DNA of 64,000 bases from Lachnospiraceae bacterium C1.1 (GTDB lineage Bacteria; Bacillota; Clostridia; Lachnospirales; Lachnospiraceae), in NCBI GenBank assembly GCA_030434875.1, contig JAUISW010000001.1, positions 3,486,001 through 3,550,000 on the forward strand, given 5' to 3'. Made by a program: the position numbers and the translations under genes. This document shows, piece after piece, positions 1 to 64,000 of the stretch. The stretch's first letter is position 1. Each line of letters starts with the position of its first letter. Under the pieces are notes generated by a model. The model ran no database searches. It saw nothing but the letters and a program-made list of their open reading frames with translations, and was not told the DNA's origin.

Positions 1-1
1 A

Positions 2-643
2 GCAGAATTCATTAAAAGAAACAATCGTTTTACAGCAGAAGTTCTGATAGATGGCAGGCAGGAAACGGTTCATGTAAAAAATACGGGACGCCTTTCCGAG
101 CTGCTTCTTCAGGGAGCAAAAGTAACATTGCAAAAGGCGGATGACCCCTCGCGCAAAACACAGTATGATCTGATATCGGTATATCATCCGGAACTTGAAT
201 GGGTAAATATAGACAGTCTGGTTCCAAATAAGCTTGTAAAAAAACTATACATACCAAAATATGATCTTGTAAAAGCAGAATATAGGTATGGAAATTCAAG
301 ATTCGATTTTTATATGGAAAAAGCCGGCGAAAAATATCTTACAGAAGTCAAAGGCTGCACACTCTCTTACGATAGAAGTAGCAGAATAGGATATTTTCCG
401 GACGCTCCGACAGAGCGTGGAATAAAGCATCTTAAAGAACTGGCACAAGCCGCACAAAAAGGCTTCCATGCCGCTATTGCATTTGTGATACAAATGAACG
501 GGATTGACAGGGTAGTTCCAAATGACCAAACCCATCCTGAATTTGGCCGCGCGTTAGAGTCAGCAATAAAGGCAGGAGTAAATGTCAAATATTACAGCTG
601 CCATGTCGAAGCGGATAGAATAAGAATAAAAGATATGAAATAA
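2..643 (+). CDS. sfsA: SfsA family protein, 5' end outside window
   Basis: The frame is open from the first bases of the window and ends at TAA 641-643, so the start codon lies upstream. Visible residues fit the SfsA family (sugar fermentation stimulation protein, a nucleic-acid binding protein with a nuclease-like fold): an N-terminal strand region with VKNTGRLSELL, then EVKGCTL followed by FPDAPTERGIKHLKEL, which is the most conserved block of the family and holds its acidic and Lys residues. About 213 residues are seen of a usual 230-240, so only a short N-terminus is missing. It is followed by a hairpin terminator and a convergent small gene. Its physiological role is poorly defined in the family. 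Confidence 0.93.
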   Translation, partial: AEFIKRNNRFTAEVLIDGRQETVHVKNTGRLSELLLQGAKVTLQKADDPSRKTQYDLISVYHPELEWVNIDSLVPNKLVKKLYIPKYDLVKAEYRYGNSRFDFYMEKAGEKYLTEVKGCTLSYDRSSRIGYFPDAPTERGIKHLKELAQAAQKGFHAAIAFVIQMNGIDRVVPNDQTHPEFGRALESAIKAGVNVKYYSCHVEADRIRIKDMK

Positions 644-649
644 AAATAT

Positions 650-678
650 ACCCCTCGCCGATTAAAAACGGCAGGGGT
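650..678. terminator. Bidirectional hairpin terminator
   Basis: ACCCCTcGCCG and CGGCAGGGGT pair around an A-rich 8-nt loop, with A-rich sequence on the left and TGTTTC on the right. It sits between sfsA (plus) and a small convergent gene (minus), so it can serve both. Confidence 0.75.
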
Positions 679-687
679 GTTTCAAAT

Positions 688-861
688 TCATTTCCTTCCT
701 GCTTCGTTTTCTTCTTCCATAAAATTAACGTACCTGGTAAAGGCTTTTTTCGCACTCTCTGGAGAATCTTCTCTAATGCCCACGATAAAATTAGCTTTTT
801 CATCCGGCATATCACGCAAAATCACATAATCCTTAAACTCATTGATTATTGGTCCAATCAT
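688..861 (-). CDS. Small protein of unknown function, 57 aa
   Basis: Short minus-strand gene starting at ATG 861 behind a good ribosome binding site (AAAAAAGGAGA, about 8 nt upstream) and ending at TGA 690-688. The product begins MIGPIINEFKDYVILRDMPD, is charged (Glu, Asp and Lys rich toward the end, EEENEAGRK) and shows no membrane segment, signal peptide or recognised motif. It faces sfsA across a shared terminator. The strong SD and uninterrupted frame support a real gene. I do not recognise the family. Confidence 0.6.
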   Translation of the reverse strand: MIGPIINEFKDYVILRDMPDEKANFIVGIREDSPESAKKAFTRYVNFMEEENEAGRK

Positions 862-929
862 TGCTAAATCTCCTTTTTTGATCAGTGTTTATAATATCTA
901 TAATAATCTGACAAAGAATTTAAATCCGG

Positions 930-958
930 TTGGAATAGCATATAAAAAATTTTATAAT
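930..958 (+). promoter_or_regulatory. Sigma-A type promoter
   Basis: TTGGAA, a 17-nt spacer and TATAAT. It lies about 100 nt upstream of the 219-aa protein gene; a half REP element falls within the predicted leader. Confidence 0.55.
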
Positions 959-962
959 ATAA

Positions 963-991
963 TGATCCCTGGGGACGTTGTTTAGAGCTCA
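963..991. repeat. REP-like element, half unit (variant GACGTTGTTT)
   Basis: 29-bp half unit TGATCCC..GGGGACGTTGTTTAGAGCTCA. It has the TGA(C/T)CC head and GGGGACG core of the family but a divergent right part ending GCTCA. It sits in the leader of the downstream gene. Confidence 0.7.
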
Positions 992-1063
992 TAATTATAT
1001 AGCTGTAAATTATTATCAGAGGTAAATTAAGGATAAATTTTTTTAAGGGTGACTTTGGGCAAT

Positions 1064-1720
1064 ATGATCAGAAGATTTAATGAAAAAAACGGACTTTATA
1101 TTGAGAAGATAATTGGACAGGACAGACTTGCCTATGCAATGACCGATACTGAGGATTTATATGATCTTGTGGAATTTGCGGAACGGGGCGGATATCAGGG
1201 ATCGGTGATCAAATTCTATGATTTTGAGAATGGAAATGTTTATACGCCTTTTGAAAAGAAAAGAAACGTAATTTATGGCAAGCCGGCATACGTAGATGAC
1301 TTTTATTATTTTTTACAGGCTGATTATGACCGAAAGAAGGTAATTCTGTATAAATATTTTCCGGAAGAACTTTTGGAAGAAATAACCGTATTCAGCACGG
1401 ATGAGGTAAATCTTTATAACCTCATGATCATTGGCGAAAAGGTGCATGTTATCAGTCAGGATACAAATAAGTTTTGCTGTTATTATCCCGATAAAATCCA
1501 ATTAACACTTAAAGATCATGAGTCGGTGTCATTGATAACTGAGGACAAGATCATTACAGAAGAATGGATCGAAGAGGGATGGGATGACGAGAATGATTGC
1601 GCAACTGACAATTACAAATACTATGAAAAGGTAATTACAAAGAATTTTAATGGAGATATTATTTCTGAGGAAATTGGATCAGTATATCAGGCAGCGGACG
1701 GAACTTATTGGATATCGTAG
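1064..1720 (+). CDS. Hypothetical protein, copy 1 (219 aa)
   Basis: Soluble protein of unknown function beginning MIRRFNEKNGLYIEKIIGQD, rich in aromatic and acidic residues, without membrane segments. Alternating beta-like segments and repeated YY or FYY motifs suggest a beta-rich fold; this is an impression, not a family match. An in-frame GTG at 1049 exists but has no SD at proper distance; ATG 1064 is preferred by comparison with the second copy (3602-4258), where AGGAA precedes the same ATG. From about 1313 to the stop the two copies are almost identical at the DNA level while the 5' third differs at many positions, which suggests gene conversion. Confidence 0.75.
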   Translation: MIRRFNEKNGLYIEKIIGQDRLAYAMTDTEDLYDLVEFAERGGYQGSVIKFYDFENGNVYTPFEKKRNVIYGKPAYVDDFYYFLQADYDRKKVILYKYFPEELLEEITVFSTDEVNLYNLMIIGEKVHVISQDTNKFCCYYPDKIQLTLKDHESVSLITEDKIITEEWIEEGWDDENDCATDNYKYYEKVITKNFNGDIISEEIGSVYQAADGTYWIS

Positions 1721-1755
1721 ATAATAACAGATTATGATGTTTGTAAAGAGGTATT

Positions 1756-1842
1756 ATGTTTTTCCGGAAAAAAATTGAAAAGAAATTTTATGACAGGGAT
1801 AGTAAAAAGCCGGTAATTAATACGTGCATATTAGACAGATAG
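1756..1842 (+). pseudogene. Truncated copy of the 71-aa protein gene (4295-4510)
   Basis: The first 22 or so codons (MFFRKKIEKKFYDRDSKKPV) match the gene at 4295 almost exactly. The match stops at GTAATTAA, after which the sequence matches the region upstream of mgsA (near 8310, starting TACGTGCATAT). The frame then ends at TAG 1840-1842. This is a deletion junction that joins the 71-aa gene head to the mgsA leader. Confidence 0.7.
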
Positions 1843-1908
1843 AAGTTATAATAGTGGATAGTTGAGACAATTGAAACTCGCAATACTACATATTACGGGG
1901 TATGAACT

Positions 1909-2379
1909 ATGGCAGATACTATTACACTTAATATTAAGAAACAGAAAAATATTGCACTGATCGCGCATGATGGAATGAAAGCGGAGTTGATCCAGTAGTG
2001 CAAGGACAATGCTGAAATACTTAAGAGGCATTTCTTATGCGGAACAGGTACAACTGCACGAATGATAACAGATGCTACGGACCTTCCGGTACGTGGTTAT
2101 AATTCAGGACCGCTTGGAGGTGATCAGCAGATTGGAGCCAAGATCGTAGAAGGGAAAATCGACTTTGTAATTTTCTTCTCAGATCCGCTTACAACAGCGC
2201 CCCATGATCCTGATGTAAAGGCTCTGATGAGAATCGTTCAGGTCTATGACATCCCGTTTGCAAACAATAAGGCAACAGCAGATTTCCTTATTCATTCAAC
2301 ACTTATGGATGAAGAGTATGACCATGACGTGATCAATTTCCAGCAAAATATAGCGCATCGAGCTGAAACGCTTAAATAA
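1909..2379 (+). pseudogene. mgsA: Methylglyoxal synthase, copy 1, with nonsense codon
   Basis: Aligned over its full length with the intact copy at 8392-8862. Codon 30 is TAG (1996-1998) where the intact copy has TGG (Trp), a single G-to-A change. The remaining frame, including [18 protein letters not shown] and the [16 protein letters not shown] active-site segment, is open. An internal restart at ATG 2062 would lose the N-terminal strand with the conserved AHDGMK motif, so a working enzyme is unlikely. The downstream hairpin is conserved with the other copy. Confidence 0.85.
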
Positions 2380-2397
2380 AATTATTTTTGTTGATCT

Positions 2398-2430
2398 GAA
2401 ACCGGTATGGAATTATTCCATATCGGTTTC
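2398..2430 (+). terminator. Hairpin after mgsA copy 1
   Basis: GAAACCGgTATGGA pairs with TCCATAtCGGTTTC around a short loop. The same hairpin follows mgsA copy 2. The U-tract is weak. Confidence 0.55.
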
Positions 2431-2476
2431 TTCAATTATAGGTTTAGGGAGAATATAAGGAAAAAAGAATCAGAGT

Positions 2477-2880
2477 ATGATAAATATCGTTAAAATTGTG
2501 GGAGAAAAGAAAGAAAACAGCTACAGGACAATATTATTTCTTTGCGCTATTATTCAAGTGATAATTTGTCCAAACAGTCAGTATATTTAGCATTGGGAGG
2601 AATTGTGCTATTTATCGTATGGCTGATCATTTATAAGAGGTCAGAAAAAGTTCCATATAACGATGAAGTGGCTGCGGGAATTTTTGTTCATTCTTTATTC
2701 AATACGTTCTTATCCGGATTTGCGCTTTTGCTCAGTATAATAATGTATAAAGATTCAGTGAAGAAGGAAAATTTTAATCTTATCTATCTGTCGAAAGTGT
2801 TGGAGGGATTTTGTGTTCTTTTGACAGTCTTTTTTATAATTCTTGCTATAGCAGCAAAAAGAGAAGAGAATAGATTATGA
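2477..2880 (+). pseudogene. DUF3592-like membrane protein, copy 1, internally deleted
   Basis: Begins MINIVKIVGEKKEN like the intact copy at 8959-9621, but about 265 nt are missing after codon 22 (join near 2548), and the 3' part is in another frame. The 3' part still encodes the two-helix region LALGGIVLFIVWLIIYKRS and the final membrane segments. The stop codon TGA 2878-2880 is the first triplet of a REP element. Confidence 0.8.
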
Positions 2881-2940
2881 TCCCAGGGGACGTTGTTTTG
2901 GGCTCAAAAAATGAGCTCCAAACAACGTCCCTTAGGATTA
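2878..2940. repeat. REP-like element, full palindrome (variant GACGTTGTTT)
   Basis: 63-bp inverted pair of half units: TGATCCC..GGGGACGTTGTTTTGGGCTCA, a 5-nt A-rich centre, then TGAGCTCCAAACAACGTCCC. The first three bases form the stop of the preceding reading frame. Confidence 0.85.
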
Positions 2941-3054
2941 AAATATAAAACTCTCAAACTTGACTTGAATCAAGTTGTTTAAAATACAAGTTAAAATATA
3001 ATGGGAATGGGTACAGGTTAAACTATTATGTTTGAAAGGTTATGGGAGGTATTT

Positions 3055-3501
3055 ATGATTGAGAACATCGCTTCTTTTTTTCGACCGCTAATGGATGCTG
3101 AAAACGAAAGACTTTCGTCTGCAATTACTTCTAAAATTGCGTTAGTACTTGAAATGTTTACAGCTATTCTTGTTTTTATTGCCATAGTTGCCGGGATTAT
3201 CTCGCTTTTTCCGGAGTTGAATAGGATTATTTATTCATCGCATGTGACATTTGACATAACTGTTTTTTTGGAAAAAGCATCTATAATCATAGTTGCCATA
3301 GAATTTTTCAAGATGCTTTGTCATCCAACTTCCGAAAATGTTCTAGAAACTATAATTTTTCTTGTTGCCAGGCATATGATAATTAATCAGACAACGCCCA
3401 TCGAGGATTTTGTTTCGGTAATAGGGATAATTTTGCTTGTTGTTGCAAAGCGTTTTCTGCGTGTTGCGAAACATAAAAAGAGTTTTCTGGGCGAGGAATA
3501 A
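3055..3501 (+). CDS. PsiE-like membrane protein
   Basis: Small integral membrane protein with four hydrophobic stretches (about residues 30-52, 66-90, 98-112 and 117-138). The segment FLVARHMIIN followed by a P-(I/L)-(E/D) turn and a hydrophobic helix matches the pattern of the PsiE (phosphate-starvation-inducible E) family, whose function is unknown. ATG 3055 is chosen because GGGAGG lies 7 nt upstream; an in-frame ATG at 3028 lacks this. The stop TAA is followed directly by a half REP. It lies between the two copies of the duplicated segment. Family assignment is by pattern only. Confidence 0.65.
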   Translation: MIENIASFFRPLMDAENERLSSAITSKIALVLEMFTAILVFIAIVAGIISLFPELNRIIYSSHVTFDITVFLEKASIIIVAIEFFKMLCHPTSENVLETIIFLVARHMIINQTTPIEDFVSVIGIILLVVAKRFLRVAKHKKSFLGEE

Positions 3502-3530
3502 TGACCCCCAGGGACGGAGTATATGGGTCA
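3502..3530. repeat. REP-like element, half unit (variant GGAGTATATG)
   Basis: TGACCCCC..GGGACGGAGTATATGGGTCA, starting on the base after the stop codon of the PsiE-like gene. Confidence 0.8.
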
Positions 3531-3601
3531 AAATTATATAACTGTAAATTATTATCAAAGGTAAACTAAGGATAAATTTTTTTAGGGTGACTTTAGGAAA
3601 T

Positions 3602-4258
3602 ATGATCAGAAGATTTAATGAACAAAACGGACTTTATGTCGAAAAGATAATTGGACAGGACAGACTTGCCTACGCGATGACCGATACTGAGGATTTATAT
3701 GATCTTGTTGAATTTGCGGAACGTGGCGGATATCAGGGTTCAGTGATCAAGTTCTATGATTTTAGGAATGGAAATGTTTACATGCCTTTTGAAAAGAAAA
3801 GGAATGTAATTTATGGCAAGCCGGCATACGTAGATGGATCTTATTATTTTTTACAGGCTGATTATGACCGAAAGAAGGTAATTCTGTATAAATATTTTCC
3901 GGAAGAACTTTTGGAAGAAATAACCGTATTCAGCACGGATGAGGTAAATCTTTATAACCTCATGATCATTGGCGAAAAGGTGCATGTTATCAGTCAGGAT
4001 ACAAATAAGTTTTGCTGTTATTATCCCGATAAAATCCAATTAACGCTTAAAGATCATGAGTCGGTGTCATTGATAACTGAGGACAAGATCATTACAGAAG
4101 AATGGATCGAAGAGGGATGGGATGACGAGAATGATTGCGCAACTGACAATTACAAATACTATGAAAAGGTAATTACAAAGAATTTTAATGGAGATATTAT
4201 TTCTGAGGAAATTGGATCAATATATCAGGCAGCGGACGGAACTTATTGGATATCGTAA
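3602..4258 (+). CDS. Hypothetical protein, copy 2 (219 aa)
   Basis: Paralogue of 1064-1720, begins MIRRFNEQNGLYVEKIIGQD. ATG 3602 is preceded by TTAGGAAAT, a better SD than the in-frame GTG at 3587. DNA from about 3851 to the stop differs from copy 1 at only about two positions, while the first 250 nt differ at about 18. No motif or domain is recognised. It precedes the 71-aa gene by 36 nt and is probably co-transcribed with it. Confidence 0.78.
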   Translation: MIRRFNEQNGLYVEKIIGQDRLAYAMTDTEDLYDLVEFAERGGYQGSVIKFYDFRNGNVYMPFEKKRNVIYGKPAYVDGSYYFLQADYDRKKVILYKYFPEELLEEITVFSTDEVNLYNLMIIGEKVHVISQDTNKFCCYYPDKIQLTLKDHESVSLITEDKIITEEWIEEGWDDENDCATDNYKYYEKVITKNFNGDIISEEIGSIYQAADGTYWIS

Positions 4259-4294
4259 AAAAATAATCGATTATGATGTTTGTAAAGAGGTAGT

Positions 4295-4510
4295 ATGTTT
4301 TTTTGGAAAAAAATTGAAAAGAAATTTTATGACAGGGATAGTAAAAAGCCGGTAATTAAGGTGAGCATTTGTAGTGGTGAACAAGTTGCGGGTTTTCAGG
4401 ATATCCATAACGGGTCTTTTGAGGATGTTATGCTGATCAGAGATGATGCAGATCTTCGTCAATTTATGGAGCAGTATGGAATTTTAGATGCTATTGAGAG
4501 AATATATTGA
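4295..4510 (+). CDS. Hypothetical protein, 71 aa
   Basis: Short protein with a basic N-terminus (WKKIEKKFYDRDSKKP) followed by an acidic, beta/alpha-like segment with EDVMLIRDDADLRQFMEQYGI. SD GAGG lies about 7 nt upstream of the ATG. It follows the 219-aa gene closely, and a truncated version follows copy 1 of that gene, so the two genes travelled together. No known function. Its TGA stop overlaps a divergent REP half unit. Confidence 0.65.
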   Translation: MFFWKKIEKKFYDRDSKKPVIKVSICSGEQVAGFQDIHNGSFEDVMLIRDDADLRQFMEQYGILDAIERIY

Positions 4511-4538
4511 TGATACTATTATACGTCCCCATGGGTCA
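4508..4538. repeat. Degenerate REP-like half unit
   Basis: Starts with the TGA stop of the 71-aa gene and ends CGTCCCCATGGGTCA, resembling the right-hand half unit (CTCCGTCCCC..GGGGTCA) with several changes. It lies between that gene and the acetyltransferase start at 4555. Confidence 0.5.
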
Positions 4539-4554
4539 CGTGAAAGGAATACAT

Positions 4555-5028
4555 ATGGACTATATTTTACGAGAGATAAGCAAAGAGGATGATGCAGATA
4601 TTGCAGTGATCATTCGGGAAAATCTGGAAAAATTTGGTCTGGATATACCGGGAACAGTATATTTTGATACGGGTTTGGATCATCTGAGTGAATTATATAT
4701 AAATGAGAGCCGGTATTATATTGCAGAGGCCGCGGGAAAAGTCATAGGTGGTATAGGTTTTGCGCCATTTATTCTTATGTCAGATACAGCTGAACTGCAG
4801 AAACTTTATTTATCAGAAGATGCAAAAGGAAGCGGGATCGGCTATGAACTTGTGAAATTTATAGAAGAAAAGATGAGGGCAGCGGGATTTAAGTATTCAT
4901 ACCTTGAAACTCATGATAATCTTCAGGCTGCAATACATATTTATCAGAAAAGTAATTATAGCGAAATTGAACGTCCAAAAAATGTTGTACACAGCGGTAT
5001 GACAAGATTTTTCAGGAAAAAGCTTTAA
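4555..5028 (+). CDS. GNAT family N-acetyltransferase
   Basis: 157-aa protein with the GNAT fold: an N-terminal strand-helix (YILREISKEDDADIAVIIRE), a central strand GGIGFAPFI, then LYLSEDAKGSGIGYELVKFI, which carries the acetyl-CoA binding (R/Q)xxGx(G/A) type loop as KGSGIG, and a C-terminal AIHIYQKSNYSEIE motif typical of the family. ATG 4555 has AAAGGAA 6 nt upstream; an in-frame ATG at 4507 lies inside the REP and has no SD. The substrate is unknown. The stop TAA is followed immediately by a full REP. Confidence 0.88.
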   Translation: MDYILREISKEDDADIAVIIRENLEKFGLDIPGTVYFDTGLDHLSELYINESRYYIAEAAGKVIGGIGFAPFILMSDTAELQKLYLSEDAKGSGIGYELVKFIEEKMRAAGFKYSYLETHDNLQAAIHIYQKSNYSEIERPKNVVHSGMTRFFRKKL

Positions 5029-5091
5029 TGACCCCCGGGGACGGAGTTATAGGGTCAAAAAATGACCCTATAACTCCGTCCCTAGGGGTCA
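5029..5091. repeat. REP-like element, full palindrome (variant GGAGTTATAG)
   Basis: 63-bp inverted pair: TGACCCCC..GGGGACGGAGTTATAGGGTCA, a 5-nt A-rich centre, and TGACCCTATAACTCCGTCCC..AGGGGTCA. It begins on the base after the acetyltransferase stop. Confidence 0.92.
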
Positions 5092-5107
5092 AAGGGATAA
5101 ATATAAA

Positions 5108-5566
5108 ATGAGAAATACCAAAGATTACAAGGAAATGCAAGAAATACTTCGTGATATTAAATCAAGCAGCATTATCCGGGAAATGAAAAAATATAAACAG
5201 CATGGGAAGGTTTCTACCTATGAGCACTGCAAAAATGTTGCAAAACTAAGTTATGATATAAATAGAAAATTTTTGCTGCATGCAGACCTGAGAGTGTTGC
5301 TGCTCGGCGCGATGCTTCATGATTTTTATCTGTATGACTGGCATAATGAAGATGATGGAAAACATAAGCTTCATGGTTTTACGCATGCTGAAAGAGCACG
5401 CGATAACGCCATGAAATATTTTGATATAGATGAAAAAACAGGTCATGTAATATACTGTCATATGTGGCCGTTAAACCTAAGAAGAGTGCCGAAAACGAAA
5501 GAGGCGTGGATCGTATGTATTGCAGATAAATGCGTCTCTTTATATGAGACAGTATTCAGGAGGTAA
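5108..5566 (+). CDS. HD domain phosphohydrolase family protein
   Basis: 152-aa protein with a compact HD domain: an early His in YEHCKNVAKLSYDIN, the HD pair in LLGAMLHDFYLYDWH (about residues 72-82), and a later His and Asp in YCHMWPL and CIADKC. These are the usual metal ligands of HD hydrolases, which act on nucleotides or phosphoesters; the substrate here is unknown. The gene starts 16 nt after a full REP. Its 3' end contains the AGGAGGT site of the next gene, so the two are translationally coupled. Confidence 0.85.
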   Translation: MRNTKDYKEMQEILRDIKSSSIIREMKKYKQHGKVSTYEHCKNVAKLSYDINRKFLLHADLRVLLLGAMLHDFYLYDWHNEDDGKHKLHGFTHAERARDNAMKYFDIDEKTGHVIYCHMWPLNLRRVPKTKEAWIVCIADKCVSLYETVFRR

Positions 5567-5570
5567 TTTT

Positions 5571-6365
5571 TTGTTTGTAAGCAGGTTATTATGTCTTTTT
5601 GTTATATACAGTTTGTATGGCTGGGTATATGAAACGATTTATTGTACGGTAAAAAGTCAGAAATGGGAAAACAGAGGGTTTTTATTTGGACCGTTTTGCC
5701 CTATCTATGGATTTGGTGCTGTTGCAATTTCTGCTATTGCTGATAAAACGACTGATATGGGGATCATACTGAGCATTAGTCAGCTTTTTCTGATATCAGT
5801 TATTGGAAGTGCGGTGTTGGAATTTGTAACTTCATGGACATTGGAGAAAATATTCCATGCCATATGGTGGGATTACAGTATGCTGCCTTTTAATATTCAG
5901 GGTCGTATCAGCCTTTTTACCAGTCTGGGCTTTGGCGCTGCCGGCGTGGTTATTGTCTATTATATTGCGCCGTTTACGGAGAAAGTTATGGATCATCTTT
6001 CACCAATGATCACGGAATGCCTTGCACTAATTTTTCTTTTTATAATAACGGTTGACCTGACATTAACAGTTGTAGCGCTATACCATTTTGAAAGGGTCGT
6101 TCTTAACTTAGAAGAAAATTTTAACAATAACATGGAGGCGATCGTTGACAATACAGTTCAGCAGACGAATCGTGTCAGAATGGAAATTAAAGAAAAAGGA
6201 CGTGATATGAATGCCCAGATCAATCTTTTGGGAAGCTATGTTAAAAGTGCCGTATATCGTGTGCATTCATTCAGAGCTGTAGATAAAAAGTTTGAAAATG
6301 CCAAAAACCGTCTGCGTTCAATGATAAATGATACTAGGGGACGGAGTTATAGGGTCAAAAAATGA
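5571..6365 (+). CDS. Putative ABC-transporter type IV (CmpB-like) membrane protein, TTG start
   Basis: Polytopic membrane protein with a signature block near the N-terminus (YSLYGWVYETIYCTVKSQKW, then NRGFLFGPFCPIYGFG), characteristic of the ABC_trans_CmpB family (formerly DUF1113). About five hydrophobic segments are followed by a charged, helical cytoplasmic tail. The start is taken as TTG 5571, because AGGAGGT lies 6 nt upstream and there is no suitably placed ATG. The last ten codons (TRGRSYRVKK) and the stop lie inside a REP element, so the natural C-terminus has been replaced or extended. Confidence 0.75.
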   Translation: MFVSRLLCLFVIYSLYGWVYETIYCTVKSQKWENRGFLFGPFCPIYGFGAVAISAIADKTTDMGIILSISQLFLISVIGSAVLEFVTSWTLEKIFHAIWWDYSMLPFNIQGRISLFTSLGFGAAGVVIVYYIAPFTEKVMDHLSPMITECLALIFLFIITVDLTLTVVALYHFERVVLNLEENFNNNMEAIVDNTVQQTNRVRMEIKEKGRDMNAQINLLGSYVKSAVYRVHSFRAVDKKFENAKNRLRSMINDTRGRSYRVKK

Positions 6366-6382
6366 GCTTATGAGTATGGGTC
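6329..6382. repeat. REP-like element, one half intact and one degenerate
   Basis: TGATACTAGGGGACGGAGTTATAGGGTCA (6329-6357), then AAAAAA and TGAGCTTATGAGTATGGGTCA, a shortened second half. It overlaps the 3' end of the CmpB-like gene and supplies its tail and stop. Confidence 0.7.
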
Positions 6383-6416
6383 ATAATTGTAAAATTAAAT
6401 ATTGTGGGATTTTTAG

Positions 6417-6443
6417 CGTCTGGCTCTATGTCAGACGTTTTTT
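6417..6443 (+). terminator. Rho-independent terminator
   Basis: CGTCTG and CAGACG pair around a 9-nt loop, followed by a run of six or more T. It ends the HD/CmpB-like operon. Confidence 0.75.
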
Positions 6444-6640
6444 GTTTTATGGATTATTAAAGCTATTTTGCAGGGATTTTCTCTACTTTTTCTTGTTATA
6501 ATCAGAATGTTATTAGCTGAGTTCTACAAATTGTAGAGTAATTCTACGATTTATGAGTCAACAATATAAACTATAGCTATTATCAATATTTCAAGAAAGA
6601 GCTCTTGCAGATAACTTATATTATTAAGGAGATTAGTTAA

Positions 6641-6995
6641 ATGGAAGATATGAAAAATTTTGAACTTGAGTGTGGAAATCGATGCAAACGTGTAGGGATG
6701 ATAAAAGGGCTGACGCAGGAAGAACTGGCAGAAAAAATGGGGGTTTCTGCAAAGCAAATTTCTAAATTGGAAACGTTATTTTAACGATATTAAGTGAATT
6801 TCCGAAATACTTGGGCAGGATATTACCGTAAACGAGATAGAGCAGGATGGATCTGTTTCTGAAATAGGCAGGGAAATCCTTTTTAATATAGTGAAGAGCA
6901 AAGGATATATGGATTTTATTACAAAAGTAGTTGGAGAAGAGATTAAAAATTGTAATGGTCGCCCGGGAGGTGACCATTATAGAAAGTATATTTGA
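6641..6995 (+). pseudogene. XRE-family HTH protein, internally deleted
   Basis: ATG 6641 behind TTAAGGAGATT starts a 47-codon frame with a helix-turn-helix (KGLTQEELAEKMGVSAKQIS) that ends prematurely just after the recognition helix. About 25 nt later another frame encodes ISEILGQDITVNEIEQDG and a helical C-terminal region to TGA 6993-6995. That is what would normally follow in this family, so a short internal deletion has split the gene. Confidence 0.7.
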
Positions 6996-7049
6996 TATGA
7001 TAGATATAGAATAAGAAATCTATATTTATAACTGTGGGAGGGTACACCT

Positions 7050-8237
7050 ATGAATGAAATGATTATTGAAAAGGAAATTATAATTGATGATGTGGAAGCT
7101 GTTCTTTGCAAAATAAGAGAATTGAGTGCTGCAAGAACTGAGAATATTGAGACAATAAAGAAATTTATATGCAATGAGGAGAGTACGAGGTTTTATCTTG
7201 ATAATAAGTTGAATAGTTATATGCAGCCTAACCAGACGGCTCTTTATCTATGGCTGGATAGTGGATATACTGATTACAAGGGTAATCCGATTTTGATATC
7301 TCTGCTCAGGAATGGGGAAGACTTTACTGGACATGTTGTAGGAAACGTTTATTCACTGGCTGAAAATGTCCGGGCATTCTTCAGATTAAATAGAAAAACA
7401 GTATCTGAAAAAATAGAAAAGTTTAAAAATAAATATGAAGCAAAGATTGATAAAAGAAAAATCAGACATATAGAGGATGAACAGGAGTACCTAATAAAAT
7501 CCTGTAATATATCTGATGGTGAAAATCTATTTGCACAGAAATTTGCGGAAATGGATATTGATTTTGAGCCTGTTGATGATGCCGAATCGGAAGAAGATGC
7601 TGAAGATGTTCAGGAAGAGACCCTTAGTGAAGCTGAAGAGGAGATCACTATTTACATTCTGATCGATAAGATGGAAAGCATGCAGGCATATATGGATGAG
7701 CTTTTGCAGATCATTGAAAATATGAGCAATGAAACCGGAGCGCAGATAGCAGAGCTTCAAAAGAAGAATGATGAATATAAAAGAGTAATTCTTCAAATGC
7801 GTGCTTTTTCACAGCAGAAAATCGAAGAGGAAAAGACTCCCGATAAGATGACAGGACACGATCTGCTTGGAAATCATAGTAAGATTTTGGTGATCGGAGG
7901 GCAGGATCTGGGTGTAAATATTATGCAGGGAATTGCAAAATTATATGGCTTCAGTAAAAAGGACTTCGAATTTGTTAATTATGAAAAGGCTAAGGATTTT
8001 ACAGAGAGAATCCGGAGAGATGGCAGACATCGTGCCGTTATTTATGGAGAATGCCCTCATAAGACTTCTGCTTTGGCAGGATATTCAAGTACAGTAGAAA
8101 AATTAAAGAATGGATCCGGGATGCCATATGTAGCTGATGCAAGGAATAAATCGGGAAAACGTAAGGTTACAAAGGAGTCATTCAAGAGTGCGTTGGAATT
8201 AATATGCCAGGAGATGAGGCTTGCTCATGCATGCTAA
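7050..8237 (+). CDS. Unknown protein with coiled coil and DUF2325-like C-terminus
   Basis: 395-aa soluble protein. The N-terminal 150 residues are helical, followed by a strongly acidic linker (about 175-205), a coiled coil (about 210-265) and a C-terminal domain from about residue 285. That domain has a Rossmann-like start (KILVIGGQDLGVN), VIYGECPHKTSALAG, and GMPYVADAR. Strand GG, H-K/S and a late strand resemble DUF2325 proteins, but the match is by eye only. A decayed HTH gene precedes it and a full REP follows the TAA directly. The function is unknown. Confidence 0.65.
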   Translation: MNEMIIEKEIIIDDVEAVLCKIRELSAARTENIETIKKFICNEESTRFYLDNKLNSYMQPNQTALYLWLDSGYTDYKGNPILISLLRNGEDFTGHVVGNVYSLAENVRAFFRLNRKTVSEKIEKFKNKYEAKIDKRKIRHIEDEQEYLIKSCNISDGENLFAQKFAEMDIDFEPVDDAESEEDAEDVQEETLSEAEEEITIYILIDKMESMQAYMDELLQIIENMSNETGAQIAELQKKNDEYKRVILQMRAFSQQKIEEEKTPDKMTGHDLLGNHSKILVIGGQDLGVNIMQGIAKLYGFSKKDFEFVNYEKAKDFTERIRRDGRHRAVIYGECPHKTSALAGYSSTVEKLKNGSGMPYVADARNKSGKRKVTKESFKSALELICQEMRLAHAC

Positions 8238-8300
8238 TGACCCCCGGGGACGGAGTTATAGGGTCAAATAATGACCCTATAACTCCGTCCCCGGGGGTCA
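8238..8300. repeat. REP-like element, full palindrome (variant GGAGTTATAG)
   Basis: 63-bp near-perfect inverted pair starting on the base after the TAA stop of the 395-aa gene; both arms carry GGGGACGGAGTTATAGGGTCA or its complement. Confidence 0.93.
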
Positions 8301-8391
8301 TCCAATTTATACGTGCATATTTATCAGAGAAAAGTTATAATAATTGAAGACAATTGAAACTCGCAATACTAAGAATTACGGGGTAGAAAAT

Positions 8392-8862
8392 ATGGCAGAT
8401 ACTATTACACTTACTATTAAAAAGCAGAAAAATATTGCACTGATCGCGCATGATGGAATGAAGGCGGAGTTGATCCAGTGGTGCAAGGATAATGCTGAAA
8501 TACTTAAGAGGCATTTCTTATGCGGAACAGGAACAACGGCACGAATGATAACAGATGCTACAGATCTTCCGGTACGTGGTTATAATTCAGGCCCGCTCGG
8601 AGGTGACCAGCAGATTGGAGCCAAGATTGTAGAAGGAAAGATCGACTTTGTGATTTTCTTTTCTGATCCGCTGACAGCCGCTCCTCATGACCCTGATGTA
8701 AAGGCTCTGATGAGAATCGTTCAGGTCTATGACATCCCATTTGCAAATAATAAGGCAACGGCAGATTTCCTTATTCATTCGACTCTGATGGATGAAGAGT
8801 ATGACCATGACGTGATCAATTTCCAGCAGAATATTGCTCATCGAGCTGAGACGCTTAAATAA
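8392..8862 (+). CDS. mgsA: Methylglyoxal synthase (intact copy)
   Basis: 156-aa cytosolic enzyme converting dihydroxyacetone phosphate to methylglyoxal and phosphate, a bypass that relieves sugar-phosphate build-up. Family motifs are complete: AHDGMK (His20, Asp21), GTGTTAR phosphate-binding segment (46-51), [11 protein letters not shown] with the catalytic Asp72, and [16 protein letters not shown] with His99 and Asp102. Residue numbers correspond closely to E. coli MgsA. ATG 8392 is preferred to an in-frame TTG at 8344, which would add 16 residues before the conserved start. A nonfunctional copy lies at 1909-2379. Confidence 0.95.
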   Translation: MADTITLTIKKQKNIALIAHDGMKAELIQWCKDNAEILKRHFLCGTGTTARMITDATDLPVRGYNSGPLGGDQQIGAKIVEGKIDFVIFFSDPLTAAPHDPDVKALMRIVQVYDIPFANNKATADFLIHSTLMDEEYDHDVINFQQNIAHRAETLK

Positions 8863-8877
8863 AAATTTTGTTGATCT

Positions 8878-8910
8878 GAAACCGGTATGGAGTAGTTCCA
8901 TATCGGTTTC
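8878..8910 (+). terminator. Hairpin after mgsA copy 2
   Basis: GAAACCGgTATGGA and TCCATAtCGGTTTC form a stem around a short loop. The following T-tract is short. Confidence 0.55.
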
Positions 8911-8958
8911 TTCAATGTTCAGCATAGGGAATAAGTTTAGAAAAAAGGGAATTTAATT

Positions 8959-9621
8959 ATGATAAATATCGTTAAAATTGTGGGGGAAAAGAAAGAAAAT
9001 GGCTACAGAACCATATTGTTTTTATGTGCTGTCGCATGTTTTTTTCTGGCATTTTTGCAGATGGAACCGGCATTAAGGACAAGGAATTATATATTGGTAC
9101 CCGGTTATATTTCAGATATAACCGTAACAAATTTAAGCAGTTCACGTGGTAAAAAAATAAAATATGAATATCTGGTGCACTGGTTTTTTGAAGGACAGGA
9201 ATATACAAAAAAGCAGAGCAGCCTGATTGACAGGCCGGATGACAGTATATCTGAGGTCTGGATAAGCAGGGACAATACGGACATGCTTATTTATTCAAGT
9301 GATAATTTGCTTAAACAGTCAATATATTTAGCACTGGGAGGAATTGTGTTATTTATAGTTTGGCTGATCATTTATAAGAGGTCAGAAAAAGTTCCATATA
9401 ACGATGAGGTGGCTGCGGGAATTTTTCTTCATTCTTTATTTAATGCGTTCTTATCGGGGTTTGCATTTTTGATCAGTATAATAATGTATAAAGATTCAGT
9501 GAAGAAAGAAAATTTAAATCTTATCTATTTGTCGAAAGTTCTTGGGTCTTTCTGTGTTTTATTGACAGCCTTTTTTATAATTCTTGCTATAGCAGCAAAA
9601 AGAGAAGAAAACAGATTTTGA
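8959..9621 (+). CDS. DUF3592-like membrane protein (intact copy)
   Basis: 220-aa protein with an N-terminal membrane segment (about 18-35), an extracytoplasmic beta domain (about 40-112, with VPGYISDI and YEYLVHWFFEGQEY, typical of DUF3592), then three more membrane segments (about 123-140, 158-176, 192-212). The order TM, small beta domain, TM is the family pattern; its function is unknown. A deleted copy lies at 2477-2880. The stop TGA 9619-9621 is the first triplet of a REP element. Confidence 0.7.
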   Translation: MINIVKIVGEKKENGYRTILFLCAVACFFLAFLQMEPALRTRNYILVPGYISDITVTNLSSSRGKKIKYEYLVHWFFEGQEYTKKQSSLIDRPDDSISEVWISRDNTDMLIYSSDNLLKQSIYLALGGIVLFIVWLIIYKRSEKVPYNDEVAAGIFLHSLFNAFLSGFAFLISIIMYKDSVKKENLNLIYLSKVLGSFCVLLTAFFIILAIAAKREENRF

Positions 9622-9681
9622 CCCTAGGGGACGGAGTATGTGGGTCAAAAAATGACCCACATACTCCGTCCCCTAGGGTCA
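9619..9681. repeat. REP-like element, full palindrome between convergent genes (variant GGAGTATGTG)
   Basis: 63-bp palindrome TGACCCTAGGGGACGGAG..CTCCGTCCCCTAGGGTCA. Its left TGA is the stop codon of the DUF3592-like gene (plus). The TCA at its right end is the stop codon of the convergent flavin-binding protein gene (minus), so both genes use REP stops. Confidence 0.95.
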
Positions 9682-10167
9682 TTTGCTATTCAACACCCTG
9701 GCCTTAGCACTGAAATCTTTAATAGTCACTTTTATTACTGCAACGGAAGCGGCCATTTTTTCGTCCATTTCAAACCTTCGACCGGTCTGATTAAGCATAA
9801 GGAGAGTTAAGCCGTGGATTTTTTCATCTACATCTTCAACAAGCTCGGCAGTACCTCTTCCGATTACTGATGCATATGTGGAGCCATATTTACAGGGGAT
9901 ATCTCCGCCCGAAACAGGTTCTACATCAGTCTCCATTTCAATGCAGACATTTGGGTTCTCTTTTATCAGATCGAGCTTGTGACCTTCTTTTGCTCCGTGC
10001 ATATAGAAAGTGAAAGTGTTTTCATTTTCATCATACGAATATCCGTAATGAAGCGGAACTATATAGGGATATTCGCCGTCAAATAAAGCCATATGTAAAA
10101 ACTTACAATCTGCAGTTATTTTCAATATTTTATCTATATCAGTTATTTCTCTGTCTTTTCGTCTCAT
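9679..10167 (-). CDS. Pyridoxamine 5'-phosphate oxidase-like (NimA type) flavin-binding protein
   Basis: 162-aa split-barrel protein: MRRKDREITD, then CKFLHMALFDGEYPYIVPLHYGY, FYMHGAKEGHKLDLI, and a C-terminal IGRGTAELVED strand. The order fits the PPOX-class FMN-binding family that includes NimA nitroimidazole reductases. The conserved GAKEGHK segment is typical for flavin phosphate contact. It probably binds FMN or a related flavin; the substrate is unknown. It is followed on the minus strand by the full REP that supplies its stop. It lies downstream of a GNAT gene (19-nt gap), probably one operon. Confidence 0.85.
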   Translation of the reverse strand: MRRKDREITDIDKILKITADCKFLHMALFDGEYPYIVPLHYGYSYDENENTFTFYMHGAKEGHKLDLIKENPNVCIEMETDVEPVSGGDIPCKYGSTYASVIGRGTAELVEDVDEKIHGLTLLMLNQTGRRFEMDEKMAASVAVIKVTIKDFSAKARVLNSK

Positions 10168-10186
10168 TATTTTTTCTCCTAATACG

Positions 10187-10645
10187 TTAAAGTAATTCCA
10201 TCTCTGATTTCATGGCTGTGAAACCATAGTTTTCGTAAAGTGGTTTTCCCATATCGGTTGCTTCGAGACTAATGCATTCTATTCCTCGTGATTTAGCATC
10301 ATTTACTAGTAAATCCAGCGTTTTGCGGGCAATACCTTTTCTTCGGTATTCAGGCCGGGTGTACATGTTCATAACGTAAGCCTTTTTGCCGCTGGGATTA
10401 TGATATGTAGGCATAACCTCATAATAGCTGATCCCGCCGGCACCGATAAATTTATCTCCATCCATTACCAATATCGCGGTATGAGATCCATCTGCCAGAC
10501 TTTTTCTATAATAATTTCTGGATGATGATTCAACTTCTGACATATCAGTTGAATCATCAAGCTTATTGGCTGCACGCAACACTTCTATTCTTGTTTTAGT
10601 TAATAAGTCAATATCATCTATTGTTGCAAATTTGTATTCTATCAT
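10187..10645 (-). CDS. GNAT family N-acetyltransferase, paralogue of 57961-58425
   Basis: 152 residues with the GNAT core: RIEVLRAANKLDD, GAGGISYYEVMPTYHNPSG, then YVMNMYTRPEYRRKGIARK, which carries the RRKGIA acetyl-CoA loop, and LYENYGFTAMKSEMEL at the end. The protein at 57961 is very similar along its whole length, so one is a recent duplicate of the other. ATG 10645 lies 6 nt from a half REP; the only G-rich sequence in SD position (GGGGGTC) belongs to that REP. Confidence 0.88.
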   Translation of the reverse strand: MIEYKFATIDDIDLLTKTRIEVLRAANKLDDSTDMSEVESSSRNYYRKSLADGSHTAILVMDGDKFIGAGGISYYEVMPTYHNPSGKKAYVMNMYTRPEYRRKGIARKTLDLLVNDAKSRGIECISLEATDMGKPLYENYGFTAMKSEMELL

Positions 10646-10651
10646 CTTTTA

Positions 10652-10680
10652 TGACCCCCGGGGACGGAGTATGTGGTTCA
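10652..10680. repeat. REP-like element, half unit (variant GGAGTATGTG)
   Basis: TGACCCCC..GGGGACGGAGTATGTGGTTCA. It lies just upstream of the minus-strand GNAT start and 113 nt upstream of the RAYT gene. Confidence 0.85.
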
Positions 10681-10792
10681 AAAATTAGCAAAGAGCTTCA
10701 TTTTCAAAAAAACATATTGAATTTCTTTTATGAATCAATTATACTTTCATGAGTAAAAAAAACAATATTTCATCAAATTTTTAGGAGTAAAT

Positions 10793-11569
10793 ATGCCAAG
10801 AAACCATAGAATTATGAGTTCAACAGGCGTATATCATATCATACTTCGTTCTATTAATCAGCACATCATCTTTGAAGACGATTCCGATTATCAAAAGTTC
10901 CTTTTCATTCTGAAAGACTGCAAAAAGAAATATGATATTGATATATATGCTTATTGTTTAATGGATAATCATATTCATATGATGATTTATGCACCTTCAG
11001 ATAAACTATCAAAATTTTTTCAAAGCTTCGAAACAAGATTTGTTCATTGGTACAATACTAAGTATTTGCGTTTTGGACATCTCTTTCAGGATCGTTTCTT
11101 TAGCAAACCTATAGAATGCGTTAAAGCATTTTTGTCTGTACTTGTCTACATTCATAATAATCCGGTAAAAGCGAATATGTGTCGTTATGCATCAGAATAT
11201 CGTTGGAGCAGTTATAACGCATTTTATGGAGCAAAAGATCCATTGGTTAACGTTTTGTTTTCATATAATATCGCGGGCACAAAGGAATTTTTGCTTAATT
11301 ATTTTTCGAAGGAACCTGATGATTCAGACAACTCTTTATTTGAAAACGACCACCGAGAAAAAGATCATTTTTTTACTGATGAAAAGGCGCTTCAAATTTT
11401 TAAATCTGTCACCAATCTATCATCAACATCAGCAGCAACCTATTTAACGAAAGTGAAAAGAAATGAATATGTTAGGCAATTAAAAAAAGAAGGTCTAACG
11501 GTAAGACAAATAGCGAGAACTATGGACATTTCTGAATCCACAATTAAGAGAATATGCAGAAATAATTGA
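10793..11569 (+). CDS. REP-associated tyrosine transposase (RAYT, Y1 HUH family)
   Basis: 258-aa HUH single-strand endonuclease related to IS200/IS605 TnpA. The HUH motif is His60-Ile-His62 in YCLMDNHIHMMIYA. The catalytic Tyr is Tyr119 in the block LVYIHNNPVKANM, the usual RAYT signature. GHLFQDRFFSKPI precedes it. The C-terminus (about 230-258) adds a helix-turn-helix, LTVRQIARTMDISESTIKRI, found in some RAYTs. SD TTAGGAG precedes ATG. The stop TGA is the first triplet of a half REP. Half and full REPs flank the gene on both sides, the arrangement expected if this enzyme mobilises or maintains the 13 palindromes in this region. Confidence 0.92.
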   Translation: MPRNHRIMSSTGVYHIILRSINQHIIFEDDSDYQKFLFILKDCKKKYDIDIYAYCLMDNHIHMMIYAPSDKLSKFFQSFETRFVHWYNTKYLRFGHLFQDRFFSKPIECVKAFLSVLVYIHNNPVKANMCRYASEYRWSSYNAFYGAKDPLVNVLFSYNIAGTKEFLLNYFSKEPDDSDNSLFENDHREKDHFFTDEKALQIFKSVTNLSSTSAATYLTKVKRNEYVRQLKKEGLTVRQIARTMDISESTIKRICRNN

Positions 11570-11595
11570 CCCTATAACTCCGTCCCCGGGGGTCA
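11567..11595. repeat. REP-like element, half unit, right-hand orientation
   Basis: TGACCCTATAACTCCGTCCCC..GGGGTCA; its first triplet is the RAYT stop codon. Confidence 0.9.
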
Positions 11596-11652
11596 GTTTG
11601 GGAAAACTTGTTCCACCTTTATTTCAGTGCTATCATAATATTTATTAAATTA

Positions 11653-11715
11653 TGACCCTAGGGGACGGAGTATGTGGTTCAAAAAATGACCCTATAACTC
11701 CGTCCCCAGGGGTCA
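11653..11715. repeat. REP-like element, full but hybrid palindrome
   Basis: Left arm is the GGAGTATGTG variant, right arm is the TATAACTCC variant, so the two arms do not match in the distal segment. This is a composite of two subfamilies 84 bp downstream of the RAYT gene. Confidence 0.88.
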
Positions 11716-11876
11716 GAATTGGAAATTATTTTTTCAGAAAATAACTGAATATTGAAGTGGTAAGCTTATTTTGGACACGAAGGGGTTAACTTTTGGACAT
11801 GGATTCTGTATAGTCTAGACAGCAGACTTCTTATCCATAGACACATGTTACTCCCTACATGGACAGGAGGCTTACC

Positions 11877-12236
11877 ATGAAATACACCAAAGAACAACGT
11901 TTGGACATCGGCCGCCGAATATATGACGGCGAAATCACCAAGTATGACGCAGCCCAGCAGTATGATATCAGCCACCAAACAGCCAGGGATTATATGAGGC
12001 TGTATCGTAATGAGAACCATTTGCCACCTAAAAATGGGCGTCAATCAAAAGATGGAACATCCATTCAAAAACCTGTTCCTGAACCGAATAACCTTGAAGC
12101 ATATGAAGCAATGTCAAAAGACGAACTGATTCAGGAGCTTGTCAAGGCGCGCATAACGGAGGCCCGGTTAAAAAAAGGTTACGAAGTGAAAGGGGATGGT
12201 TCAATAATTCGTTACAGCAGCAAGAATACCAGGTAA
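11877..12236 (+). CDS. IS3-family transposase OrfA (HTH)
   Basis: 119-aa DNA-binding part of the transposase with an N-terminal helix-turn-helix (KYTKEQRLDIGRRIYDGEIT, then AAQQYDISHQTARDYMRLYR) and a C-terminal leucine-rich helical region. ATG 11877 has AGGAGG 7 nt upstream. The frame ends at TAA 12234-12236, after the slippery tract at 12170-12177, so a -1 shift gives the OrfAB fusion. Confidence 0.88.
   Translation: MKYTKEQRLDIGRRIYDGEITKYDAAQQYDISHQTARDYMRLYRNENHLPPKNGRQSKDGTSIQKPVPEPNNLEAYEAMSKDELIQELVKARITEARLKKGYEVKGDGSIIRYSSKNTR
12170..12177 (+). promoter_or_regulatory. Programmed -1 frameshift site of the IS3-family transposase
   Basis: AAAAAAAG tract. After slipping back one base, reading continues AGG TTA CGA AGT and runs into the OrfB frame through LQQQEYQVILELSGEFPVK, which is the usual IS3 linker before the integrase domain. 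Confidence 0.75.
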
Positions 12237-12283
12237 TCCTTGAGTTATCCGGAGAGTTCCCCGTAAAACTCTTATGTGAAGCC

Positions 12284-13084
12284 ATGGATATTAACCGCAG
12301 CAGCTTCTATTATTGGAAGAAACATCTGGGAAATCCTGCACCAAGGACTAAGAACCTTATTGATAATGTGCAGCTATTCCTGGAATACCACTTGAAATAT
12401 CCCTCTCACGGATATAGATGGCTTAATGCCAAACTTCGTCTTGATACAGGCCTTATCTTATCTGATCCATATGCGCATAAATGCTGCAAGATTGCGGGAA
12501 TAAAGAGCAAGGCCAAGCACTATAAGTATAAGAAACCGGGCGATTCGGGAAGAGTATTCCCGAATCTACTTTCAGCAGAGCTCAACATTGACGGACCGTT
12601 GCAGTGCATTGTCAGTGACATGACGGCATTCTATGTAAAAGGCATTTATTATGAGCTGACGCTATATATGGATCTCTGGAATAATGAGATTGTCAGCTAT
12701 GCTTTATCGGCAAAACGCGGTGACCGCATGACTTACATAAGCGGCCTGGAGAATCTCCTTGAACTCAAGAAGGAACATTCCGAATTTCAGATGATTCTTC
12801 ATAGCGATCAAGGATCTGTCTATGCATCAAAGGCATTCAATGATCTTTTGCCGATGTATGTGACTCGTTCCATGTCACGTGCCGGAACTCCTACGGACAA
12901 CGCTGCTATGGAATCCATCAATGGCTGGATCAAAGCAGAGCTTTTTATGGATTTCCATGTCACCGGTGAGAAGCCGGTAGAACAGGAAATCGACGATTAT
13001 ATCGTCTTTTTCAATGAGCAGAGGCCTGCGTATTCACTTAATTACCTGACTCCAAAGCAGTACAGAGAAGCTCATGCAGCCTGA
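12284..13084 (+). CDS. IS3-family transposase OrfB (DDE integrase domain)
   Basis: rve-type catalytic part. The first Asp is in IVSDMTAFYVKG, the second Asp in LHSDQGSVYASKAF and the Glu in DNAAMESINGWIKAEL, the usual DDE triad with the conserved SxSRAGxPxDNA segment before the Glu. The upstream HTH_21-like region (KYPSHGYRWLNAKLRLDTG) is present. OrfB is probably made only as the OrfAB fusion by -1 frameshifting. ATG 12284 lies within the linker, has no convincing SD, and is marked here as the first in-frame ATG. Confidence 0.9.
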   Translation: MDINRSSFYYWKKHLGNPAPRTKNLIDNVQLFLEYHLKYPSHGYRWLNAKLRLDTGLILSDPYAHKCCKIAGIKSKAKHYKYKKPGDSGRVFPNLLSAELNIDGPLQCIVSDMTAFYVKGIYYELTLYMDLWNNEIVSYALSAKRGDRMTYISGLENLLELKKEHSEFQMILHSDQGSVYASKAFNDLLPMYVTRSMSRAGTPTDNAAMESINGWIKAELFMDFHVTGEKPVEQEIDDYIVFFNEQRPAYSLNYLTPKQYREAHAA

Positions 13085-13417
13085 TCTGCTCAAAGATCCG
13101 GAGCCAGAGGCAATAACCAGACACCGCCGAAGGCGGCTTGCCTTTGACATCCAGCCGGAAAGAATTGCTACAATAGAGTAACGACGGGCGAGCAAACTGA
13201 TCTGCTCATGAGTCCATTGCCGTCGGCAGTGTCTGTCCAGCAATTCTTGGAGCGATGTCAAAGGTGTCGTCCGGATCGTGTAACTATTGAATTCAAGTGA
13301 CTAAAAAACTTGATTTCGTGTCCAAAATCTGTTGACTACTGCAATATCGTTGAGATTACAGTAGTTGACAGTGAGAAAGAAAAGCAATTTGAAATAATAT
13401 TTAAAATGAAGGGAGAA

Positions 13418-13446
13418 TGACCCTATAACTCCGTCCCCAGGGGTCA
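13418..13446. repeat. REP-like element, half unit, right-hand orientation
   Basis: TGACCCTATAACTCCGTCCCC..GGGGTCA, located 10 nt upstream of the helicase ATG, so it occupies the place where a normal leader and SD would be. Confidence 0.9.
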
Positions 13447-13456
13447 AAAAGAGAAG

Positions 13457-16411
13457 ATGAGTAAAACAGACAAGATCCGTTTAGGATTTGAAACTGCATA
13501 TATAGATGGATCTCTGGCTTCGCCGTTAGCATATAGGCCGAGTTTTATTTCAAATAATCATAATGAGGGGAAGAAGGTCTTATCGTCCATAGAAGATGAG
13601 CTTTTGCGCTGTGACAAATTCCAGATCAGTGTGGCATTTATAACCATGAGTGGGATTACTCCGCTTTTACAGACACTGAAAGAGCTGGAGAAACGAAATA
13701 TCCCGGGCGAGATCCTTACGACGAATTATCTGAATTTCAGTGAGCCAAGGGCACTGGCAAAATTAAATGAATTAAAAAATATAAAACTTAAAATGTATGA
13801 CACGGAGGCAGCGGAAGAGGGCTTTCATACAAAAGGATATATATTTAAGAAAGATGAAATCTATCGGATAATTATCGGAAGTTCAAATATTACAAGTGCA
13901 GCGCTTACAAGTAATCGAGAATGGAATACTAAGCTGGTCTCCACTGAGCATGGAGAAATGGCGAAGGAAGTCGTTGCCGAGTTTAACGAATTATGGACAT
14001 CTTCATATTCTCTGGATTTTGATGATTTTTATGAAAATTATAAAGAACGCTATAAAATCATCAAGCATCAGCGTGAACTTGCGAAGTCAGAAGAAATAGT
14101 TTCAATCGATAAGTTTAAGCTGAAACCAAACAGCATGCAGGTAGGCTTTATTGCAAATCTAAAAAAAATCATTGAAGCAGGTGAAGACAGAGCACTGCTG
14201 ATTTCCGCTACAGGAACGGGCAAAACCTATGCATCGGCTTTTGCTATAAGAGAGCTCGGATTTAAGAGGATTTTATTCCTTGTTCACAGAGGTCAACTTG
14301 CAAGACAGAGCAAAAAATCTTATGAAAAAGTATTTGCAAAAACTGTTTCAATGGGAATTGTTGGAGCCGGTTATCATGAATATGATGCTGATTTTATTTT
14401 CGCAACAGTTCAAACATTGAATAGAGACGAGCATTTATTACAGTATAAAAGCGATGCCTTTGATTGTATAGTTTTGGATGAAGCTCACCATGTTCCGGCG
14501 GACACTTATCAAAAGGTAATGCAGCATTTTAATCCGAAGCTCTGGCTCGGTATGACAGCTACTCCGGATAAGCGAGATGATAATATTGATGGCAGAAATG
14601 TTTATGAGCTTTTTAATTATCAGATAGCTTACGAGATTCGCTTGCAGAAGGCGATGGAGGAAAATCTGCTTTGTCCATTTCATTATTTTGGAATAAGTGA
14701 CTTAGCGGTTATCGGAGATGATAAGCAGAGTAACTATGATTTTTCAAATCTAAGCTCTGATGAACGTGTGAGACATATTATCGAACAGGCAGAGTATTAT
14801 GGTTATAGTGGAGACAAGGTCAAAGGTCTTATTTTCTGCAGAAATATTAAGGAGACAGAGGAGCTTTCTGCTAAATTTAATAAAATAATAAATCCTGATA
14901 ATGGTAAAAATTTCAGAACAATAGCATTGAATGGCAGTGCTTCTGAGGCTGAGAGGCAGGAGGCATTTGAGCGTCTTGCTATGGATGAGGAATATCAGTC
15001 AGAAAATAAAGAACCACTGGATTATATTTTTTCTGTAGAAATCTTAAATGAGGGTGTGGATATTGTTGAGGTGAATCAGGTAATAATGCTGCGCCCAACT
15101 CAGTCGCCGATAGTATTTATCCAACAGCTGGGACGTGGACTTAGAAAAGCGGAGGGAAAAGAATACGTCGTTATTCTTGATTTTATAGGAAATTATGATA
15201 ACAACTTCATGATTCCAATTGCTTTATCCGGAGACAGGACTTATAACAAGGACAATATCCGCAGATATATAATGGAGGGCGGAAGGGTTATCCCGGGCGC
15301 TTCCACGGTGCATTTCGACGAAATTTCAAAAAAGAAAATTTTTGAATCAATTGATAAAATGGCGACGCCTTTGAAGCTGCTTAAAGAAAAATATCAGAAT
15401 CTGAAGGACAGACTTGGGCATATTCCGACTATCATGGAATTTTACGAACAGGGCGAGATCGATCCAATAAAATTCATCGAATATACAAAGGAATCCTATC
15501 ATTATTTTTTGCTTAAAAATGATAAAGACTATAAAATAAGATTTACCGAGAATCAGCATCGGCTTTTATCTTTTATATCCCAGATTCTCGCAAATGGAAA
15601 ACGCCCGCATGAATTGCTGCTTTTAAGATCGCTGATCGATAGCGGAAAAGTTGATGTCGAATATCTGAAAAACGGACTTGCCAAATTAGGCCGTAAATAT
15701 TCTGAAAAAGATTTTAGGTCTGCGGTCGATATGCTGCGGATGTCATGGATCAATTCGCCTGCGGACAAGAAGAAATATGAGAGAATAGAGATTTTAGATA
15801 AAAATTTCTTAAAAAGCGGAACGTTGACGAGGGCAAGCAGCTATGCAGATTTGATTGCGGATTTATTATTCAGGGATGAATTGAATGATCTGATAAATTA
15901 TGGCCTCGCCAGATATGAGGACCTTTATAAAAATACAGATGAATATGGTTTGGTACTTTATCAGAAATATTCTAGAAAAGATGTTTGCCGATTGCTTAAC
16001 TGGGCGAAGGATGACAGTTCGACACTGTATGGTTATAGATATAAACACGGCACCTGCCCGATTTTTGTAACGTATGAAAAGAAGGAAGATATTTCAGCAA
16101 CCACCCGTTATGAGGATCAGTTTATAAATGATCAGCTTTTCAGCTGGATGACCAGGAGCAGGGTAAGTCTGGAAAGTCCGGAGAGTCAAAGCATAATTCA
16201 CTCTCAGGAAAATCATGAACATATCTTTTTATTTATAAAAAAGAGTGATGGTGAAGGAACTGATTTTTACTATATGGGAGAGGTGAGGCCGATTGATTAT
16301 GAAGAGACGACGATCTCAGACGCTAACGGTGCAAAACTTCCAATAATGAATTTCAAGATGAAGCTGGATATGCCGGTGAGACAGGATATTTATGATTATC
16401 TGACGAAATAA
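13457..16411 (+). CDS. PLD-nuclease / SF2 helicase fusion with DUF3427-type C-terminus
   Basis: 984-aa multidomain protein. Residues 40-180 form a phospholipase D-type nuclease domain with His124-x-Lys126 and IIIGSSN (138-144). Residues 220-600 form an SF2 helicase: Walker A ATGTGKT (251-257), DEAH (341-344), TATP (367-370) and motif VI QQLGRGLRK (556-564). The remaining 400 residues look like the DUF3427 region often found with this arrangement. Such proteins are known from restriction-like and defence loci; the target here is unknown. It is followed 20 nt later by a NUDIX gene, likely one operon. Its upstream region carries a REP and no strong SD. Confidence 0.9.
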   Translation: MSKTDKIRLGFETAYIDGSLASPLAYRPSFISNNHNEGKKVLSSIEDELLRCDKFQISVAFITMSGITPLLQTLKELEKRNIPGEILTTNYLNFSEPRALAKLNELKNIKLKMYDTEAAEEGFHTKGYIFKKDEIYRIIIGSSNITSAALTSNREWNTKLVSTEHGEMAKEVVAEFNELWTSSYSLDFDDFYENYKERYKIIKHQRELAKSEEIVSIDKFKLKPNSMQVGFIANLKKIIEAGEDRALLISATGTGKTYASAFAIRELGFKRILFLVHRGQLARQSKKSYEKVFAKTVSMGIVGAGYHEYDADFIFATVQTLNRDEHLLQYKSDAFDCIVLDEAHHVPADTYQKVMQHFNPKLWLGMTATPDKRDDNIDGRNVYELFNYQIAYEIRLQKAMEENLLCPFHYFGISDLAVIGDDKQSNYDFSNLSSDERVRHIIEQAEYYGYSGDKVKGLIFCRNIKETEELSAKFNKIINPDNGKNFRTIALNGSASEAERQEAFERLAMDEEYQSENKEPLDYIFSVEILNEGVDIVEVNQVIMLRPTQSPIVFIQQLGRGLRKAEGKEYVVILDFIGNYDNNFMIPIALSGDRTYNKDNIRRYIMEGGRVIPGASTVHFDEISKKKIFESIDKMATPLKLLKEKYQNLKDRLGHIPTIMEFYEQGEIDPIKFIEYTKESYHYFLLKNDKDYKIRFTENQHRLLSFISQILANGKRPHELLLLRSLIDSGKVDVEYLKNGLAKLGRKYSEKDFRSAVDMLRMSWINSPADKKKYERIEILDKNFLKSGTLTRASSYADLIADLLFRDELNDLINYGLARYEDLYKNTDEYGLVLYQKYSRKDVCRLLNWAKDDSSTLYGYRYKHGTCPIFVTYEKKEDISATTRYEDQFINDQLFSWMTRSRVSLESPESQSIIHSQENHEHIFLFIKKSDGEGTDFYYMGEVRPIDYEETTISDANGAKLPIMNFKMKLDMPVRQDIYDYLTK

Positions 16412-16431
16412 AAAGTTTTAGGAGAGTTATA

Positions 16432-16833
16432 ATGAAAACGGTTAAAGTCGCTGCGGCGGTTATAAAAGCTAAGAACAAAAAGGGCGAATCCATAATTTTT
16501 GCGAGCCAGAGAGGCTATGGCGAGTTTAAGGACGGATGGGAATTTCCGGGAGGAAAAGTCGAAGTAAATGAAAGTTCTGAGGAAGCCTTGAAGCGTGAAA
16601 TTATGGAAGAACTTGAAACAGAAATTTCAGTGGGAAAGTTGATCGATACAATAGAGTATGATTATCCGAATTTCCATCTTTCGATGGATTGTTTCTGGTG
16701 TGAGATCTTAAAAGGTGATCTTGTCTTAAAAGAACATGAGGCTGCAAGGTGGCTGACAAAAGAGGAACTCCACGATGTGGATTGGCTTCCGGCAGATATC
16801 TCACTCATAGACAAAATCAGTATGACCCTATAA
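16432..16833 (+). CDS. NUDIX hydrolase (MutT-like)
   Basis: 133-aa NTP pyrophosphohydrolase-like protein. The Nudix box GGKVEVNES..ALKREIMEELETEI (about residues 41-64) keeps the Gly, Glu and REUxEE ligand positions. It probably hydrolyses a damaged or unusual nucleotide. SD TAGGAGAG precedes ATG 16432. Pairing with a DUF3427-type helicase recurs in other bacteria as far as I recall, which suggests joint action. The final codons (ATG ACC CTA) and the TAA are read from a REP half unit, so the native C-terminus has been lost or altered. Confidence 0.9.
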   Translation: MKTVKVAAAVIKAKNKKGESIIFASQRGYGEFKDGWEFPGGKVEVNESSEEALKREIMEELETEISVGKLIDTIEYDYPNFHLSMDCFWCEILKGDLVLKEHEAARWLTKEELHDVDWLPADISLIDKISMTL

Positions 16834-16851
16834 CTCCGTCCCCGCAGCTCA
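16823..16851. repeat. REP-like element, half unit, hybrid end
   Basis: TGACCCTATAACTCCGTCCCCgCAGCTCA; the last bases follow the GCTCA variant. It supplies the last sense codons and the stop of the NUDIX gene. This is the last copy in the window. Confidence 0.75.
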
Positions 16852-16877
16852 TTTTTCGGGAATACAGCGTACAATAC

Positions 16878-16906
16878 TTGACACAACAGTCATTTACGGA
16901 TATAAT
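16878..16906 (+). promoter_or_regulatory. Consensus sigma-A promoter of greA-lysS
   Basis: TTGACA, a 17-nt spacer and TATAAT, both hexamers perfect. Transcription would start about 16913, some 60 nt before greA. Confidence 0.88.
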
Positions 16907-16976
16907 ATCACGCGCAAAGTGGAAATTTTTTAAATATTGTATTTAAATAAGTACATAAATGAAAGGAAGAAAAAAG

Positions 16977-17474
16977 ATGGATGCACAGCCTGTTGTAAAG
17001 AAAAACATTATCACTTATGAAGGCGTTCAGAAGCTCGAGGCAGAACTTGAAGAGCTCAAAACCGTCAAGAGAAAAGAAGTTGCAAGAAAAATTTCTGAGG
17101 CAAGAGAGCAGGGTGACCTGTCCGAGAACGCAGAGTATGATGCAGCAAAAGCTGAGCAGGCTGAGTACGAAGCCCGTATCGGAGAGATCGAGGCTATCCT
17201 TAAGCATGCTGAAGTTGTAACCGATGAAGAAGGCGACGATAACAAGGTTCGTATCGGCTGCAAGATCAAGATCATGGATATGGAATACAAGGAAGAGATG
17301 GAATATCGAATCGTTGGTTCCACAGAGGCAAACAGCCTTAAGGGCAAGATCTCTAATGAGTCTCCTGTAGGAAAGGCACTCCTCGGTCATAAAGTCGGCG
17401 ATACAGTTAAGGTTGAGACAAAAGCAGGAATCCTTAAATATAAGGTTCTTGATATTTCAAAATCCGGCGAATAA
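16977..17474 (+). CDS. greA: Transcription elongation factor GreA
   Basis: 165-aa GreA: an N-terminal antiparallel coiled coil (about 10-85) whose tip carries the acidic [15 protein letters not shown] motif that reaches into the RNA polymerase secondary channel, and a C-terminal FKBP-like domain (about 90-165) with [17 protein letters not shown]. It stimulates transcript cleavage in backtracked complexes. ATG 16977 has AAAGGAAG about 8 nt upstream. The consensus promoter lies upstream and lysS follows 28 nt later. Codon choice is more GC-rich and regular than in the flanking accessory genes, as expected for a highly expressed gene. Confidence 0.96.
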
Positions 17475-17502
17475 TTAGCAGAACTGAAAGGAGATTAGAC
17501 AG

Positions 17503-19413
17503 ATGCCTGAGCAGGATATTCTTGCGATAAAGAGAGAAAAACTGAAGGATCTTCAGGATGCGGGAAAGAATCCTTTCCTTATAACAAAATATGATGTAAC
17601 ACATCACACAACAGAAGTTAAAGATAAGTTCGAAGAGCTTGAGAACAAAGAAGTAAGCCTTGCAGGACGTATGATGTTCAAGCGTAAGATGGGTAAGGCT
17701 TCATTCTGTAACCTTTCCGATAAAGAAGGAAAGATACAGGTTTATGTAGCTCGTGATTCCATCGGTGAGGAAGCTTACGAAGAGTTCAAAAAGATGATGG
17801 ACGTTGGAGATATCTTCGGCGTTAAGGGTACTGTTTTCAGAACCAAGACCGGCGAAATTTCCATACATGCCCAGGAGCTTACTCTTCTTTCAAAGAGCCT
17901 CCTTCCGCTTCCGGAGAAGTTCCACGGACTTACAGATACAGATACAAGATATCGTCAGAGATACTTAGACCTTATCATGAACGATGAAGTTAAGGATACC
18001 ATGATCAAGCGTTCAAAGATCATCAAGCTTATCCGTAACTTCCTTGATAACAAGGACTTCATGGAAGTTGAGACGCCTATGCTCGTTGAGAACGCAGGCG
18101 GTGCCGCAGCTCGTCCTTTCACTACATATTACAATGCGCTCAGCGAGGAGAGAAAGCTTCGTATCTCACTCGAGCTTTATTTAAAGAGACTTATCATCGG
18201 CGGACTCGAGAGAGTTTACGAGATCGGCCGTGTTTTCCGTAACGAGGGAACAGATACAAAGCACAATCCTGAGTTCACACTTATGGAGCTCTACCAGGCA
18301 TATACAGATTACAACGGAATGATGGATCTCACAGAGGAGATGTTCCGTTATCTTGCAGAGAACGTTTGCGGAAGCGCAGTTATCACATACGCTGACAAGG
18401 AGATCGACCTTTCCAAGCCTTTCCGCCGTCTCACAATGGTAGACGCTATCAAGGAGCAGACAGGCATCGATTTTGACACCGTTAACTCTGATGAAGAAGC
18501 TAAGAAGATCGCTGACGAGAAGAAGATCGCATACGAGCCTCACCACAAGAAGGGCGATATCGTAAATCTTTTCTTCGACGAGTTCTGCGAAGACAAGATG
18601 ATCCAGCCTACATTCATCATGGATCATCCGATCGAGATCAGCCCTCTTACAAAGAAAAAGCCCGAGGATCCTTCAAAGGTTGAGCGTTTCGAGCTTTACA
18701 TCAACGGTTGGGAAATGTGTAATGCTTACTCCGAGCTTAACGATCCTATCGATCAGAGAGAGCGTTTCGCAGCTCAGGATGCACTTGCTGCAGCCGGCGA
18801 CGAAGAAGCTAACCACACTGACGAGGACTTCCTCACAGCTATGGAATATGGCATGCCTCCGACGGGCGGTATCGGTTATGGTATCGACAGACTCTGTATG
18901 TTGCTCACAAACAGCGCAGCCATCAGAGATGTAATCGCGTTCCCGACACTCAAGTCCCTCAGCAAGGATAACACTCTAGACCATGCAGCTGCAGAGGACA
19001 AGTCAGGGTTCTTCACACCGAACAGCCAGATCGATTTCAGCAACGTTAAGATCGAGCCTCTTTTCGAGGAAGCTGTTGATTTCGAGACCTTCAGCAAGTC
19101 TGATTTCAGAGCTGTAAAGGTTAAAGATTGTGTTGCCGTACCTAAGTCCAAGAAGCTTCTTCAGTTCACACTTGATGACGGAACAGGCACAGATCGTACG
19201 ATTCTCAGCGGAATCCACGCATTCTACGAGCCTGAAGAGCTGATCGGAAAGACCTTGGTTGCAATCACCAACCTTCCGCCTAGAGCAATGATGGGTATCG
19301 AGTCCTGCGGTATGCTGCTTTCAGCAGTAAACAACCTTAAGGATTCAGAGGATGAGGAACTTCACCTTCTTATGGTTGATAACCACATCCCGGCTGGTGC
19401 AAAGTTGTACTAA
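17503..19413 (+). CDS. lysS: Lysyl-tRNA synthetase (class II) with C-terminal tRNA-binding domain
   Basis: 636 residues. The anticodon-binding OB domain (about 50-140) is followed by the class II catalytic core with motif 2 FRNEGTDTKHNPEFTLMELY and motif 3 GIGYGIDRLCMLLTN, ending IRDVIAFPTLK near residue 490, where most LysRS proteins stop. The extra 110-120 residues (FSNVKIEPLFEEAVDF, FRAVKVKDCVAVPKSKKLLQ, NLPPRAMMGIESCGMLL) are an EMAPII/Trbp111-like OB fold, as at the C-terminus of many MetRS proteins. This should raise tRNA affinity. Good SD (AAAGGAGA). Co-transcribed with greA. Confidence 0.96.
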   Translation: MPEQDILAIKREKLKDLQDAGKNPFLITKYDVTHHTTEVKDKFEELENKEVSLAGRMMFKRKMGKASFCNLSDKEGKIQVYVARDSIGEEAYEEFKKMMDVGDIFGVKGTVFRTKTGEISIHAQELTLLSKSLLPLPEKFHGLTDTDTRYRQRYLDLIMNDEVKDTMIKRSKIIKLIRNFLDNKDFMEVETPMLVENAGGAAARPFTTYYNALSEERKLRISLELYLKRLIIGGLERVYEIGRVFRNEGTDTKHNPEFTLMELYQAYTDYNGMMDLTEEMFRYLAENVCGSAVITYADKEIDLSKPFRRLTMVDAIKEQTGIDFDTVNSDEEAKKIADEKKIAYEPHHKKGDIVNLFFDEFCEDKMIQPTFIMDHPIEISPLTKKKPEDPSKVERFELYINGWEMCNAYSELNDPIDQRERFAAQDALAAAGDEEANHTDEDFLTAMEYGMPPTGGIGYGIDRLCMLLTNSAAIRDVIAFPTLKSLSKDNTLDHAAAEDKSGFFTPNSQIDFSNVKIEPLFEEAVDFETFSKSDFRAVKVKDCVAVPKSKKLLQFTLDDGTGTDRTILSGIHAFYEPEELIGKTLVAITNLPPRAMMGIESCGMLLSAVNNLKDSEDEELHLLMVDNHIPAGAKLY

Positions 19414-19570
19414 TCGACCACGAAATTTCTGTAACAAAATTGATTGGAAAAGGGTGTTACAAATACCATTTTGTAACAAATTGACAACAAAAGCCTTTCC
19501 AAACACACTTTGTGACACTTCGTGATAGCTTTGTTATAGAGAATATAATAGTCATAAGACTACTCCAAAA

Positions 19571-19618
19571 GGAGTCGCTTTTCTTAAAAGTAATTTTAAG
19601 AGGTGCGGCTCCTTTTTT
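19571..19618 (+). terminator. Rho-independent terminator
   Basis: GGAGTCGC pairs with GCGGCTCC (one G-U), with an internal second stem in the loop, followed by TTTTTT. Confidence 0.7.
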
Positions 19619-19679
19619 GCGTTCAGTTAGATATTTTTTGACCATATTAATAATCCAATTAATCAAAGGAGGAAGTTCT

Positions 19680-19967
19680 ATGGGATTGGAGAACGACAAC
19701 TATTACAGCGTGGCAAGACGAAAGGAAGTGCGGGAGGAATCACGGAAACTCAGAAAGAAGTTTCTGCGATACAAGGAAGCAGAAATCGTGTATAGCATTC
19801 AGCATAAAAAGCTGTTGGAACTGGCAGATGCTGCTGGAGCTCTGTACCGGATCGATGGATATGTATTGATCAATCGTGAAATATTTGATGAGTATCTGGA
19901 GCAATTTCATCAGCCACCGAAGACAAAGGCTAAGGCTGCACCGAAGGTCAGCAGGTGGAAGAAATGA
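19680..19967 (+). CDS. DUF6462-like small DNA-binding protein, copy A
   Basis: 95-aa protein with a strong SD (AAAGGAGGA). A basic N-terminal half (RRKEVREESRKLRKKFLRYK) precedes a short MerR/excisionase-like helix-turn-helix (KKLLELADAAGALYRIDGYV, LINREIFDEYLEQFHQPPK). The closely similar protein at 25000-25281 belongs to an integrative-element backbone. It is likely a recombination directionality or regulatory factor of that element, a role inferred from the fold and context only. Confidence 0.75.
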   Translation: MGLENDNYYSVARRKEVREESRKLRKKFLRYKEAEIVYSIQHKKLLELADAAGALYRIDGYVLINREIFDEYLEQFHQPPKTKAKAAPKVSRWKK

Positions 19968-20080
19968 GCGGAACTATATGGATGTATTCGGATCTGATGA
20001 GGCACTTGCTGACGAGATCTGAATCGCATCGAAGTAAGTCCTGGTTGGGGATAATGATAGAAGCAGGCAGTAAGGTATAA
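19964..20080 (+). pseudogene. Decayed partner of the DUF6462-like gene
   Basis: Overlaps the previous stop by ATGA, exactly as 25278-25589 overlaps 25000-25281. It begins MSGTIWMYSD (compare MSGCIWKYSQ) but continues out of register, ending after 38 codons at TAA 20078-20080. Probably the remnant of the second DUF6462-like gene. Confidence 0.5.
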
Positions 20081-20141
20081 GTCGAAGGAGATTCCATCAT
20101 GTGCCAAGAGTTTGCCTAGAGCTGAATACATTAAAAATAAT

Positions 20142-20222
20142 GCGAAGGAGTCTGCAAAACGGAAATATGACCATTTATATGGTTTGTTTTATGACCGTTT
20201 TGCAGGTTCTTTCGCTTTTTTT
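20142..20222 (+). terminator. Long hairpin terminator or attenuator upstream of the XRE gene
   Basis: GCGAA..CTGCAAAACGG (20142-20162) pairs with CCGTTTTGCAG..TTCGC (20195-20215), followed by seven T. The left arm CAAAACGGAAATA (20156-20168) can also pair perfectly with TATTTCCGTTTTG (20249-20261), just before the SD of the next gene. Confidence 0.65.
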
Positions 20223-20285
20223 GATGCATGGCTCTGGGCACATGACTGTATTTCCGTTTTGTGAGAACTCCGGAATGGAGGAAAA

Positions 20286-20642
20286 ATGAACACACAGAAC
20301 ATGGAGACAATCGGAGGAAGATTGAAAGCACTGAGATTGAAGGAGGGACTTAGTCAGGAACAATTGGCGGATGAACTATCTTTTGGATCTAAGAGTATGG
20401 TATCGCAGTACGAGAGCAATAAAAGAGCAATCACAATTGATGCACTACTGGAGTATTCCAATAGGTTTAATGTGACAACAGACTGGATTCTTAAAGGCGT
20501 TTTAGCACCAGCGTTTGTAGAGCCGAGAGAGTTGTATAAAGCGTTTGGATATGAAGATGTGATTGAGGTGTATTCACGGATTAAGGACTCCCAGATGCAA
20601 CAGGTGGCCTTGGCGCAGCTAAGAGTTTTAGCTGAATTTTAA
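20286..20642 (+). CDS. XRE-family HTH transcriptional regulator
   Basis: 118-aa regulator with a Cro/C1-type helix-turn-helix near the N-terminus (LKALRLKEGLSQEQLADELS, then FGSKSMVSQYESNKRAI) and a helical C-terminal segment ending in IKDSQMQQVALAQLRVLAEF, possibly for dimerisation. SD GGAGG lies just upstream. It sits between a mobile-element gene and the AbiE operon; targets are unknown. Its leader holds alternative hairpins (20142-20261). Confidence 0.88.
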   Translation: MNTQNMETIGGRLKALRLKEGLSQEQLADELSFGSKSMVSQYESNKRAITIDALLEYSNRFNVTTDWILKGVLAPAFVEPRELYKAFGYEDVIEVYSRIKDSQMQQVALAQLRVLAEF

Positions 20643-20656
20643 AGGTGTGTGAGTGA

Positions 20657-20698
20657 AGTAAACATACACACTAGAGGTGTGTTGTGTGTATGTTTACT
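20657..20698. promoter_or_regulatory. Inverted repeat operator 1 of the AbiE operon
   Basis: AGTAAACATACACAC and its exact complement GTGTGTATGTTTACT separated by 12 nt. The same pair recurs at 20741-20782, start-to-start distance 84 bp. Confidence 0.8.
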
Positions 20699-20708
20699 CT
20701 AATTTATG

Positions 20709-20737
20709 TTGCGATTGAGCAGAAGATATCATATAAT
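20709..20737 (+). promoter_or_regulatory. Promoter of the AbiE operon
   Basis: TTGCGA, a 17-nt spacer and TATAAT, lying between the two inverted repeats. The transcription start would fall at the left edge of the second repeat. Confidence 0.7.
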
Positions 20738-20740
20738 TAA

Positions 20741-20782
20741 AGTAAACATACACACAATGGCGATGTAGTGTGTATGTTTACT
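20741..20782. promoter_or_regulatory. Inverted repeat operator 2 of the AbiE operon
   Basis: Second copy of AGTAAACATACACAC and its complement with a 12-nt centre, ending 16 nt before the AbiEi start codon. AbiEi antitoxins of this family are known to repress their own promoters through paired inverted repeats. Confidence 0.82.
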
Positions 20783-20798
20783 TTAAAGGAGGGTAGAT

Positions 20799-21341
20799 AT
20801 GCTTCTTACATATAATGAATGTATAGATAAATATGGAAGCGACTATAGACTCAAAAAAGAGATCCTTAGTGGAAATATCTTTATGAAAGAAAAGGGAATA
20901 TATTCTACTAGACGCAATATATCAGATATTGAAGTAATAATGAGTAAATATCCTAAAGCTGTATTTACTGATAAGAGTGCATATTATTATCACTCTCTTA
21001 CAGATGTCATTCCCGATTATTTTCATCTTGCTACAAAGAGGGAAGATAGCCGGATAAGAGATAGTCGCGTAAAACAATCTTTTTTAAAAGATGAAATTTT
21101 TGATGCTGGCATTGAAGAGATGCAATACAATAATATATCCATCAGGATATATAATAGGGAACGCATGCTGGTAGAATTGATGAGATTTAGGTCCAAAATA
21201 CCTTTTGACTATTATAAAGAAATCATTCAAAATTATCGACGTATCACCGAAGAAATGGATTTTGGTCTTGTAGAAGATTATGCCTACATGTTCCATAAAG
21301 GCGAAATTATTATGAATCAGATACAGATGGAGGTTCTTTGA
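20799..21341 (+). CDS. AbiEi-type antitoxin / transcriptional regulator
   Basis: 180-aa protein of the AbiEi family: an N-terminal winged-helix DNA-binding region (TYNECIDKYGSDYRLKKEIL, EKGIYSTRRNISD), then a domain with AVFTDKSAYYYHSLTDVIPD that is characteristic of AbiEi, and a C-terminal helical part (ELMRFRSKIPFDYYKEIIQN). It neutralises the downstream nucleotidyltransferase and represses the operon. SD AAAGGAGGG precedes ATG. The twin inverted repeats upstream are its likely operators. AbiEii follows 5 nt after its stop. Confidence 0.88.
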   Translation: MLLTYNECIDKYGSDYRLKKEILSGNIFMKEKGIYSTRRNISDIEVIMSKYPKAVFTDKSAYYYHSLTDVIPDYFHLATKREDSRIRDSRVKQSFLKDEIFDAGIEEMQYNNISIRIYNRERMLVELMRFRSKIPFDYYKEIIQNYRRITEEMDFGLVEDYAYMFHKGEIIMNQIQMEVL

Positions 21342-21346
21342 TATAA

Positions 21347-22147
21347 ATGAATTTACATGATGAAGTAGAAAAGATTAAAGGTGAAGGGTATAGTGAAGCA
21401 AATGCTGAAGCTAAGCTATGCCAGGATATAGTGCTTAAAGCAATTGCAGAGAGTGGAATGGGGAGAAATGCTACGATTAAGGGCGGTGTTGTAATGCGCA
21501 GTATTTCTAAGAATGCCAGACGTGCTACGCAGGATCTTGACCTTGATTTTATAAGATATTCAATTTCGGATGATTCTATTAAAAGATTTATAGGAAAGCT
21601 GAACTGTCTTGATGGCTTAAAGATTGGTATTGCAGGCAACATCACAGAGCTTAATCATCAGGACTACAAGGGGAAAAGGATTACACTAACCGTTGAAGAT
21701 ACAGAAGGAACAATGCTTTCCCTTAAGATGGATATAGGTGTTCATGCTGATCTTACCCTTGAACAGGAAGAATATGCTTTTGATGTAGGCTTCCAGGATG
21801 ATGCAGTCAGCCTTTTGATTAATTCCAGACATCAGATGATTACTGAGAAATTGAAATCACTTGTAAGATTCGGAAGCCGTTCTACAAGATATAAAGATGT
21901 GTTTGATATTTATTATCTGAAGGAAGAGGTTGATGTTGATAAACTTAGGGGATGTATTGAAAAATACATTTTCGCCGATAATACTCTGAGAAATGTCACC
22001 TCGATGGATGAAGTGGTAAAGAGGACTGAGCGAGTATTTACTAATAAGAAATATATAAGTGATCTTGAAAAGTCTGGTAAAAATTGGCTTGGAGTGTCAA
22101 CAGATACGGTGCTAAAAGAAGATGTGGATTTTCTAAAAAGTATTTAG
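21347..22147 (+). CDS. AbiEii-type nucleotidyltransferase toxin
   Basis: 266-aa protein of the AbiEii/AbiGii toxin family, a DNA polymerase beta-like nucleotidyltransferase. The active-site block is GGVVMRSISKNARRATQDLD, followed by LDF, with the GG, Arg and DxD residues of the fold. A later helix carries KLKSLVRFGSRSTRYKDVFD, also typical. Family members halt growth, some by adding nucleotides to tRNA, and give abortive phage resistance. It is coupled to AbiEi and has no other partner. Confidence 0.9.
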   Translation: MNLHDEVEKIKGEGYSEANAEAKLCQDIVLKAIAESGMGRNATIKGGVVMRSISKNARRATQDLDLDFIRYSISDDSIKRFIGKLNCLDGLKIGIAGNITELNHQDYKGKRITLTVEDTEGTMLSLKMDIGVHADLTLEQEEYAFDVGFQDDAVSLLINSRHQMITEKLKSLVRFGSRSTRYKDVFDIYYLKEEVDVDKLRGCIEKYIFADNTLRNVTSMDEVVKRTERVFTNKKYISDLEKSGKNWLGVSTDTVLKEDVDFLKSI

Positions 22148-22331
22148 GTAAAGAATGGAATAATTGGTCTGACAGCGTCTGACTAATTGGATAAGAGGAG
22201 TGGCTTGATGCTGCTCCTTTTTTCACTTTATAGGAAATTCCAATTTTTTGGACAACAAATCCTAACGTACGTTCGGACATTAAATTGAAATGAATAATGA
22301 AGGAATGCATGACAAACAGACGGTATGGAAA

Positions 22332-22505
22332 TTAAAAGATGTAGAAACCATCTTCTCCAAAATCGTCATCAAGTTCGTCATCATTTAAGAAATAATCCAA
22401 ATCCAAAAGTTCATCCTCGCTCATATTGCGAATGTCCTTGGGAGAAAAACCTTCTGGTGGGTTATCCATGTACTTTTTGCGCAGTTTCTCAATGTTTTGT
22501 TTCAT
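22332..22505 (-). CDS. Small acidic protein downstream of the IS91-type transposase
   Basis: 57-aa minus-strand gene. ATG 22505 is preceded by AGGAGG at 8 nt, and TATAAT lies about 25 nt upstream of the ATG. The product starts MKQNIEKLRKKYMDNPPEGF and becomes very acidic (SEDELLDLDYFLNDDELDDD). There is no membrane segment or Cys. It lies 50 nt after the transposase in the same direction. The sequence and position suggest an accessory protein carried by the element, perhaps a transposase modulator; this is inference. Confidence 0.7.
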   Translation of the reverse strand: MKQNIEKLRKKYMDNPPEGFSPKDIRNMSEDELLDLDYFLNDDELDDDFGEDGFYIF

Positions 22506-22555
22506 GTTGGTATCCTCCTGAAAGGATTATACCAAGTATAGTCGGATTAATAAAG

Positions 22556-23704
22556 TTATGCAGATGAACGCAATCCACGAGACTTGGACATGGCTTTCTC
22601 GTATAGTTCTTCAAGAGAAACGCGCTTATGATTAAAATATAGTTCCAGGAACAGCATTGTTGAACCGCAATCGCATTTTAGAGGATCATATCCGAACGCG
22701 GAAAGCTGTGCAGTACGCCATTTATTGAAGCCACGAAGAAATGAGTGCTTTTCTTTTGAAATGGCGCGGTTAAGATTTTTGTCAATGTCTCTGTGACGGG
22801 CATAAATACCACCATAACGTATCATCTTAAAGTGTTTTTCAGGTATATGCCGTATCAGACGTTCAATGAACTCGGTTGCAGGGATGGTTTCTTCTACATA
22901 TTTGTCATCTTCGTGGCGGTTGTAGTGGAAAGTGACATAATCACCGTCATATTTGTCAATACGTGAAGTTGCAATGACGGGTCTGCCAAGGTAACGTCCA
23001 ATGTATTTAATTACGGTGGTAGGGTTGCATTTGTTGGGCTTGGCATAAACATAGAAGCCCTGTTTATTTTTGTCATAACAGGCAGCTTTGACTTTCTTAA
23101 AGGAAGAGCCAAGATAAGGTTCTAATTCATTTAAAAGTGCAGTTTGAAATGAACTGCGAAGAAGCTTGTAATTAAAATGAGTTACGTTTCGCCATTCGCC
23201 GTTGTCACTGTAACCGCCTTCAGATATTAGACAGTGAATATGCGGATTCCATTTTAGATCACGTCCGAAAGTGTGCAGGACCATGATAAAACCGGGAGTG
23301 AAATTTTTTGATTTATTTATTTTGCGGAACATATGGGAAATAACACTGTTAACAGCATGAAACAGGCAGTTAAGTAAAGAACGATCCTGTAAAAAGTAAA
23401 TCCTTAGATCTTCGGCAATGGTAAAAACGCAATGTCTATGATTGACCTTAATCAGCTTGAAGGACATGTTAGTGGTGCGTTCCATGGAATACTTATTTCC
23501 GCATGAAGGACAAAAGCGGCTGTGACAGCGAAAGGGAACAAATTTAAGTTTTCCGCAATCCGGGCATCCATACATGGCACCACCAAAGTCTGGATTGCCA
23601 CAATTAATCATCTTGTCGATGTTTTCAATGACAGATGAGCGAGGTTTCATTGTGAAAATAATTGTTTCATAGTAGTCGGTAAAGATTTTTTGCAGTATGT
23701 TCAT
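22556..23704 (-). CDS. IS91-family (Y2 HUH) transposase
   Basis: 382-aa transposase from the first well-placed ATG (23704; an in-frame upstream start at 23788 would read through a GC-rich hairpin). The N-terminal zinc-binding domain has CPDCGKLKFVPFRCHSRFCPSCG. The HUH motif is His-Ile-His in LKWNPHIHCLISEGG and the paired tyrosines are in VIKYIGRYLGRPV, as in Y2 rolling-circle transposases. A C-terminal CDCGSTM may bind a further metal. It moves single-stranded DNA one-endedly and can mobilise neighbouring genes. Confidence 0.92.
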   Translation of the reverse strand: MNILQKIFTDYYETIIFTMKPRSSVIENIDKMINCGNPDFGGAMYGCPDCGKLKFVPFRCHSRFCPSCGNKYSMERTTNMSFKLIKVNHRHCVFTIAEDLRIYFLQDRSLLNCLFHAVNSVISHMFRKINKSKNFTPGFIMVLHTFGRDLKWNPHIHCLISEGGYSDNGEWRNVTHFNYKLLRSSFQTALLNELEPYLGSSFKKVKAACYDKNKQGFYVYAKPNKCNPTTVIKYIGRYLGRPVIATSRIDKYDGDYVTFHYNRHEDDKYVEETIPATEFIERLIRHIPEKHFKMIRYGGIYARHRDIDKNLNRAISKEKHSFLRGFNKWRTAQLSAFGYDPLKCDCGSTMLFLELYFNHKRVSLEELYEKAMSKSRGLRSSA

Positions 23705-23739
23705 ATAACTATTATGAATGAAAATGGAGCAAAAGAAAA

Positions 23740-23794
23740 CCCCACCCCTCATGAGTGAGGGGCAGGGGAGTTGAAGTGCCGAAGGCACTTTTTT
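23740..23794. terminator. Two hairpins at the edge of the IS91-type element
   Basis: CCCCaCCCCTC pairs with GAGGGGcAGGGG (23740-23768), followed by AAGTGCC-GAA-GGCACTT and a T run (23774-23794). They insulate the transposase from outside transcription and may mark the element end. Confidence 0.6.
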
Positions 23795-23796
23795 AT

Positions 23797-23847
23797 GTTT
23801 ACATTTTGAGAACAGAGCATACCCATAGTTTACATTTTGAGAGCAGA
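23797..23847. repeat. Tandem direct repeat GTTTACATTTTGAGA-CAGA
   Basis: GTTTACATTTTGAGAACAGA (23797-23816) and GTTTACATTTTGAGAGCAGA (23828-23847), 31 bp apart and one base different. They lie next to the hairpins at the 5' side of the transposase and may be transposase binding sites. Confidence 0.6.
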
Positions 23848-23937
23848 TTTTGTACGGAACCTACCTTATGATTAAAGAGTCTTAAGATTCTAGGAAATTT
23901 CCAAGTGCTTTAGCATCATTTCAAAGGAGGGGAGACG

Positions 23938-24228
23938 ATGGCTAGAAGAAATATTGTGGAGCGTTACATCAGAGCTGATATTGAGAAGCGCGTTGAGATT
24001 ATTCTTGATAACTATGGTATGTTCAATCGCATTCTTGATGGTTACGAGCAGAGCCTTAGTATTGTGATTCGCAATGAGCGTGATTACAACAGAAAAAGGC
24101 TTTTAGGCGACAGTGGTATCCGAGTACAGACATCCAACATTGGAGACATAACCGCTCAGACCGCTGTTGAAAATGTGACTATTCAGCAAGCAATTCATGA
24201 TGTCAGATTTGTAGTAACATCAAAGTGA
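23938..24228 (+). CDS. Hypothetical mobile-element protein, 96 aa
   Basis: Strong SD (AAAGGAGGGGAG) before ATG 23938. The product is helical and basic at the start (MARRNIVERYIRADIEKRVE) with a C-terminal segment IQQAIHDVRFVVTSK, and no recognised motif. Its last codons overlap the remnant of an integrase C-terminus, so its own 3' end may be a fusion point. Similar short helical proteins occur on phages and integrative elements; no specific function can be claimed. Confidence 0.55.
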   Translation: MARRNIVERYIRADIEKRVEIILDNYGMFNRILDGYEQSLSIVIRNERDYNRKRLLGDSGIRVQTSNIGDITAQTAVENVTIQQAIHDVRFVVTSK

Positions 24229-24350
24229 TTCAGTACATCATGGGTCACAAAGAAATCTCTACTACAATGGAGATATACGCTGAGGCAACTGATGAGAAGA
24301 ATAAGGAAGTCTTCGAAGAACTTTCTGCAGAATTAAGCGATTTGTTTTGA
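24225..24350 (+). pseudogene. Tyrosine recombinase (integrase) C-terminal remnant
   Basis: A 41-codon frame reading IQYIMGHKEISTTMEIYAEA ending TGA 24348-24350. This is the last part of a phage-type integrase: the MGHxxISTT segment with its conserved His, then the nucleophile Tyr in EIYAEA. No upstream catalytic Arg or other domain is present, so only the tail survives. Confidence 0.82.
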
Positions 24351-24999
24351 ATTCATATTATAAGGAATGACTCGTTTTTGGATAGAGTCTTCCACAAAAA
24401 CCATGACAGCAAAATATTGGTATGACAGCACTTTGACAGCAAAGTCATCCTGCTACATCCTGCTGGATAGTGCGTTTTAGAATGTATTGTTTTGTCGGAA
24501 ACCTACTAGAACCCATTAAATCCCGATGAATCGGAAGTAATGGTCAAGGTTTTCCGACACTGAAGTCGCTCAGCTAATAAACCCTTGATTTTACTGGCTT
24601 TCAGAGCTTTCAAAGATGATTTTGACAGTGGATTGACAGTAAAATAATCCATTTCAGTCGGGTTAGACAAGGTTATACAGGAGAATAGAAAAAAATAAAA
24701 CGTATTTTTTAGAGTCATTCTTGAAGAAATTCAGGAGTGGCTCTTTTTTATTTTGAAAGTGTTTTCAATGATTGCCAAAAACCGTGTTTACACGAGTTTT
24801 TGAGCAAACATTAGGAAACCTGATATGTATGAGTGTGAAGGACGATAGCCCGTAACACGAATGCATATTGGGAATTACGAAAGCTGCGAAGCAGCGTAGT
24901 AATTCACTTTCATTTAGCAACAAATTAACTTAACATGACATGCCCTAAGAATATCGGTGGTTCGTCCAAAACCAATGACTGAATTGAAAGGGGCAAATC
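24351..24999. other. Intergenic region with degenerate repeats, probable element boundary
   Basis: 649 nt without a supportable gene. It holds an imperfect inverted pair GTCGGAAACC / GGTTTTCCGAC (about 24494 and 24551), a terminator-like hairpin AGAGTCATTC..GGAGTGGCTCT plus T run (about 24712-24750), and a GAATTAC..GTAATTC hairpin enclosing GCTGC-GAA-GCAGC (about 24872-24905). It follows an integrase tail and precedes replication genes, as expected of an attachment or junction region. Confidence 0.5.
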
Positions 25000-25281
25000 A
25001 TGGAAGAAGAATTATTTGGAAACATAGAGCAGGTGCAGGAAATCCGGAGTAAAGCCCGGATGTTCAGAAGAAAATATCTTAGATACAAGGAAGCGGAATG
25101 GATTTACAGCATCCAGCATAAGAAGCTCCTCGAACTTGCGGATAATGCAGGAGCATTGTACAGAATTGACGGATATGTACTTATAAAAGTTGAGATATTC
25201 GAGGCATATCTTGAAAGATTCCATCAGCCACCAAAGATGACAAAGACTGGCGGTGCAGTAATAAGAGGAGGAGAACAATGA
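25000..25281 (+). CDS. DUF6462-like small DNA-binding protein, copy B
   Basis: 93 aa, SD GAAAGGGG. Shares with copy A (19680-19967) the basic start (RSKARMFRRKYLRYKEAE), the block YSIQHKKLLELAD, and GALYRIDGYVLI..EIF..YLERFHQPPK. The fold suggests a winged-helix excisionase-like protein. It is first in a tight operon with a second paralogue, ParB and a replication initiator, the usual order at the start of a class of Clostridia integrative or plasmid-like elements. Confidence 0.78.
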   Translation: MEEELFGNIEQVQEIRSKARMFRRKYLRYKEAEWIYSIQHKKLLELADNAGALYRIDGYVLIKVEIFEAYLERFHQPPKMTKTGGAVIRGGEQ

Positions 25282-25589
25282 GCGGATGCATTTGGAAATA
25301 TTCTCAGTATCTCGATGATGAAGACATAGTGTTTGCACAGAAAAGGTTTGTAACATACAAATTGGCAGGCGAATACTATGGAATCAATCAGAAGCCGCTT
25401 ATAAGAATGGTATGGGCTTCGGGTGCAGTATATAAAATCGGAAAGAAGGTGCTGATAAGCAGGAAAATCTTTGAAGAATACTTAAGGGAAAATCAGAGGA
25501 TAGTAAATGAGCTGATCGATGAAGATGATGAAAAGCTACTGAAGGCTTTTGAATCAAGGGTGAAAGAAGGTGAATCTTATGAGTATTAA
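25278..25589 (+). CDS. DUF6462-like small DNA-binding protein, second paralogue
   Basis: 103 aa, starts at ATG 25278 overlapping the previous stop by 4 nt. The core LAGEYYGINQKPLIRMVWAS, then GAVYKIGKKVLISRKIFEEY, matches the helix-turn-helix plus wing layout of the preceding protein, with a different acidic tail. Two adjacent diverged paralogues may act as a heterodimer. The ParB start overlaps its 3' end by 11 nt, so expression is coupled. Confidence 0.75.
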   Translation: MSGCIWKYSQYLDDEDIVFAQKRFVTYKLAGEYYGINQKPLIRMVWASGAVYKIGKKVLISRKIFEEYLRENQRIVNELIDEDDEKLLKAFESRVKEGESYEY

Positions 25590-26424
25590 GGAAATCGAGA
25601 TAGCTAAGATACATGCTTTTAAGAATCACCCTTTCAAAGTTACGGATGATGAAAAGATGGAGGAACTTGTAAGAAGTATTAAGACAAATGGTGTACTGAC
25701 ACCGGTTCTTGTAAGACCGGATGGCAAAGATGAATACGAGATGGTATCAGGTCACAGACGGATGCATGCAGCAGCAAGGTCAGGATTAATTGTAATACCT
25801 GCAGAAGTTAAGGAGATGACAGATGATGAAGCCATAGTGAAAATGGTTGATGCGAATGTTCAGAGAGAAGAGATACTTCCGAGTGAGCGGGCATATTCAT
25901 TTAAGATGAAAATGGATGCACTCAATAGACAGGGAAACAGAATAGATTTAACTTGTGGAACTGAGTTCCACAAGTTGGAAGATGAAAAAGAAAAGACGAG
26001 AAATCGTATTGGAAAAGAAGCCGGAATGAGTGGAAGACAGGTTCAGAAGTATATAAAACTTGCAGATCTCGATGCTAAACTCCTTGAACTTGTAGATAAC
26101 AAAAAGTTAGGAATCAACTTAGCGGTTGAGATAGCAAACTTTGATAAAGAATTACAAGGCTGGATTTACGAATATTATAAAGACCACGGATTCTTGAAAC
26201 CATATCAAATAGAAGCTCTTAAGAATTGCGGAAATGTTGGAAATATAGGTCAGAGAGCGATGATACAGATTTTGAATAACCAACTGCCTGAGAATCGGAC
26301 ATCTGGAAAGGTAATTCTCTCGGAAAAGAAACTTGATAAGTATTTTCCACCGCATTTCAGTGCGAAGGAAAGAGAGAAGGTAATTGTGGGGCTGCTGACA
26401 AAGTGGCATGAGGAACGTAAATAA
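25579..26424 (+). CDS. parB: ParB/Spo0J-type partition protein
   Basis: 281-aa ParB family protein. N-terminal ParB/Srx domain with LVRSIKTNGVLTPVLVRPDG, then EMVSGHRRMHAAARSGL, which carries the GHRR variant of the nucleotide-binding GERR motif, and DANVQREEILPSERAYSFKM. A central helix-turn-helix for parS binding follows (RIGKEAGMSGRQVQKYIKLA). ATG 25579 has AAGAAGG upstream. It may serve element maintenance. No ParA gene is visible in the window, and the RepA-type gene follows 18 nt later. Confidence 0.9.
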   Translation: MSIKEIEIAKIHAFKNHPFKVTDDEKMEELVRSIKTNGVLTPVLVRPDGKDEYEMVSGHRRMHAAARSGLIVIPAEVKEMTDDEAIVKMVDANVQREEILPSERAYSFKMKMDALNRQGNRIDLTCGTEFHKLEDEKEKTRNRIGKEAGMSGRQVQKYIKLADLDAKLLELVDNKKLGINLAVEIANFDKELQGWIYEYYKDHGFLKPYQIEALKNCGNVGNIGQRAMIQILNNQLPENRTSGKVILSEKKLDKYFPPHFSAKEREKVIVGLLTKWHEERK

Positions 26425-26442
26425 AAGGAGGGCATAACGATT

Positions 26443-27450
26443 ATGGCAAAATACGAATTGAGCTATTTTTACGGACAGCAATCAGATCAGTTTAATTTCG
26501 TGAAGATACCAAAGCCATTGCTTTATGATCCGATGTATAAAGAAGTCAGACTTGAAGAAGCTATGGTATATTCAATGCTTCTTGATAGAATGCGCCTGTC
26601 AATGAAGAACGGATGGTTTGATGAACTTGGCAGAGCATATATCTACTGCTCTATTGATACGGTTATGGAACTTGCTGACTGCGGCAAGAACAAAGCTTGT
26701 GATATGCTCAAGAAGCTTGATGCCATTGGGCTTATTGATAAAGTTCTTATACCGGGAAGAGGTCTTAAGATTTACGTGAAGAACTTTATACCCAAAGATG
26801 CAGCCACCAAGTTTGAAAATCAAACTGACAGTGAAGATATAACAGTTGAGAAATTTTCTAAGGACAATTTTAATGAGGATTTGAAAGCGTCCCGAATTTC
26901 AAACCAAGAGGTTTATAATTCAAACCACGCAGTTTGCAATTCAAACTCTCAAATCCCTGAAAATAAACCGGAGGCGGTTTGTTTTTCAAACACAAATAAG
27001 ACTAATATAAATAATACTAAATACAGTGAGAACAAATCTAATCATATCGAATCAGAATCAGAGAGACAGGATAGAGATGAGATTGGATATGCCCGTCTGC
27101 TCAGAGAGAATATCGAACTTGATGCACTCATGGAACGTCACCCTAATAACCATGATCTTTTGCAGGGAATATATGACATACTCCTTGAAACAGTTCTTAG
27201 CAAAAAGGACAACATGGTTATAGCGAGCGATACTTACTCAACGAATCTTGTAAAGGGCAAGCTGCTTCACCTGAATTCAGAGCATATCGAGTATGTTATG
27301 GACAGCCTTGAGAAATGCAGTAACAAGCCTCGTAACATCAAGAAATACCTGCTTGCTGCTCTCTTCAATGCTCCAAGCACGATAGATGCTTATTATCAGA
27401 CAGAGTACAGCTACCACGTTGGAAATAGCGATTTTACAAAGGCTCAGTGA
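26443..27450 (+). CDS. Replication initiator (RepA N-terminal domain) protein
   Basis: 335-aa protein. The N-terminal 115 residues (FNFVKIPKPLLYDPMYKEVR, EAMVYSMLLDRMRLSMKNGW, DELGRAYIYCSIDTVMELAD) are the RepA_N winged-helix initiator domain. A low-complexity Asn and Ser rich linker (about 125-205) follows, then a helical C-terminal domain resembling DUF6017. Such proteins start replication of theta plasmids and many integrative elements of Clostridia. SD AAAGGAGGG. The gene order DUF6462-ParB-RepA supports an element that can replicate when excised, although its transfer genes are missing here. Confidence 0.9.
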   Translation: MAKYELSYFYGQQSDQFNFVKIPKPLLYDPMYKEVRLEEAMVYSMLLDRMRLSMKNGWFDELGRAYIYCSIDTVMELADCGKNKACDMLKKLDAIGLIDKVLIPGRGLKIYVKNFIPKDAATKFENQTDSEDITVEKFSKDNFNEDLKASRISNQEVYNSNHAVCNSNSQIPENKPEAVCFSNTNKTNINNTKYSENKSNHIESESERQDRDEIGYARLLRENIELDALMERHPNNHDLLQGIYDILLETVLSKKDNMVIASDTYSTNLVKGKLLHLNSEHIEYVMDSLEKCSNKPRNIKKYLLAALFNAPSTIDAYYQTEYSYHVGNSDFTKAQ

Positions 27451-27474
27451 GCCGGCGGAAAGGGGATGGAATTT

Positions 27475-27768
27475 ATGTTGATGCTTAAGATTTTGAAATG
27501 GATAGTATTGTTCCCGGTATATCTTTTGGTCAGTTTCATCAGCTTTATTGTAAATCTCATAACCGGACTTGGTACTGCGGCAGTATCGTTATTTTATCTG
27601 TTTATGGTCATCGTATTTGCGATGACCATAGCAAGACAAACATGGACGGAGCTAGCAATGGCAGTTGCTATCAGCTTTGCAGTATATGTTGCGACATTCT
27701 TAGTTGGCTCTGTCGGCGCAATGCTGGAGGCTTTGACAGATTGGATAATGGGGGTTATTGTGTCATAA
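27475..27768 (+). CDS. CD1845-like small membrane protein
   Basis: 97-aa protein made of three hydrophobic segments (KILKWIVLFPVYLLVSFISF, LGTAAVSLFYLFMVIVF, then LAMAVAISFAVYVATFLVGS). It matches the CD1845-type membrane protein that follows RepA in conjugative transposons of the CTn/Tn1549 group, function unknown. ATG 27475 is preferred because the nearest SD (AAAGGGG) is too close to an in-frame ATG at 27466. It is the last recognisable element backbone gene. Confidence 0.72.
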   Translation: MLMLKILKWIVLFPVYLLVSFISFIVNLITGLGTAAVSLFYLFMVIVFAMTIARQTWTELAMAVAISFAVYVATFLVGSVGAMLEALTDWIMGVIVS

Positions 27769-28158
27769 TAAATGATTTTATGATAAAGATTGTGTGCTAT
27801 AATTTAACTGTTAATGTATTCTGAAAATGTCTAGAAGACGATTATTTGAAAACGGAAATTTCTATTGTTGCTCATGCTACTATCAGTAAAATTCTTTCAT
27901 TGGCGAGTTGGATGAAACTTCTGTCGGGTTTTCCGACAGAAGTACTGGTGTGTGAAAACCAAGAATCTATAACTGATGGTAGAATGGTACGGTTTTCAAA
28001 AGAACAATTTCCAAATAAGATAAGTCTAGGAAAGTTTGTAGGTCCATCGATTGCTGAGAAAGAACGAATAGATTACTAATGGAAGGTGCAAATATTGAAA
28101 AAAGATAAGAGAATAATTGGCGTGAGGAATATTTGAAACAGACTTAGGAGATATATAT
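27769..28158. other. Intergenic region with one doubtful short frame
   Basis: 390 nt. A 77-codon frame (TTG 27846 to TAA 28079) has no SD and no recognisable motif; its end (PNKISLGKFVGPSIAEKERI) could be the tail of a lost gene. TATAAT occurs near 27791 but without a clear -35. The SD of the next gene (TTAGGAGAT) ends the region. Confidence 0.4.
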
Positions 28159-30228
28159 ATGAAAAAAGTTAGCAAAGAGGCGGATTTATTAATAAAGAAA
28201 CCGAAAATTCGAGCTAAGGGAATCATACAACCCAAGGATGTTGAGTTACCGAACATGAATTTGGATTGCGGTGGTGAAAAGTGTGATGAAACAGATGAAA
28301 TTTTTTTTGATTTGAGGCTAAGCGATATTATTAAAATCCTTAATCAGGCATATAGGGATAACTTAGGAAAATATGTGTTGGATTATGACCAATTCGAACA
28401 AATAAGGTATTGCTTCATTCAGATTCTCATACATCTAAAAGGTAATCATGATATAGATTTTGGTAAGGCATGTAAAGAGTTTCAAATGGAATGGCCGTCA
28501 AAAAGCGAAATTCTGTTTGAGATTATTAAAGCAATGCTTTTCTCGGGAGAAATTCTCGCTTCTGAAATCGTAGAGAATTTTTGTGATAATCTGGAAGGTA
28601 TAAAAACTGAAGACGATGAGAAAAATGATTATTTATTAAATATCGCCGGAACATATGCTGAGGTGGGAGATTATTATCTTTTTTCTGAAGGAAGGGTTGA
28701 TATAGCATTTAATTATTTCCGGAAAATGGTTGATATACTTGGTTACATTGGAATGGATTCAGATGAAATCAACCAAAAAGTTTATTTTAAGGAAATACAG
28801 GATGCTTTTACTATTTTTTCATTTGTATATAGAGCGGTAGAAGAAAGAAAATCTTTAACTAAAGATTTTAAGCGACAGGATCAGAAACTGGCAGAAAAGC
28901 TTGAAGATGGGGAGTTGATACGTAACGAAAACAATTTGATTCTTAAAGATTATTTGGCAAAAAGAAAGAAAATTAAAAGCTTTGGCCAATATGAGTCTTT
29001 ATGGGATGATACTTGTAAGTTCTATTTTAATATTTCTAAGACTCGTTACAGTGAAAGGACAAAAAAATCACTTCGTTTAGATTTGGGCGTATATTATATA
29101 CTTCTTCATAAATGCATCATATATGCTTTGGCTGATAATTCGAAGCGTATTAATAGAAAGCAGGTTGCAAAGTTATATAGTGATGCTGAATTTTTAAGAG
29201 GACTTGGATTATGGCGTTATAAATCCGTTGATGATTATATTCAAAAGGAGTTTTCTGGGAATGTTTCTGATTTTAATAAGGCTTTTGACATTTTAGTTAA
29301 CGTAGATGTGATAAGAACCATACTTAATGAATGTTCTTTTCCAAAGGAATTAGCATATTATACCACTCTTTCAACTTTAGAGTATCTTCTACCAATTTCA
29401 GCCCAAGACCCCAAGTATGGATTGAAAGAGATGAATAAAGCTGGAATGTCAGCACCAATAGTATCTGATCATTTCGAGCCTTCAGGAATTATTACAAGTA
29501 TGGTTGGAAGATACTCATTAATGAATGTTGGACATATGAATGATCCAATGGAGGGAAGGACACTTCTTTTTCGTTTACTTGAGGCTAAACAACAAGCTGA
29601 TATAAAATCGTCACTTTCAAACAGATATGTTTTCTTAAAGAGTTTTACGGACAGAGTGGATGATATACCTATGTGGGTAATGTATGGCGGCGGAGCCGAG
29701 GGCTGCTGTATTGTTCTGGATAAGGACAAAATAATAGAGGAAGGCAATTACAAATTGGCGAAGGTGTGCTATTTGCATGAAAATAATAATAACTGGGAGC
29801 TGCGTGCTGAAGATAATAAAGGGATTACTTCCTTGGATACAATAGGTAAGTGTCTTGATAATCTCAGTGGAATCATAAAGTCATATGTGAGGGTTAATAA
29901 GGACAAAGGAATGGAAAAGTCCATAGAATTGTTGAATCCGATATTGTACCTGTTCAAATCAGCTACCTATTGCCATGAGAATGAATATAGGATTATTGAA
30001 AATACAGATTATCATGATTTTAGGATTTGCTACACCAAAGAAAAAGACGGTGGAAGAATCTATATTCCAAGTAAACAGAGAGTCTATATAAAGAAAATTG
30101 TACTTGGACCGAAATTTAAAGCTGTTGAGGATACACTACCATATTTGGAATACAGATGTCGTTTCTTGGCTGAAGAACTTGGTTTGGGGAAAATTGAGAT
30201 AAAAATGTCTGATGCTGACTTTATCTGA
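28159..30228 (+). CDS. DUF2971 domain protein with helical N-terminal region
   Basis: 689-aa soluble protein. Residues 40-420 are helix-rich and may form TPR-like repeats. The C-terminal 260 residues carry the DUF2971 pattern: YSLMNVGHMNDPMEGRTL, VFLKSFTDRVDDIPMWVMYG, GGAEGCCIVLD, and a late YCHENEYRII, where Ser-Phe, Met-Trp and Glu-Tyr-Arg are the conserved points. DUF2971 proteins are common in defence islands, but their biochemistry is not established. It stands alone between a mobile-element end and restriction genes. Confidence 0.75.
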   Translation: MKKVSKEADLLIKKPKIRAKGIIQPKDVELPNMNLDCGGEKCDETDEIFFDLRLSDIIKILNQAYRDNLGKYVLDYDQFEQIRYCFIQILIHLKGNHDIDFGKACKEFQMEWPSKSEILFEIIKAMLFSGEILASEIVENFCDNLEGIKTEDDEKNDYLLNIAGTYAEVGDYYLFSEGRVDIAFNYFRKMVDILGYIGMDSDEINQKVYFKEIQDAFTIFSFVYRAVEERKSLTKDFKRQDQKLAEKLEDGELIRNENNLILKDYLAKRKKIKSFGQYESLWDDTCKFYFNISKTRYSERTKKSLRLDLGVYYILLHKCIIYALADNSKRINRKQVAKLYSDAEFLRGLGLWRYKSVDDYIQKEFSGNVSDFNKAFDILVNVDVIRTILNECSFPKELAYYTTLSTLEYLLPISAQDPKYGLKEMNKAGMSAPIVSDHFEPSGIITSMVGRYSLMNVGHMNDPMEGRTLLFRLLEAKQQADIKSSLSNRYVFLKSFTDRVDDIPMWVMYGGGAEGCCIVLDKDKIIEEGNYKLAKVCYLHENNNNWELRAEDNKGITSLDTIGKCLDNLSGIIKSYVRVNKDKGMEKSIELLNPILYLFKSATYCHENEYRIIENTDYHDFRICYTKEKDGGRIYIPSKQRVYIKKIVLGPKFKAVEDTLPYLEYRCRFLAEELGLGKIEIKMSDADFI

Positions 30229-30425
30229 TATTTTACAAAAAGAATATGAAACAGGAAGATTCAGGTCATTTTGAAGGTCTTCATTATGAAATAGAAATTA
30301 AACCTCCCCTCTAAATTGGAAAAAGCCTGTATTTATGAGGATATTGGAGTCTGAAAGACAAGCTTTATAATAATTTTGAATCAAATCTGTTGTAGCATGC
30401 TTAAATGCGTGGTGCATTCGCTTAA

Positions 30426-30454
30426 TTTACATTTGATTTTTTGTCTCATATAAT
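30426..30454 (+). promoter_or_regulatory. Sigma-A type promoter
   Basis: TTTACA, a 17-nt spacer and TATAAT, about 55 nt upstream of the YlxP-like gene. Confidence 0.6.
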
Positions 30455-30511
30455 TATGCTAAATGAAAGAGTTGTAACGGCTTCATCTGAGCCAGATCAG
30501 ATGGATAATTT

Positions 30512-30802
30512 ATGAGTGATATGATGATTGCAACTATGGTGTTCAGATTTCATGCTCCTTGGGTACACAGCTTAAAAGAAAAAAGGATGATTGTTAAGAG
30601 CATCATAGCAAAGGTGCAGAATAAGTTCCATGTGTCAGTAGCAGAAATTGATGAGCAGGATATCCATCAGATTATTGTAATTGGTGTAGCGGCAATAGTT
30701 CCGCATACAGCAATGGCTGATAGTCTGATGGAGGAAATATCGTTATTTTTGGAAGAAAATACAGAGGCGGAAATACTAGATGAGATGAGGGAGATCAGAT
30801 AA
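30512..30802 (+). CDS. DUF503 (YlxP-like) protein
   Basis: 96 aa with the DUF503 signature HSLKEKRMIVKSIIAKVQNK, then FHVSVAEIDEQD and a ferredoxin-like beta-alpha pattern. YlxP/DUF503 proteins normally sit beside infB and rbfA and are thought to act in ribosome maturation. This copy lies in an accessory island and overlaps an HTH-like gene (TAATGA), so it may be an acquired paralogue. Start choice among ATG 30512, 30521 and 30524 is uncertain. Confidence 0.82.
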   Translation: MSDMMIATMVFRFHAPWVHSLKEKRMIVKSIIAKVQNKFHVSVAEIDEQDIHQIIVIGVAAIVPHTAMADSLMEEISLFLEENTEAEILDEMREIR

Positions 30803-31098
30803 TGACAGATGGAAAGTTCGCTGAGAGACTGTGCAAATTATGTAATGAATGGTCTGAAACGTATTGTGAAGATCCACCTATACCTGTAGCATCTATGGGA
30901 AGAATGAATTCGCTGCTTAAAGGCAGTAGAAATCCAAAACTGGGAGAGTTGATTGCTATATCGGAGGCTTATGATGTTAGCATTAATTATCTTCTGACAG
31001 GGGATGAACTGTTTCCGAGTCTTCATCAGCTGAAAAAGAAAGATGCAGAGAAGATACTTGAAGAAATTGAGAATTTGATGCCTGAGATAGAGTATTAG
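30802..31098 (+). CDS. Putative XRE-like HTH protein
   Basis: 98 aa, ATG 30802 overlaps the stop of the DUF503 gene, so the two are coupled. SLLKGSRNPKLGELIAISEA followed by YDVSINYLLTGDE is the second half of a Cro/C1-type domain (recognition helix, then the helix that ends in YLLTG). The first helix is less clear because residues 1-30 are atypical (CEDPPIPVASMGRM). It probably regulates its own operon. The C-terminal 25 residues are a charged helix. Confidence 0.7.
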   Translation: MTDGKFAERLCKLCNEWSETYCEDPPIPVASMGRMNSLLKGSRNPKLGELIAISEAYDVSINYLLTGDELFPSLHQLKKKDAEKILEEIENLMPEIEY

Positions 31099-31226
31099 GA
31101 TATAACGATAGGTTTATCATTTTCAATTATTCTCAATCCATAGAAACACTTTTGAATGATCTTGTAAAAACAAAGAGATTATTTTATAGTGAATATAGTA
31201 TTTATGGGATTTGGGGAGGAACGTTG

Positions 31227-32117
31227 ATGGGTGCTAAAGCAATCAATATTGTCTTACTGGATGGAACACTTGAGGGTGTTGTTTCTGTCGAAGATCCAAA
31301 TGGCAATGAACTAATATTATCTGCTCCAAGGAAAGCCGCTTTAGAATTGATGAGTCAAAAAGAAAGTCAATATTTTGGAGTATATCTTTTACTTTCAGAT
31401 AATTGTGTTTACATAGGCAAAACAACAGATTATTCCCAAAGAATTAGAAGCCATTTGAAGGTAAAGAAGTTTTGGAATAAAGTAGTTTTTCTGACTACTA
31501 CGGATAATAAATTAAATGAATCACATATTAAGCATATTGAGCGTGTGCTGATAGAGAAAGCTGAAAAGAATAATAAACTTGATATGGATAATTGCCAATC
31601 AGGCAATAGAACTAATAGCAATAGGACAGATAAGGTGATGCTTGAAAACTATCTTAATAATATTCTATTTCTTCTTGAATTTATCAATATTGACGTTTTT
31701 TCTAATAGGAAGAATAGCAATATACGCTACTACAAATTCGAGAATAAGAATGTTGCTCTAATTGACAAAACTACTGTACGAGACTTTTTACTTAATAAAG
31801 GAATTGATATAGGTTTTTTTGGAAAGGATTATTCATACACAGGTCCAAAATCAGATAGTAGCTACTATACGATTGATTCTGATCGTAGAATGCTGGAAAA
31901 AGGCTGGAGAATAGTTATCAATGATACAAAAAATTATAAGATAATAATCATAAACGTTCCGGAAAAGGCAATTATTGATTATGGAATTGACAGATTTAAT
32001 ATGAAAGCTGGTAAACCAAATAAGATAAGTGTTCGAATAAAGAAAGATAATTTTTGTGATACATCGGGATTTGATTTTTCAAAATATATAACGCAAGAAG
32101 TATCATACGCAGAGTAG
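31227..32117 (+). CDS. GIY-YIG nuclease family protein
   Basis: 296 aa. The GIY-YIG domain starts near residue 50: GVYLLLSDNCVYIGKTTDYS (GVY and YIG motifs), followed by the catalytic Arg in QRIRSHL and a Glu in HIKHIERVLIEKA. The rest resembles the DUF4357-containing GIY-YIG proteins found near restriction genes. ATG 31227 has GGGGAGGA at 6 nt; an upstream in-frame start at 31152 lacks an SD. A strong terminator follows. It may be a stand-alone nuclease of the defence island. Confidence 0.85.
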   Translation: MGAKAINIVLLDGTLEGVVSVEDPNGNELILSAPRKAALELMSQKESQYFGVYLLLSDNCVYIGKTTDYSQRIRSHLKVKKFWNKVVFLTTTDNKLNESHIKHIERVLIEKAEKNNKLDMDNCQSGNRTNSNRTDKVMLENYLNNILFLLEFINIDVFSNRKNSNIRYYKFENKNVALIDKTTVRDFLLNKGIDIGFFGKDYSYTGPKSDSSYYTIDSDRRMLEKGWRIVINDTKNYKIIIINVPEKAIIDYGIDRFNMKAGKPNKISVRIKKDNFCDTSGFDFSKYITQEVSYAE

Positions 32118-32124
32118 ATATAAA

Positions 32125-32167
32125 AATACAGCAGGATTCTTTGTAATGAGCCTGCTGTATTTTTTAT
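32125..32167 (+). terminator. Rho-independent terminator
   Basis: AATACAGCAGG and CCTGCTGTATT form a perfect 11-bp stem around a 15-nt loop, followed by TTTTT. Confidence 0.88.
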
Positions 32168-32259
32168 ACATACGTATAATAAATTGTTCACGTTTTTATA
32201 CAAAAGGAAAATAAAGCTGCAATTTATTATAATTTATGATAAAATGATGCATAGTTTTA

Positions 32260-32300
32260 AAGTGCGGCGGCACTTATCCGCTGTGAACGTGGGACCACGT
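32260..32300. promoter_or_regulatory. Paired inverted repeats in the methyltransferase leader
   Basis: AAGTGC-GGCG-GCACTT (32260-32275) and ACGTGG-GA-CCACGT (32287-32300), between a likely -10 region (about 32228-32245) and the SD CAAGGAGA. They could be operator sites for a repressor or for the methyltransferase itself; C5 methyltransferases of restriction systems are often autoregulated. Confidence 0.5.
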
Positions 32301-32322
32301 AAAAACCAAGGAGACAGATCTA

Positions 32323-33387
32323 ATGAAAAAAAACAAAGTATTTAGGCTTGGTGAGCTTTATTGCGGACCAGGCGGATTAGCTTGTGGTGCGCTCAATTCT
32401 AAAAGCGATGATGGAGTTTATAGCTTGTCTCATGCATGGGCGAACGATTATGATCCAGACACGTGTGAAACATATCGTAAGAATATCTGCCCTGACAATC
32501 CTGATAGCGTATATTGTGGTGATGTTAGAGACTTAGACATAAAGTCTTTAGGAGAGATAGATGCTTTTGCATACGGTTTTCCTTGTAATTCATTTTCTAA
32601 TGTTGGAGAACACCAAGGACTTGCAAATGAAAAGTTCGGTCAGCTTTATTGGTACGGGATAGAGGTTCTTAACCACTATAAACCAAAATGGTTTATGGCT
32701 GAAAACGTATCTGGAATTAGATCAGCTGGAACAAATGACTTCAAAACCATATTAGATGATATGAGAAGCGCAGGTTACAAGCTGGTTACTAATCTATACA
32801 AGTCTGAGCAGTATGGGGTTCCTCAGACAAGGCATAGGGTAATAATTGTAGGAATTAGAAATGATATAGATGTAGAATTTAAGGTTCCAAGCCCGGCAAT
32901 GTTTAAGGATTGTGATATTTCTTCTGAAACTGCATTAAAGGGCATAACAGATGATATGCCGAATAATGAACATAGAAAGTTAAGCGATACAGTAGTTCGT
33001 AGACTTTCATATATTAAGCCAGGACAGAACGTATGGCAGGCAGAAGCAGAAGGAAAGTTGCCTGATGAATTGCGGATTAAGACAAGAACTAAGATATCCC
33101 AGATATATAGGAAATTAGATCCAAATAAGCCAAGCTATACAATAACAGCTGCAGGCGGAGGAGGAACTTTCGGCTATCATTGGACTGATAGGGAACTTAC
33201 TAATAGAGAGAGGGCAAGAATTCAAACATTTCCTGACGATTATGAGTTTGTAGGCAAGTATTCATCTGTCAGACGACAGATTGGAATGGCAGTTCCATGT
33301 AAACTTAGTAAGGTTGTAACGAAGGCAGTTCTGAATTCCTTTGCGGGAATTCCTTATGAAAGTGTTGAGGCGAATCTTAATGAGTAA
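32323..33387 (+). CDS. DNA (cytosine-5) methyltransferase
   Basis: 354-aa C5 methyltransferase. Motif I is RLGELYCGPGGLACG. Motif IV is GFPCNSFSNVGEHQG with the catalytic Cys88 (Asn replaces the more usual Gln after PC). Motif VI is MAENVSG, motif VIII QYGVPQTRHRVIIVG, and motifs IX-X are at the C-terminus (YTITAAGGGGTFGYH, RQIGMAVP). The target recognition region between VIII and IX is short. It protects the host from the overlapping endonuclease, and the deaminated products are handled by the Vsr enzyme at 35473. Confidence 0.93.
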   Translation: MKKNKVFRLGELYCGPGGLACGALNSKSDDGVYSLSHAWANDYDPDTCETYRKNICPDNPDSVYCGDVRDLDIKSLGEIDAFAYGFPCNSFSNVGEHQGLANEKFGQLYWYGIEVLNHYKPKWFMAENVSGIRSAGTNDFKTILDDMRSAGYKLVTNLYKSEQYGVPQTRHRVIIVGIRNDIDVEFKVPSPAMFKDCDISSETALKGITDDMPNNEHRKLSDTVVRRLSYIKPGQNVWQAEAEGKLPDELRIKTRTKISQIYRKLDPNKPSYTITAAGGGGTFGYHWTDRELTNRERARIQTFPDDYEFVGKYSSVRRQIGMAVPCKLSKVVTKAVLNSFAGIPYESVEANLNE

Positions 33388-34930
33388 ATGTAATTATTGG
33401 TGGGTAACACGTCCAAAGAGGAAATTAAATTCAATACCAGAGATTTTGTCTGTATTTGCAGGGGCAACTCTTGAACATCGCTGGGATGGAAGTAGAAACC
33501 TTCACGTACAGTTTGAAAATGATTTGGAAGAAGCTGGATTAAAGAGAGTTGGATCAAGAAGAGATGGTGGTGGTTCTGGCGGAAGGACTTATGCTGCGTG
33601 GTTAAGGTCACTTGGTTTGATTTGCGAAGAAACATCGTCAAAGCAGGTATACTTAACGCTTGCAGGAGAAGCTATAATTGAGGGTAAATCACCAGTTAAA
33701 GTTTTGAGAAAACAAGTGCTTGAATATCAGTTTCCTTCTCAGTTTTCACAGTCTGTTGGAGTAGATGAGCGTTTTAGGATTAAGCCGTTTAGGTTTCTAC
33801 TTAAGTTGCTTATGGATGATAGGATTTCTACACTGTCAAAGGAAGAAGTTGGAAAAATTGTTATAACAGAAGCTGAGACAGACAGAGATTTCGAAAAAAT
33901 AGTTGATAGGATTATAAAATATCGAAACTATGGTGATGAAGTCCTTGCAGATGACTTTTTTGAAAAATATATTCCTGAAGCTAATCCGGAAGCAAATGAT
34001 CCTTATCAGAAATTGACAGATATTGCTAATACGATGTTTAATTGGCTGGAATATACACAGCTGGTTGGACGTGATGTTGGAATTATATTTATTCCTGATG
34101 AAAGCAAACCGGAAGTTGCGAATATATTATCAGAAAAAAGTAGCTTGATATCAAATCCGAATGATTCGGAATTCTTCCAAAGACGCTATGGTATAGATCC
34201 GTGGCATAAAAAAGATACAAGAAATCTGTTAGCTACAAAAACAGTAACATCGAAAAGCATAGATATACAAAAGATAAAAAATGCGTTGATTATTCTTGCA
34301 TCTAAAAAGCCTATTCGAGCAATAGATGGTCCTGTAATTGATTATGTGGTTGATATAACAGGGGCGGAAAGAGCTCTTGTGGAAGATACGTTGCTTTCTA
34401 CATATCCGCATGGTTTGATTGGTGGTTTTTTGGCTAATTACTATGAGATGGCTTTTAAGGGGACGGAAGAAGCAGTAGAATTTGAAAAGGCAACTACAGA
34501 ATTATTCAGAGATGTATTTGGATTTAACGCGATTCATCTTGGTCAGACTGGTTCAAAATCAGCACCGGATATATTGTTATTGTCTGATTCTGAAGGTTAT
34601 CAGGCAATTATTGATAATAAAGCATACAGCAAGTATAGTATAACTGGAGATCACCATAACAGGATGGTTCATAATTACATTGAAAAAATCAGTAATTACA
34701 GCAACTCAGATTATCCAATTGGATTCTTTAGCTATATTGCAGGTGGATTTATTTCAACGATAGATAAGCAGATTGCATCAGAAGTTGAAGAGTCAAAGGT
34801 TCATGGATCGGGAATTACAGTTGCAACATTTATAAAAATGATTGAAAAGAATGCAGATTCACCTTATAGTCATGCAAAATTGAGAGATATTTTTTCTCTC
34901 GATAGAGAAATAAAAATGGCGGATATATAA
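33380..34930 (+). CDS. AlwI-like type II restriction endonuclease
   Basis: 516 aa, ATG 33380 overlapping the methyltransferase stop. The N-terminus YWWVTRPKRKLNSIPEIL and the DNA-binding helix region that follows match the AlwI family as I know it. A PD-(D/E)xK site is visible near residue 415-430: SAPDILLLSDSEG, then IIDNKAYSKY. AlwI-family enzymes recognise short asymmetric sites (AlwI cuts near GGATC), but the specificity here cannot be read from sequence. The tight overlap with the methyltransferase supports one restriction-modification unit. A terminator follows. Confidence 0.82.
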   Translation: MSKCNYWWVTRPKRKLNSIPEILSVFAGATLEHRWDGSRNLHVQFENDLEEAGLKRVGSRRDGGGSGGRTYAAWLRSLGLICEETSSKQVYLTLAGEAIIEGKSPVKVLRKQVLEYQFPSQFSQSVGVDERFRIKPFRFLLKLLMDDRISTLSKEEVGKIVITEAETDRDFEKIVDRIIKYRNYGDEVLADDFFEKYIPEANPEANDPYQKLTDIANTMFNWLEYTQLVGRDVGIIFIPDESKPEVANILSEKSSLISNPNDSEFFQRRYGIDPWHKKDTRNLLATKTVTSKSIDIQKIKNALIILASKKPIRAIDGPVIDYVVDITGAERALVEDTLLSTYPHGLIGGFLANYYEMAFKGTEEAVEFEKATTELFRDVFGFNAIHLGQTGSKSAPDILLLSDSEGYQAIIDNKAYSKYSITGDHHNRMVHNYIEKISNYSNSDYPIGFFSYIAGGFISTIDKQIASEVEESKVHGSGITVATFIKMIEKNADSPYSHAKLRDIFSLDREIKMADI

Positions 34931-34943
34931 AAACATATTAAAA

Positions 34944-34979
34944 CAAAAAAAGCTTGGCAATTATGTCAAAGCTTTTTTT
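34944..34979 (+). terminator. Rho-independent terminator
   Basis: AAAAAAGCTT and AAGCTTTTTTT form an A-T rich stem around a loop containing GGCAATTATGTC. Confidence 0.65.
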
Positions 34980-35054
34980 GTTTTAAAATTTAGCTTTTGC
35001 TGCAAATTAGTATTTTGTGATGTATAATATTGAAAACAAGAGGAGGTATACATT

Positions 35055-35435
35055 ATGGCAAATATTGGAAAATATGTTGTAACTGTAAAAAAATCACATT
35101 TAGATTGGGGTGAGTTTAGAAATCCTACTAATAGGGAACCGATAAAGGGAGAATCTTATGTAAAAATACCTTCTGATGCGGCTAGAAGATTAGATATTAA
35201 AAGAGGGGATGTTTTTACAGCACTGTTTACTAATGGTCATACTTCAATGAAAATAAAAGCTTCAGGAAATGGACCATATGAGAATGGAATCCAATATGCA
35301 AAACAATTTGAAGGTGTTGGTACTGGTGCATGTAAAGCATTTACTCCTTGGTATAAATCTTGTAATACAGTGGTCGGAGATAGAATTTTAGTGGAAATTA
35401 TATCATCATCAGAAATTAGATTTACCAAAATGTAA
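35055..35435 (+). CDS. Hypothetical protein between endonuclease and Vsr, 126 aa
   Basis: Beta-rich soluble protein: YVKIPSDAARRLDIKRGDVF, TALFTNGHTSMKIKAS, CKAFTPWYKSCNTVVGDRIL, VEIISSSEIRF. The IPxxxAxxLxIxxGD pattern resembles small DNA-binding barrels of the AbrB or B3 kind, so it may be a sequence-binding accessory of the restriction system. That is inference; I do not recognise the family. SD GAGGAGG precedes ATG and vsr follows 37 nt later. Confidence 0.6.
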   Translation: MANIGKYVVTVKKSHLDWGEFRNPTNREPIKGESYVKIPSDAARRLDIKRGDVFTALFTNGHTSMKIKASGNGPYENGIQYAKQFEGVGTGACKAFTPWYKSCNTVVGDRILVEIISSSEIRFTKM

Positions 35436-35472
35436 TTTGAAATTGTATGGGGTTATTATAGGAGTAAGCAGG

Positions 35473-35916
35473 ATGTCTGATAATTTAACACCTAAACAGC
35501 GCAGAAAAAATATGCAAAGAATTCGAGGGAAGAATACTAAAATCGAAGTTGTTCTTAGGAAAGCTTTATGGCATCGGGGATACAGGTATAGAAAGAATTA
35601 TAGTAAATTACCAGGGCATCCAGATATTGTTCTCTTGAAATATAAAATTGCAATTTTTTGTGATGGAGAATTTTTTCACGGCAAAGACTGGGAAATTTTG
35701 AAACCACGTTTAGAAAATGGAAATAATGCGGAATATTGGATAAGTAAGATTTCAAGGAATCGTGAGCATGATGATGAAATTAATAAAAAATTATTGTTTC
35801 ATGGCTGGACGGTTATTAGATTTTGGGGGAAAGAAATAACCAAGAGTACGGATGAATGTATAAAGGTCATTGAAGAAACTATATTTGATATGAAATTAAA
35901 TAGTGATATACAGTAA
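35473..35916 (+). CDS. vsr: Very short patch repair endonuclease (Vsr)
   Basis: 147-aa Vsr: MSDNLTPKQRRKNMQRIRGK, catalytic Asp51 in LPGHPDIVLLKYKIAIF, then CDGEFFHGKDW with the conserved His, and ISRNREHDDEINKKLLFHGW near the end, followed by VIRFW. Vsr nicks 5' of the T in T:G mismatches made when 5-methylcytosine deaminates, which fits the C5 methyltransferase 3 kb upstream. ATG 35473 has AGGAG 8 nt upstream. Confidence 0.95.
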   Translation: MSDNLTPKQRRKNMQRIRGKNTKIEVVLRKALWHRGYRYRKNYSKLPGHPDIVLLKYKIAIFCDGEFFHGKDWEILKPRLENGNNAEYWISKISRNREHDDEINKKLLFHGWTVIRFWGKEITKSTDECIKVIEETIFDMKLNSDIQ

Positions 35917-36007
35917 AAGAGAATGTACGATAGTATAAAGATAATTTAGATTTCCTTGAATATATTAGCTCATGAATAGCATTATAGATGAAAGCAGGGG
36001 AAAGAAT

Positions 36008-37501
36008 ATGAAAAAATATGGATTTCTATTTGGTGCAGGTGCTGAGCTTGCATATAATCTGCCTTCTGGAGGGAAGTTTGCACTTGATATTTTTAGGCAC
36101 GATACAACGGCTTCCAAAGAAGAATTCAAAAGGATGCGTGATGAAGTTGATTCTACAACGTCATATGCTGGTGATTGGCTTCCGCAGGATTATCGTACTC
36201 GTAATATTGGAACATTTGGAAAGACTGTGTTTGAAAACATCATTTCCAGTACGGTTGAACACAGACGAAATAATATCATTGAATGTGTGAATGCCTTTGA
36301 TGATGTGGCTACAAGAGTACTATCAAAGATGGATGATGATGTAAATGGGGCATTTCGTAATCTTTTGAACAGGGAAGTCAGAAACATTAAGTTATCACAG
36401 GATATTAGCTATAACGATTATTTCAAAAAGGGAAATTCTCTATTTGAGAGTAATTATTTCTCTTCGCTACTACTGGTCTACAAAGAACTGACGAATGATA
36501 GTGCTAAACCTTTTATTGGAAAGATTCTTCTTTCGATAATGCAATTGCAGCTCGGCGCATTGAGCGAAGATCTTACGAGGAATATTAATGATAATCTGTT
36601 CCAGAAGAAGGACGATGGAATTGATCTTTTTGATGATTTTGGAGAGTTGATACAAATTAATTATAAGTCAGCCGGTGTATCTGGATTAGAGCTTCTTGTT
36701 GAGAAACATGAAATCAGTAATAATTCAGATGTGGCTATTATACAGCAATTTGCTCAAGGAATAATCGAGGACATCTATGCTTCAGTTCTAGATTACAAGA
36801 CGCTTATAGACACAAACTGGCATAGTCTGTATTGCCCAAAGTCTGATTGGATGAAGTTTTGTAGGATTTCAATATTTCTGCTTACAGTCCGTGAATATAT
36901 TTCAGACATTGGTAAAAAAGCGCAACGCGATAATCCTGATGGGTATTATAACATGCTGAAGGATTCACTATCAGATGGTGCATTTGAAATATCGGGAATT
37001 GGTACAACAAACTACAATAGCTTGATAACAGATATTTTAGGACTGAATGATATTATATTTTTAAACGGATCTATATCTGTTTGGTACGATCCGTACCTGA
37101 ATAAAATAGGAAAAAGAGAAGAATTGTCTAAGGATGAAGGGCATATTGTTGTTCCTTTGATATTTACACAAAGTGGCACAAAGCCGATGACATCAATAAG
37201 CATGTCTGAAAAGTATGTTGATTTGTACCGTGCTTGGAGAAAAGCGGACGCTGTTGTTTCTGTTGGATTTGGTTTCAATGCAGATGATGAGCACATTAAC
37301 GGTATTTTGAGAACGTTGGTTAATGATGATAACAAGGATCTTTATATTGTTACGCCAGGCAAGAAAGATAAATCTGAGGAGATTGCTATGCAGAAGGCAA
37401 AAGCTTTGAAGATTTCTGATGCAAGCAGAATTCACATAATAGCTGTTGATGAAAAAGGTTATGTTGATGGCAAGCAATGGACAAAAGTACTGGGGGAGTA
37501 A
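36008..37501 (+). CDS. SIR2-like NAD-binding protein
   Basis: 498 aa. The N-terminus FLFGAGAELAYNLPSGGKFA has the GAGxSxxxGLP-type glycine loop of sirtuin folds. Later, GTTNYNSLI (compare TTNYD), IIFLNGSI (compare the catalytic HG; here Asn-Gly) and VSVGFGFNADDEHINGIL complete the Rossmann pattern. The large insert (about 60-300) is helical. SIR2-like proteins without deacetylase features often act as NAD+-depleting defence effectors. The partner may be the next gene, which starts 8 nt after this stop. ATG 36008 has GGGGAAAG upstream. Confidence 0.7.
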   Translation: MKKYGFLFGAGAELAYNLPSGGKFALDIFRHDTTASKEEFKRMRDEVDSTTSYAGDWLPQDYRTRNIGTFGKTVFENIISSTVEHRRNNIIECVNAFDDVATRVLSKMDDDVNGAFRNLLNREVRNIKLSQDISYNDYFKKGNSLFESNYFSSLLLVYKELTNDSAKPFIGKILLSIMQLQLGALSEDLTRNINDNLFQKKDDGIDLFDDFGELIQINYKSAGVSGLELLVEKHEISNNSDVAIIQQFAQGIIEDIYASVLDYKTLIDTNWHSLYCPKSDWMKFCRISIFLLTVREYISDIGKKAQRDNPDGYYNMLKDSLSDGAFEISGIGTTNYNSLITDILGLNDIIFLNGSISVWYDPYLNKIGKREELSKDEGHIVVPLIFTQSGTKPMTSISMSEKYVDLYRAWRKADAVVSVGFGFNADDEHINGILRTLVNDDNKDLYIVTPGKKDKSEEIAMQKAKALKISDASRIHIIAVDEKGYVDGKQWTKVLGE

Positions 37502-37509
37502 GAGATAGT

Positions 37510-38454
37510 ATGAAATCAAATGTATTTATAGATGAAGAAAAGAAAAAATATGCTACAAGTGATGATAATGTGTTTTTAAGCTTTTTGGTAAGTAAAGGTT
37601 TATATGATGAAATAAAGATTACTCCAGATAATATTTGGGAATTAGCTTCCGTAGTTGAGGGAAGTACAAAAATCGATGTTTTTTGTAAGGATTGTGGCGA
37701 GAAAAGAGTCTTTGCTTCAGAAAAGGTATATAAACATTTAAGATATGGTCATGAAGTTAACGATAGATCGGTAGGGGAAGAGCTTATTACTTGGCAGCAA
37801 GAACAAAATATTCATCGTTCGATAGATGATGATAGTTATGATAATTGGACATGGAGTAATAACCGTATTGCATATGATACGAGAATAATGGCATTTAGGT
37901 TTCATTGTGCGAAGAATCCTTCACACCGGTTAGATTATGTCGTTTTAACTGATGGAAATATAATGAGAAAAATTGGCCAATTTCCATCAGTTGCAGATTT
38001 GTCATTTCCGAAACTGAAAGAGTTTAGAAAGGTTATGACCTCTAGAGATGATGAAAAAGAACTAAAAAGGGCTATTGGCTTGTATGCAAATGGTATAGGA
38101 ATAGGTTCTTTTGTATATCTAAGAAGAATTTTTGAAAGAATAGTTGATAAGGCATCTAAAAAAGCTATTAGTGATGGTAAATATAAAGAAAAAGAACTGC
38201 TGGATTTACGTGTGAACGATAGGGTGAAAAAACTTTCTGGTTATTTACCTCAAGCTATAGTAAATAGTCCTGTTGCATATGGAATAATAAGTAAAGGAAT
38301 TCATGAGTTGAGTGAGGAAGAATGCACAATATATTTTCCTGTATTGCAATCTTTTATTATGATGGTTTTGAGACAATGGGAATCAATTAGAAAAGAGGCA
38401 GAAGAAGCCGAAAAATTGCAAAAGGAATTAAATAGTATAGCTTCAAATATCTAG
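37510..38454 (+). CDS. Unknown protein with Cys motif, downstream of the SIR2-like gene
   Basis: 314 aa. A small zinc-type knuckle is visible (DVFCKDCGEKRVF, about residues 55-67, with a further FHCAKNPSHRLDYV at about 130-143). The C-terminal part contains FVYLRRIFERIVDKASKKAI and YGIISKGIHELSEEECTIYF, a conserved helical pair I associate with widespread proteins of unknown function that may be HEPN-like. The gene follows the SIR2-like gene with no gap for a promoter, so the two probably work together. Confidence 0.6.
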   Translation: MKSNVFIDEEKKKYATSDDNVFLSFLVSKGLYDEIKITPDNIWELASVVEGSTKIDVFCKDCGEKRVFASEKVYKHLRYGHEVNDRSVGEELITWQQEQNIHRSIDDDSYDNWTWSNNRIAYDTRIMAFRFHCAKNPSHRLDYVVLTDGNIMRKIGQFPSVADLSFPKLKEFRKVMTSRDDEKELKRAIGLYANGIGIGSFVYLRRIFERIVDKASKKAISDGKYKEKELLDLRVNDRVKKLSGYLPQAIVNSPVAYGIISKGIHELSEEECTIYFPVLQSFIMMVLRQWESIRKEAEEAEKLQKELNSIASNI

Positions 38455-38686
38455 ATTTTTGTATAGCCTACTACCTCTGGGAACACAAATATTTGTAAAT
38501 GCTCATTTTTTCAAGAAAAAGATAGAAATATTTTAAAATGTCTATGAATACATAATTTCATCTGCACTTGGGATCAACTATACAGGAAAAGACAGAGAAG
38601 CATATCGAGCATGTAGTTCATATTTATAGAACAGGATCCAGAAGTAAAGGGAAAGAAGTCATAGTTTTACTATAGGGGGAATTACG

Positions 38687-39166
38687 ATGGATTCTTATGA
38701 GTTTGTGAAAGAAAAGGTAAGTGAATTACTAACTATAGTTAGGGAATTAGAAGAGAGATTTCCGGGAAGAAAGTTTACATTAGATGGACACCTGTTGGGA
38801 AGTATAGGAGAAGTTCTTGCAGAATATTACTATGGGATAAAATTATATCCGAACAGCACGAAAACTCATGATGGACACGTTGATGGAAAGAATGTCCAAA
38901 TCAAGATAACGCAGGGAACGTCTGTAGACATTATGGATATACCGGATTACTTGATAGTATTATTTCTGCGTAAAGAATAAGGAACTGTTTATGAGGTCTA
39001 CAATGGACCGTGTGAATGGTTAAATGAGTGCAAACCGACAAAAAGCGGATGGTTTTCTCGTCAACTTACTAAAATTGCTGATATTGATAAAAACATAAAT
39101 GATGATGAACGTATTAAATGTATTAGAACTATAGAAAAATGGGATAAAAGCATGAAGAATTTATAA
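38687..39166 (+). pseudogene. DUF6998-like protein gene with in-frame stop
   Basis: SD AGGGGGAA precedes ATG 38687. The first 97 codons carry LEERFPGRKFTLDGHLLGSI, GEVLAEYYYGIKLYP, and KNVQIKITQG, then TAA at 38978-38980. Reading on in the same frame gives GTVYEVYNGPCEWLNECKP up to TAA 39164-39166 with no shift, which is the expected continuation of the family. A single nonsense mutation, or less likely readthrough, explains it. Confidence 0.75.
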
Positions 39167-39430
39167 TGTTCTATACGATGGAAAGACGAGAAGAAGATTC
39201 TTGATGTTTGATGAGGAGTATTATTTAAAACGGAACCATCAAAGAATTTAGATAATATATATATTCCGATGGAACAGACATCGATGGAGATGGTGCAAAA
39301 TTCACCTGAAGACTTTAGGGGGAGTTGCATCGAAAAATATGCTTGGAATCTATTCTGAACAGCAGGTGTGATTTTTGTGTTGGGGTTATAAGCGACTAAT
39401 TTGATTGAGATGCCATAGAAGGAGTAAAAA

Positions 39431-41155
39431 GTGAAAAAGGGAATAATATTACTAATAATTGCAGCTACTATGGGAGTGATCATCTCAGCGTGTGGGAATA
39501 GTCGTGAACAGGACAGTGAGGCTGATATAAAAGTAGAATCATCGCAGGCAGAGGCAACTGAAAGTGAAAGAGAACCCGAATCAGAAACGACAGAGGAGGT
39601 TAAAGATGAAGCCAAATTTGAAAATATTTCTGAAGATGAACTGGCAAATATAGATGAAAAGCTAAATTCACGCGAATATAGCGGTTTTCTGGATAAGGGA
39701 TTTGATCGTCTGGAAGATATAGATTGGAAGGCTGTTTTTTATGATGGTGCCGGTATTTCAACTACAGAGATTTCTGAAAGGGAAAAGCAGGCCCTGAAGA
39801 AAGAGCTGCATATCGAAGAATTATATGGTGATGTAACTGCTATTTCAAGGCAGGATATGTCTGATTTTATATTGAGTCATACTGGTTATGAAACAGATGC
39901 AAAAGAGTTAGCGGTTGATGGCACATATTTGGAAGAATTCGATAAGTATTATTTCATTCATTTTGATACGAACTATGTTCCTTTTAAATGTCTCTCAGGG
40001 CTAAAATATGGGGATTTGTATCAGGTAACGTTGCAGTTTGATAATTCAAATGAAGAAGATTGGGCAAATAAGCCTCAAAGGTTATTGACTTTCGAAGATA
40101 AAAACGGGGTTTTTGAGCTGAAATCAAATATTATAGATTGGTCAGAAGATAGTGATTCGGAACAAAGTTTTGAAGTTGATCTTGGTGAAGATGGAAAGGC
40201 ATGGCTCTATACATATCAAGGAGATAATGAAAGTGGAGCACATATTAACATTGTGAAGAATGGAAATCTTGTTGATAGTACTGATACATCGCGTACATGG
40301 GGTGATGACGGGTGGATCATGAATACGGTCAAGGCTATTGGTTTTGTGGATTACGATATAGACGGGAATAATGATATGGTCGTAATTGGTGATACCTCTA
40401 ATGGTGAAAAGATTCTCATATATCATCATAATACTGAAGATGATGCTGATTTATATCAGAACCTATACACTATAAATGATGAATTGGGGAAGTATGTAGA
40501 AAAAAATGTTGCCAGCAGTACGATAAGTGAAGTTAGAAAGTGCTTGATGAACGAGTATGAAAGTTCTGCAAAGGACTGGAAAGCAGCATACAAGCATATT
40601 ATACGTGTATTCGATATCATGGGAAATAAGGGGGAATACAAAACAGAGTACAATTATGATCTACTTGATATAGATGGTGATTCGCTAAAGGAGCTTATTA
40701 TAGATAAAACCGGTTATGCATGCAGTCTTTACTCGTATAAAGATGGACATATCATCTGTCTTATGGACAGTTGGGGATATGGAGCTATGGGCAATCATGG
40801 ATATGAATATGTTCCTGGAAAAAACTGCTTATCGAATTTTAATGCTGATTTTGCAGGGCTTATAGGTAAGCAATACTATATGGCAATTGAGGAAAGTAAA
40901 CTTGTAACTCCATATTGGTCGGTAACATATAACTTTGATGATAAAAATGAAAATGGTGAGCCTGACGATGACGAGATTGAAGGAAATACTTTTGAGGATG
41001 GAGTAGGCGAGACACTTTATTATTCTGATTATCCCGATCTGTCAGAGGATGATGTCAAAAGAAAGATTGAGGAATTATCTTCTTACACTTATGAATACTT
41101 GACTGGTACTAAGTCAAAAGATGAAATATATGCGATTATTGATGGTTCTAAGTGA
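39431..41155 (+). CDS. Large lipoprotein of unknown function
   Basis: 574 aa with a lipoprotein signal: MKKGIILLIIAATMGVIISA followed by Cys21. An acidic Ser, Glu and Thr rich linker runs to about residue 60. The body contains two DxDGxxxxE/D-like calcium-binding type motifs (YDIDGNNDMVVIGD, LLDIDGDSLKELIID) of the FG-GAP/VCBS kind, suggesting an extracellular beta-propeller-like or calcium-stabilised domain. GTG 39431 is the start, with AAGGAG 7 nt upstream. No neighbour indicates its task. Confidence 0.75.
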   Translation: MKKGIILLIIAATMGVIISACGNSREQDSEADIKVESSQAEATESEREPESETTEEVKDEAKFENISEDELANIDEKLNSREYSGFLDKGFDRLEDIDWKAVFYDGAGISTTEISEREKQALKKELHIEELYGDVTAISRQDMSDFILSHTGYETDAKELAVDGTYLEEFDKYYFIHFDTNYVPFKCLSGLKYGDLYQVTLQFDNSNEEDWANKPQRLLTFEDKNGVFELKSNIIDWSEDSDSEQSFEVDLGEDGKAWLYTYQGDNESGAHINIVKNGNLVDSTDTSRTWGDDGWIMNTVKAIGFVDYDIDGNNDMVVIGDTSNGEKILIYHHNTEDDADLYQNLYTINDELGKYVEKNVASSTISEVRKCLMNEYESSAKDWKAAYKHIIRVFDIMGNKGEYKTEYNYDLLDIDGDSLKELIIDKTGYACSLYSYKDGHIICLMDSWGYGAMGNHGYEYVPGKNCLSNFNADFAGLIGKQYYMAIEESKLVTPYWSVTYNFDDKNENGEPDDDEIEGNTFEDGVGETLYYSDYPDLSEDDVKRKIEELSSYTYEYLTGTKSKDEIYAIIDGSK

Positions 41156-41260
41156 TTGAAAAGTATTATATAGAATTTTTTGAATGATATGAGATTCGAT
41201 TCGAGAAGATATATGCAAAATTATTGATTTTGTGAAAAGGTGTGTAGCGGAGAATGAATC

Positions 41261-41809
41261 ATGAGCAAGCACAAAAAGATAAACGGCAAGTTACTTCAGA
41301 TGAATAAGGGTTATAGTCAGCTTAAAAATATTCAAAAGATGAAGATCAGTGACTGGATGTTTGAAGCATATAAGAAGCAGAGCGATACCGGAATTTCTGA
41401 CGAAGAAGCTGCCTGGTATGTCAGCGATAAGATTGATGAAGCTGAGATATGGGTTCCGAACTTTAATATTGAGAAGAAATATAAGTCGATGAAAAGCCGG
41501 TTTAAGAACAGGCTTGCAGCAGAGAAAGTACCTCAGCATATTTATCAGATGGAGTCATTGCTGGATAAAGCTACAGCTCGATTGGATACGCTGGAGAAGA
41601 TAATCGCAGAATATAAAGAATTTCAGCCGGAGCTTAAAAAGTTGGAGGAGTATTATACCAGCCAGCAGTGGAAGGATGATTTTGCGATGGATGAAGCTGG
41701 TGAGTTTCCGGATAAGCTCAAGCGTGGAGTGCTTTCGGAGGATGGGATTTACAACTTGCTTGAACGTAATAAGGGAATGATGGATTGGATAAATGAGTTT
41801 TATAGTTAA
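41261..41809 (+). CDS. DUF4298-containing protein
   Basis: 182 aa. The C-terminal 80 residues contain the DUF4298 pattern: an amphipathic helix LDKATARLDTLEKIIAEYKE, then LKKLEEYYTSQQWKDDFAMD, EFPDKLKRGVLSEDGIYNLL. The N-terminal part is charged and helical with no match. DUF4298 proteins are small helical proteins of unknown function. The 3' end overlaps the start of the broken acetyltransferase gene by 17 nt, suggesting they formed one operon. Confidence 0.75.
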   Translation: MSKHKKINGKLLQMNKGYSQLKNIQKMKISDWMFEAYKKQSDTGISDEEAAWYVSDKIDEAEIWVPNFNIEKKYKSMKSRFKNRLAAEKVPQHIYQMESLLDKATARLDTLEKIIAEYKEFQPELKKLEEYYTSQQWKDDFAMDEAGEFPDKLKRGVLSEDGIYNLLERNKGMMDWINEFYS

Positions 41810-42239
41810 GCATTTTAATGAGTTAAGCACCACGGAGCTCTATGAGATATTAAAAACAAGATTTGAAATCTTTGTTACCGAGCAGGAGTGTATTTATCAG
41901 GATCTCGATGATAAAGATCAGGATGCATACCATGTTTTTTGTTGGAATGATTCCGGCAGAGTTGCAGGATGTCTCCGGGTATTTTGGAAAAATCATGATG
42001 AGACAGCGGGCGTAGCTTAGATTGGCAGAGTGGTAACATTGGAGCATGGTAAAGGAATAGGTGGAAAGATGCTTCATGAAGGTGTCAGGGTTGCCACAGA
42101 TATACTGAAGGCGAAGAAAATATACCTTGAAGCACAGGAATATGCTATCGGATATTACGCAAAGGAAGGCTTTGAGGTTGTATCGGAGCCATTTATGGAG
42201 GATGGTATTCCTCATGTGAAGATGGAGAGGACGCTATAA
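41793..42239 (+). pseudogene. ElaA-type GNAT acetyltransferase with in-frame stop
   Basis: MSFIVKHFNELSTTELYEIL then RFEIFVTEQECIYQDLDDKD and AGCLRVFW are the N-terminal half of an ElaA-like acetyltransferase. TAG at 42018-42020 interrupts it; the same frame continues IGRVVTLEHGKGIGGKML (acetyl-CoA loop GKGIGG) and ends with YYAKEGFEVVSEPFMEDGIP. Only this one change separates the halves. The product would lack its cofactor site unless read through. Confidence 0.88.
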
Positions 42240-42295
42240 ATTTTTTGTTGGCGGGTTATATGCAACTAATCTGATAAGTTTAGGAGACTGATTTT

Positions 42296-42526
42296 TTGAT
42301 AATAAAAGGCGACAAGTATATCGTTGAAATTGAAATTGATGAAACATATACAGTTGATTCAATGGACAATAAGAAATATGATTACGTTTTTAACACTGAA
42401 GGATACAAGCACTCAGACTTTTACAAAGCCTTAAGTGTTTCTGTATCTTCAGAAAATGAGGAGTATTCGATTGTACTAGTTGGTGACTACTTTAGCTATG
42501 ATGTGGATAATGTAATTCTTGCTTGA
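42296..42526 (+). CDS. Hypothetical protein, 76 aa
   Basis: Small acidic beta-rich protein starting at TTG 42296 (TTAGGAGA lies about 10 nt upstream): IKGDKYIVEIEIDETYTVDS, then YIVLVGDYFSYDVDNVI-like strands. There is no recognised family. It lies just after a sequence resembling the leader of the lipoprotein gene at 39431 and in a row of three small genes of the kind often seen as toxin-immunity genes; that role is a guess. Confidence 0.5.
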   Translation: MIIKGDKYIVEIEIDETYTVDSMDNKKYDYVFNTEGYKHSDFYKALSVSVSSENEEYSIVLVGDYFSYDVDNVILA

Positions 42527-42535
42527 AAAGGTGAT

Positions 42536-42871
42536 TTGGAAGTGGCGAAACATGAATTTGGCATTATGAATATGGATCCGAAAAGTAATGTAAGATATGA
42601 CGATTATGAACCGGAAAAATATGGCTGTATTTCGGTTCACGATGATTATATTTTGCCATTATTAGAGCGTTTATCATGCATGGATTGCTTTTGGCATACG
42701 CTAGATAATCCAAAAAAGAATCTTGCATATTGGGGTGTAACACTTATTCCGCCGGATTCGTTACAGCAATTTATAGAATCTCATGCAGGAATGGCTGGAA
42801 CTGAAGAGTTAAAAGGGCTTTTAGTAAAAGCAAAAGCTGAGAATAAGTTTGTTATCCATTTCGGTATATAA
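42536..42871 (+). CDS. Hypothetical protein, 111 aa
   Basis: Probably starts at TTG 42536 (AAAGGTG upstream) or GTG 42542, 9 nt after the previous gene. It contains MDPKSNVRYDDYEPEKYGCI, LERLSCMDCFWHTLDNPKKN and LAYWGVTLIPPDSLQQFIES. The alpha/beta layout with a Trp-rich centre suggests a small soluble enzyme-like or immunity protein. No family is recognised. Co-transcribed with 42296-42526. Confidence 0.6.
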   Translation: MEVAKHEFGIMNMDPKSNVRYDDYEPEKYGCISVHDDYILPLLERLSCMDCFWHTLDNPKKNLAYWGVTLIPPDSLQQFIESHAGMAGTEELKGLLVKAKAENKFVIHFGI

Positions 42872-42943
42872 ATGCCTATTTGAAGAGGAGAGCTAATACA
42901 GCATTTTAGCGGAGATTTGATATAAAGGGTTGGATGAGTAAGC

Positions 42944-43162
42944 ATGAATCTTGATGATTTTTATGAAAAAATAGCAGAGTTCTATCCTAAAAGCCGATCC
43001 TTGGTGGATGAACATATTTTGGAGTATGAGGAAAGACTCGATACAGTGATATTCGAGGATATATTATTCCTATTTATTCAGGATACTTTATCGGGAGAGT
43101 CATTAAAGAATGATCCTTATATTGAACTTCACGATGTGGTAGCTGATTTTATAAGAGAATGA
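42944..43162 (+). CDS. Hypothetical protein, 72 aa
   Basis: All-helical, acidic protein: MNLDDFYEKIAEFYPKSRSL, VDEHILEYEERLDTVIFEDI, LFLFIQDTLSGESLKNDPYI. The pattern recalls small immunity proteins of polymorphic-toxin loci, but no toxin gene is adjacent. It starts 73 nt after the 111-aa gene with a weak SD. Confidence 0.55.
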   Translation: MNLDDFYEKIAEFYPKSRSLVDEHILEYEERLDTVIFEDILFLFIQDTLSGESLKNDPYIELHDVVADFIRE

Positions 43163-43252
43163 TAATTGAGCGTATATTATACTCAGTATCAGGAGATAAT
43201 GGAGATTTACCAATACAGTTTATTATGATTAAGATAGATTGGAGAGAGGAAA

Positions 43253-44338
43253 ATGAGCAAGCTGATCAAGGTTGATAAAGATTATAAAGAATGGATTGTT
43301 GAAATATCAAATAAATTTAGGCAAAATCAGCTAAAAGCCGCATTTAAGGCTAACGATTTAATGTTGAGGTTTTACTGGTCAGTTGGCAGGGATATTTCAG
43401 CAATGAGTGAAAAAAATGGATATGGATCGGGATTTTACAAAACTATAAGTGCTGATCTGAAGGATATTTTTCCTGAAGTAAAATCGTTTTCACCCACTAA
43501 TCTTAAATATATGCGTTATTTTTTTGAAATGTATCCGACAGTACAGAATCGTCAACAGTCTGTTGACGATTTGGGAAAGTTAGAGAATCATCAACAAGTT
43601 GTTGACGATTCGGATATGGATGTGATCTTTCATATCCCATGGGGACATCATGTACAGATACTTGGAAAATGTAAGAATAATCCGGATAAGGCATTGTTCT
43701 ATGTGAAAAAGACACTTGAAAACTGCTGGTCAAGAGCGGTGCTTCTCAATTTTTTAGATACGGATTTATATGAGCGTGAGGACAAGGCAGTAACAAATTT
43801 TGCATTGACACTTCCGCCGGTGCAAAGTGATTTGGCTCAAGCTATGACTAAAGATCCATATAATTTTGATTTTTTGACCTTACGTGAGAATTATGATGAA
43901 ACAGAGCTGAAAGATGCGCTTATAGACAAAGTTGGTAAATTTTTGATAGAACTTGGAACAGGTTTTGCATATATGGGTAGAGAAGTCAGGATTGAAGTCG
44001 GCGAAACCGAGAAGTTTATCGATATGCTTTTCTACAATACCAAAAGGCATTGTTATGTAGTTCTCGAAGTTAAAACGGGGAAATTTGACTCTTCATATGC
44101 CGGTCAGCTCGGAACTTATGTTGTCGCGGTAAACCATCAGATTAAGACAGAAGAAGATAATCCAACAATTGGCTTGCTTGTCTGCAAGGATATGGATAAG
44201 ATTGAGGCACAGTATGCACTAGAATCAAGCAGTCAGCCATTAGGAGTATCAAGCTATGAGCTTTCAAAACTTATTCCGGAAGAATTTAAGGGTAGCATGC
44301 CTACAATAGAGGAGATAGAGGCTGAACTTGGGGAATGA
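43253..44338 (+). CDS. DUF1016 PD-(D/E)xK nuclease (YhcG family)
   Basis: 361 aa. N-terminal helical domain (QNQLKAAFKANDLMLRFYWS, VGRDISAMSEKNGYGSGFYK) with winged-helix character, then the IPWGHHVQILGKCKN and ENCWSRAVLLNFLD blocks typical of the family. The C-terminal nuclease has FIDMLFYNTKRHCYVVLEVK, giving D and ExK ligands. Such proteins accompany restriction systems and other mobile genes. Between the two domains the gene carries two 15-19 bp palindromes translated as NRQQSVDDLG and NHQQVVDDSD. SD GGAGAGAGG is good. Confidence 0.88.
   Translation: MSKLIKVDKDYKEWIVEISNKFRQNQLKAAFKANDLMLRFYWSVGRDISAMSEKNGYGSGFYKTISADLKDIFPEVKSFSPTNLKYMRYFFEMYPTVQNRQQSVDDLGKLENHQQVVDDSDMDVIFHIPWGHHVQILGKCKNNPDKALFYVKKTLENCWSRAVLLNFLDTDLYEREDKAVTNFALTLPPVQSDLAQAMTKDPYNFDFLTLRENYDETELKDALIDKVGKFLIELGTGFAYMGREVRIEVGETEKFIDMLFYNTKRHCYVVLEVKTGKFDSSYAGQLGTYVVAVNHQIKTEEDNPTIGLLVCKDMDKIEAQYALESSSQPLGVSSYELSKLIPEEFKGSMPTIEEIEAELGE
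43550..43605. repeat. Two palindromes inside the DUF1016 gene
   Basis: CGTCAACAG-T-CTGTTGACG (43550-43568, perfect) and TCAACAA-G-TTGTTGA (43591-43605, one mismatch if extended to 19 bp), about 40 bp apart. Their unit encodes (Q)NxQQxVDD twice. Confidence 0.85.
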
Positions 44339-44348
44339 AATATAGAAT

Positions 44349-44367
44349 CGTCAACAACTTGTTGACG
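44349..44367. repeat. Third copy of the 19-bp palindrome, upstream of the macro-domain gene
   Basis: CGTCAACAA-C-TTGTTGACG, perfect 9-bp arms, 33 bp before the macro-domain start codon. The position would suit an operator for its C-terminal HTH domain. Confidence 0.85.
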
Positions 44368-44399
44368 GATTTGCATATGCAGATGTGAGGGTGAGTGCT

Positions 44400-45437
44400 A
44401 TGCCATTTCAGATAATAAGGAACGATATTACTAAAGTAAAAGCAGATGCCATCGTGAATACTGCAAATCCGAATGTTGCAATTGGCGGTGGTGTTGATTC
44501 TGCCATATATAAGGCTGCCGGAGCAGACAGACTTCTTCAGGAACGCCAGAAAATCGGCAGATTGGAACCGGGAGAAGTTGCGATCACTCCGGCATTTGAT
44601 CTGGATGTGAATTATATTATACATGCGAGTGGTCCATGGTGGCGGGGCGGTGATCATGGCGAGGCAGAAATACTAAGGCAGTGCTATGATAAGTCGCTGC
44701 AACTTGCTGCTGATAATGACTGTAAATCGATTGCGTTTCCGCTTCTTGCTACAGGAACCTATGGTTTTCCTCAAAAGCTTGGAATTGAGATTGCCGTAGA
44801 TGCGTTTACAGGATTTCTTCAGGAATATGATATGGAGATTTATCTTGTTGTATTCGGTAAGAAGTCGGTAAAAATATCAGGTGAGCTTGTAGAAGAGGTT
44901 CACAGCTACATAGATGATGAATATGTTACCGATGCGCTTGCAGAGGAATATCAGAGTAAAAGTCCTACTAAGGACAGCGAGAATCTTGAAGACTTCGTGG
45001 ACAGTGTTTCATATGTCGGAAGTGCAGCTCCTACAGCTGGTAGAGCTTTATTAAAGGCAACAACAGCTTCTTTGGACGATGCGATAAAGGGAATTTATAA
45101 GGATTCATTTGAAAAGCATCTCCAAATGCTGATAAATAAAAAGGGGTTAAAGAATTCGGAAGTTTATGCATCAGCAAATATTTCAAAGCAGTATTTTTCG
45201 AAGCTTTTGAAGGGGCAGGTTAAACCATCAAAGGGAAAGGTTCTGGCTCTTGCAGTTGGATTACGGCTCAATATGGATGAAACTGTGGATTTCCTAAGAC
45301 TCGCCGGTTACGCTCTGTCACCTATTTCACAGACGGATGTTGTTGTAGAGTATTTTATAGAGCATGAGAATTACAGCGTTATAAAAATAGATATGGTGTT
45401 GTTTGATTACGGATTGGATCCGCTTTCAAATACTTAA
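44400..45437 (+). CDS. Macro domain protein with C-terminal HTH
   Basis: 345 aa. The N-terminal macro domain (about 1-165) has ADAIVNTANPNVAIGGGVD, then IYKAAG, AITPAFDLDVNYIIHASGPW and FPLLATGTYGFP, all ADP-ribose contact segments of the OAADPr deacetylase class. The C-terminal 110 residues carry a Cro/C1-like HTH (KGLKNSEVYASANISKQYFS, KLLKGQVKPSKGKVLALAVG). Binding ADP-ribose and DNA in one chain suggests an ADP-ribose-responsive regulator or a targeted hydrolase. ATG 44400 has GAGGGTG upstream. It is followed by a terminator, then three genes with related themes. Confidence 0.88.
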   Translation: MPFQIIRNDITKVKADAIVNTANPNVAIGGGVDSAIYKAAGADRLLQERQKIGRLEPGEVAITPAFDLDVNYIIHASGPWWRGGDHGEAEILRQCYDKSLQLAADNDCKSIAFPLLATGTYGFPQKLGIEIAVDAFTGFLQEYDMEIYLVVFGKKSVKISGELVEEVHSYIDDEYVTDALAEEYQSKSPTKDSENLEDFVDSVSYVGSAAPTAGRALLKATTASLDDAIKGIYKDSFEKHLQMLINKKGLKNSEVYASANISKQYFSKLLKGQVKPSKGKVLALAVGLRLNMDETVDFLRLAGYALSPISQTDVVVEYFIEHENYSVIKIDMVLFDYGLDPLSNT

Positions 45438-45442
45438 TTACT

Positions 45443-45469
45443 AAGGTCGCCTTCGGGTTGACCTTTTTT
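45443..45469 (+). terminator. Rho-independent terminator
   Basis: AAGGTC..CC-TTCG-GG..GACCTT followed by TTTTTT, 5 nt after the macro-domain stop. Confidence 0.82.
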
Positions 45470-45560
45470 CTTTGCCCAATTGTTATCATTGGATCATCAA
45501 AACAAGTAACTCCTTAAGAAAAAGGATTTGGATGATTTCTATGAAGTTGGAGGTGCGACC

Positions 45561-46244
45561 ATGGGTAAAGGTTTAACAGAGATTATTTATATTTTGGACA
45601 GAAGCGGTTCAATGAGTGGGCTCGAGTTAGATACGATTGGAGGCTTTAACTCTATGATGGAGAAGCAGAAGAAAACCGGAGAAAAAGCAATCGTATCCAC
45701 CGTTCTTTTTGATGATGTGAGTGAAGTTATTCATGACAGAGTGCCGATTGAAAATATCGGAAAGATGACGGATGAACAGTATTTTGTGAGAGGATGCACA
45801 GCTCTTCTTGATGCTGTTGGAGGAGCAATCCATCATATCGGGAATGTTCACAAGTACGCCAGGGAAGAAGACAGACCGGAAAAGACTATTGTTGTGATTA
45901 CTACTGACGGAATGGAAAATGCCAGCAGAAAGTATTCTCGTGAAAAGATTGAAAAGATGGTCAAGAAGCAGCAGAAGAAATACGGTTGGGAGTTCATTTT
46001 CATCGGGGCAAATATAGATGCTTATTCGGAAGCTCAGAAATATGGTATTCGCAAGGACAGGGCTGTTAATTATGTTTGTGATGAGATGGGTACTGCCGGC
46101 GTATTTGCAGGTGTGACACGGGCTGTTTGCTCGGTGATGAAATCAGAAAGCGCGAAGACTGTTGCAAGAGACCTTGATGACAGTGACTGGTGTGGTGAAA
46201 TTTACGAAGATTACCGTAGACGTGGAAACAGGGGAAGGAGATAA
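45561..46244 (+). CDS. von Willebrand factor A domain protein
   Basis: 227-aa cytosolic vWA domain. The metal site (MIDAS) is DRSGSMSG (DxSxS) at the start, with the later Thr in RGCTALLDAVGGAI and the Asp in VVITTDGMENAS. The fold is typical of bacterial stand-alone vWA proteins that assemble partner proteins. No signal peptide. ATG 45561 has GGAGGTG 6 nt upstream. It lies between the macro-domain gene and an ADP-ribosylglycohydrolase gene, and the next gene starts 5 nt later. Confidence 0.9.
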   Translation: MGKGLTEIIYILDRSGSMSGLELDTIGGFNSMMEKQKKTGEKAIVSTVLFDDVSEVIHDRVPIENIGKMTDEQYFVRGCTALLDAVGGAIHHIGNVHKYAREEDRPEKTIVVITTDGMENASRKYSREKIEKMVKKQQKKYGWEFIFIGANIDAYSEAQKYGIRKDRAVNYVCDEMGTAGVFAGVTRAVCSVMKSESAKTVARDLDDSDWCGEIYEDYRRRGNRGRR

Positions 46245-46249
46245 TTGAT

Positions 46250-46678
46250 ATGGATGAAAGAAAGAGTTCGAAATGTGATCATATGAAAAGGGAATGGTCT
46301 AAAGGTGTTGCTGCTTCCGCAATGGAAAAGGCTAATGAATTTGATTCGGATGTCATTAAAGAAAATTCTGAGTATATAAAGAAACTTAGTGAAGCTGATG
46401 CGGCAGAATACTTTATTCTTTTGGAAAATCTTAGGATGGCTGGAGGTGAGGAGGAACGGGCTGATATTCGTGACAGAATGCGTGAAATGAGAAAAGACAG
46501 ATATGAAAAAGATACAGAAAACAAAGGTTACAGCGACAGACAGCAGGAGGCAAATAGAGAACATAGAGTAAAAATAATGGCTATAGCTACGGTAACAATT
46601 AGTGCAACTGGAGGATTTATATATAAATATAGAAAACCAATTGTTAAGGCAATTGAGAAAATAGCAATAAGATCATAA
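46250..46678 (+). CDS. Small membrane-anchored helical protein
   Basis: 142 aa: a charged helical N-terminal region (about 1-100, including EYIKKLSEADAAEYFILLEN and ADIRDRMREMRKDRY), then a single hydrophobic segment (IMAIATVTISATGGFIY, about 108-125) and a basic tail. No signal peptide, so probably a tail-anchored membrane protein with its N-terminus in the cytosol. SD AAGGAGA. It sits between the vWA and ADP-ribosylglycohydrolase genes and may recruit one of them to the membrane. Confidence 0.7.
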   Translation: MDERKSSKCDHMKREWSKGVAASAMEKANEFDSDVIKENSEYIKKLSEADAAEYFILLENLRMAGGEEERADIRDRMREMRKDRYEKDTENKGYSDRQQEANREHRVKIMAIATVTISATGGFIYKYRKPIVKAIEKIAIRS

Positions 46679-46689
46679 GGAGTAAGAAT

Positions 46690-47475
46690 ATGGCAGTTAA
46701 AGGAGCAATTTTAGGAGATATTTTAGGTTCGCAGTATGAGTTTACCAGACCGCAGAATCTGGATTGGAAGAATGTGGTGCTGATCAGTGGTCTTCCAATG
46801 GGATTTACGGATGATACGGTAATGACATTGGCAGTTAAGAAAGCGATTGTTGAAAACAGAAACCTTGTTGAAACTATGGTTGAAGTGGGTAGGAAATATC
46901 CTAACTGTGGTTATGGTGGGACTTTTTTCAGATGGATAATAGGACCGGTACATGAACCCTATAATAGCTGTGGAAATGGTAGTGCAATGAGAACAGCATA
47001 TATCGGAGAAGCATTTGAAGATTATGAGATTATGCAGAAAGTAGCTGCTGACGTTGCCTCAGTTTCTCATAACCATCCTGAAGGAATTAAAGGGGCTGTA
47101 GTTACGTCTACCTGCATTTGGATGGCTAAGCACGGAAGAAGTAAGGAAGAGATTTTTGATTATGTATTGAAAGAATATCCGGTAAGTGATTATGAGTACA
47201 GTATAGGATACTTGCTTGATGAAATGCGTCCGAGATATGAATGGGATGTAAGTTGCCAGGGCTCAGTTCCGGCTGCTATGAGATGCTTCTATGAAAGTAC
47301 TGATTACGAGTCCTTTATCAGAAAAATTTTCAGTCTTCCATGTGACAGTGATACTTTCGGAGCAATCGCCGGAGGAGTGGCAGAAGAATTTTATCATGGA
47401 TTTGGGAATATAGAAGTCGATAGGATTCTGGAGGAGTATTTGGATGAGGAATTGATGGCGATATTAAATATTTGA
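46690..47475 (+). CDS. ADP-ribosylglycohydrolase
   Basis: 261-aa hydrolase of the DraG/ARH fold. The dinuclear metal site is suggested by GFTDDTVMTLAV (conserved TDDT), GAILGDILGSQYEF at the start, NSCGNGSAMRTAYIG, VSHNHPEGIKGAVV and SDTFGAIAGGVAEEFYHG with the C-terminal acidic pair replaced by Ser-Asp-Thr. It removes ADP-ribose from proteins, nucleic acids or small molecules. Together with the macro-domain protein it makes an ADP-ribose processing pair. SD AAGGAG. No ADP-ribosyltransferase gene is visible nearby. Confidence 0.9.
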   Translation: MAVKGAILGDILGSQYEFTRPQNLDWKNVVLISGLPMGFTDDTVMTLAVKKAIVENRNLVETMVEVGRKYPNCGYGGTFFRWIIGPVHEPYNSCGNGSAMRTAYIGEAFEDYEIMQKVAADVASVSHNHPEGIKGAVVTSTCIWMAKHGRSKEEIFDYVLKEYPVSDYEYSIGYLLDEMRPRYEWDVSCQGSVPAAMRCFYESTDYESFIRKIFSLPCDSDTFGAIAGGVAEEFYHGFGNIEVDRILEEYLDEELMAILNI

Positions 47476-47603
47476 TGGTTGATTATATTGGAGTTGGACA
47501 TAAAAAGGCACGGAACATTTGCAAGAATTATGATTCTTTTGTATGATGTGTGGATTGGTGTTGGAGTGTTTGGTTAAAAAACCGTGCATTACTACAATGA
47601 TTC

Positions 47604-47632
47604 TTGGTTTTATTGCTATTATTTTGTATAAT
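47604..47632 (+). promoter_or_regulatory. Promoter of the RiPP cluster
   Basis: TTGGTT, a 17-nt spacer and TATAAT, about 45 nt upstream of the precursor start codon. Confidence 0.6.
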
Positions 47633-47677
47633 ATTGTTAATTGAACTTGAAAAAACAAACATAAGGAGGATGTCCTA

Positions 47678-47776
47678 ATGGAGTATACTAAACCTAAAGT
47701 AATTAATGTTGAGAAGGTTGATGCGGCAAAGTGTGGCGACGGACCTTGTGGAAGACCTTGCGGTCAGAGAGCATGA
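47678..47776 (+). CDS. Cys-rich RiPP precursor peptide, 32 aa
   Basis: Very short gene with a perfect SD (AAGGAGG) and an ATG at 8 nt. The product begins MEYTKPKVINVEKVDAAK, a leader-like charged segment, and ends CGDGPCGRPCGQRA. Cys19, Cys24 and Cys28 lie in a Gly and Pro rich core with the repeated PCG motif. It precedes a radical SAM/SPASM enzyme with an N-terminal PqqD-like recognition domain, the usual layout for thioether or cyclophane forming RiPPs. The modification type cannot be read from sequence. A hairpin follows, which would favour precursor over enzyme synthesis. Confidence 0.85.
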   Translation: MEYTKPKVINVEKVDAAKCGDGPCGRPCGQRA

Positions 47777-47799
47777 TATTTCAATGAAATGAAATTTGA

Positions 47800-47828
47800 G
47801 GACGCAGATTTTTCTGCGTCCTTTATTA
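47800..47828 (+). terminator. Hairpin after the RiPP precursor, possible attenuator
   Basis: GGACGCAG-ATTTTT-CTGCGTCC (8-bp perfect stem) followed by TTTATTAGTTT, 24 nt after the precursor stop and 34 nt before the maturase start. Confidence 0.72.
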
Positions 47829-47862
47829 GTTTATATATCATTAGTGAAAGCCAGGTATACAG

Positions 47863-49203
47863 ATGTATTACAAAATTCGAGAAGATATTTTATATAGAAA
47901 ATATGATGAGTATGGGTTAATAACAGATAATTCAGAATACGGGTACAGGATGCTTAACGACTTAAGACGTAAGCGTCCTGAAAAATATGTTTCTAAAAGC
48001 GGAGCTGTGATGTTGTCTATGTTGGATAGAAATTCTAAGAATATAGATGATATTGTTGAAGAACTCTCAGGGATTTTTGTTGGAGTAGATAAGGAAACCT
48101 TAAAGTGTGATACCATGGAGTTTTTTCAATACTTTGTTGATGAAGGATATTTGAGTTCCGGCAAAAGCATAGATAGTATTAATGAAAGTGATGACAATTT
48201 GCTTGTAGATAAAGAAACAATCAATAGACAAATAGTAATGGAGACTGATGATTGCGATAAAAGTACCTTTAAATCAAGTGAATTTCTTAGGAGTATACAT
48301 ATTGAGGTTGCAAATGAATGCAATGAACGTTGCGTTCATTGCTATATACCTCATAAGTATAAAACGAGTAGCATAGATCCATCGCTTTTTTATAGAGTAA
48401 TTGAAGAAGGGCGGGATATGAATATTATTCATGTCACATTATCTGGTGGTGAACCGTTACTTCATAAAGATATTATCGGATTTTTAAGAAAATGTAGAGA
48501 AATGGATTTGTCGGTTAATGTGTTGTCTAACTTAACGATGTTGTCTGATGAAATCGTTAGTGAGATGAAGAATAATCCTTTGTTGTCGGTTCAAACTTCA
48601 ATTTATGCAATGAATCCTATTATTCATGATGGGATTACAAAACTTGAGGGAAGTTTAGAAAAAACCATACGTGGTGTATATAAGCTTTTAGAAGTAGGTA
48701 TTCCAGTTCAGATATCTTTACCAATAATGAAACAAAACAAAGATAATTTCGTAAGTGTTATTAAATGGGGATATGAAAATAATATTTCTGTAGCGGTAGA
48801 ACCGGTTATTTTTGCATCATATGATCATACGGGAGACAATCTGTGTAATAGGTTGTCATTAGAAGAAGTAGGTAATTCAATAGACTTCGAATTATCGGAA
48901 GGCTATGCTGATATAATCAGTGATTTGGCAAGAGAAAAAGAGGCTCTGAAAAGTGATGATCCAATATGCTCTATATGTAGATATAGTTTTTGTGTTTCGG
49001 CTACAGGTGAAGTTTATCCTTGCGTTGGATGGCAGACAAATGTGATAGGAACCCTTGAAAACCAATCTTTAAGAGATATATGGGAAAATTCTTATAAAAT
49101 AGCGCAATTGAGGAAGATAAAAAGGAAAGATTTTATTGAATGTGTTGATTGTAAGGATAGGGGTTATTGTACAGTGTGCATGATGAGTAATCAATGTCAG
49201 TAA
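47863..49203 (+). CDS. Radical SAM/SPASM peptide maturase, C-terminus replaced by IS insertion
   Basis: 446 aa. Residues 1-100 form a PqqD-like leader-peptide recognition domain (YYKIREDILYRKYDEYGLI, AVMLSMLDRNSKNIDDIVEE). The radical SAM CxxxCxxC is Cys153, Cys157, Cys160, and TLSGGEPLLH follows. The SPASM domain has CSICRYSFCVSATGEVYPC, then ECVDCKDRGYCTVCMMSN. The natural end is cut at codon 443 by an IS4-type element; the last three residues (QCQ) and stop come from the IS end. The native tail survives at 50936-51052 and contains FHC, the expected final SPASM Cys. Activity may be reduced or partly rescued by the Cys from the IS. Confidence 0.9.
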   Translation: MYYKIREDILYRKYDEYGLITDNSEYGYRMLNDLRRKRPEKYVSKSGAVMLSMLDRNSKNIDDIVEELSGIFVGVDKETLKCDTMEFFQYFVDEGYLSSGKSIDSINESDDNLLVDKETINRQIVMETDDCDKSTFKSSEFLRSIHIEVANECNERCVHCYIPHKYKTSSIDPSLFYRVIEEGRDMNIIHVTLSGGEPLLHKDIIGFLRKCREMDLSVNVLSNLTMLSDEIVSEMKNNPLLSVQTSIYAMNPIIHDGITKLEGSLEKTIRGVYKLLEVGIPVQISLPIMKQNKDNFVSVIKWGYENNISVAVEPVIFASYDHTGDNLCNRLSLEEVGNSIDFELSEGYADIISDLAREKEALKSDDPICSICRYSFCVSATGEVYPCVGWQTNVIGTLENQSLRDIWENSYKIAQLRKIKRKDFIECVDCKDRGYCTVCMMSNQCQ

Positions 49204-49394
49204 GTTAAGAGATATGGATTTAATGAAATAACTACAGCCAGCATCATATGCTCGCTACAATAAGACAGAAATACTGCTCTCAGCAAAAGAAGCAGGAGCA
49301 GTGGTCAAGAAATAGGAATTCAGAGCATGACAAACAGACAGATTTATATCTGCCTCAAAGAGATGTATTATATTAGTTGATGGCTAGTCTGTAT

Positions 49395-50726
49395 CTATGC
49401 GGCACGATAAATAAAATATCGCGGTTTTCGGAAATGCGCAGTTTGCAGACGGCTGTATTTCCTGTCCTCCCGTATGGGTATCAGTTCTCTTGCGAGAAGC
49501 GCCATCACATCAATTGGGTTTTCCTCCGCGGAGAGGCGGAGGAAGACCCTGCATATGTGGGCAGCAACGCTGAAATTCACCTTGTAGGAATGTTTCCTCT
49601 TGGCTTTCCTGATGACAGTGCTGTTTATCATCGCCTCAGTCAGGTTATAAGCTATAAGACGGCTCCAGATTTCCTGCATAATAAGTTCTGGTTTGTATGA
49701 ATGGAAATTGCTCAGCCCGATGGTGTATTTCAGCTTCCTGAAGGAGGATTCTATGCCCCATCTGGCATAATAAAGATTTTTTAGACGTTTGGGAGGAAAC
49801 TCATCAGCAGGCAGGTTAGTGACAAGGCATTCATAACTATCATCCGAGAGTTTGATTCTAACCACACGGAATGAGATCGGGTATGTGTCTTTTGAACCAT
49901 ACTCAAGGTAATCAAATGAAGTTGCGGCATCAATGAAGCGTCGATAAGTATCACCGCAGTCGACTTTCGAGGACTGACTCCTCACAAGAGTGACATTTAC
50001 GGTGATATCAAATGTCTCATCATCAGGAAAGTCAAACTTCCCCACGAGGCCTTTTTGGTGGATGTCCTTTGCCCTGAACAGAAAATACTGCTCATTCTGG
50101 ATGACATGGGCCATGTTGTTATAAGAGCAGTAGCCCCTGTCGCCGATATAGATATTTTTAGAGCCGGGTACAACGGGATGACGGTCAACGATGGTGCAGA
50201 AAGCACGGAACTCATCTTTATGGCGGATCGGCTGCAGGAGGGCATCCGTATATAGATTGGAGTCCAGGTCCTGAAAAGCATTGATATGGATGCTGTATGC
50301 TCCCTTGATTGATTTGCCAGGAGAGATGAAATATTCATCCGGAGGAGAATACTTGTCGTGGCTGAAATAAGATGCGGTGGAACCGTCTGCAGCAATAATC
50401 CGGTATCCCGGGTAACTGCCATTGCACGATGGAATTGATCCAGTGAAACTGTCAAATATTTTCTTCATTGCTTCTGGTTTGAGTTTTTCACGTTGCTGGA
50501 AGAACGCGGAAGAAGACGGTGATTGCGTATCCATACCAAAGAAGTCAAGCAGCTCGTTTTTTGTAGCCGAAGAACCTTCGGCAATCAAGAAGCGCATCAG
50601 CTTCCCGGGCGGAAGTTTTCGATCACGTGAAAAATCCTTGGCAGGGTTCTTAGCGTAATCAGAGACAGAAGATGAGACAGAGTCGATTGCAGAATTTAAA
50701 AGATTTTTGATTTTGTCGTGGGTCAT
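49395..50726 (-). CDS. IS4-family transposase
   Basis: 443-aa DDE transposase. The first catalytic Asp lies in YRIIAADGSTASYFS, the second in NIYIGDRGYCSYNN, and the Glu in YYARWGIESSFRKLKYTIGL, the Y-(2)-R-(3)-E-(6)-K signature of the IS4 group. The N-terminal region has SSATKNELLDFFGMD. A strong 15-bp hairpin (50774-50820) and a second inverted repeat lie in its leader and would block read-through transcription from outside. The gene is intact, so the element is probably active or recently active. Confidence 0.93.
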   Translation of the reverse strand: MTHDKIKNLLNSAIDSVSSSVSDYAKNPAKDFSRDRKLPPGKLMRFLIAEGSSATKNELLDFFGMDTQSPSSSAFFQQREKLKPEAMKKIFDSFTGSIPSCNGSYPGYRIIAADGSTASYFSHDKYSPPDEYFISPGKSIKGAYSIHINAFQDLDSNLYTDALLQPIRHKDEFRAFCTIVDRHPVVPGSKNIYIGDRGYCSYNNMAHVIQNEQYFLFRAKDIHQKGLVGKFDFPDDETFDITVNVTLVRSQSSKVDCGDTYRRFIDAATSFDYLEYGSKDTYPISFRVVRIKLSDDSYECLVTNLPADEFPPKRLKNLYYARWGIESSFRKLKYTIGLSNFHSYKPELIMQEIWSRLIAYNLTEAMINSTVIRKAKRKHSYKVNFSVAAHICRVFLRLSAEENPIDVMALLARELIPIREDRKYSRLQTAHFRKPRYFIYRAA

Positions 50727-50773
50727 AAGAACCTCCTTGAAATTGGAACAACGGTTATATTTCCAATTTCAAG

Positions 50774-50820
50774 GGCCGCTCTCGCTACCTCTTATAATTC
50801 AATCAGTAGCGAGAGCGGCC
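50774..50820. terminator. Strong hairpin in the leader of the IS4-type transposase
   Basis: GGCCGCTCTCGCTAC (50774-50788) and its exact complement (50806-50820) around a 17-nt loop. Next to it, TTGAAATTGGAA and TTCCAATTTCAA form a second pair closer to the gene start. Such hairpins protect an IS from impinging transcription. Confidence 0.8.
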
Positions 50821-50935
50821 GCACAATTTCGGTTCTATGTCAACCCCTTTAGGGGAATTTTTTCAAAAAAACTGGGTTAGACCCCCTATGGAATCTAACC
50901 CTTTGAACTTAACTTACTGACATTGGATGAGTAAT

Positions 50936-51052
50936 TCGAACGAAAGTGAGGATGGAGATCCATTTAAGATAAATAAGTTCCATTGTAAAGTGGCTAAATT
51001 AAAACATGAAAAAATTGATTTATACAGACAAAAAATGAAAGGTGAAAATTGA
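50936..51052 (+). pseudogene. Orphaned 3' end of the radical SAM/SPASM gene
   Basis: After removing the IS and one target duplication, AAT (Asn443) joins directly to TCG AAC GAA and the frame continues 38 codons (SNESEDGDPFKINKFHCKVA, then KLKHEKIDLYRQKMKGEN) to TGA 51050-51052. The frame is exact, so the insertion split a working gene. FHC carries the missing SPASM cysteine. Confidence 0.92.
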
Positions 51053-51089
51053 GAAACATTGTAATAATAGATTTAAGGAGATAAATAGT

Positions 51090-53429
51090 GTGGAAAGAAT
51101 ATTAATCAAGGATGCATATGAGAACAATTTGAAACATTTAGATGTTGAGATACCTCTGAATAAGTTCACCTGTGTGACGGGATGCTCAGGATGTGGAAAA
51201 TCCTCATTAGTGTTTGACACATTATATGCTGAAAGTCAAAGAGGTTTTCTTGAAGGTATGACAGGAAATATTTACAGTCAAAAACTGATGAATAAGCCTA
51301 AGGTAATGTCCATAGAAAACTTAAGACCAGCTCTAAACATTTCTCAAAACTATTACAATGTAAATCCCAGGTCAACAATTGGAACTATTACAGAGATATC
51401 GTATTATCTTCGCACTTTGTTCTCGTTGATTAATAGTAATACAGATATAATTGTCCCGGAGAATACTTTTTCATCTAATAATCCGAAATCATTTTGCCCA
51501 AATTGTAATGGGACAGGAATTGAAATGGTAGTTTCATCAGATTTATTGATCCCTGATCATAACAAAACGTTACGAGAAGGCGCCATTCTCTATTATAAGG
51601 GAGCACCGGAAAGTAAAGAACAGAAGTGCCTTGAGGCTATATGTGAGCATTATGATATTGACATTGATAAGAAATATTCAAAGTTAACAAAGAGGGAAAT
51701 AGATATTCTTTTATATACTGAAGAAGTGTTAAGGGTAAAAGTGTCTTATAAGGAAGGAAAAAGACGAAAACAGCATATTGTTTCACTTCAAGGAGTAATT
51801 CCTTTATTAAAGAATCAGATAAAAAATAGCAGTTCGATTACCCAAGCAACTCCGTATTCAAAGTATACCGCCACTACAGTTTGCCATGTTTGCAATGGAG
51901 CACGGTTAGGTAAAAATGCGTTAACATATACATTAGGAGGTATGAATTATAATGAGCTTGAGAGCTTAGAAGTAGAGTCATTATTATCATGGATAAAAGA
52001 ACTAAAAGATGAAAGAATAACAGCGGGGAATAAAGAACTAGTGAAGCAGCTGAAAGATAGTATTATTCAACGGCTTGAGTCACTGATAAAACTAAATGTG
52101 GGATATTTATGTTTGAATCGATCTGTTCCGTCACTTTCTGGAGGCGAGAGACAACGTGTAAGAATTGCTACGCAGTTAACATGCTCTTTGAAAGGATTAA
52201 TATATATATTGGATGAACCTTGTAAAGGTCTGCATCATAGAGATATTGTACGTATCATAGATGCTACAAAAAATCTTATAAAAAAAGGGAATACAGTTAT
52301 AGCTATTGAGCATAATAAGCAGTATATTTCGGAGTCTGATTATAAAATCGAGTTAGGTCCTGTCGGAGGCACTAAAGGTGGATATTTAATTAGCGCGGGA
52401 GAAACTAAAGATAAGGATAGTTTAAAACTTGTATTTAAGACTCCAATAGAGGCAAATGATTATTTTGGAATAAAAAATGTTGTTTTTAGAAATATATATC
52501 AACAGGATGCTGTATTTCCGATTGGTGGGATTACTTGTATTACAGGAGTATCTGGCTCTGGAAAAACTAGTTTAGCAATTGCTACTGCAGAAAGTCTGAA
52601 TAAAAATACAGCTAAGAAATATGGAGATATATATGGTGCAGAATCAATTAAGAGAATAATTACAGTAAATCAATCACCTATAGGAAAAACACCAAGATCT
52701 ACGGTTGTATCTTATTTGGAAATTTTTGATGAGATACGAACATTGTTTGCTAAAACAGATGCTGCCCAAAAATTAAAGTTGTCTCCTTCAATGTTTAGTA
52801 TGAATGTTAAAGGAGGAAGATGTGAATGCTGTCAGGGTACAGGACTTCAAAAAATAGAACTAAATTATCTTCCTAGTACGTATATTATATGCCCTGAATG
52901 TGAGGGGAAAAGATATAATGAAAAAATTCTCTCAGTATCATATAAAGGGAAAACAATACTTGATGTTTTGGAAACGCCTGTGTCAGAGATAATTGAGATG
53001 TTTGCCGATACAAAAAAGGTATATTCCGTTTTAGATAGTATGATTGAATTGGGGTTGGGATATCTGACATTGGGACAAATGTCCATGAACTTATCTGGAG
53101 GAGAGGCACAACGAATTAAGTTGGCGAAAGCTTTAGGCGCGGTGTCAGGTGGAAGAAGCTTATATATTCTTGATGAACCTACGTCAGGATTAAATGATAC
53201 GGATATAAAAAAATTTATTAAGGTATTGTTTTCTTTACAAGGTAAGGGAGAAACGATTCTTATTATTGAACATAACCTTGAGTTTATAGCAAAGGTGTCT
53301 GATTATATCATAGATTTTGGGTTAAAAGGAGGAAGCTTAGGAGGGAAGATTGTAGCACAAGGTAAACCTAGAGAAGTCTTTGAGAATAATGAATCGTCAT
53401 TGTATAAACTTGATGTTTTGAGTGAATAA
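51090..53429 (+). CDS. UvrA-like ABC ATPase of the RiPP cluster
   Basis: 779 aa, shorter than UvrA (about 940). Both ABC modules are present: Walker A CSGCGKSS near residue 31 and GVSGSGKTSLAIATAE near 495; signature loops LSGGERQRVRIA and LSGGEAQRIKLAKALG; Walker B YILDEPCKGLHHR and YILDEPTSGLND. Two zinc motifs (CPNCNGTGIE with CHVCNGARL; CECCQGTGLQ with CPECEGKRYN) are kept. The deletion is in the UvrB-interaction and insertion regions. UvrA paralogues in antibiotic clusters (DrrC-like) give self-resistance to DNA-binding drugs, so this may be an immunity factor. GTG 51090 follows AAGGAG. An alternative in-frame start at 51042 overlaps the orphan fragment. Confidence 0.9.
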   Translation: MERILIKDAYENNLKHLDVEIPLNKFTCVTGCSGCGKSSLVFDTLYAESQRGFLEGMTGNIYSQKLMNKPKVMSIENLRPALNISQNYYNVNPRSTIGTITEISYYLRTLFSLINSNTDIIVPENTFSSNNPKSFCPNCNGTGIEMVVSSDLLIPDHNKTLREGAILYYKGAPESKEQKCLEAICEHYDIDIDKKYSKLTKREIDILLYTEEVLRVKVSYKEGKRRKQHIVSLQGVIPLLKNQIKNSSSITQATPYSKYTATTVCHVCNGARLGKNALTYTLGGMNYNELESLEVESLLSWIKELKDERITAGNKELVKQLKDSIIQRLESLIKLNVGYLCLNRSVPSLSGGERQRVRIATQLTCSLKGLIYILDEPCKGLHHRDIVRIIDATKNLIKKGNTVIAIEHNKQYISESDYKIELGPVGGTKGGYLISAGETKDKDSLKLVFKTPIEANDYFGIKNVVFRNIYQQDAVFPIGGITCITGVSGSGKTSLAIATAESLNKNTAKKYGDIYGAESIKRIITVNQSPIGKTPRSTVVSYLEIFDEIRTLFAKTDAAQKLKLSPSMFSMNVKGGRCECCQGTGLQKIELNYLPSTYIICPECEGKRYNEKILSVSYKGKTILDVLETPVSEIIEMFADTKKVYSVLDSMIELGLGYLTLGQMSMNLSGGEAQRIKLAKALGAVSGGRSLYILDEPTSGLNDTDIKKFIKVLFSLQGKGETILIIEHNLEFIAKVSDYIIDFGLKGGSLGGKIVAQGKPREVFENNESSLYKLDVLSE

Positions 53430-53446
53430 AAAGTACGGAGAAAATA

Positions 53447-54496
53447 ATGGAAGAAAATAGTATTATTAACCAATGTTCAATAGTCTTAACTAGAAACTGT
53501 AACCTTCGCTGCAGTTTTTGTTATGTGAAAGACGCAGGTTATTGTCCAAGTGAATCAATTAGTTACAATAACTTAAAAAAGATAGTTGATTTTTGCAGCG
53601 ATGCGAGTGTTAAGTATATTTTCTTTACCGGAGGAGAACCTTTATTGTATCCTCATCTTAAAGATATTTTAAGATATATTAAAGAAAAAAGGCATTCTAT
53701 AACAACTGCTGTGGCATCTAATGGAATCCTTCTTGAGGATAAGAAGTTTTGTAGAGAGCTTATTGATAGTGGTTTAGATTATATTGATATATCAATGAAG
53801 GGGAAAACGCAAGAGGAATGGGTGAATTTTACAGGATATGATGGCTGTGTTAAACAGCAGAGTGGTATAAGAAATTTATCTGAAATGCAAGTGGATTTTA
53901 CGTGTTCCATGGTGGTAACATTGGAAAATGTATTTTCAGTGTGTGATATTGTTCGGCTTGCATTTGAAAATGGAGCAAAACAATTCTCATTTACTTTTGT
54001 TATTGATAATAACAAAAGTAATAATGAGAATGGAGATTATTTGAGTAGTCATAATCCGTTTAGATTGATTGAATTGTTTATTTCACAGATAGAAGAATTG
54101 AATTCTATAACAGATGATTGGTGGATTGAATATAGCTTTCCTCTTTGTGTTTATACAGAAAAACAACTAAATTTGTTAAAAGGAAGGTTGGCATCTCCTT
54201 GTCAAATACATAAAAAAAATGCGATAACTGTTGATACCCAGATGAATCTATTGCCTTGTGATATGTATTTTGATAGAAAAATTGGGAGGATAGGAGAAGA
54301 TTTTAATAGTATTGAAGAATTTAATGAATGGAGAAAGCATGGAACATATAAGGAGACAATAGATGAAATAAGTCATAGACCTTCTGATACTTGCCTTGGC
54401 TGCACGCATTTAGATGATTGTTTTGGTGGATGTCCAGTCTTATGGAATAATTATTCTTTCGACGATCTATGCTCTTATAAGAGGAGCCAAGAATAA
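53447..54496 (+). CDS. Second radical SAM/SPASM maturase
   Basis: 349 aa. Radical SAM CxxxCxxC is Cys18, Cys22, Cys25 (LTRNCNLRCSFCYVKDAG), followed by FFTGGEPLLYP. The SPASM region has LASPCQIHKKNAITVDTQMN, then LLPCDMYF and SDTCLGCTHLDDCFGGCPVL. It lacks the N-terminal recognition domain of the first enzyme and may rely on that protein for precursor binding or carry out a later step. It starts 17 nt after the UvrA-like gene, so they share an operon. No peptidase or exporter follows. Confidence 0.9.
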   Translation: MEENSIINQCSIVLTRNCNLRCSFCYVKDAGYCPSESISYNNLKKIVDFCSDASVKYIFFTGGEPLLYPHLKDILRYIKEKRHSITTAVASNGILLEDKKFCRELIDSGLDYIDISMKGKTQEEWVNFTGYDGCVKQQSGIRNLSEMQVDFTCSMVVTLENVFSVCDIVRLAFENGAKQFSFTFVIDNNKSNNENGDYLSSHNPFRLIELFISQIEELNSITDDWWIEYSFPLCVYTEKQLNLLKGRLASPCQIHKKNAITVDTQMNLLPCDMYFDRKIGRIGEDFNSIEEFNEWRKHGTYKETIDEISHRPSDTCLGCTHLDDCFGGCPVLWNNYSFDDLCSYKRSQE

Positions 54497-54517
54497 TTAT
54501 ATTCAATTGAAAAAGGC

Positions 54518-54799
54518 CTAATCAAACCCAAGCTTCCACTGAGATCTATATATAAAGTAGTATAATCGCACATATTTCTTATAGCCCAGAACATCTATCT
54601 TGCATTCATAGATATTTGTGCCGCGTGAGACGTAGAGACAGTCTTTGGTCGTGTAAGCTCCGTCTACTTCATTTAGTTTGTATCCTTTTATCGTGAATCG
54701 CTGATAGGCTCCGTCTTCATCGAGAATTTGAAATCTCAGGGGAATGATGGATCCATCGGATTTGTGTTCGAATATTACATCAACTTTATTTATAACCAT
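54518..54799 (-). CDS. Hypothetical protein, 93 aa
   Basis: Small beta-rich protein, MVINKVDVIFEHKSDGSIIP, then LRFQILDEDGAYQRFTIKGY and LGYKKYVRLYYFIYRSQWKL. No membrane segment or signal. It lies 17 nt after the XRE gene on the same strand and is convergent with the RiPP operon. Family not recognised by name; similar short proteins occur in many Clostridia. Confidence 0.65.
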   Translation of the reverse strand: MVINKVDVIFEHKSDGSIIPLRFQILDEDGAYQRFTIKGYKLNEVDGAYTTKDCLYVSRGTNIYECKIDVLGYKKYVRLYYFIYRSQWKLGFD

Positions 54800-54816
54800 A
54801 ACAATACCTGAGCCTT

Positions 54817-55062
54817 TTAGAAAAATGATCTTGGAATAAAATATGACGCTGCCGGAACTTGATCGGCAGCAACGTCATATAGAATTTCCATGGAAACTTC
54901 CAAATATTTACTGAGCCTGATCGCAACATCAAGGCGTGGATCCTGCTTCCCGTTTTCGTACCGGGAGAGAGAATCCTTGCTGATAGAGAGTGCATCAGCT
55001 ACTTCTTTTTGGGTGAGTCCTTTACTCATACGTATTTCTCGAAGATGATTTATAACTGACAT
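54817..55062 (-). CDS. XRE-family HTH regulator
   Basis: 81 aa, essentially a single Cro/C1 helix-turn-helix: LREIRMSKGLTQKEVADALS, ISKDSLSRYENGKQDPRLDV, then AIRLSKYLEVSMEILYDVA. SD GGGGAGG lies about 11 nt upstream of ATG 55062. It lies immediately downstream of the S24-type repressor on the same strand and probably forms one regulatory operon with it and the 93-aa gene. Confidence 0.9.
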   Translation of the reverse strand: MSVINHLREIRMSKGLTQKEVADALSISKDSLSRYENGKQDPRLDVAIRLSKYLEVSMEILYDVAADQVPAASYFIPRSFF

Positions 55063-55098
55063 ATATATAACCTCCCCGATTGAAACGAAATAAATACG

Positions 55099-55839
55099 TT
55101 AGCTTAGTACGCGCCCGAAAGTCCGGAAGGAATCGCTTTCCTTGATTATTATGGGGGCGTATTCTTTATTAAATGATATGAGCTGAGCCTGGTGATTTTC
55201 ATAATGAAGCTGCTTGCAGTAGCATTCGCCGTTCAGCTCGAAAATGCCTATCTGACCTTCTTCAAGAGTTTCCTGCTGATGAACCCAGACAATCTGTCCG
55301 TCTATATATCTTGGCTGCATACTGTTACCGGTGATCCGGACACCAAAGTCTGCATCTGCAGGAATGTTATTGTCTTTACGATCCACTTCTTCATATGCTT
55401 CATTCGCAAGGAAGTTTCCGAGACTGGCAGAAACAGGGTTTTCATATACTCTTATGAAAGATGCCTGTGCCGGGAAGTCTACGATCTGGGAAGAATCTGC
55501 TTCATATAAAACAGGAGCTTCTTTCAGATACTCACCGTTGTTGTATCCCTCCAACAGAGAAATATAATCCATCACTTTTTTGCGGCCTTCTTCATTAAGA
55601 TTTTTTATCGGATTGTAGCTGTTCTCACCGAAATATGCTTCCATCACGTCAGGAACCTTCAGAATCTTACATATATTTAAGAAGACAGTGACACTGGGTT
55701 CACAGACATTCTTTTCCCAGGTGGATATGGAGCGGAATCCGATTTCGATTCCGTTCTTTTTTAGTTCTTCAGCGAGCTTTGGCTGTGTAAGTCCTGCCTT
55801 TTTGCGGAATGAGGCTAGGAGTTCTCCTACATCTTTTAT
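55099..55839 (-). CDS. XRE/S24 LexA-like repressor, non-ATG start
   Basis: About 247 aa. The first region is an HTH (DVGELLASFRKKAGLTQPKL, then GFRSISTWEKNVCEPSVTVF). The C-terminal S24 peptidase-like domain has GVRITGNSMQPRYIDGQIVW with the nucleophile Ser and ECYCKQLHYEN with the Lys base, so autocleavage is possible. No ATG, GTG or TTG precedes the HTH. The frame opens after TGA, and GAGGG lies 8 nt before ATA 55839 (ATC 55842 is the alternative). A later GTG at 55647 would remove the whole DNA-binding domain. Confidence 0.8.
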   Translation of the reverse strand: MKDVGELLASFRKKAGLTQPKLAEELKKNGIEIGFRSISTWEKNVCEPSVTVFLNICKILKVPDVMEAYFGENSYNPIKNLNEEGRKKVMDYISLLEGYNNGEYLKEAPVLYEADSSQIVDFPAQASFIRVYENPVSASLGNFLANEAYEEVDRKDNNIPADADFGVRITGNSMQPRYIDGQIVWVHQQETLEEGQIGIFELNGECYCKQLHYENHQAQLISFNKEYAPIIIKESDSFRTFGRVLS

Positions 55840-55978
55840 GATGTGACCCTCTTTTCTATCTCTAAATAGGTTAGATTTTCATACGTACAGAATACCATTT
55901 AAATCTCAGAAATACAAATAATTTGGACAAAATCGACACAAGTGACTATTGAAGTATAAAAAATTGGAGATACTATAA

Positions 55979-56131
55979 ATGCAAGATTGTTCCTGTGATA
56001 ATACATCACGGATAAATCCTACTTTAGATTTACATTGCACTGTCAAAGAAATTGAGAAGGAGGTATTTACGGATGAAAAGAAAAGTATCGGGAATGAAGG
56101 AGAGAACTGGTCGCTGATGCGTTTTAGGTGA
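55979..56131 (+). CDS. Small protein divergent from the S24 repressor, 50 aa
   Basis: ATG 55979 with GGAGA about 9 nt upstream, ending TGA 56129-56131. It begins MQDCSCDNTSRINPTLDLHC and continues with an acidic stretch (KEIEKEVFTDEKKSIGNEGE). Two Cys lie close to the start. It is divergent from the repressor and could be its target gene. A second overlapping frame with a strong SD (AAGGAGG, ATG 56073) encodes only 14 codons. Confidence 0.45.
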   Translation: MQDCSCDNTSRINPTLDLHCTVKEIEKEVFTDEKKSIGNEGENWSLMRFR

Positions 56132-56313
56132 TCGGTTCCCTTCCGGTAATCGCGGGTGTGACTGCGGTTTAGTTACAGTTTCTAAGATCAGCAATCGGAG
56201 CGTCCTTCGCTACCTCGTTCCGGTAATCAGACTTGAGAAGGTTCTCCCTTATCCCAATCAAGTACAGTTCGAGCTTATTGGATTTGTACAACGGGAAAGT
56301 GGGGATCGAGTAA

Positions 56314-56523
56314 ATGATAATTGAAAAAGGAAAAGTAGATTTTTATTGCAGACGATGCAGGAAGTCGCTGCATCTGACTTATGAATTTACCGGAGATATG
56401 GAATCGCCGGTAATGTCGAATGTTACAATGAAATGTCCGTACTGCACTAGGGCATTGGAGTTTAAGGGTATTAAAGAACGGCATCTTACAGGATGCAGGA
56501 AGAACAATAAGTATTACATATAG
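56314..56523 (+). CDS. Zinc-ribbon-like small protein, 69 aa
   Basis: Short protein with CRRC near residue 12 and CPYC near residue 41 (DFYCRRCRKSLHLTYEFTGD; MKCPYCTRALEFKGIKE), spaced as the two knuckles of a zinc ribbon. It is basic at the C-terminus. A GGGG-rich sequence lies at some distance before the ATG. It could bind nucleic acid or a protein; no partner is indicated by context. Confidence 0.65.
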   Translation: MIIEKGKVDFYCRRCRKSLHLTYEFTGDMESPVMSNVTMKCPYCTRALEFKGIKERHLTGCRKNNKYYI

Positions 56524-56600
56524 AGATACACAATTTCATTAAGGCATCATGATACTGGAGACTCCGGAGAAGATATTTTTGCCGGACTAAAGCCATCCTA

Positions 56601-56658
56601 AAGACGCATGAAAAGGAAAATCGGTTGACACCGGGATTTCTTCTCATGCGTCTTTTTT
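56601..56658 (+). terminator. Rho-independent terminator
   Basis: AAGACGCATGA and TCATGCGTCTT enclose a loop with its own inner stem (GAAAATC / GGATTTC), followed by TTTTTT. Confidence 0.82.
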
Positions 56659-56682
56659 GTTGAAATAGAGAAGAATCTCCTA

Positions 56683-57087
56683 ATTTCTACGTTTCCGTTT
56701 TACACATTGGAAGGCTGGAATATGAATCCGCCGGATACTTCGGAGCTTCCTTTGAAGGGTGATACTGTCATTGGCAATGATGTGTGGATCGGACAGAATT
56801 CAGTTATACTTCCGGGGGTTAATATCGGAGACGGTGCAATTATCGGTGCCAACAGTGTTGTCGGAAGTGATGTGAATCCATATGCCATTGTGGTGGGTAA
56901 TCCTGCAAAGGTTTTGAGGAAGCGATTTGATAATGAGCTGATAGATTTGATGCTGAAATTCAAATGGTGGGATAAAAGTATTGAGGAAATAGATTCTTTG
57001 ATTCCTATTTTGACTTGCAGTGATCTTGAAAAAGTAAAAACGGAGTTGAAGGCAAGACTCCAATTTTTTGATCAAAACAAATCATAA
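56683..57087 (+). pseudogene. Vat/CatB-type hexapeptide acetyltransferase, N-terminus missing
   Basis: The open frame carries ISTFPFYTLEGW, PLKGDTVIGNDVWIGQNSVI, NIGDGAIIGANSVVGSDVNP and YAIVVGNPAKVLRKRFDNEL, the C-terminal two thirds of a xenobiotic acetyltransferase of the streptogramin or chloramphenicol class. The usual first 80 or so residues, with the catalytic His, are absent because the frame begins right after a terminator. The frame starts around 56683; TTG 56707 would be the first possible start. Probably inactive. Confidence 0.82.
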
Positions 57088-57103
57088 TTTGAAAGTGATA
57101 AAC

Positions 57104-57361
57104 ATGAATAAATTTGAGATTATAAAGAAATATATCGATGAGTACGATTATTGGGGATTGCTTGCCGGTCATGCACCAAATGACGAATTTGATAGTTACT
57201 CTAAACAACTGTCAGAAATTATTACTGAGAAGGATTCGGTTGAAGATATTGCAAGTTTGATAGCGAGCATCATGGACAAATCGTTTGGAGAAGAAATAAC
57301 CCCAAAGAAGTTTATTACTACTGCGGATAAAATAAAAAAAGCATTATATGAGCAGGAGTAG
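57104..57361 (+). CDS. DUF1871 family protein
   Basis: 85 aa, MNKFEIIKKYIDEYDYWGLL then AGHAPNDEFDSYSKQLSEII and IASIMDKSFGEEITPKKFIT. The order helix, (W)GLLxxxAPxDEY, helix and Fxxx(F)G is the DUF1871 pattern; its function is unknown. Weak SD. It stands 16 nt after the truncated acetyltransferase and may share its transcript. Confidence 0.8.
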   Translation: MNKFEIIKKYIDEYDYWGLLAGHAPNDEFDSYSKQLSEIITEKDSVEDIASLIASIMDKSFGEEITPKKFITTADKIKKALYEQE

Positions 57362-57426
57362 AAACGCTTAAATTCAAGCATGGTGGGCTGATTTAATGGC
57401 AGAATAGATATTGGGAGAAGAATGAT

Positions 57427-57921
57427 ATGTTTGGATTGAGGCCTTATAAAAGAGAAGATGCAGATACTATTATTTCTTGGAGTCAAGATGAGAGAGCCTT
57501 TTATCAATGGAGCGCCGGAGTGATGGGCGCTTATCCAATTACGCAGGAAGAATTTAGATTCGTGGATTCATTGATGGCTTTTACTGCATTTGACGAAGAA
57601 AAGACAGTAGGATTTTTTACACTAAGAAATCCAAGGGGCAAGATAGATGAGCTTCGTATCGGTTTTGTAATCATTGATCCACAACTAAGAGGACTTGGGA
57701 AAGGAAAAGAAATGCTTAAGCTTGCACTTAAGTATGCCTTTGAAGTTTATGGAGCAAAGAGAGTATCACTGGGAGTATTTGAAAATAATGAGCAAGCTTA
57801 TTATTGCTATAAATCAGCGGGATTTGAAGAGGTTATTCTTGATGAAATAGAAATGTATCAAGTTCTTAATGAAGAATGGAAATGCAAAGAAATGGCGATA
57901 GAACGCTATATAGGTGATTAA
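57427..57921 (+). CDS. GNAT family N-acetyltransferase (RimJ/RimL-like)
   Basis: 164 aa: LRPYKREDADTIISWSQDER at the start, then FFTLRNPRGKIDELRIGFVI, IDPQLRGLGKGKEMLKLALK with the acetyl-CoA loop RGLGKG, and NEQAYYCYKSAGFEEV. The layout fits the RimJ/RimL-type subgroup. SD GGGAGAAG before ATG. Its substrate is unknown. The next gene, 39 nt downstream, is a second acetyltransferase, suggesting a small accessory operon. Confidence 0.9.
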   Translation: MFGLRPYKREDADTIISWSQDERAFYQWSAGVMGAYPITQEEFRFVDSLMAFTAFDEEKTVGFFTLRNPRGKIDELRIGFVIIDPQLRGLGKGKEMLKLALKYAFEVYGAKRVSLGVFENNEQAYYCYKSAGFEEVILDEIEMYQVLNEEWKCKEMAIERYIGD

Positions 57922-57960
57922 AACGTGGCATGAATAACTTTAAAATAATAGGTAATTGAT

Positions 57961-58425
57961 ATGGACTATGTTATTGCAACTGATAGAGATATTGATATTC
58001 TAACAGTTTCACGTATTGAGGTATTAAGAGCTGCTAATCTGCTTGATGAAAATGCTGATATGACAGAGGTGGAAGTGGAATCCAGGAACTATTACAAAAA
58101 AGCATTATCTGATGGATCACATGTGGCAGTATTAGTAAAGGATGGCGATAATATTATTGGTGCCGGTGGAATAAGCTACTATGAAGTGATGCCGACATAT
58201 CATAATCCGAGCGGAAAGAAAGCTTATATAATGAATATGTACACTAAGCCGGAGTACAGGAGACAAGGTATTGCATATAAGACGTTGGATATATTGGTAA
58301 AAGATGCAAGATCAAGAGGCATTACCCAGATTTCACTTGAAGCAACAGAGATGGGCAGACCTCTATATGAAAAATATGGTTTCTCACAGATGACATCGGA
58401 GATGGAATTGTCGTATGAAGGATAG
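57961..58425 (+). CDS. GNAT family N-acetyltransferase, paralogue of 10187-10645
   Basis: 154 aa with the same blocks as the 10.2-kb copy: SRIEVLRAANLLDENADMTE, AGGISYYEVMPTYHNPSGKK, YTKPEYRRQGIAYKTLDILV with the RRQGIA loop, and LYEKYGFSQMTSEMEL. Similarity covers the full length. The two copies lie 47 kb apart in opposite directions. The SD here is weak (GGTAAT). Confidence 0.9.
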   Translation: MDYVIATDRDIDILTVSRIEVLRAANLLDENADMTEVEVESRNYYKKALSDGSHVAVLVKDGDNIIGAGGISYYEVMPTYHNPSGKKAYIMNMYTKPEYRRQGIAYKTLDILVKDARSRGITQISLEATEMGRPLYEKYGFSQMTSEMELSYEG

Positions 58426-58430
58426 AACAA

Positions 58431-58706
58431 ATGAAACATGATAAAGTCGACATTAGCTGGTGGACGGTTGAAAATAGAGAAATAAAACTCACAGATAAGG
58501 CTCCTGATTGGTTGATTAAGGAAATGGAGCATTATGAGGAAGTATATAGAAAGTTTGACGAGAAAATGAAGGATTATTTTGCATATGATGGTCCTACACC
58601 AAATCTTCGACATCCTGTGATTGATAGACTATCAGAAGAGGAATTTGAGCTATTAGATGAAATTTTAAGGGATGATGTGGGGGAAGGAAAACATTTGAAT
58701 AGATAG
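58431..58706 (+). CDS. Hypothetical protein, 91 aa
   Basis: Acidic helical protein, MKHDKVDISWWTVENREIKL, then APDWLIKEMEHYEEVYRKFD and HPVIDRLSEEEFELLDEILR. No membrane segment and no recognised family. It starts 5 nt after the acetyltransferase and is probably translated from the same message (GGATAGA upstream). Confidence 0.6.
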   Translation: MKHDKVDISWWTVENREIKLTDKAPDWLIKEMEHYEEVYRKFDEKMKDYFAYDGPTPNLRHPVIDRLSEEEFELLDEILRDDVGEGKHLNR

Positions 58707-58726
58707 GGTGTTTTTTGATAAATGTA

Positions 58727-58755
58727 TTGCTGTTGTACGTACAAATTGCTATAAT
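58727..58755 (+). promoter_or_regulatory. RelBE promoter with palindromic operator
   Basis: TTGCTG, a 17-nt spacer and TATAAT. The spacer contains the perfect 12-bp palindrome TTGTACGTACAA (58733-58744), a likely RelB operator. Confidence 0.78.
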
Positions 58756-58781
58756 GTAATTACGAAAGGAGCGTGATTTAT

Positions 58782-59090
58782 ATGGCAGCTAAATCAGCAA
58801 ATGTATATGCGAGAATAGAACCGGATGTTAAAGAAGAAGCTGAAAGAATTTTGACAATGCTCGGTATTCCGACTTCAAATGCAATAAATATGTTTTACAA
58901 GCAGATCATATTAAATAACGGACTTCCATTTGATGTTAAGATACCTTCGTCAAGACCTGCAGATATTACAAAAATGAGCAAGGCAAAACTTAATGCTGAA
59001 CTTGAGAAAGGTTATTCAGATATGCTTGAAGGAAAAACAAAGCCCGTAAAAAAAGCTTTTGCAGATATCCGTAAGGAATATGGTATATGA
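58782..59090 (+). CDS. relB: RelB/DinJ-family antitoxin
   Basis: 102 aa: a ribbon-helix-helix N-terminus (SANVYARIEPDVKEEAERIL, TMLGIPTSNAINMFYKQIIL, then NNGLPFDVKIP) as in DinJ/RelB antitoxins, and a charged C-terminal tail that should wrap the toxin. ATG 58782 has AAAGGAGC about 11 nt upstream; an in-frame GTG at 58773 is closer but less like the family start. The RelE-type gene overlaps it by 4 nt, so expression is coupled. Confidence 0.92.
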   Translation: MAAKSANVYARIEPDVKEEAERILTMLGIPTSNAINMFYKQIILNNGLPFDVKIPSSRPADITKMSKAKLNAELEKGYSDMLEGKTKPVKKAFADIRKEYGI

Positions 59091-59428
59091 AATATGAAGT
59101 AGTTACCACAGCTCAGGCAGATGATGATCTTCGTGATATATATGAACATATAGCTTTTGAGTTGCTTGCACCGGAAAATGCAGCCGGTCAGCTCGATAGG
59201 ATTGAAGAAGCTGCAGTATCCTTGGAAGATTTTCCGGATAGATACAGATTGTATGAAGATGAGCCTTGGCACAGCAGAGGACTTAGGGTATTGCCTGTAG
59301 ATAATTATGTTATATTCTACATAGTAAAAGATGATACGAGAGTCGTAACGATAATACGAATAATGTATTGTGGAAGAAATATAGATAAACAATTGAATCT
59401 TTTCACCGATTATGATGAAAATGATTAA
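59087..59428 (+). CDS. relE: RelE/ParE-family toxin
   Basis: 113 aa, starting ATG 59087 within the antitoxin stop. The pattern YEVVTTAQADDDLRDIYEHI, SLEDFPDRYRLYEDEPWHSR, GLRVLPVDNYVIFYIVKDDT, VVTIIRIMYCGRNID is that of the ParE/RelE fold. The Arg and Tyr positions near the end are those used by mRNA-cleaving RelE enzymes or gyrase-binding ParE toxins; which activity applies cannot be told. Confidence 0.9.
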   Translation: MKYEVVTTAQADDDLRDIYEHIAFELLAPENAAGQLDRIEEAAVSLEDFPDRYRLYEDEPWHSRGLRVLPVDNYVIFYIVKDDTRVVTIIRIMYCGRNIDKQLNLFTDYDEND

Positions 59429-59617
59429 CATAAATAGTTTACATAAATAATGCTGTCCACCAATTGTCTAACTCCAGTCCACCTGCGGTCTACCATTTGT
59501 CCATTTACGGCTAAAAAACGGATGTTATACTTATAATGAACCAAGAAAAGGCAAGGAGAAAAAACTTGAATTTTTTGGTTCATTCTTTTGCAAAAAAAAG
59601 GTAAATATTTCAACATG

Positions 59618-59665
59618 AAGCGTCAGCTTATAGCTCATAAATTTGCTATAAGTATGACGCTTTTC
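59618..59665 (+). terminator. Hairpin terminator
   Basis: AAGCGTCA..GCTTATAGC pairs with GCTATAAG..TGACGCTT, followed by TT, C and T residues. It separates RelBE from the next, broken gene. Confidence 0.72.
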
Positions 59666-59691
59666 TTATGCGAAAACTTGGAGGTACGAGC

Positions 59692-60193
59692 ATGGAGAAT
59701 GGCGGAATTATGAAGTCTTTTGATGAGTTTAAGTCGGAGTTTAGGGATAAGCTGCTCAATGAGTTGGAGAAGCGTATCAAGATGCCGCTTGACTGTAAGA
59801 GGCATGACATTAGCAAGGTTAATGAGAAGTATGAGTCACTTACTATCGGACCGGAAGGTTCAAATGTGAGCGTGAATGCTAGACTTGATAAGGCTTTTGA
59901 GTCTTACAGAGATGGCAATACCACTTTTCTGGGGAATGGATTATTGGACTCGTGCCAACGTCGAGCTCTGCCTCCTCGTCACCAAAGGTCATCCAAAGAG
60001 AGTGAGTAGCAAAGTTCATCAGGTGATCATGAGTCATATAGAAGAACACTCCAAGAAACCGGCAGAGACTCGTAATCGGATAATTGAGCTCATGGGAGAC
60101 CTGCCGAGGATAGAGCTTTTTGCAAGGCAGAAGACTACTGGATGGGATGTTTGGGGGAATGAGGTGGAGAGTGACATAACGCTTATTGCATAG
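59692..60193 (+). pseudogene. Chimera of a DUF5688-like gene head and an MT-A70 methyltransferase tail
   Basis: The first 70 codons (MKSFDEFKSEFRDKLLNELE, KYESLTIGPEGSNVSVNARL) look like the start of a DUF5688-type protein. In a different frame from about 59930, WGMDYWTRANVELCLLVTKG, RKPAE-like TRNRIIELMGDLPRIELFAR and TTGWDVWGNEVESDI match the C-terminus of MT-A70 adenine methyltransferases. A deletion fused two genes out of frame. SD TTGGAGG precedes the first ATG. Confidence 0.75.
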
Positions 60194-60281
60194 GCTGAAT
60201 AATGTGTTGATGCTTGACTTTTTGTGTTACAATGATGGAAAATCTTTATATAAAGTCAAATCAAAAAGGTGATAAAAAACT

Positions 60282-60734
60282 ATGATAAGACAGGCAACTG
60301 TAAAGGACGCATCGCGAATTGCAGAAATATCCATCTTCACAAAACGTATGAACTATAGATCTATTTTCCATGATGATAAGGTATCGTTTGGAGAATTGCA
60401 GGTGTACCCATTGGCAAAAGAATATATAGAAAATCCAAAGAAGCTTAATGATATTTGGGTTTACGATGATGAATTTGTAAAGGGCTATATTCATATTGAT
60501 TGCTCAAGAATTGTAGAATTATATGTGGATTCATTCTTTGAGAATAACGGAATCGGAAGTGACCTTATCGGATTTGCAGTTAGGGAAAAGGGTTGTGATC
60601 ATTTATGGGTACTTGAAAAGAATCTAGATGCTCAACGTTTTTATAAAAGAAATGGATTTGCTAAGAGTGGACAGAAAAAACTTGAAGAAGGTACTGACGA
60701 GTATATTATAGAAATGAGAAGGAGTGCGGAGTAG
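60282..60734 (+). CDS. GNAT family N-acetyltransferase
   Basis: 150 aa: MIRQATVKDASRIAEISIFT, then GYIHIDCSRIVELYVDSFFE, NNGIGSDLIGFAV (a reduced acetyl-CoA loop, NGIGS) and VLEKNLDAQRFYKRNGFAKS at the end, which is the standard GNAT strand and helix pair. SD AAAAAGGTG. Substrate unknown. It stands alone. Confidence 0.88.
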   Translation: MIRQATVKDASRIAEISIFTKRMNYRSIFHDDKVSFGELQVYPLAKEYIENPKKLNDIWVYDDEFVKGYIHIDCSRIVELYVDSFFENNGIGSDLIGFAVREKGCDHLWVLEKNLDAQRFYKRNGFAKSGQKKLEEGTDEYIIEMRRSAE

Positions 60735-60860
60735 TGTTGGGACTGCATATAAGGGGAATAGGTAATACTAAGCACTAAATAAAAAGTCAACATACTTCTG
60801 AAAAGGCAAGTTGAAGAACAGTACCAATTTTTTATATTTGTAAATAGGGGAGAAAATGAA

Positions 60861-61994
60861 ATGCAAAATAAAAGTTTGCTTTTAATGATTATGCTTACAG
60901 CCTTTATATTAAATGGGTGTACATCATATAACAGGAATAATGCAGATGAAAATATAACAGAGTCTGAAGCTGAAACAGAAACGGATATTTCGTCTTTGCC
61001 TGAAGAAGAAACCACTCCGCAAATGGAGGAGGAACAGTTTTATAATAAGCTTTCTAAAGGCGAGGATGTAAGCATTTTAATAGTTGGAGATTCTATTGGG
61101 TGTGGATCAGGTGCTTCTGGAACTGAATATAGATGGGCAGAGCTTACTTGTGAACACTTAAAAGAAAAGTATGGAGTAAATACAAGCCTAACAAACGTAT
61201 CAATGGGAGGAAATGCATCGTATGCCGGATATGTTAGAACATTGGCACTAAATGATAATATAAATTATGATGCGGTTATTTTATGCTATGGTCAGAATGA
61301 TAGCGAAAAAAGTTTTAGTTTCCATTATGAAACTATAATTAGGGCAATAAGAATTTAATACCCTGCGGCTTCGATTGTTTCAATTCTGGAATCAAGTCAA
61401 AAAGAATATACACCAAAGATGCAAGAGATAAGAAAACTTGCCGAACACTATTCCATTCCAGTTGTTGATACAATAGAATCGTTTAGCAATGATTATGATA
61501 ACCTTACGGTAGATGGAGTACATCCGAATGATGATGGTTATAAAATATATGCGGATTCCGTAGCAAGCATTATTGATGAAGGCGTGGGGAGCATACCGAT
61601 GTATCGCGAAGCTGATATTGAACCCGTAAATGAGTGTACGGATGTATTTGAAACCTTTAAATGGTATGGAGCAGAAGAATTTTAACGAGAAGGTAATAGC
61701 TATACGCTTAAGACAAAAATAAAAGGAACTGTATTAGGAATAGATTATAATTTCGTTTCGGGTGATAACAGCTGCCAGATATTGGTGGATGGAAAAGAAT
61801 ATGCTGCACCGGAAGTATCCTTTAATTATGATTTCAGCCAGAGGCATATAATGATTGTTAATGAGGACTGGAATGATAATCCTATTATTGTAAATGATAC
61901 AGTGCAGGTTGTTTTTGCTGATGATGATTCTGGAACCGAGCAGGCAAATGGTTTTATGGGAATCGCAGTTAGTGGATTTGAACAGGGAAATTAA
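60861..61994 (+). pseudogene. SGNH/GDSL-like lipoprotein hydrolase with two in-frame stops
   Basis: Starts with a lipoprotein signal (MQNKSLLLMIMLTAFILNG then Cys20). The SGNH fold shows ILIVGDSIGCGSGASG (Ser block), VSMGGNASYAG, ILCYGQND and later VDGVHPNDDGYKIY (catalytic Asp and His). TAA at 61356-61358 and TAA at 61683-61685 interrupt the frame, yet no frame change is needed: the same frame reads through to TAA 61992-61994, including YNFVSGDNSCQILVDGKEYA. Two nonsense mutations, not indels, have inactivated it. Confidence 0.82.
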
Positions 61995-62322
61995 GTCTCA
62001 ATCCTGTAGATATGAAAATGAATTGAAATATTTAGAAAAATTAAATCAATATTTATAATGGAAAAAGTGTTGATAGCAATAGTGCCTATCAACGCTTTTT
62101 ATATTTAAAGTATTGAATAAAATGCACAAAATATAACGAAAAAAGTGATGAAACATAGTAAAATTTGAATGTAAGTGTTATATGATGAATACATTTTTCT
62201 GTCTTTAAAAAATGATGAATGTCAAACATACCATATGACAAGATTATGCACTATTTGAAAAAAGATGCGGTTTTGGGGTGATTACTTAAATTGTCACGTT
62301 TAGTCGAGGAAGGAATATTGAG
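61995..62322. other. Intergenic region with terminator
   Basis: 328 nt with no supportable gene. It holds the terminator at 62065-62101; the rest is AT-rich leader, with no clear promoter pair, up to the SD GAGGAAGGA at about 62306-62314. Confidence 0.5.
62065..62101 (+). terminator. Rho-independent terminator
   Basis: AAGTGTTGATAG and CTATCAACGCTT (one G-U pair) around a 9-nt loop, followed by TTTT. Confidence 0.82.
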
Positions 62323-63101
62323 ATGAAGAAAAAACTTTTGGTTATTGCAGCCTCTCTTATTGTTTCATTGGCGTTTTCAAATCAAGTTAGAACGGTTTTT
62401 GCTGCGGATTTAACTAAGAAACAGTCTGTTATCGGTGTGTCTTATTCTTTTGATGAAAAATCAAAGTATGATTTTTCTGCGTATGAAAGTTCGGGTGCAA
62501 CATCAAAAGAAAATACCTATGGACTATTTGAAATTTCTGGAGATATTTCTAATACTTCTACAAAGGATGGCTTGCCATCTTTTGGTGTTAATGGTGGAAA
62601 TATCCAGTTATTCTATACTTATAATGACTCTATGCTGAATGCTTCCGGCGAACAGGAACATTTTACTGATGATAAGTCGAAGACTATTAATGACATAATA
62701 CTTACTGATAATATATAGAAATGGAGCAAGAACAGACTACAGAACAAACGTCAGAAAATGGAGAAAATACATCAGCTGTTGATAAGAATAAGCTGGCTGA
62801 GCCATCTGAGACTGTAGTTTCTGCGAATATAACAAAAGAGAATAAAAATGGTGAAAAAACAAAGGCGTCCAAATCAGATACATCAAAGAAAAGCACTGCT
62901 GAAAATGAAAAGAAAACAATAGGTAACGAAGATGACCAGGATACTTCGGAAGATAACACTCCTGAAAAAAAGAATTCATCTCATTTTCCGATAGTAATAG
63001 TTTCAATAGTGCTTGTTATAGGTGTTTTTGCGTATTTCAAGAGAGATGAATTAATTAAACTTATCGCTGCTAATGGAAATGAGGAGGATAAAAGCAAATG
63101 A
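62323..63101 (+). pseudogene. Surface-anchored protein gene split by a 2-bp slip in an AT tract
   Basis: The first frame starts with a signal peptide (MKKKLLVIAASLIVSLAFSN) and ends at TAG 62716-62718. A second frame from ATG 62721 has a Ser, Glu and Lys rich linker, a membrane segment (SHFPIVIVSIVLVIGVFAYF) and a short charged tail. Deleting one AT from the tract 62709-62717 would join them as TDNIEMEQEQTTEQ without loss. It is either a phase-variable gene in the OFF state or a frameshifted pseudogene. No SD precedes the second ATG. Confidence 0.72.
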
Positions 63102-64000
63102 AAAAGGCAATTGCCATAATATTAAGTATGGTATTGGTTTTGACAGGATGTGCATCTTCTGCATCTGAAGTAAACAAGACACCTTCTGATACGGTAGCAA
63201 CTGAAATTTCATCCGAAGAAAATGATGAATCTATTGCCGAAACGGTATCTGAGTCTTTAGAAAGTAGCTCTGAAGCCACAGAAATATCTATTGTACCTAC
63301 TGAGGAAGCAACGTTAGAAGTTGATAATTCTTCAGGATTGGAATTGCCCAAGCCGGCAAAGGTGTCTTTTTCGGGTTTGGATGATGAAAAATTGCTCAAT
63401 TACGTTGAAGATGCTGTATATTCTGATTTGGTGAAAGGTCTTAACAGTGATAAGTATTTTGTGGAAAATGTTGAAGCCGTCTACATTTCTGAGGAATATA
63501 TAGAAGAGCTTGCGTACAATACGAAGTCAAATATTTATTTTGGTTATACGCTTAGCGAACTTAATGAAATGTTCCAAGGTAAGCGTTACATTTTCACGTT
63601 AGATGGTAATGGTGAAACTGTAGTACAGGAGATGGAAACACTCTATGATGATTCGGCTCAAAAAATGCTGGAAAATGTAGCTATCGGAGGGGGAGTCATA
63701 CTTCTTTGCGTAACGGTATCTGTTGTTTCTGGAGGTCTTGGTGCTCCGGCTGTTAGTATGATATTTATGGCTAGTGCTAAAACCGGAACCGCATTTGCCC
63801 TTTCATCTGCAGTTTTGGGAGGAGCAGCAACAGCTATAACAACTGGATATCAAACCTCTGATGCGGAGCAGGCATTTGAACAGGGCGCGTTTGCAGCAAG
63901 TGAAGGATTTAAATGGGGAGCTATTTCAGGAGCAGTTGTTGGAGGTGTTAGTGAGGGTACGGCACTTTATGGTGCTGCTAAGCAGACAAACTTCACTATG
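63098..64000 (+). CDS. Lipoprotein with glycine-rich membrane-active region, 3' end outside window
   Basis: ATG 63098 overlaps the previous stop; SD GAGGAGG. A lipoprotein signal (MKKAIAIILSMVLVLTG then Cys18) is followed by an acidic Ser and Glu rich linker to about residue 75, an alpha/beta region (NYVEDAVYSDLVKGLNSDKY, ELNEMFQGKRYIFTLDGNGE) and hydrophobic Gly-rich segments (about 190-290, such as GVILLCVTVSVVSGGLGAPA and WGAISGAVVGGVSEGTALYG). The Gly-rich pattern is common just before C-terminal toxin domains of polymorphic toxins, but the C-terminus is not visible. No stop codon occurs before base 64000. Confidence 0.8.
   Translation, partial: MKKAIAIILSMVLVLTGCASSASEVNKTPSDTVATEISSEENDESIAETVSESLESSSEATEISIVPTEEATLEVDNSSGLELPKPAKVSFSGLDDEKLLNYVEDAVYSDLVKGLNSDKYFVENVEAVYISEEYIEELAYNTKSNIYFGYTLSELNEMFQGKRYIFTLDGNGETVVQEMETLYDDSAQKMLENVAIGGGVILLCVTVSVVSGGLGAPAVSMIFMASAKTGTAFALSSAVLGGAATAITTGYQTSDAEQAFEQGAFAASEGFKWGAISGAVVGGVSEGTALYGAAKQTNFTM

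Follow-up and report, generated by a model that had tools for sequence, protein, structure and literature searches.

A candidate RiPP cassette linking two radical SAM maturases to a UvrA-like ATPase

A cassette of about 5 kb in Lachnospiraceae bacterium C1.1 encodes, in order and on one strand, a short precursor peptide; the radical SAM maturase rSAM1; a UvrA-like ATPase, here termed UvrAL; and a second radical SAM protein, rSAM2. The evidence supports its identification as a RiPP cassette with two radical SAM maturases and a linked UvrA-like ATPase. The linkage is more than chance, because the whole gene order recurs in relatives. Our preferred reading, to which we assign a probability of about 0.45, is that of a mobile biosynthesis-plus-protection cassette, in which a cross-linked, DNA-binding peptide would be cleared from the DNA of its producer by UvrAL.

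In actinobacteria, UvrA-like proteins protect the producers of DNA-binding non-ribosomal and polyketide compounds from their own products (PMC10192343, PMC10413001). Ecm16 provides echinomycin resistance without UvrA, UvrB, UvrC, or UvrD, and needs both its ATPase activity and its insertion domain (PMC10192343). The ATPase gene described here is fixed instead beside a gene-encoded peptide. The entire set is short enough to be transferred intact to a laboratory host, where one could ask whether a ribosomal peptide modified by radical SAM enzymes can target DNA and by what means a UvrA that lacks the UvrB-binding domain removes a ligand.

The cassette and its interruption

The four genes had been recognized in an earlier note on the window (the 64,000-nucleotide stretch of contig JAUISW010000001.1 that was analysed). 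They are real and correctly placed, including the precursor, the leader-binding rSAM1, and the 779-residue ATPase, but a complete IS4-family element between rSAM1 and UvrAL was overlooked (Table 1). This element interrupts rSAM1, ending its frame after MMSN; the remainder resumes past the element, from 50926, in a different frame. The last invariant cysteine of rSAM1 is thereby taken away, so the copy in this strain is probably inactive. For UvrAL, an upstream GTG at 51042 offers an alternative start that would yield 795 residues.

Table 1. Features of the cassette, in window coordinates
Feature	Position	Strand	Remarks
Precursor peptide, 32 aa	47678..47776	+	Leader MEYTKPKVINVEKVDAAK; ends in core CGDGPCGRPCGQRA; leader/core border inferred
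Hairpin then T-rich stretch, attenuator-like, in precursor-rSAM1 gap	47798..47823	+	
rSAM1, radical SAM/SPASM maturase; PqqD-like leader-binding domain at its N-terminus	47863..49203	+	Native sequence to 49191; C-terminus lost to IS
Target duplication, left copy, 10 bp	49182..49191		GATGAGTAAT
IS4-family element, 1,734 bp	49192..50925		Perfect 18-bp inverted ends
IS4-family transposase, 443 aa	49395..50726	-	NF033592, 161.9 bits (cut-off 115)
Target duplication, right copy, 10 bp	50926..50935		
rSAM1 3' remainder, separated, 41 aa	50927..51052	+	Has FHC cysteine; aligns with the homologue in L036 at residues 440-475
UvrAL, UvrA-like double ABC ATPase	51090..53429	+	779 aa from GTG; UvrB-binding domain absent, insertion domain present
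rSAM2, second radical SAM protein	53447..54496	+	

Neither a transporter nor a protease is present in the cassette, as the note had stated. The note knew of no described class with this combination, and a search of the open literature found no description of such a cassette.

Two unlike maturases

A short precursor composed of leader and core adjoins a maturase with a leader-binding domain, which is the gene content of a RaS-RiPP locus. rSAM1 joins PqqD-like, radical SAM, and SPASM domains and is paired with a Cys-containing core, as in the sactipeptide, ranthipeptide, and streptide systems of SkfB, CteB, and SuiB. Those systems differ from the present cassette, with its two unlike radical SAM enzymes, its UvrA-like partner, and its lack of a transporter or protease. 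SkfB is the nearest solved structure to rSAM1 by sequence, and SuiB and SkfB are the nearest by fold; a structural model of an rSAM1 homologue resembles both. Profile PF05402 scores above its cut-off in the window rSAM1 and in P0006, with the type-B proteins (below) just under it (22.2-22.8 versus 23.4).

rSAM2 had been called a second radical SAM/SPASM enzyme. The radical SAM assignment stands, but the Pfam SPASM profile, which does match rSAM1, finds no match in rSAM2 at E 0.01 despite a Cys-rich C-terminus. A leader-binding domain was sought in rSAM2 and not found. Its sequence matches include 5wgg, which we take to be CteB.

Among NCBIfam families, both enzymes fall under the cut-off in all of the best 25 (of 61 for rSAM1, queried in its IS-cut form; of 83 for rSAM2). 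Scores lie far under the cut-offs of the curated sactipeptide and ranthipeptide maturase families (SkfB, AlbA, StsB, PapB, and Clo7bot). The family appears to be a large one: rSAM1 has 1,977 protein matches at E≤1e-20, and the plasmid type-B enzyme has 3,849 at E≤1e-60, both being counts of proteins and not of cassettes. Identity to rSAM1 is 59-99% among the matches listed (120 of 1,977).

A UvrA without its UvrB-binding domain

UvrAL forms its own clade (100/100), separate from ten ordinary UvrA proteins and one Ecm16 relative. The latter (1126 bits to 7sh1) was the tree's proxy for Ecm16; UvrA2-like branches are long and their placement is unsure, and L116 was left out because its longest ORF looked wrong-strand. 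UvrAL scores 347 bits to Ecm16 versus 584 to an ordinary UvrA, and ordinary UvrA proteins are its best fold matches.

The UvrB-binding region comprises 10 residues in the two UvrAL proteins measured and 8 in the Ecm16 relative, versus 147-153 in four ordinary UvrA proteins. UvrAL shares with canonical UvrA the double ABC ATPase, the zinc-type cysteines, and the insertion domain, but without the UvrB-binding domain it falls outside the canonical type and matches class II in anatomy (domain absent, both ATPase sites intact). The Walker and signature motifs of both sites are intact in the eight rows shown of the UvrAL alignment. A family-specific basic stretch carries a net charge of +5 to +7 in all 34 UvrAL proteins; the corresponding region of 13 UvrA proteins from outside the family, three with gaps there, ranges from -1 to +4. 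A separate ordinary UvrA is encoded in the C1.1 genome, and each of 11 other genomes with UvrAL (ten full-length, one broken) has another UvrA-type match.

This anatomy recalls Ecm16 and DrrC, from echinomycin and daunorubicin producers: UvrA-like ATPases beside small-molecule biosynthesis genes, likewise without the UvrB-binding domain and with the insertion domain retained. The likeness has bounds. UvrAL does not group with the close Ecm16 relative in the tree; the product gene here encodes a 32-residue ribosomal peptide; and the hosts, judged by record title, are mostly cultured or uncultured gut and rumen bacteria.

Might UvrAL instead help to make the peptide, serving the iron-sulfur enzymes as a chaperone or release factor powered by ATP, with no connection to DNA? 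Such a role would suit its company with rSAM2, its absence from type B, and a distant fold match, at rank 40, to a methyl-coenzyme M reductase activation complex protein. Nevertheless, UvrAL retains the whole UvrA plan, including the insertion domain and the zinc-type cysteines, and adds a basic stretch; this anatomy argues for DNA and renders the helper role improbable.

Distribution and shared descent

The earlier note had proposed a search for the precursor family beside UvrA-like genes, and the pairing does recur. Full-length UvrAL is present in 21 of 25 loci (relatives in named genomes) as well as in the window, with order and strand the same in distant hosts; all four genes are whole in 18 of 26. 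Across 21 loci, the three enzymes give concordant distances (Mantel r 0.685-0.799; none of 2,000 permutations as high). In four pairs tested, dN is 0.13-0.30, with synonymous change near or at saturation. The cassette enzymes are under strong purifying selection and share descent, and UvrAL is the best conserved of the three. Accidental linkage, with UvrAL a spare repair gene that happens to sit beside a RiPP operon, would accommodate the type B operons that lack it, but is strongly disfavoured by the constant position of UvrAL in those 21 loci, the agreeing distances, and the selection. Apart from the cassette genomes, the 397 remaining genomes sampled in the phylum yielded no full-length UvrAL, at two candidates scored in each.

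The cassette is sporadically distributed, in mobile settings. Within the genus it occurs in one genome out of 48, 22 of which are at least 90% complete. Some loci lie near integrases, transposases, or restriction-modification, BREX, or Abi genes, partly as judged by eye. The flanks were surveyed in 107 ORFs of at least 100 aa, at most six per locus, from type-A loci L020-L037 and L039-L042, with L033 contributing none. Among the best 25 of 98 Pfam families, no transporter or protease recurred.

This setting bears on an effector role for UvrAL, in which the modified peptide would stay in the cell and, acting as ligand or cofactor, would direct UvrAL on DNA or switch it, for instance in phage or plasmid defence or in regulation. 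The absent exporter, the sporadic cassette with its mobile or defence neighbours, and the superior conservation of UvrAL are all compatible with this role. Three results weigh on the other side: in the cassette flanks, the sole regions scanned, each defence family is matched by just one to three of the 107 ORFs (best 25 of 40 families); phage records and viral contigs searched with rSAM1 contain no relatives; and the stronger matches of UvrAL to the PADLOC mad3 and mad8 models are exceeded by those of ordinary UvrA, and on that ground its mad3 match was rejected. We regard the effector role as possible but rather unlikely. PADLOC anti-phage models gave no specific match among the cassette proteins; those of the cassette were the only radical SAM proteins scored, and their hits to viperin models (36.9-62 bits) come solely from the radical SAM core.

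Decay and the two-gene relatives

UvrAL is broken in three of 25 type-A loci, each of which also has an altered synthesis gene or precursor core. Conversely, UvrAL is whole in four loci with a damaged synthesis gene or precursor (the window and three others). L038 has both maturases whole and no UvrAL, and its short core was judged altered. The chance that three broken UvrAL genes all fall within seven damaged loci of 25 is 35/2300 = 0.015, calculated by hand under an assumption of independence that does not hold. The pattern rests on seven and three loci, with general decay in L044 and L040 and possible draft-assembly errors in L039 and L042.

Retention of UvrAL after synthesis damage is compatible with immunity of any kind and does not single out addiction. 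In an addiction module, the peptide would be retained inside the cell as a toxin with UvrAL as antidote, the benefit being stable inheritance of a mobile element. The lack of an exporter or protease, the mobile setting, the sporadic distribution, and the damage pattern all sit comfortably with such a module. However, a toxin that needs two maturases is not known among addiction modules, and UvrAL outlasts synthesis in those four loci; this explanation appears distinctly unlikely.

Type B relatives consist solely of a precursor, C..NS[KRQ]P[SC]GRPC, and rSAM1. They occur in Bacteroidales, in plasmids of E. coli, Salmonella, and Photobacterium, and in G478; UvrAL and rSAM2 are absent within the sequence at hand. 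Five E. coli plasmid records carry the locus, and a collection of E. coli genomes has no match to it. Types A and B share the leader YxKP, the core P[SC]GRPC, and rSAM1 (40-49% identical; 33% for the N-terminal piece in L057). The second Cys is Ser in six of seven distinct type B precursors. Precursor homologues without the UvrA-like gene had been named in advance as refuting the proposal. They do exist, as type B, but their core differs and rSAM2 is missing too. The shared core and rSAM1 family alone, then, do not demand UvrAL.

A proposed model for peptide removal

That the product may act on DNA, with the ATPase giving immunity, was suggested at the outset and is still the reading with the most support, which comes from anatomy and from the parallel with Ecm16 and DrrC. 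In its favour are the UvrAL clade, the missing UvrB-binding domain, the basic stretch, and the Ecm16 precedent, together with conservation of the gene set, agreeing distances, a second UvrA in the genomes, and the damage pattern. Against it are the absent exporter, unusual for an antibiotic; type B, which lacks UvrAL; the position of UvrAL outside the Ecm16 clade; and three precursors with no Pfam match.

By this model, the PqqD-like domain of rSAM1 would bind the leader through the YxKP motif, and rSAM1 would form a first cross-link, presumably a thioether, from the core cysteines. rSAM2 would add a second modification, exclusive to the UvrAL-containing type. The small Gly/Pro/Arg peptide could then bind DNA; UvrAL, unable to recruit UvrB, would recognize peptide-bound DNA via its basic insertion domain and strip the peptide using ATP, shielding the maker without excision repair, as Ecm16 does for echinomycin. 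Since the cassette lacks an exporter, the peptide probably acts inside its maker or exits by a host transporter.

A more specific picture, speculative and in our view unlikely, starts from the core. [CS]GRP is invariant in the precursor cores and is preceded by P in 29 of 30 precursors. It resembles RGRP, the core of AT-hooks, and on this picture the mature peptide could lodge in the minor groove of DNA. A Pfam search of three precursors returned zero matches at E≤10, which leaves the AT-hook without profile support. The product would then be a ribosomal mini DNA-binder locked by radical SAM chemistry, with UvrAL as a dedicated ATP-driven RiPP remover, the two forming a new genotoxin-antidote pair that mobile elements would have carried through gut bacteria.

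Precursors and the intergenic hairpin

Precursors carry the leader motif YxKP and, in type A, the core CG(x)xPCGRPC. Among loci L020-L044, 23 of 25 have a related precursor, 22 of them being type A and one type B; the precursor is frame-shifted in L039, and none was found in L044. A second precursor match in the C1.1 genome (E 0.28) is spurious and appears to fall inside an ABC transporter gene.

The hairpin between precursor and rSAM1 was considered as a cassette-specific RNA element, and dropped. An Rfam search of 47500-47900 gave no match; the hairpin model also has six lower-scoring matches elsewhere in the genome (E≤0.011), one of 35.6 bits some 7 kb away from the cassette in L042, and further ones in L025, from Blautia sp. 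An249, and L021, from Butyrivibrio sp. NC3005. With such matches outside the cassette, the hairpin is kept as an attenuator-like terminator only. Its stem is maintained with changes on both sides in seven of nine pairs across 23 loci, and a simple terminator scan found a terminator in 16 of 26 precursor-rSAM1 gaps, versus 1.2 expected.

The cassette in the window

All four genes that an earlier note had picked out lie in the window where it placed them: precursor, first maturase (rSAM1), UvrA-like ATPase (UvrAL), and second maturase (rSAM2). Pfam finds a PqqD-like amino terminus in the window rSAM1 (PF05402, 25.9 bits versus a cut-off of 23.4), followed by a radical SAM core and SPASM domain. 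Of the radical SAM/SPASM assignment made for rSAM2, the radical SAM core and a Cys-rich carboxyl terminus stand; Pfam does not call SPASM.

The note overlooked a 1,734-bp insertion element, bounded by perfect 18-bp inverted ends and a 10-bp target duplication, which terminates the rSAM1 reading frame after MMSN. The lost tail holds a Cys residue invariant in 18 of 18 aligned rSAM1 proteins (alignment A1; C461 of homologue P0006), and rSAM1 is probably inactive in this strain. A recent insertion is likely, because the protein collection includes an uncut, 481-residue protein (P0004) 99% identical to the window rSAM1.

Features of the cassette and its surroundings (window coordinates)
Feature	Position	Strand	Remarks
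Run of accessory genes	43253-47475		Upstream of cassette; YhcG-type PDDEXK nuclease matching candidate defence family PDC-S02; Macro-domain protein (weak HTH match); weak VWA-like protein and ADP-ribosylglycohydrolase; looks like a variable island
Precursor peptide			Leader-core: MEYTKPKVINVEKVDAAK-CGDGPCGRPCGQRA
Insertion element	49192-50925		Interrupts rSAM1
IS4-family transposase	inside 49192-50925	minus	
UvrAL	51090-53429		779 residues
Gene pair	54817-55647	minus	Just 3' of cassette; Cro/C1-type HTH gene adjoining S24 (LexA/CI-like) peptidase gene; phage-repressor-like

Distribution and gene order

Close rSAM1 relatives are sporadic: two of 299 same-family genomes (G000 and G069, 59%), with distant radical SAM matches only in seven more; one of 48 genomes of the genus, 22 of these at least 90% complete; and two of 398 genomes of the phylum, the second (G478) carrying a split rSAM1 of the simpler type B described below. 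A scan of named genomes, not exhaustive because it was a single pass with two rSAM1 patterns, yielded 37 loci. Identity of at least 40% defined the family (25 loci, L020-L044; L044 by a fragment); the 12 distant radical SAM proteins (L045-L056) were excluded. Locus L037 and L014 of G069 are one and the same contig. By record title, the hosts include Eubacterium, Butyrivibrio, Blautia, Roseburia, Clostridium magnum, Lachnoanaerobaculum, Oscillospiraceae, Gemmiger, and Christensenella, along with Selenomonadaceae, Synergistaceae, Atopobiaceae, Anaerobiospirillum, and a Bacteroidales bacterium.

The recurrent arrangement, type A, is precursor, rSAM1, UvrAL, and rSAM2, in that order on a single strand. 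With the L036 genes as tblastn queries, UvrAL is full-length in 21 of 25 loci plus the window, and all four genes are whole in 18 of 26 (L020-L033, L035, L036, L037, and L041). Besides the window, the exceptions are L034 (15% of rSAM2), L039 (frame-shifted precursor), L042 (rSAM1 split over two frames), L038 (UvrAL a 68-residue remnant, core ending GRPR, both maturase genes whole), L040 (broken rSAM1 and UvrAL), L044 (rSAM1, UvrAL, and rSAM2 as fragments), and L043 (neither UvrAL nor rSAM2).

Protein distances are correlated across 21 loci (Mantel r = 0.799 for rSAM1-UvrAL, 0.685 for rSAM1-rSAM2, and 0.691 for UvrAL-rSAM2; 0 of 2000 permutations reach the observed r). In four pairs of loci dN is 0.13-0.30, lowest each time for UvrAL, and dS is at least 1.7 or saturated.

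The note had reported neither transporter nor protease. HTH_3 leads the Pfam families of 107 flanking ORFs (up to six per locus), occurring in seven, ahead of phage integrase and HTH_31 in three each; the best 25 of 98 families include none for transporters or proteases. With no exporter in the cassette, the peptide may act within its maker.

In the window and at 22 more type A loci (alignment A4), a hairpin with a T-rich tail separates precursor from rSAM1; L038, where no such stem was seen, was excluded. In these 23 rows, whose placement by eye favours structure, 97.1% of cells pair and seven of nine pairs have changes on both sides; of five measures, four are reached by none of 500 shuffles and the fifth by 7. 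The window's own genome has similar hairpins at other places. The hairpin probably limits readthrough from the precursor into the enzymes.

Precursors and maturases

Precursors from 23 type A loci (the window, L020-L038, and L040-L042) were compared with seven distinct type B sequences (L043, L057, L058, to which L059-L061 are identical, and L127-L130). The motif [CS]GRP is invariant in all 30, preceded by Pro except in L035. The first Cys of the core is constant; the second is Ser in L034 and six of seven type B precursors, the third is absent from L029 and L038, and at least one of these two is always kept. The smallest conserved set is therefore the first Cys plus either later one, suggesting one indispensable link. 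PxGRP resembles PRGRP, the core of AT-hooks; Pfam matched none of three precursors at E 10.

A model of P0006 (mean pLDDT 69.0; residues 110-171 below 50) matches the folds of SuiB and SkfB first; SkfB is also the nearest solved structure to rSAM1 by sequence. For rSAM2 the nearest by sequence is an archaeal tetraether synthase, followed by SkfB and 5wgg. These likenesses fit peptide cross-linking but point to no particular bond.

Type B relatives

Precursor homologues without a UvrA-like gene, which the note had held would count against its reading, were found: type B comprises only a related precursor and an rSAM1 40-49% identical to that of the window, and so lacks rSAM2 as well. It occurs on conjugative plasmids (five Escherichia coli records, one Salmonella, one Photobacterium; four of the seven inspected), in five of 344 Bacteroidales genomes (G739, G953, G1060, G962, and G939), and in G478; a sixth Bacteroidales match, G812, has a different precursor. 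Among ORFs of the 12 type B loci at hand, blastp with UvrAL found nothing at E 1e-5, and rSAM2 found generic radical SAM likeness only (25-31%); about 1.5 kb per side was compared beside L126-L130 (L126 duplicates L043) and 3 to 9 kb beside plasmid loci. Because type B loci gave neither, UvrAL and rSAM2 go together with type A by sequence comparison, though either may decay singly (L034, L038). This joint restriction suggests that UvrAL answers to the product of rSAM2.

The UvrA-like protein

In a tree of 22 UvrAL, ten ordinary UvrA, and three UvrA2-like proteins, UvrAL forms a single clade (100/100; stem 2.26 changes per site); the three UvrA2-like branches are long and unsurely placed. One of them, from Streptomyces specialis, scores 1126 bits to Ecm16 (7sh1), the self-resistance protein of echinomycin producers. 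Between residues 114 and 123 of the window UvrAL lie 10 residues in two UvrAL versus 147-153 in four ordinary UvrA, 8 in both the Ecm16 relative and one Bacteroidales protein, and 38 in an Atopobiaceae protein. Walker A, Walker B, signature, and H-loop are present in both halves of all eight UvrAL displayed; the first signature is SLSDGE rather than SLSGGE in L025, L041, and L042. A UvrAL model (mean pLDDT 80.2, pTM 0.73) retrieves UvrA structures first, with Ecm16 at rank 37 (TM 0.85 by target length).

The insertion domain contains a YKxGKRRKQH stretch whose net charge is +5 to +7 in all 34 UvrAL compared and -1 to +4 in 13 other UvrA proteins. This domain has a mean identity of 0.61, against 0.65-0.83 for the ATPase parts and 0.50 for residues 241-300.

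In the window's genome the UvrA DNA-binding domain occurs in two proteins: UvrAL itself and one ordinary UvrA. Of 19 genomes searched, ten have full UvrAL (G741, G743-G749, G754, and G755) and one a broken copy (G742); each of these 11 also has a further UvrA-type match. With two candidates scored per genome, full-length UvrAL occurs in one of 398 phylum genomes, the window's own; the three other rows are ordinary UvrA.

A possible role for UvrAL

Ecm16 confers echinomycin resistance without UvrA, UvrB, UvrC, or UvrD; resistance requires its ATPase, DNA binding requires its insertion domain, and its affinity for echinomycin-DNA exceeds that for DNA (PMC10192343). In actinobacteria, UvrA-like genes mark DNA intercalator clusters; the survey network includes a RiPP class, with no RiPP product named in the portion examined (PMC10413001). 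By analogy with Ecm16, UvrAL would strip the peptide from DNA. The pattern of gene damage fits this: three of 25 type A loci (L038, L040, and L044) have a broken UvrAL, all three with altered synthesis or core, and four with damaged synthesis (window, L034, L039, and L042) keep UvrAL; these counts are small and come from non-independent loci.

The open papers listed by the searches yielded no account of a cassette joining a UvrA-like protein to a radical SAM RiPP, no match to the core strings, and, for AT-hook, peptide, and radical SAM together, only papers unrelated by title; a description may exist in subscription papers or preprints, outside this scope. Word searches met UVRAG in a reference only (PMC12291112), uvrA as a typing gene only (PMC4513790), neither UvrA nor GRPC (PMC8326336), and neither core nor UvrA in the main text of a Bacteroidales RiPP survey (PMC10352776).

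Neighbouring loci

Further micro-precursors whose leaders carry a KP motif adjoin radical SAM genes at L015, L016, L017, and L063 (cores such as KHTNCSGTN and QCRCSGSSTHIVIAQ); these apparently are neighbouring, different RiPP families. A third precursor type, MKKYQKPKVVAKNNPQGSYAAGCPAKGTGTSTYCRSCERSS, adjoins a radical SAM protein 32-33% identical in G812 (L131). At L058, L060, and L061 the plasmid precursor-maturase operon lies 3' of a recombinase gene, and the L058-L061 precursor has no entry in the gene tables shown. P0255 and P0257 (825-826 residues) are natural fusions of two tandem radical SAM/SPASM units of the type B family. On a Thiodictyon plasmid (L062, 6749-12826), PqqD-family, radical SAM, amidohydrolase, YcaO, and TfuA genes lie in a row, likely a YcaO/radical SAM hybrid RiPP cluster.
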